This document shows positions 1 through 11,021 of a DNA stretch of 11,021 nucleotides, piece after piece. Within the stretch, counting starts at the first letter, position 1; every line of letters starts with the position of its first letter. A model generated the notes under the pieces. It was not told the DNA's origin. It saw only the letters and a list, made by a program, of their open reading frames with translations, and ran no database searches. Source of the stretch: Candidatus Naiadarchaeum limnaeum (GTDB lineage: Archaea > Undinarchaeota > Undinarchaeia > Undinarchaeales > Naiadarchaeaceae); assembly GCA_014189685.1 (NCBI GenBank), contig DVAB01000040.1, positions 1-11,021 on the forward strand, written 5' to 3'. Both the position numbers and the translations under genes were made by a program.

Positions 1-579
1 CTTGTTTCAATCTCAGCAGTTTCCATTCTTGGATGGGAAAAACTAGGGACTTCAAGTGCTCCTTTGGCAGATGTTGCCTCATCAGCACTTGGAGGAAATG
101 CCTTTCTAATACTTTCAATTATTGCACTTTTCGCAACTTCTAACACTGCATTGCTAATGATGCTAGCTTCTTCCAGAATAATGTATGGAATGGCACGCGA
201 TCATGGATTTCCTGAAATTTTTTCAAGAGTTCATGCAATTCACAGAACTCCGTATTTTGCAGTGTTTTTAGTAATGCTCATATCTGTTCTCTTCGCCCTT
301 GTTGGAAAAATTGAGGTTGTTGCTGATTTGACAAACTTTGTTGCATTCATAACTTTTATTGTAATTAATGCAAGCGTAATCTTGCTCCGCCAAAAATTTC
401 CAAAAACAAACAGGCATTTTCACACCCCGGGAAGAATTGGAAAAATTCCAATTTTGCCTGTTCTTGGAATAATTTTCAGTGCATTTATGCTTCTAAATTT
501 AGGAATATGGATTTTAGTTTACGGAGTTGTCTTAGTTGTTATAAGCATAATACTCTATAATGTGGTTGCTAAAAAATGA
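1..579 (+). CDS. APC-family amino acid permease, C-terminal part (5' truncated by window edge)
   Basis: The frame is open from base 1 to a TGA at 577-579, giving the last 192 residues of a membrane transporter; the N-terminal half lies outside the window. The stretch SSRIMYGMARDHGFP, followed shortly by HRTPYFA, matches the loop that follows a membrane helix in amino acid/polyamine/cation permeases, typically written ASRxxYAMARDGxxP...TPxxA. About five hydrophobic segments are visible, and the protein ends in a short basic tail (VVAKK). By family it should be a cytoplasmic-membrane secondary transporter moving an amino acid by proton symport or exchange; the substrate cannot be read. It converges on the minus-strand gene at 586-915 with only 6 bases between stops. 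An internal in-frame ATG cannot be the true start because the frame continues upstream with membrane-protein-like sequence. Confidence 0.85.
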   Translation, partial: LVSISAVSILGWEKLGTSSAPLADVASSALGGNAFLILSIIALFATSNTALLMMLASSRIMYGMARDHGFPEIFSRVHAIHRTPYFAVFLVMLISVLFALVGKIEVVADLTNFVAFITFIVINASVILLRQKFPKTNRHFHTPGRIGKIPILPVLGIIFSAFMLLNLGIWILVYGVVLVVISIILYNVVAKK

Positions 580-585
580 GGTCCT

Positions 586-915
586 TTATTTTCCAGGCTC
601 TTCGAAACGTATTTTCGGTGTTGTGGCCCTTCCTTCCTCATCAGTTGTAGAGAACTCATCTTTAAAAGCAAGGTGTACAAAACGCTTTAGCATTTCTATG
701 TACTCCTCGCCTGCGTCTAATCTAAATGTTATGACCCACCACCCAAATTTTTTTCCTTCATGTGGGTAATATTTGTGCCTTATTTCCACTTCTGCTTCGC
801 CTTTCTGGAATACTTCAGATGTTCTATCAAGAAGCGAGAGAATAAGCAATCTCATTGCTCCCAGCGTATCTTCTTTAAAAGATCTAGCATAAATTACGAA
901 TTCCCTTTTGGCCAT
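586..915 (-). CDS. Small hypothetical protein, 109 aa
   Basis: I do not recognise this protein. It is soluble and charged, with no signal peptide, membrane segment or cysteine pair. It starts MAKREFVIYARSFKED and holds a tract rich in aromatic and basic residues (RHKYYPHEGKKFGWWVITFRL) followed by an acidic helix-like part (DAGEEYIEMLKRFVHLAF). The alternation suggests a small alpha/beta fold. The ATG at 915 is chosen because an AT-rich TATA-like element on the minus strand (about 937-950) lies 22-35 bases upstream, which would make the transcript leaderless or nearly so. It converges with the permease and diverges from the ileS side. The coding assignment rests on the intact frame, the promoter and the absence of a better reading on the opposite strand. 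Confidence 0.7.
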   Translation of the reverse strand: MAKREFVIYARSFKEDTLGAMRLLILSLLDRTSEVFQKGEAEVEIRHKYYPHEGKKFGWWVITFRLDAGEEYIEMLKRFVHLAFKDEFSTTDEEGRATTPKIRFEEPGK

Positions 916-936
916 CTTATCTAGTTTGTATAAAAA

Positions 937-950
937 ACTATATAAATTTA
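937..950. promoter_or_regulatory. Shared AT-rich TATA region between divergent units
   Basis: The plus strand has TATATAAA at 939-946. Archaeal transcription normally starts about 25 bases downstream, near 968-973, exactly where the fold-back element at 973 begins. Read on the minus strand, the same block lies 22-35 bases ahead of the ATG at 915. One AT-rich core could serve both directions. This is a sequence match only. Confidence 0.5.
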
Positions 951-972
951 CTCTTGCATTTTACTCTTTTAT

Positions 973-1036
973 GGCACGCACCGCAAGCATAATAATAGTT
1001 ATAGGCATAGTAGCCTAATGCAGTGCGAGCCGTGCC
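973..1036 (+). ncRNA. Candidate structured RNA or ileS leader element
   Basis: GGCACG (973-978) pairs perfectly with CGTGCC (1031-1036). Inside, CAC (979-981) pairs with GTG (1023-1025) and GCA (983-985) with TGC (1019-1021), and TAGGC/GCCTA (1002-1006/1013-1017) forms an apical hairpin. The element is GC-rich against an AT-rich background and begins where the TATA box at 939-946 predicts a transcript start. It is followed by a T-rich run (1038-1048). It could be a short independent RNA or the 5' leader of ileS. No T-arm or anticodon arm is visible, so it is not a tRNA, and I do not recognise a known riboswitch class. Confidence 0.4.
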
Positions 1037-1038
1037 CT

Positions 1039-1046
1039 ATTTATTT
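1039..1046 (+). promoter_or_regulatory. Possible proximal TATA box for ileS
   Basis: TATTTATT lies 36-43 bases before the ileS ATG, so a transcript from it would have a leader of roughly 10-15 nt. If used, the GC-rich element upstream would be a separate transcript. The same T-rich run could equally act as a terminator for that element. Confidence 0.3.
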
Positions 1047-1081
1047 TTCAAAATTTTGAGGGGCACTGAAGAGTCTAGAAA

Positions 1082-4018
1082 ATGGATCAAAAGTTCAATT
1101 TAAAACAAATCGAAGAAAAAATTCTAAAATTTTGGAGTGAGAACTCTATTTACAAAAAAGTTGTGCAAAAAAATTCCAAAGGCCCGCGATTTAAATATAT
1201 TGATGGTCCGCCCTACACAACTGGTGCAATTCATTTAGGAACAGCTTGGAATAAAGTTTTGAAAGATACTGCTCTCAGATACAAGCGTTTTCAGGGATAC
1301 AATGTTCGCGACCAACCAGGCTATGACATGCATGGATTGCCAATTGAAGTTAAAGTTGAAGAGGATTTAAAATTAAAAAACAAGCGCGATATTGAGGAGA
1401 AAATCGGGGTTGAGAATTTTATTGAACTGTGTAGAAAGTTTGCGCTTGATAATTTGGATTTGATGAATAAGCAATTTTCTCGGTTAGGAGTTTGGATGGA
1501 TTGGGGTGACCCCTACATGACAATTAAAAATTCATATATTGAGGGCGCATGGTGGGCTTTAAAACAAGCTCATGAAAAAAATTATCTGTATTTGGGCCCA
1601 AAATCAATTACATGGTGTGCGCGCTGTGCAACTGCTCTAGCAAAACATGAATTAGAGTATGAAACAATTAAAGACAATTCCATTTTTGTAAAATTTCAGT
1701 TGGAAGATTCTCCTGATACTTATTTAATTATTTGGACCACAACTCCTTGGACGCTTCCAGCAAATTTAGGAGTTGCAGTTAATCCTGATTTCCAGTATGC
1801 AAAATTAAAAATTCTTTCGGAAAACGAACTTTGGATTGTTGCAAAGGATTTAGCTCCTGCACTGCTCGGCGCAATTGGGAAAAAATTTGAAATTGTCGAA
1901 ACTTTCTCAGGCGCGCAATTAGCAGGAACAAAATATGTTCATCCGTTTTTAGAAGAAGTTCCAATTCACAAAAAAATCAAAAGCGAATATCAAAATGCGC
2001 ATTCTGTTCTGGCTGTTGGAGAAGATGTTTATGAGAATTTTGTAACTTTAACTGCAGGAAGCGGATTGGTTCATACAGCTCCTGGCGCAGGTCCGGAAGA
2101 TTTTGAAGTAGGAAAACATTTCGGACTTCCAGGATTAACACTGATTGACGAAAACGGAGTTTTTACTTCTGACGGAGGAAAGTACAAAGGGTTTGTTGCG
2201 CGCAAGGATGATAAAAAAATTGTCGAGGAACTAAAAAAGCGCAATTTAGTTGTGCATGAGGCTGCTGTTTCGCATGAATATGCACACTGTTGGCGCTGCA
2301 AAAATGGAGTTGTTTACAGAGTTACAGACCAGTGGTATCTTGCTGTATCTAAATTAAAACAAAAAATGATTGAGGAAAACAAAAAAATTAAATGGACTCC
2401 TGATTGGGCAGGAGAAAAGTGGTTCCACAGCTGGATTGAGAATTTGCAGGATTGGTGTGTCTCAAGGCAGAGATATTGGGGGATCCCACTGCCAATCTGG
2501 AAATGTGCAAAATGCGATAATTTAAAAGTTATTGGCTCAAGAAATGAGCTTCCAGCAAACCTAAAAGATTTGCACAGGCCTTGGATCGACCAAATTACTT
2601 TTAAGTGTGAAAAATGTGGGGCAACAATGCGCCGCATTGAAGATGTTTTGGATGTCTGGCTTGACTCTGGAGCAGCAACTTGGGCCTCTTTGCCATTTCC
2701 AGAGAGTGGAAAAGAAATTTTGGACAAATGGTTTCCAGCTGATTTTATTTTAGAAGGAAAAGATCAGATTAGAGGATGGTTTAATTCTCTTATGAGTTTA
2801 TCAATGGTTTCCCACGGAATTCCAAGTTACAAATCAGTTTATATGCACGGCTTTGTTGCAGACGAACAGGGAATGAAAATGTCAAAATCTCTTGGGAATA
2901 TTGTTTCCCCTGATGAGGTTATTGAAAAATATGGAAGTGAAGCATTCAGATTTTATTGTTTGCGCGCAAACCCTGGCGAAGATTTGAGATTTAATTGGAA
3001 AGATGTTGAGGAGTCCTATAGAGCTTTAAACATTTTGTGGAACATTGCAGTTTTTGCGAAATATATGGAGCTCGAGAAATTTAATCCAGAAACTTACAAG
3101 TTAGATAAGAAAAAACTCAAGCCCGAAGACAAATGGATTCTCTCAAGAGTCAATACTCTGAATGAAAAGGTAACCCATGCTTTCGAATCTTACAATTTCC
3201 ACGAGGTTCCAAAACTCTTGCATGAATTTATTGTTGAGGATGTTTCAAGATGGTATGTAAAATTAATTCGAAACAGAACATGGGTTTCTGTAAAAGGAGA
3301 AGACAAGTTAATTGCGTTTAAAGTTTTGTATGATGTATTGAAAAAATATCTTGCCCTAGCAGCGCCCATTGTTCCTCTCTTGGCAGAAGAGATTTATCAG
3401 AGTTTAATCCACCCCTTGGATAAAAGGTTTCCTGACTCAATTCATTTGTTTGAGTGGCCAAAGCCTCAAACTGAATTTGTTGATTTGAGCACTGAGGAAA
3501 ATATGCAGGTTGCAAGAAAAATTGTTGAAACTACCTTAAATATCCGCGAAGAATCAAAAGTTAAGCTGAGATGGCCGCTTAAAGCTCTGGCTGTCAAGGG
3601 AGAAAAAGTTCAAACAGCAATCGAACAATTTTCAGACGTGATTAAAGAGCAAGCAAATGTAAAGTCTGCTAAATTCGGGGCAGCAAAAGGAGTTGAAAAA
3701 GACTTCGAATATGGAAAAGTTTACTTGGATACAGAAATAACCCAAGATATTATGGAAGAAGCTCTTGCAAGAGAAGTCATGCGCGCTGTCCAAGTTTTGC
3801 GCAAGAAGCATGGATTCAAAGTTGAAGAAAAAATTGTTCTCACTCTTTCAAGCGAGGATGAATTTTCGCGCGAAGCTCTGAATAAGTTTAGAAAAGAAAT
3901 AACTGAAAAAGTTGGCGCTGTTAAATTAGAGGTTTCTATTCAAAAATCCAAAGCAAAGCATGAAGGCGATTTGGATTTTGAGGGAAAACTTATACAGATA
4001 GCGTTTGATAGAAGATGA
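1082..4018 (+). CDS. ileS: Isoleucyl-tRNA synthetase (IleRS)
   Basis: Cytoplasmic class Ia synthetase that activates isoleucine with ATP and charges tRNA-Ile. The HIGH-type signature is HLGT at residues 51-54 in PPYTTGAIHLGT; GYDMHGLPIE (80-89) is typical of IleRS; KMSKS is at 599-603. The CP1 editing domain, which hydrolyses misformed Val-tRNA-Ile, shows TTTPWTLPAN (about 219-228) and HTAPGAGPED (331-340), keeping the His and the Asp at 340; the second His of the usual GHG is Ala336 here. Cysteine pairs at 403/406, 475/478 and 509/512 suggest zinc sites. At 978 residues it is somewhat shorter than many archaeal IleRS proteins. The ATG at 1082 opens directly into the conserved N-terminal helix. 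It overlaps the next gene by 14 bases, and a tRNA-Ile gene follows within 200 bases. Confidence 0.97.
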   Translation: MDQKFNLKQIEEKILKFWSENSIYKKVVQKNSKGPRFKYIDGPPYTTGAIHLGTAWNKVLKDTALRYKRFQGYNVRDQPGYDMHGLPIEVKVEEDLKLKNKRDIEEKIGVENFIELCRKFALDNLDLMNKQFSRLGVWMDWGDPYMTIKNSYIEGAWWALKQAHEKNYLYLGPKSITWCARCATALAKHELEYETIKDNSIFVKFQLEDSPDTYLIIWTTTPWTLPANLGVAVNPDFQYAKLKILSENELWIVAKDLAPALLGAIGKKFEIVETFSGAQLAGTKYVHPFLEEVPIHKKIKSEYQNAHSVLAVGEDVYENFVTLTAGSGLVHTAPGAGPEDFEVGKHFGLPGLTLIDENGVFTSDGGKYKGFVARKDDKKIVEELKKRNLVVHEAAVSHEYAHCWRCKNGVVYRVTDQWYLAVSKLKQKMIEENKKIKWTPDWAGEKWFHSWIENLQDWCVSRQRYWGIPLPIWKCAKCDNLKVIGSRNELPANLKDLHRPWIDQITFKCEKCGATMRRIEDVLDVWLDSGAATWASLPFPESGKEILDKWFPADFILEGKDQIRGWFNSLMSLSMVSHGIPSYKSVYMHGFVADEQGMKMSKSLGNIVSPDEVIEKYGSEAFRFYCLRANPGEDLRFNWKDVEESYRALNILWNIAVFAKYMELEKFNPETYKLDKKKLKPEDKWILSRVNTLNEKVTHAFESYNFHEVPKLLHEFIVEDVSRWYVKLIRNRTWVSVKGEDKLIAFKVLYDVLKKYLALAAPIVPLLAEEIYQSLIHPLDKRFPDSIHLFEWPKPQTEFVDLSTEENMQVARKIVETTLNIREESKVKLRWPLKALAVKGEKVQTAIEQFSDVIKEQANVKSAKFGAAKGVEKDFEYGKVYLDTEITQDIMEEALAREVMRAVQVLRKKHGFKVEEKIVLTLSSEDEFSREALNKFRKEITEKVGAVKLEVSIQKSKAKHEGDLDFEGKLIQIAFDRR

Positions 4019-4196
4019 TAGGGTTAAATTTGCTAAATTTAAGTCAAAGATAACAGGGATAGTAATTCGCTGTAATCATTGTCCAGGTATGGAATTTGAA
4101 AAGCAAAAAGAATTTGGAAAATATACGCAGTTAGTCTGCCGGATGTGCCACTGCGATAATTTAGTTGAAACTGATGAAATTGAAGAACTAAAATAA
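4005..4196 (+). CDS. Small zinc-ribbon protein, 63 aa, overlapping ileS
   Basis: The reading begins at a TTG at 4005 inside the end of ileS and stops with TAA at 4194-4196. No in-frame ATG lies ahead of the first cysteine pair; the only one is at residue 29. The protein has two CxxC pairs, CNHC at residues 23-26 and CRMC at 45-48, 18 residues apart, in the pattern of a single zinc ribbon. The flanks are basic at the N-terminus (KFAKFKSK) and acidic at the C-terminus (ETDEIEELK). Such ribbons usually bind RNA, DNA or a protein partner; the function here is unknown. The overlap with ileS implies translational coupling, and the stop lies 3 bases before the tRNA-Ile gene, so both probably sit on the ileS transcript. 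The exact start is uncertain. Confidence 0.65.
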   Translation: MIEDDRVKFAKFKSKITGIVIRCNHCPGMEFEKQKEFGKYTQLVCRMCHCDNLVETDEIEELK

Positions 4197-4199
4197 ATT

Positions 4200-4311
4200 G
4201 GGCCTGTAGCTTAGCCTGGTGGAGCGCCCGCCTTATATGGCGGCGTTTCATAACATATATGAAACCGCTTGTGAAAGCGGGAGGTCCCAAGTTCGAATCT
4301 TGGCAGGCCCA
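4200..4311 (+). tRNA. tRNA-Ile(UAU) with 38-nt intron
   Basis: Acceptor GGGCCTG (4200-4206) pairs with CAGGCCC (4304-4310), with discriminator A at 4311. The D-stem is GCTT/GAGC. The anticodon stem CCCGC (4227-4231) pairs with GCGGG (4277-4281). The T-arm is CCAAG-TTCGAAT-CTTGG. The anticodon loop reads C-T-TAT-A (4232-4237) plus A at 4276, giving anticodon UAU at 4234-4236. The spliced tRNA is 74 nt with no encoded CCA. Apart from the first anticodon base, the loop and the GCGGGAGGTCCC tract look like archaeal tRNA-Ile. No TATA box is apparent just upstream, where the zinc-ribbon gene ends 3 bases before, so it is probably cut from the ileS transcript. Isoleucine identity fits the adjacent ileS. 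Confidence 0.9.
4238..4275 (+). other. tRNA-Ile intron at position 37/38, BHB type
   Basis: The register fits the archaeal splicing-endonuclease substrate. The 5' bulge is T4236-A4237^T4238 and the 3' bulge A4274-A4275^A4276. A four-position central helix (4232-4235 with 4270-4273: C-G, U/U mismatch, U-G, A-U) separates them. The inner helix is 4239-4243 with 4265-4269, then 4246-4252 with 4258-4264, closed by a 5-nt loop. The central helix is imperfect, so this is a relaxed BHB. Confidence 0.75.
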
Positions 4312-4314
4312 TTA

Positions 4315-4419
4315 CAGCCGCCGACATGAACGTTTGTATAACTTGGAATCGGCTGGCGCTTCGGACTATATTGGGGGCATCGCTCGCCCTTTGAAAGGTG
4401 TGAGCTCGCGAGCCCCCAA
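4315..4419 (+). ncRNA. GC-rich hairpin region between tRNA-Ile and valS, candidate structured RNA
   Basis: Two stems are visible. CAGCCG (4315-4320) pairs with CGGCTG (4350-4355); an overlapping alternative is GCCGA (4320-4324) with TCGGC (4349-4353). TTGGGGGC (4371-4378) pairs with GCCCCCAA (4412-4419), an 8-bp perfect stem enclosing further short complementarities such as GCTCGC/GCGAGC. No convincing reading frame fits the segment. Its GC content stands out from the AT-rich surroundings, as is common for structured RNAs in AT-rich genomes. It could be a valS leader, an uncharacterised small RNA, or a processing signal for the tRNA. I found no clear C/D or H/ACA boxes. Confidence 0.4.
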
Positions 4420-4445
4420 ATAGGCCTAGTATTTAAGATCAAAAA

Positions 4446-6881
4446 ATGGAACTACCAAAAGAATACAATTGGAAAGCAGAAGAAAAAAAATGGCAGAAGT
4501 ACTGGATAGAAAAGAAAATTTTTGCTTTCAATCCAAAATCCAATAAAAAAATATATTCAATTGACACCCCGCCTCCAACAGTTTCTGGGAAAATGCATCT
4601 TGGCCACGCTTTTTCTTATTCGCACATAGATTTTATTGCGCGTTATAGAAGAATGACATCTTATAATGTATTTTTCCCATGGGGATTTGATGACAATGGA
4701 CTTGCGACTGAACTATTCGTTGAAAAATTAACAGGAAAAACAGCAGAACAAGTCGGCCGCGAAAAATTTATTGAGCTCTGTTTGAAAAATACAGTTGAAG
4801 CTGAAAAAGAAATGCTTACTTCTTGGCAATCAATTGGAATGAGCTGCGACTGGAATATTTTTTACAGAACAATTTCAAAAGATGTGCAAAAAATTTCTCA
4901 AAAAGCGTTCATCGATTTGTACAAACAGGGCCGTGCATATAGAAAAGAGGATCCCGCAATCTGGTGTACAAAATGCAGAACCGCAATTGCGCAGGCTGAA
5001 CTAGAAGATGTTGAGCAAGAAAGTACATTTTATTACTTGAGATTTAATGTTCCCTCCTTGAAAAAAGATATAACAATAGCAACCACTCGCCCAGAATTTT
5101 TTACAGCTTGTGTTGCGATTTTTGTAAATCCAAAGGATTCCAGATATAAAGAATTTATTGGAAAAAAAGCAATGCTCCATTTAATTGATAGGGAAATTCC
5201 AATAATTGCAAGCGAAAACGCAAATCCTGAAAAAGGAACAGGGGCTGTTTACATTTGTACTTTTGGAGATTATGAAGATGTTATTTGGGTAAAAAGCGAA
5301 AAGCTTCCAGTAATTCAAATGTTAAATCCAGACGGCCGTCTGAATGAAAATGCAGGAAAATATTCTGGCTTAAAATTGAAGGAAGCAAAAGAAAAAATTA
5401 TAAATGATTTGAAAATGGTTGGCGCGCTTGTAAAAGAAGAAAAGATAAAAAACATTGTGAATGTCCACGAGCGCTGTGGAACTCCTGCTGAGTACATTGT
5501 AGCAAAGCAGTGGTTTATTAAATATTTGGATTTGCGCGAAACATTTTTGCAATCAGGGGCAAAAATAAAATGGCATCCCTCTTATATGTTCCACCGCCTC
5601 GAACACTGGATAAAAGGCTTAAAATGGGATTGGTGTGTTTCAAGGCAAAGATATTTTGGGATCCCTATTCCTGTTTGGTATTGTGCAAAGTGCGGGACAG
5701 TTTTGCTCCCAGATGAAAAAGTTCTTCCGATTAATCCTTTAGTTGATAAGCCAAAGAAAAAATGTGCAGAATGCAGCTCAAAAGAATTTATTCCTGAGAA
5801 AGATGTTTTTGATACCTGGGTTACTTCTTCACATACTCCAGAAATAGCTGCTGGACTAGTTGATAAAAAATTATTCTCAAAACTTTTTCCAATGGATTTG
5901 CGGCCGCAGGCTCATGATATAATTAATTTCTGGCTCTTCTACACTTTAGCGAAGTCAATTATGCTCCACAAAAAAATTCCATGGGAAAACGCAATGATTT
6001 CCGGATATGCCCTTGACCCGCACGGAGAAAAAATGTCAAAATCAAAAGGAAACATTATCGAGCCGCAGGATGTTTTAGCAAAATTCCCCGCAGATGCTCT
6101 AAGATTCTGGAGTGCAGGCAGTGTTTTAGGCGAGGATTTGCCTTTTCAAGAAAAAGATTTAGTAACCGGACAGAAATTCATAACAAAAATCTGGAACAGC
6201 TCAAAATTAGTAATCGCACAGCTTGAAAATTTTAAACCAGCGAAGATAAAAGATTTAAGAGTTGTTGACCGATGGATTCTCTCACGCTTAAATAATTTAA
6301 TTAGAGATAGCTCAGAAGCTTTTGAAAATTACAATTTCTCAAAAGTCAAAAGAGATGTTGAGGCATTTTATTGGCACGATTTCTGCGATTATTATCTTGA
6401 AATTGTAAAAGACCGCTTGTACAATCCTCAGAAATACGGAGGAAAAAAAGCCGTGCAGAATACTTTATACAATGTTCTCTTAAATTCTTTAAAATTACTT
6501 GCTCCCATCATGCCACATATAACAGAAGAAGTTTTCCAAATTTATTTTGCGCAGCCGGAAAAAGAAAAATCAATACACATTTCAAAATGGCCGCAAGTAA
6601 AAGAAGAATGGATTGATAAAGAAGCAGAAGAAGCTGGAGAAATTTTGAAAAAAATAGTTGCTGCAGTAAGGCAGTTTAAACAATCAAAAAATGTTTCGCT
6701 TGGAGCTGAATTAAAAGCGCTCTATCTTTACACAGAAGATGCAAAAATGCAAAAAGTTTTAGAGGATATCGCTCTAGATTTGCAAGGAGTTTCGCGCGCG
6801 CAAAAACTTGCTTTTGAAAAAGGAGAAGGCGAGGGCGTAGAAATTCCTGAATCGAATATCGAATTAAAAATTGTGATGTAA
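4446..6881 (+). CDS. valS: Valyl-tRNA synthetase (ValRS), archaeal type
   Basis: Cytoplasmic class Ia synthetase charging tRNA-Val. TPPPTVSGKMHLGHAFSYSH (41-60) contains HLGH at 51-54 and is typical of ValRS; KMSKS is at 529-533. The editing domain, which clears Thr-tRNA-Val, shows TTRPEFFTACVAIFVNP and GTGAVYICTFGD (264-275), the archaeal/eukaryotic-like form. Probable zinc pairs are C174/C177 and, in a ribbon, C413/C416 with C440/C443. The C-terminus lacks the long coiled-coil tail of bacterial ValRS, and 811 residues is compact for the archaeal group. The ATG at 4446 opens directly into the conserved start of the family (KEYNWKAEEKKWQKYW). Upstream sequence shows no strong ribosome-binding site. 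The next gene begins immediately after the stop, which points to an operon. Confidence 0.97.
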   Translation: MELPKEYNWKAEEKKWQKYWIEKKIFAFNPKSNKKIYSIDTPPPTVSGKMHLGHAFSYSHIDFIARYRRMTSYNVFFPWGFDDNGLATELFVEKLTGKTAEQVGREKFIELCLKNTVEAEKEMLTSWQSIGMSCDWNIFYRTISKDVQKISQKAFIDLYKQGRAYRKEDPAIWCTKCRTAIAQAELEDVEQESTFYYLRFNVPSLKKDITIATTRPEFFTACVAIFVNPKDSRYKEFIGKKAMLHLIDREIPIIASENANPEKGTGAVYICTFGDYEDVIWVKSEKLPVIQMLNPDGRLNENAGKYSGLKLKEAKEKIINDLKMVGALVKEEKIKNIVNVHERCGTPAEYIVAKQWFIKYLDLRETFLQSGAKIKWHPSYMFHRLEHWIKGLKWDWCVSRQRYFGIPIPVWYCAKCGTVLLPDEKVLPINPLVDKPKKKCAECSSKEFIPEKDVFDTWVTSSHTPEIAAGLVDKKLFSKLFPMDLRPQAHDIINFWLFYTLAKSIMLHKKIPWENAMISGYALDPHGEKMSKSKGNIIEPQDVLAKFPADALRFWSAGSVLGEDLPFQEKDLVTGQKFITKIWNSSKLVIAQLENFKPAKIKDLRVVDRWILSRLNNLIRDSSEAFENYNFSKVKRDVEAFYWHDFCDYYLEIVKDRLYNPQKYGGKKAVQNTLYNVLLNSLKLLAPIMPHITEEVFQIYFAQPEKEKSIHISKWPQVKEEWIDKEAEEAGEILKKIVAAVRQFKQSKNVSLGAELKALYLYTEDAKMQKVLEDIALDLQGVSRAQKLAFEKGEGEGVEIPESNIELKIVM

Positions 6882-7484
6882 ATGGTATTAATCAACGAGG
6901 CACAGCAAACATACGGAGTAGGAGAAGAAGCATTAGATTTTTCTCTTCCTGGAACAGATGGGAAAACATATTTTTTAGAAAGTTTTTCCTCTGCAAAAGT
7001 TCTTGTAATAGTTTTTACCTGCAACCACTGCCCATATGCGCAGGTTTACATGCCTCGAATTATTCAATTGCAAAAAGATTTTGTAAAGAAGGGAGTACAG
7101 TTTGTCGGAATAAATCCAAATGATTCTGTTGCTTATCCTGATGATTCTTTTGAAGAAATGAAAGTTTGGGCTGAAAAATGGGGCTTGAACTTTCCATATT
7201 TGCGCGATGAAACTCAGGAAACAGCGATGGCTTACAAAGCAGTTTGCACTCCTGATATTTTTGTTTTTGATTCACAAAGAAAACTCCGCTATAGGGGAAA
7301 AGTTGATGACTCAAGTCCTTATGACCAACCAAAAACCGCAAAGAATTTCTGGCTACGCGAAGCAATTGATTTAGCTCTACAACAAAAATCTCCAAAAACT
7401 GCTTTTAGGCCAGTGATGGGCTGCTCTATTAAATGGAAAAAGAAGAATGAGCCGCAATTTTTAAGTATTAAAGCTAGCAAATAA
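6882..7484 (+). CDS. Thioredoxin-fold redoxin-domain protein (AhpC/TSA-like), 200 aa
   Basis: Predicted cytoplasmic thiol-redox protein of the thioredoxin superfamily. The active-site CNHC lies at residues 47-50 (FTCNHCPYAQ) after the strand VLVIVF. A third cysteine, C122, sits next to the cis-proline loop (VCTPD), and C181 is in a C-terminal motif GCSIKWK. This CNHCPY/CTPD/GCSIKWK combination is typical of a redoxin family widespread in bacteria and some archaea. There is no signal peptide, so it probably reduces disulfides or peroxides in the cytosol. The substrate is unknown. The ATG at 6882 directly follows the valS TAA; GTGAT at 6873-6877 may act as a weak ribosome-binding site. Co-transcription with valS and the following transporter is likely. 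Confidence 0.85.
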   Translation: MVLINEAQQTYGVGEEALDFSLPGTDGKTYFLESFSSAKVLVIVFTCNHCPYAQVYMPRIIQLQKDFVKKGVQFVGINPNDSVAYPDDSFEEMKVWAEKWGLNFPYLRDETQETAMAYKAVCTPDIFVFDSQRKLRYRGKVDDSSPYDQPKTAKNFWLREAIDLALQQKSPKTAFRPVMGCSIKWKKKNEPQFLSIKASK

Positions 7485-7488
7485 GCGC

Positions 7489-8589
7489 ATGGACTCTCTT
7501 GACTTAAAATATTTTATTTCTTTCCTTGTTGGCCTTGGGACCAGCCCTTTATTTATTCTAATCCCTCTCTATGCAAAAGAGCTTGGGGCTACTGATATGA
7601 TGCTCAGTGTAGTTGTCGCAAGTTTTTTTGCCGCAAGCATGCTGAGCTATTTTATATTTGGAAGATATTCTGATGTGCGCGCTGTTAGAAAAGCTTTAGT
7701 TGTTGCCGGGTTGTTGCTCTTGACAATTACTCTCGCATTGCATTATTTTGCAAATACAATCGACTTCTTACTTTTGATAAGATTCATTTCAGGAATTACA
7801 GCTGGGGTTTATACAGGTCCGATGCTCGCATACATGTCAGCCAATAAAGAATATAGAACGCATCTAAGCTCGTTTTATGGCTTTGGAAGTTTGGGGTGGG
7901 CATTTGGATTTTTTATATGCACCTCTTTACTAAAATATTTTAGTTTTACGGAAATTTTTTCAATTTTTTCAATTCCAGTTTTTATCGCATTTTTACTCTC
8001 TACTCAGACAAAAAAAGAAAAGCTTGAGCGCATTGAAGTTCCACTCATTCCAATTGCCTTGATTAAAAGGAATTTCTCTCTCTATACCTCCTTTTTCATA
8101 AGGCACATTTCAGCACACGCAATATTTGCGTTTTTGCCAATCTTTCTTTTATTCCTCGGGGCCCCAAAAGAATTAATTGGCCCATTGTTTGCACTTAATC
8201 CTATTGTTCAATTTTTTGTCATGAATTCGATTCCAAAGCTTAAATGGGGAAGCAGAGCAATCTTTCGCGCAGGATTTTTGCTCTCAACAATTTCCTTTTT
8301 TGTAGTTGCTCTTTCCCCAAACTATTATTTTATCCTAATTCCAATGGTTTTAATTGGAATTGGATGGAGTTTTCTTTCTGTAGGGGCGAATTTAGTTTTA
8401 ATTGAGAGAAATATCGAGAAGGCAACTGTTACAGGGCTTTTGTGGGGCATATCGAGTTTAGCTTTAATAATCGGCCCAATTATGGGCGGCGCATTAGTAG
8501 TATCTTTTGGGCTAAGAGAAATGATTTTTGTTGCAAGTGCAATCTCTTTCTTTGCGTTGGTAATTGAGGTTTTGTTAAAAAAGAAATAA
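7489..8589 (+). CDS. Major facilitator superfamily transporter, 366 aa
   Basis: A polytopic membrane protein with roughly 11-12 hydrophobic segments in two halves, joined by a basic cytoplasmic loop near residues 164-180 (TQTKKEKLERIE). The loop after the second helix, FGRYSDVRAVRKAL (57-70), matches MFS motif A (GxxxDrxGrrk). Length is a little below the usual 400 residues, so loops are compact. It should move a small solute by proton-coupled exchange; drug efflux or sugar transport are both possible and the substrate is not readable. The ATG at 7489 is 4 bases after the preceding stop, consistent with the same operon. The C-terminus ends in a basic KKK tail. A tRNA-Glu gene follows 35 bases downstream. 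Confidence 0.85.
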   Translation: MDSLDLKYFISFLVGLGTSPLFILIPLYAKELGATDMMLSVVVASFFAASMLSYFIFGRYSDVRAVRKALVVAGLLLLTITLALHYFANTIDFLLLIRFISGITAGVYTGPMLAYMSANKEYRTHLSSFYGFGSLGWAFGFFICTSLLKYFSFTEIFSIFSIPVFIAFLLSTQTKKEKLERIEVPLIPIALIKRNFSLYTSFFIRHISAHAIFAFLPIFLLFLGAPKELIGPLFALNPIVQFFVMNSIPKLKWGSRAIFRAGFLLSTISFFVVALSPNYYFILIPMVLIGIGWSFLSVGANLVLIERNIEKATVTGLLWGISSLALIIGPIMGGALVVSFGLREMIFVASAISFFALVIEVLLKKK

Positions 8590-8597
8590 TTATATTA
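8590..8597 (+). promoter_or_regulatory. TATA box for tRNA-Glu
   Basis: TTATATTA is centred about 31 bases before the tRNA 5' end and directly follows the MFS stop codon. The tRNA therefore probably has its own promoter. Confidence 0.5.
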
Positions 8598-8624
8598 CTA
8601 GTAGCGCATAACATTTTGTGTGTT

Positions 8625-8699
8625 GCCCCTGTAGTCTAGCCCGGTCAAGGATTTTGGCCTTTCGAGCCGAAGACGTGGGTTCAAATCCCGCCGGGGGCA
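8625..8699 (+). tRNA. tRNA-Glu(UUC)
   Basis: Acceptor GCCCCTG (8625-8631) pairs with CGGGGGC (8692-8698), with one T-G wobble; discriminator A is at 8699. The D-stem GTCT pairs with GGAT. The anticodon stem TTGGC/GCCGA encloses the loop CTTTCGA with anticodon TTC at 8661-8663. The T-arm is GTGGG-TTCAAAT-CCCGC. The gene is 75 nt, intronless, and lacks an encoded CCA. It is followed by a large inverted repeat beginning at 8701. Confidence 0.95.
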
Positions 8700-8700
8700 C

Positions 8701-8768
8701 TAATTTAACATCGGCATAGCGGGTGCAGGGATAAATTGCAAGGGAATTCACAAACCGATGTTAAATTA
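8701..8768. repeat. 14-bp perfect inverted repeat with 40-nt spacer
   Basis: TAATTTAACATCGG (8701-8714) is the exact reverse complement of 8755-8768. The 40-nt spacer holds a loosely repeated motif (TGCAGGGA at 8724-8731 without the second A; TGCAAGGGA at 8737-8745) and short GTG/CAC ends. It starts 2 bases after tRNA-Glu and ends 9 bases before the stop of a convergent gene. It could be a hairpin ending both transcripts, a small RNA, or a tiny mobile element whose outer TA dinucleotides would be a target duplication. The function is unknown. Confidence 0.8.
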
Positions 8769-8777
8769 TATAAAAAT

Positions 8778-9122
8778 TTAATCCGTCACTTCCTTCATCA
8801 AATACAGCCCAAGCAAAACAATGATTAAAAAATTAGCATTTTCTGTTACATAATTCGGCCCTGGCGCGATTCCAAGTTTTAGTACTATTGCAGAGCCTAT
8901 TATTACAACTGTTGACAAAATCATGCCCACGGGATTTGCCCCAAATGCCATTACGTGTATCATCTGCACAATCAGCAAATAAGCTGCAAAAAACACAATT
9001 CCTTTTATTGGAAGAAATGTTGGATTGAAAAATATAATTGTTAATCCCAGAATAACTGTGACTATGTTTAGAGCTATTGAAATTGGATTCGCATGGCCGC
9101 GCACATTCGTTAAAAAGCCCAT
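8778..9122 (-). CDS. Small hypothetical membrane protein, 114 aa
   Basis: I do not recognise the family. Four hydrophobic segments are visible: ISIALNIVTVILGLTIIFF, IKGIVFFAAYLLIVQMIHVM, VGMILSTVVIIGSAIVLKL and NFLIIVLLGLYLM. They are separated by short loops, with a short soluble start (MGFLTNVRGHANP) and an acidic end (KEVTD). There are no catalytic motifs or cysteine pairs. Four-helix proteins of this size can be subunits, scaffolds or small transporters; none can be favoured. The ATG at 9122 is supported by an AT-rich TATA-like block on the minus strand (9151-9160), about 33 bases upstream, giving a nearly leaderless mRNA. Its 3' end meets the inverted repeat at 8701-8768. Confidence 0.75.
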   Translation of the reverse strand: MGFLTNVRGHANPISIALNIVTVILGLTIIFFNPTFLPIKGIVFFAAYLLIVQMIHVMAFGANPVGMILSTVVIIGSAIVLKLGIAPGPNYVTENANFLIIVLLGLYLMKEVTD

Positions 9123-9133
9123 AATAGGATTAA

Positions 9134-9160
9134 TTTTTATATTGCCTCTGTTAAATATAT
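9134..9160. promoter_or_regulatory. Overlapping divergent promoters for tRNA-Leu and the membrane-protein gene
   Basis: TTTTTATATT at 9134-9143 is about 28 bases before the tRNA-Leu 5' end on the plus strand. On the minus strand ATATATTTAA (9160-9151) is about 33 bases before the ATG at 9122. The two promoters interleave in a 44-base gap. The same ten bases as the plus-strand element recur at 9381-9390 ahead of the methyltransferase. Confidence 0.5.
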
Positions 9161-9206
9161 TCCTCTGCAGGGGTACCCAAGTCCGGCCAACGGGGTATGG
9201 CTCAAG

Positions 9207-9252
9207 TCTTCAAACTTGAGCGTTGAAAACTCGCAAGAGTTTGATGAAAGAT
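9207..9252 (+). other. tRNA-Leu intron 1 (46 nt) at canonical position 37/38
   Basis: Bulges A9205-G9206^T9207 and A9251-T9252^A9253 are separated by four positions (9201-9204 with 9247-9250), of which only two pair. The inner helix is 9208-9216 with 9238-9246, eight of nine positions paired, and an alternative hairpin AAACTC-GCAA-GAGTTT (9227-9242) lies inside. The weak central helix makes it a relaxed BHB. Confidence 0.75.
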
Positions 9253-9284
9253 ACCATATGGCCTAGCGCCTTCGTAGGTTCAAA

Positions 9285-9364
9285 TGCTCTCGCGAGCACC
9301 TCCGAACAAAGTGAGGAGGGACAGCGAAATATTATTTCGCTGGATTTCTCGCAGAGCTCGAAAA
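9285..9364 (+). other. tRNA-Leu intron 2 (80 nt) inside the T-loop, position 59/60
   Basis: The T-stem is split around this insert. Matching 3-nt bulges AAT occur at 9283-9285 and 9363-9365. Between them TTC (9279-9281) pairs with GAA (9360-9362), and A9282 can pair with T9358 if C9359 is bulged. The inner stem is GCTCT (9286-9290) with AGAGC (9353-9357), continued after a bulged C by GCGAG (9292-9296) with CTCGC (9348-9352). It encloses two hairpins: CCTCC/GGAGG (9299-9303/9315-9319) and CAGCGAAAT/ATTTCGCTG (9322-9330/9334-9342). Because AAAT repeats at both ends, the junction could shift up to 4 bases without changing the mature tRNA. Confidence 0.75.
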
Positions 9365-9380
9365 TCCTACCCCCTGCACC

Positions 9381-9390
9381 TTTTTATATT
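9381..9390 (+). promoter_or_regulatory. T-rich tRNA-Leu terminator overlapping the methyltransferase TATA box
   Basis: TTTTTATATT begins 3 bases after the tRNA discriminator and ends 21 bases before the ATG at 9411. The T-run suits archaeal termination. TTTATATT (9383-9390) is placed correctly for a leaderless start at 9411. Confidence 0.5.
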
Positions 9391-9410
9391 TCTAAGTCCA
9401 TACTTTTCAT

Positions 9411-10268
9411 ATGGTACCGCCGTTTAGACTTCCAACTCATCTCTCAACTCTGCGCAACTCAGATCTCGCGTTAGAGAGACGTTTTGTAGACTATCTTAGA
9501 TTATCCAAATCTGTTGGCGTTCATCCTGACTTAGAAGAAGGAATGAAAGTTCTTGATGTTGGCTGCGGAAAAGGTCTTGCTGTTTACGATATGGCAAGAA
9601 TTGTTGGCCCAAACGGTAGAGTTGTTGGAGTTGATGTTCTTGATAATTTCTATAGGCCAGGTGGTTATTACAGTATTTTGAAAGAAGAATCTAGGCGACA
9701 CTACAAACATGATCTAAAGTTGCCTAGGCAACGATATATGGAGTTGATTAAAGCAGCAACATTTATGCGCTTAGATGCTGAATCAATGCCACAGTTTGGA
9801 GATAATACATTTGATCGAGTGTTTTCAGTCCTTTCTTTTGATTATTTTCAAAATAAGATACGCGCAATTCAAGAGATGCTTAGAGTTCTTAAAGAAGGGG
9901 GGGAACTTTATCTCATAACGCAGTTTGGTCATATAATCGTAACCGACAAAATATCTCACTTCAGCGAAGCCCTTATTAGCACAATATATGAGATTAGATA
10001 TGGGCTCACGAATGAGAGGATTGAAAGAGCATTAAAAGAAAAATACGATTCAAAATTGAAATCCTATAATTTATATACATTTTTGCTTTCCTTTTTTGTA
10101 GGAGTGAACGTAACTTTTAGAAGGAAAATGCATTTTGAAGTTTATAAAATTAAAAAGACACGTCCAAGAGTAAGAGCAAAGGCTACTCTGCCACAATATC
10201 TATTTGCTATTCCATACAGTAGAGGGAACGTAACTTTTTATACAACCATTGCCCGCCCTCCAAAATAA
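9411..10268 (+). CDS. Class I SAM-dependent methyltransferase, 285 aa, substrate unknown
   Basis: The SAM-binding motif I VLDVGCGKG is at residues 47-55, with the acidic residue ending strand beta-2 at D75 (RVVGVDV). A post-motif region FMRLDAESMPQFGDNTFDRVFSVLSFDYF follows the usual pattern for strands 3 and 4, then IRAIQEMLRVLKEGGELYLITQFG. This is the UbiE/Methyltransf_11-like fold. An insertion of about 35 residues after beta-2 (YRPGGYYSILKEESRRHYKHD...) and a basic C-terminal extension (KIKKTRPRVRAKA, then a beta-rich end) are unusual for the minimal domain and may bind substrate. The target cannot be read; RNA, lipid and small-molecule targets are all possible. The ATG at 9411 is supported by the TATA box about 24 bases upstream. 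The 16S rRNA gene lies downstream on the same strand, which alone does not prove an rRNA target. Confidence 0.85.
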   Translation: MVPPFRLPTHLSTLRNSDLALERRFVDYLRLSKSVGVHPDLEEGMKVLDVGCGKGLAVYDMARIVGPNGRVVGVDVLDNFYRPGGYYSILKEESRRHYKHDLKLPRQRYMELIKAATFMRLDAESMPQFGDNTFDRVFSVLSFDYFQNKIRAIQEMLRVLKEGGELYLITQFGHIIVTDKISHFSEALISTIYEIRYGLTNERIERALKEKYDSKLKSYNLYTFLLSFFVGVNVTFRRKMHFEVYKIKKTRPRVRAKATLPQYLFAIPYSRGNVTFYTTIARPPK

Positions 10269-10549
10269 TATTTCCTAAATAGAAAAGATATTTAAACCCT
10301 AAAATCTCCTATATTCTGCCGATTTATTATATGAGGCGTGCACGCAACAGATAACTTTTTTAGTTATCTGTAAGTATCTGTGACATCCTACGTAGCTCTG
10401 AGCATGCGCACTCTGCGCGCTATGAAAGGGTTTAGTATCAAGTCTCAGAAACAAAAATATGAGGACAGCAAAAAGTTTTGCTGTTATAAAATCTGATGTG
10501 GGCTCAGTGAGATATCCGCTCAGTTATTGAGCAGGAAACTCTCTCGTTA
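10269..10549 (+). promoter_or_regulatory. 16S rRNA promoter and transcribed leader, with hairpins
   Basis: This 281-base gap has no convincing gene. Promoter candidates are GATATTTAAA (10287-10296), preceded by a purine-rich BRE-like GAAAA, and TTTATTATAT (10322-10331). A 10-bp palindrome GCGTGCACGC (10336-10345) follows. Perfect hairpins are CAGATAACT/AGTTATCTG (10348-10356/10362-10370), GCGCA/TGCGC (10406-10410/10414-10418), ACAGCAAA/TTTGCTGT (10465-10472/10477-10484) and GCTCA/TGAGC (10518-10522/10528-10532). Archaeal pre-16S is normally cut from a long stem made with sequence beyond the 3' end, which lies outside the window, so the processing stem cannot be identified. Confidence 0.6.
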
Positions 10550-11021
10550 ATTCCGGTTGATCCTGCCGGACAAGACTGCTATCGGAGTTCGACTAAGCCA
10601 TGCAAGTTTTCCGCGAGGAAGCGAAAGGCTGAGTAACACGTAGCTAACCTAATCTCAAGTGGGGCACAACCTCGGGAAACTGAGGATAATTCCCCATAGC
10701 CTTCGGATACTGAAATGTTCCAAAGGCAAAAGCTTCGGCGCTTGAGAATGGGGCTGCGGCCTATCAGCTTGTTGGTAAGGTAATGGCTTACCAAGGCTAA
10801 GACGGGTAGGGGCAGTGTGAGCTGGAGCCCCCAGATGGGTACTGAGACACGGACCCAAGCCTTACGAGGTGCAGCAGGCGCGAAACCTTCTCAATGCACG
10901 CAAGTGTGAAGAGGGGACTCTGAGTGTTTGTGCTTTTTGTACAAACTTTTAACCAGTGTAAACAGCTGGTTGAGTAAGGGCTGGGAAAGACAGGAGCCAG
11001 CCGTCGCGTTAATAACTGCAC
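10550..11021 (+). rRNA. 16S ribosomal RNA, 5' part (runs off the window)
   Basis: The gene opens with ATTCCGGTTGATCCTGCC, the archaeal 16S 5' end. Further landmarks appear in order: GACTAAGCCATGCAAG, GAGTAACACG, GGGGCTGCGGCC, ACTGAGACACGG, GGTGCAGCAGGCGCGAAACC and TAAGGGCTGGG. Helices such as the AACCAG...CTGGTT arm near 10950-10974 are intact. The 530-loop region begins at 10994 and differs from the near-universal sequence at several sites (see findings). The sequence is strongly diverged, as in several DPANN archaea. About 470 of the expected ~1,450-1,500 nt are present. Confidence 0.97.

Follow-up and report, generated by a model that had tools for sequence, protein, structure and literature searches.

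A family of T-loop introns at one bond of four tRNA genes in an archaeal genome with a single recognisable, loop-less splicing endonuclease gene

How can a tRNA gene with an interrupted T-loop yield a functional tRNA, and where does such an interruption come from? The question is raised by a tRNA-Leu(CAA) gene located in 11,021 nt of archaeal DNA (hereafter, the window, that is, the whole stretch analysed), which belongs to a 984-kb, 98%-complete genome, a size that would fit a DPANN archaeon. In the raw window, this gene was missed both by ARAGORN and by Rfam tRNA. The unspliced gene on its own likewise yielded no ARAGORN call, nor did the gene with only the 37/38 intron removed, and removal of only the T-loop intron resulted in a call of Leu(caa) with a 46-nt intron. 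When both introns were removed (Table 1), the acceptor, anticodon and T stems of the resulting 86-nt sequence were intact, its T-loop read TTCAAAT, and ARAGORN identified it as tRNA-Leu(caa). The two-intron structure, first proposed in an initial annotation of the window, is confirmed: both introns had been placed exactly to the base, and the class II product had been described correctly.

Table 1. Anatomy of the tRNA-Leu(CAA) gene, in window coordinates
Feature	Position	Strand	Basis
Exon 1, tRNA positions 1-37	9167..9206	+	ARAGORN on spliced exons
Intron 1, 46 nt at 37/38	9207..9252	+	Splicing in silico and ARAGORN
Exon 2, tRNA positions 38-59, ending in T-loop TTCAAA	9253..9284	+	
Intron 2, 80 nt at 59/60, T-loop; one of a four-copy intron family	9285..9364	+	Similarity to the Ala(GGC) intron; covariance model R1
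Two-hairpin insert within intron 2: CCTCC...GGAGG and CAGCGAAAT...ATTTCGCTG	9299..9344	+	Alignment A1
Exon 3, tRNA positions 60-73	9365..9378	+	

The Leu(CAA) pre-tRNA folds at -85 kcal/mol, compared with -58 for dinucleotide shuffles (z -5.7). Searches of the genome with Rfam tRNA and with the spliced exons identified one gene each for the leucine anticodons CAA, TAG, TAA, CAG and GAG; a second intact Leu(CAA), the case that the initial annotation had named as telling against its reading, was sought genome-wide in these searches and not found. Judging from its sequence, the tRNA-Leu(CAA) gene is very probably functional.

For comparison, five genomes from the same phylum, all from the same order (G001-G005), were available. 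At 37/38, Leu(CAA) has an intron of 46 nt in G003 and G004, as it does in the window. The 37/38 Leu(CAA) introns (window; L078, L079) keep CTTGAGCG-NTGA and NTGATGA and resemble a C/D guide, which could direct 2'-O-methylation of C34. The central helix of this intron is itself weak in the window's genome.

The T-loop intron, treated as an isolated oddity in the initial annotation, turned out to be one copy of a dispersed four-member family. Related introns occupy the same A59/U60 bond in Leu(CAA), Ala(GGC), Lys(CTT) and Arg(TCG), the latter three interrupted genes having first surfaced as low-scoring tRNA matches in the genome. The Ala(GGC) intron (C6:2096-2176) is 91% identical to intron 2 of Leu(CAA) (E 1.5e-26). 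In alignment A1, the Lys(CTT) intron has both ends in common with the Leu intron, the Arg(TCG) intron is a more distant copy, and the two-hairpin insert is present in the Leu and Ala introns and missing from those of Lys and Arg. Covariance model R1, built on the four introns, retrieved exactly these four as strong matches and no other. Intron removal restores a complete tRNA in all four cases, and each spliced product is recognised as the expected tRNA (4/4). Given these same-bond relatives in three other tRNAs, a chance origin of the tRNA-Leu(CAA) observation is excluded. Hairpins like those of the insert also occur, in reverse orientation, beside tRNA-Pro.

The introns resemble each other far more than do the genes that carry them. 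The first 14 intron bases are identical (14/14) among Leu, Ala and Lys, whereas the 20 exon bases preceding the T-loop match at 5/20 positions between Leu and Ala, 5/20 between Leu and Lys and 11/20 between Ala and Lys, and the exon bodies of Leu and Ala, whose introns are so similar, are alike only at chance level. Such near-identical introns in unrelated tRNA bodies argue that the T-loop intron was copied between tRNA genes, with boundaries that appear to coincide, exactly or almost so, with the splice sites. We consider it highly probable that the tRNA-Leu(CAA) of the window is functional, two introns being removed from its precursor, and that the T-loop intron belongs to a family copied among tRNA genes at a single bond.

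The spread of the intron could be explained by gene conversion between tRNA genes at the DNA level, without involvement of RNA, and the T-stems of Lys and Arg, which are identical (5/5 on both strands), are compatible with such exchange. However, the T-stem bases adjoining the T-loop already differ among Leu, Ala and Lys, with 2-3 of 5 matching, so that a conversion tract could extend no more than about seven bases to either side; we regard this route as possible but doubtful. Given that integrases use the T-arms and 3' ends of tRNAs, the insert might alternatively be the remnant of a mobile element, either a scar that is spliceable by chance or a segment derived from an intron-carrying attP, as proposed for the Caldiarchaeum tRNA-Thr (PMC3293823). 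Compatible with this precedent, the 3' exon of tRNA-Phe in G001 has a 22-nt direct repeat 104 nt downstream, and in the window's genome a second copy of 17 nt from the 5' part of tRNA-Thr(GGT) lies next to a repeat element. However, the intron boundaries coincide with bulge-helix-bulge (BHB) cut sites in 17/17 introns, exon-end repeats are missing from the examined flanks of all four copies of this genome and of 9/10 checked introns elsewhere, neither exon end is repeated in the window, and the intron start is unmatched in viral contigs, which together make a mobile-element origin unlikely. It is highly improbable that the four interrupted tRNAs are dead pseudogenes, with other tRNAs reading their codons. 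The genome's Leu(TAA) and Lys(TTT) could in principle take over UUG and AAG, but every stem is intact, the G3-U70 pair of tRNA-Ala included, no further copy of the four anticodons was found in the genome, and without Ala(GGC) the codons GCU/GCC would depend on Ala(TGC) reading all four.

In the G001 tRNA-Phe gene (L110, G001:C52), which carries a T-loop intron, the 22-nt repeat (TATCACGCTGGCCCCACCTGAT) starts 2 nt before the 3' splice site and looks like an attachment-site scar. A viral vector was considered and set aside, with neither the intron start nor the repeat element matched in the viral contigs; a generic BHB pattern had one match, in a phage capsid gene, which was judged to be due to chance.

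The junctions at A59/U60 were tabulated for 17 T-loop introns, four from the window's genome and 13 from other genomes. Bulges of 3 nt are predicted from sequence at both cut sites in all 17, the cut sites of Leu(CAA) intron 2 being AA^T and AA^T. In the central helix, positions 54-57 of the T-loop (TTCA or TTCG) pair with the intron 3' end, TTCR with YGRR. This helix has its full 4 bp in 14 of the 17 introns, namely, the Arg(TCG) copy and all 13 from other genomes, and in these position 57 varies together with its partner (A-U, G-C, G-U); the Leu, Ala and Lys introns have 3 bp, an A57-C mismatch and one extra U. By its predicted structure, the T-loop intron of the window is a relaxed BHB rather than a canonical one. 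Because the Leu, Ala and Lys introns are copies of one intron, their shared mismatch counts as one deviation, not three. In nearest-neighbour minimum-energy folds, the short, A/U-rich central helix is open in nearly all T-loop introns, including that of the window, so the BHB motif rests on comparison and not on predicted energy.

Which enzyme could cut these junctions? The genome contains one recognisable gene for the splicing endonuclease EndA, of 176 aa (PF02778 and PF01974), and its product gives a full-length alignment to the M. jannaschii homotetramer 1a79 (E 1.6e-36). One gene encoding N and catalytic domains in roughly 180 aa, with no second subunit found, matches the alpha4 type; the host differs from those with an (alpha-beta)2 EndA and a specificity loop. 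At the CSL/ASL site, which holds the loops of the Crenarchaeal and ARMAN enzymes, the 176-aa EndA has no insertion, nor do those of G002 and G003. One EndA gene each was found in G002-G005, and none was detected in G001 (75% complete). A second, diverged EndA subunit may escape both Pfam models.

According to the literature, relaxed introns are efficiently removed only by (alpha-beta)2 and epsilon2 enzymes (PMC6379350, PMC4033280), an alpha4 enzyme does not accept junctions such as the mismatched ones of Leu, Ala and Lys (PMC4033280, PMC6379350), and loop-bearing endonucleases accompany diversified introns (PMC12397907). The initial annotation had held that the T-loop intron needs an endonuclease of relaxed substrate range, such as a heteromeric or three-unit one, and had proposed to look up the subunit type in the genome. 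That look-up returned neither of these types but a single loop-less EndA of the alpha4 type, and with 14/17 T-loop introns forming a canonical BHB, the postulated need is unsupported. Because the invariant T-loop TTCR pairs with intron YGRR into a canonical BHB, a relaxed enzyme is unnecessary for most T-loop introns. An alpha4 enzyme should cope with canonical T-loop junctions, as in Arg(TCG), but those of Leu, Ala and Lys would be a difficulty for it.

Within the order, T-loop introns are unevenly distributed. In G001, introns at 59/60 interrupt four tRNA genes: Glu(TTC), Phe(GAA), Leu(TAG) and Glu(CTC). These are other tRNAs than those interrupted at this bond in the window's genome, where Glu(TTC) is uninterrupted. 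No T-loop introns were found in G002-G005, genomes that are 75-86% complete, and in G003 and G004 the Leu(CAA) gene has the 37/38 intron and lacks the T-loop intron. Searching 394 genomes, mostly of other archaea, with a model of eight introns revealed further T-loop introns in two unrelated families, f16 (G017, G039, G059) and f60 (G111, G274), the counts being a lower bound given the strict filters. From these sequences, the distribution is lineage-specific. Several candidates were discarded on inspection: an apparent T-loop intron in G005 is an N gap with duplicated ends, the R1 matches in G002 and G004 and the R2 match in G088 are not T-loop introns, and an R2 match that spans tandem intact-looking T-arms (L127) was left out of the count.

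The EndA proteins of the f16 and f60 genomes with T-loop introns contain a lysine-containing insertion of 6-8 residues at the CSL/ASL site, and the f60 genomes have a second, multi-domain EndA besides. In f60 (G111, G274; L119, L120, L129, L130, L134, L135), the alpha EndA with the loop is accompanied by a multi-domain EndA of 434-455 aa that resembles the ARMAN-2 enzyme.

In the mechanism that we propose, T-loop exon bases UUCA (54-57) would pair with the intron 3' end, leaving a 3-nt bulge on each strand; EndA, presumably the 176-aa protein, would cut at A59/intron and intron/U60, and a ligase would then join the exons. The archaeal exon ligase is RtcB. The intron could spread because, whichever the tRNA, half of the recognition helix is contributed by the invariant T-loop; one intron end would fit many tRNAs, making 59/60 a ready landing site. 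Copying would proceed by precise insertion at the splice bond, via either reversed splicing with subsequent conversion back into DNA or recombination that has its limits in the T-loop. Only tentatively do we suggest that a loop-less alpha4 EndA excises relaxed BHB introns, that the T-loop introns are mobile RNAs inserting precisely at A59/U60 by reversed splicing, and that loop-bearing enzymes are no precondition for intron proliferation. Against the main reading, that of a functional tRNA-Leu(CAA) spliced at both introns, speak the A57-C mismatch and extra U of the Leu, Ala and Lys junctions and the central helix left open in the minimum-energy fold. In addition, several of the interrupted tRNAs read codons that are within reach of a U34 sister tRNA, so that a defect need not be lethal.

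Transposition of tRNA introns in Thermoproteales was described by Fujishima et al. 2010, as related in PMC4090602 and PMC4033280; as far as these accounts go, it is, as here, a BHB-bounded, lineage-specific gain. The Thermoproteales reports note the same copying pattern, with a mechanism that is not known (PMC4090602). The present case comes from another, sparsely sampled archaeal lineage, with all copies found at 59/60, and with an alpha4-type EndA without a loop in contrast to the loop-bearing (alpha-beta)2 EndA of Crenarchaeota. The 59/60 bond is listed among the intron positions of archaeal tRNAs (PMC4090602), and known T-arm introns at this bond likewise have a BHB at their junctions; they are reported mainly from Crenarchaeota and Nanoarchaeota, whereas here the lineage has an alpha4 EndA and three copies have a central-helix mismatch. 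The T-loop introns of f16 and f60 share the bond and the TTCR/YGRR central helix with those described here but coexist with an EndA that carries the lysine-containing insertion missing here. In the Caldiarchaeum tRNA-Thr(GGU) (PMC3293823), tRNA disruption is likewise tied to mobile DNA, with tRNA fragments nearby, but the extra intron is at 24/25, and the window locus has neither a tRNA fragment nor an integrase. T-arm introns and intron transposition are thus already known; what is new is that they occur together with an imperfect junction and an alpha4 EndA that lacks the loop.

In the current view, tRNA introns of the non-canonical kind go with endonucleases that carry a lineage-specific loop (CSL or ASL). 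The lineage in which copying at 59/60 is found here has just one recognisable enzyme, of the ancestral alpha4 type, and all three imperfect junctions found among the 17 belong to the genome with the loop-less EndA. One enzyme and four small RNAs would suffice for a direct test of the co-evolution model. The recurrence of T-loops as intron sites would be explained by the invariant T-loop forming half of the recognition helix. Furthermore, because ARAGORN and Rfam at its normal cut-off missed such tRNAs, the codon sets of such genomes appear falsely incomplete.

Apart from the T-loop introns, a structured element at least about 115 nt long is dispersed through the genome in about 11 copies (window 4312-4425; L153, L149, L092, L150, L142, L143, L144, L147, L151, L152). 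Its signature is GACTAYATTRGGG...CCCYAAATAGGC, in many cases with CAGCCGCCGACATGAACG...CGGCTGGCGCTTCG ahead of it. Most copies are located beside or inside tRNA genes, including introns of tRNA-Trp and of a tRNA with a CAT anticodon; at tRNA-Thr(GGT), the element is preceded by the duplicated 17-nt 5' fragment of that tRNA. Another copy abuts a serine-like tRNA 3' half without an adjoining 5' half (L142/L073; G000:C8 about 2298-2367, minus strand), which may be a fragment or belong to a split tRNA. The window also encodes, between the genes for IleRS and ValRS, a tRNA-Ile (4200-4311) with a 37/38 intron and the anticodon UAU, where a modified CAU is usual. The window ends in the start of a 16S rRNA gene (10550-11021) with an unusual 515-region (GCCAGCCGTCGCGTTAATAACTGC), which, judging from its sequence, likely escapes standard archaeal primers.
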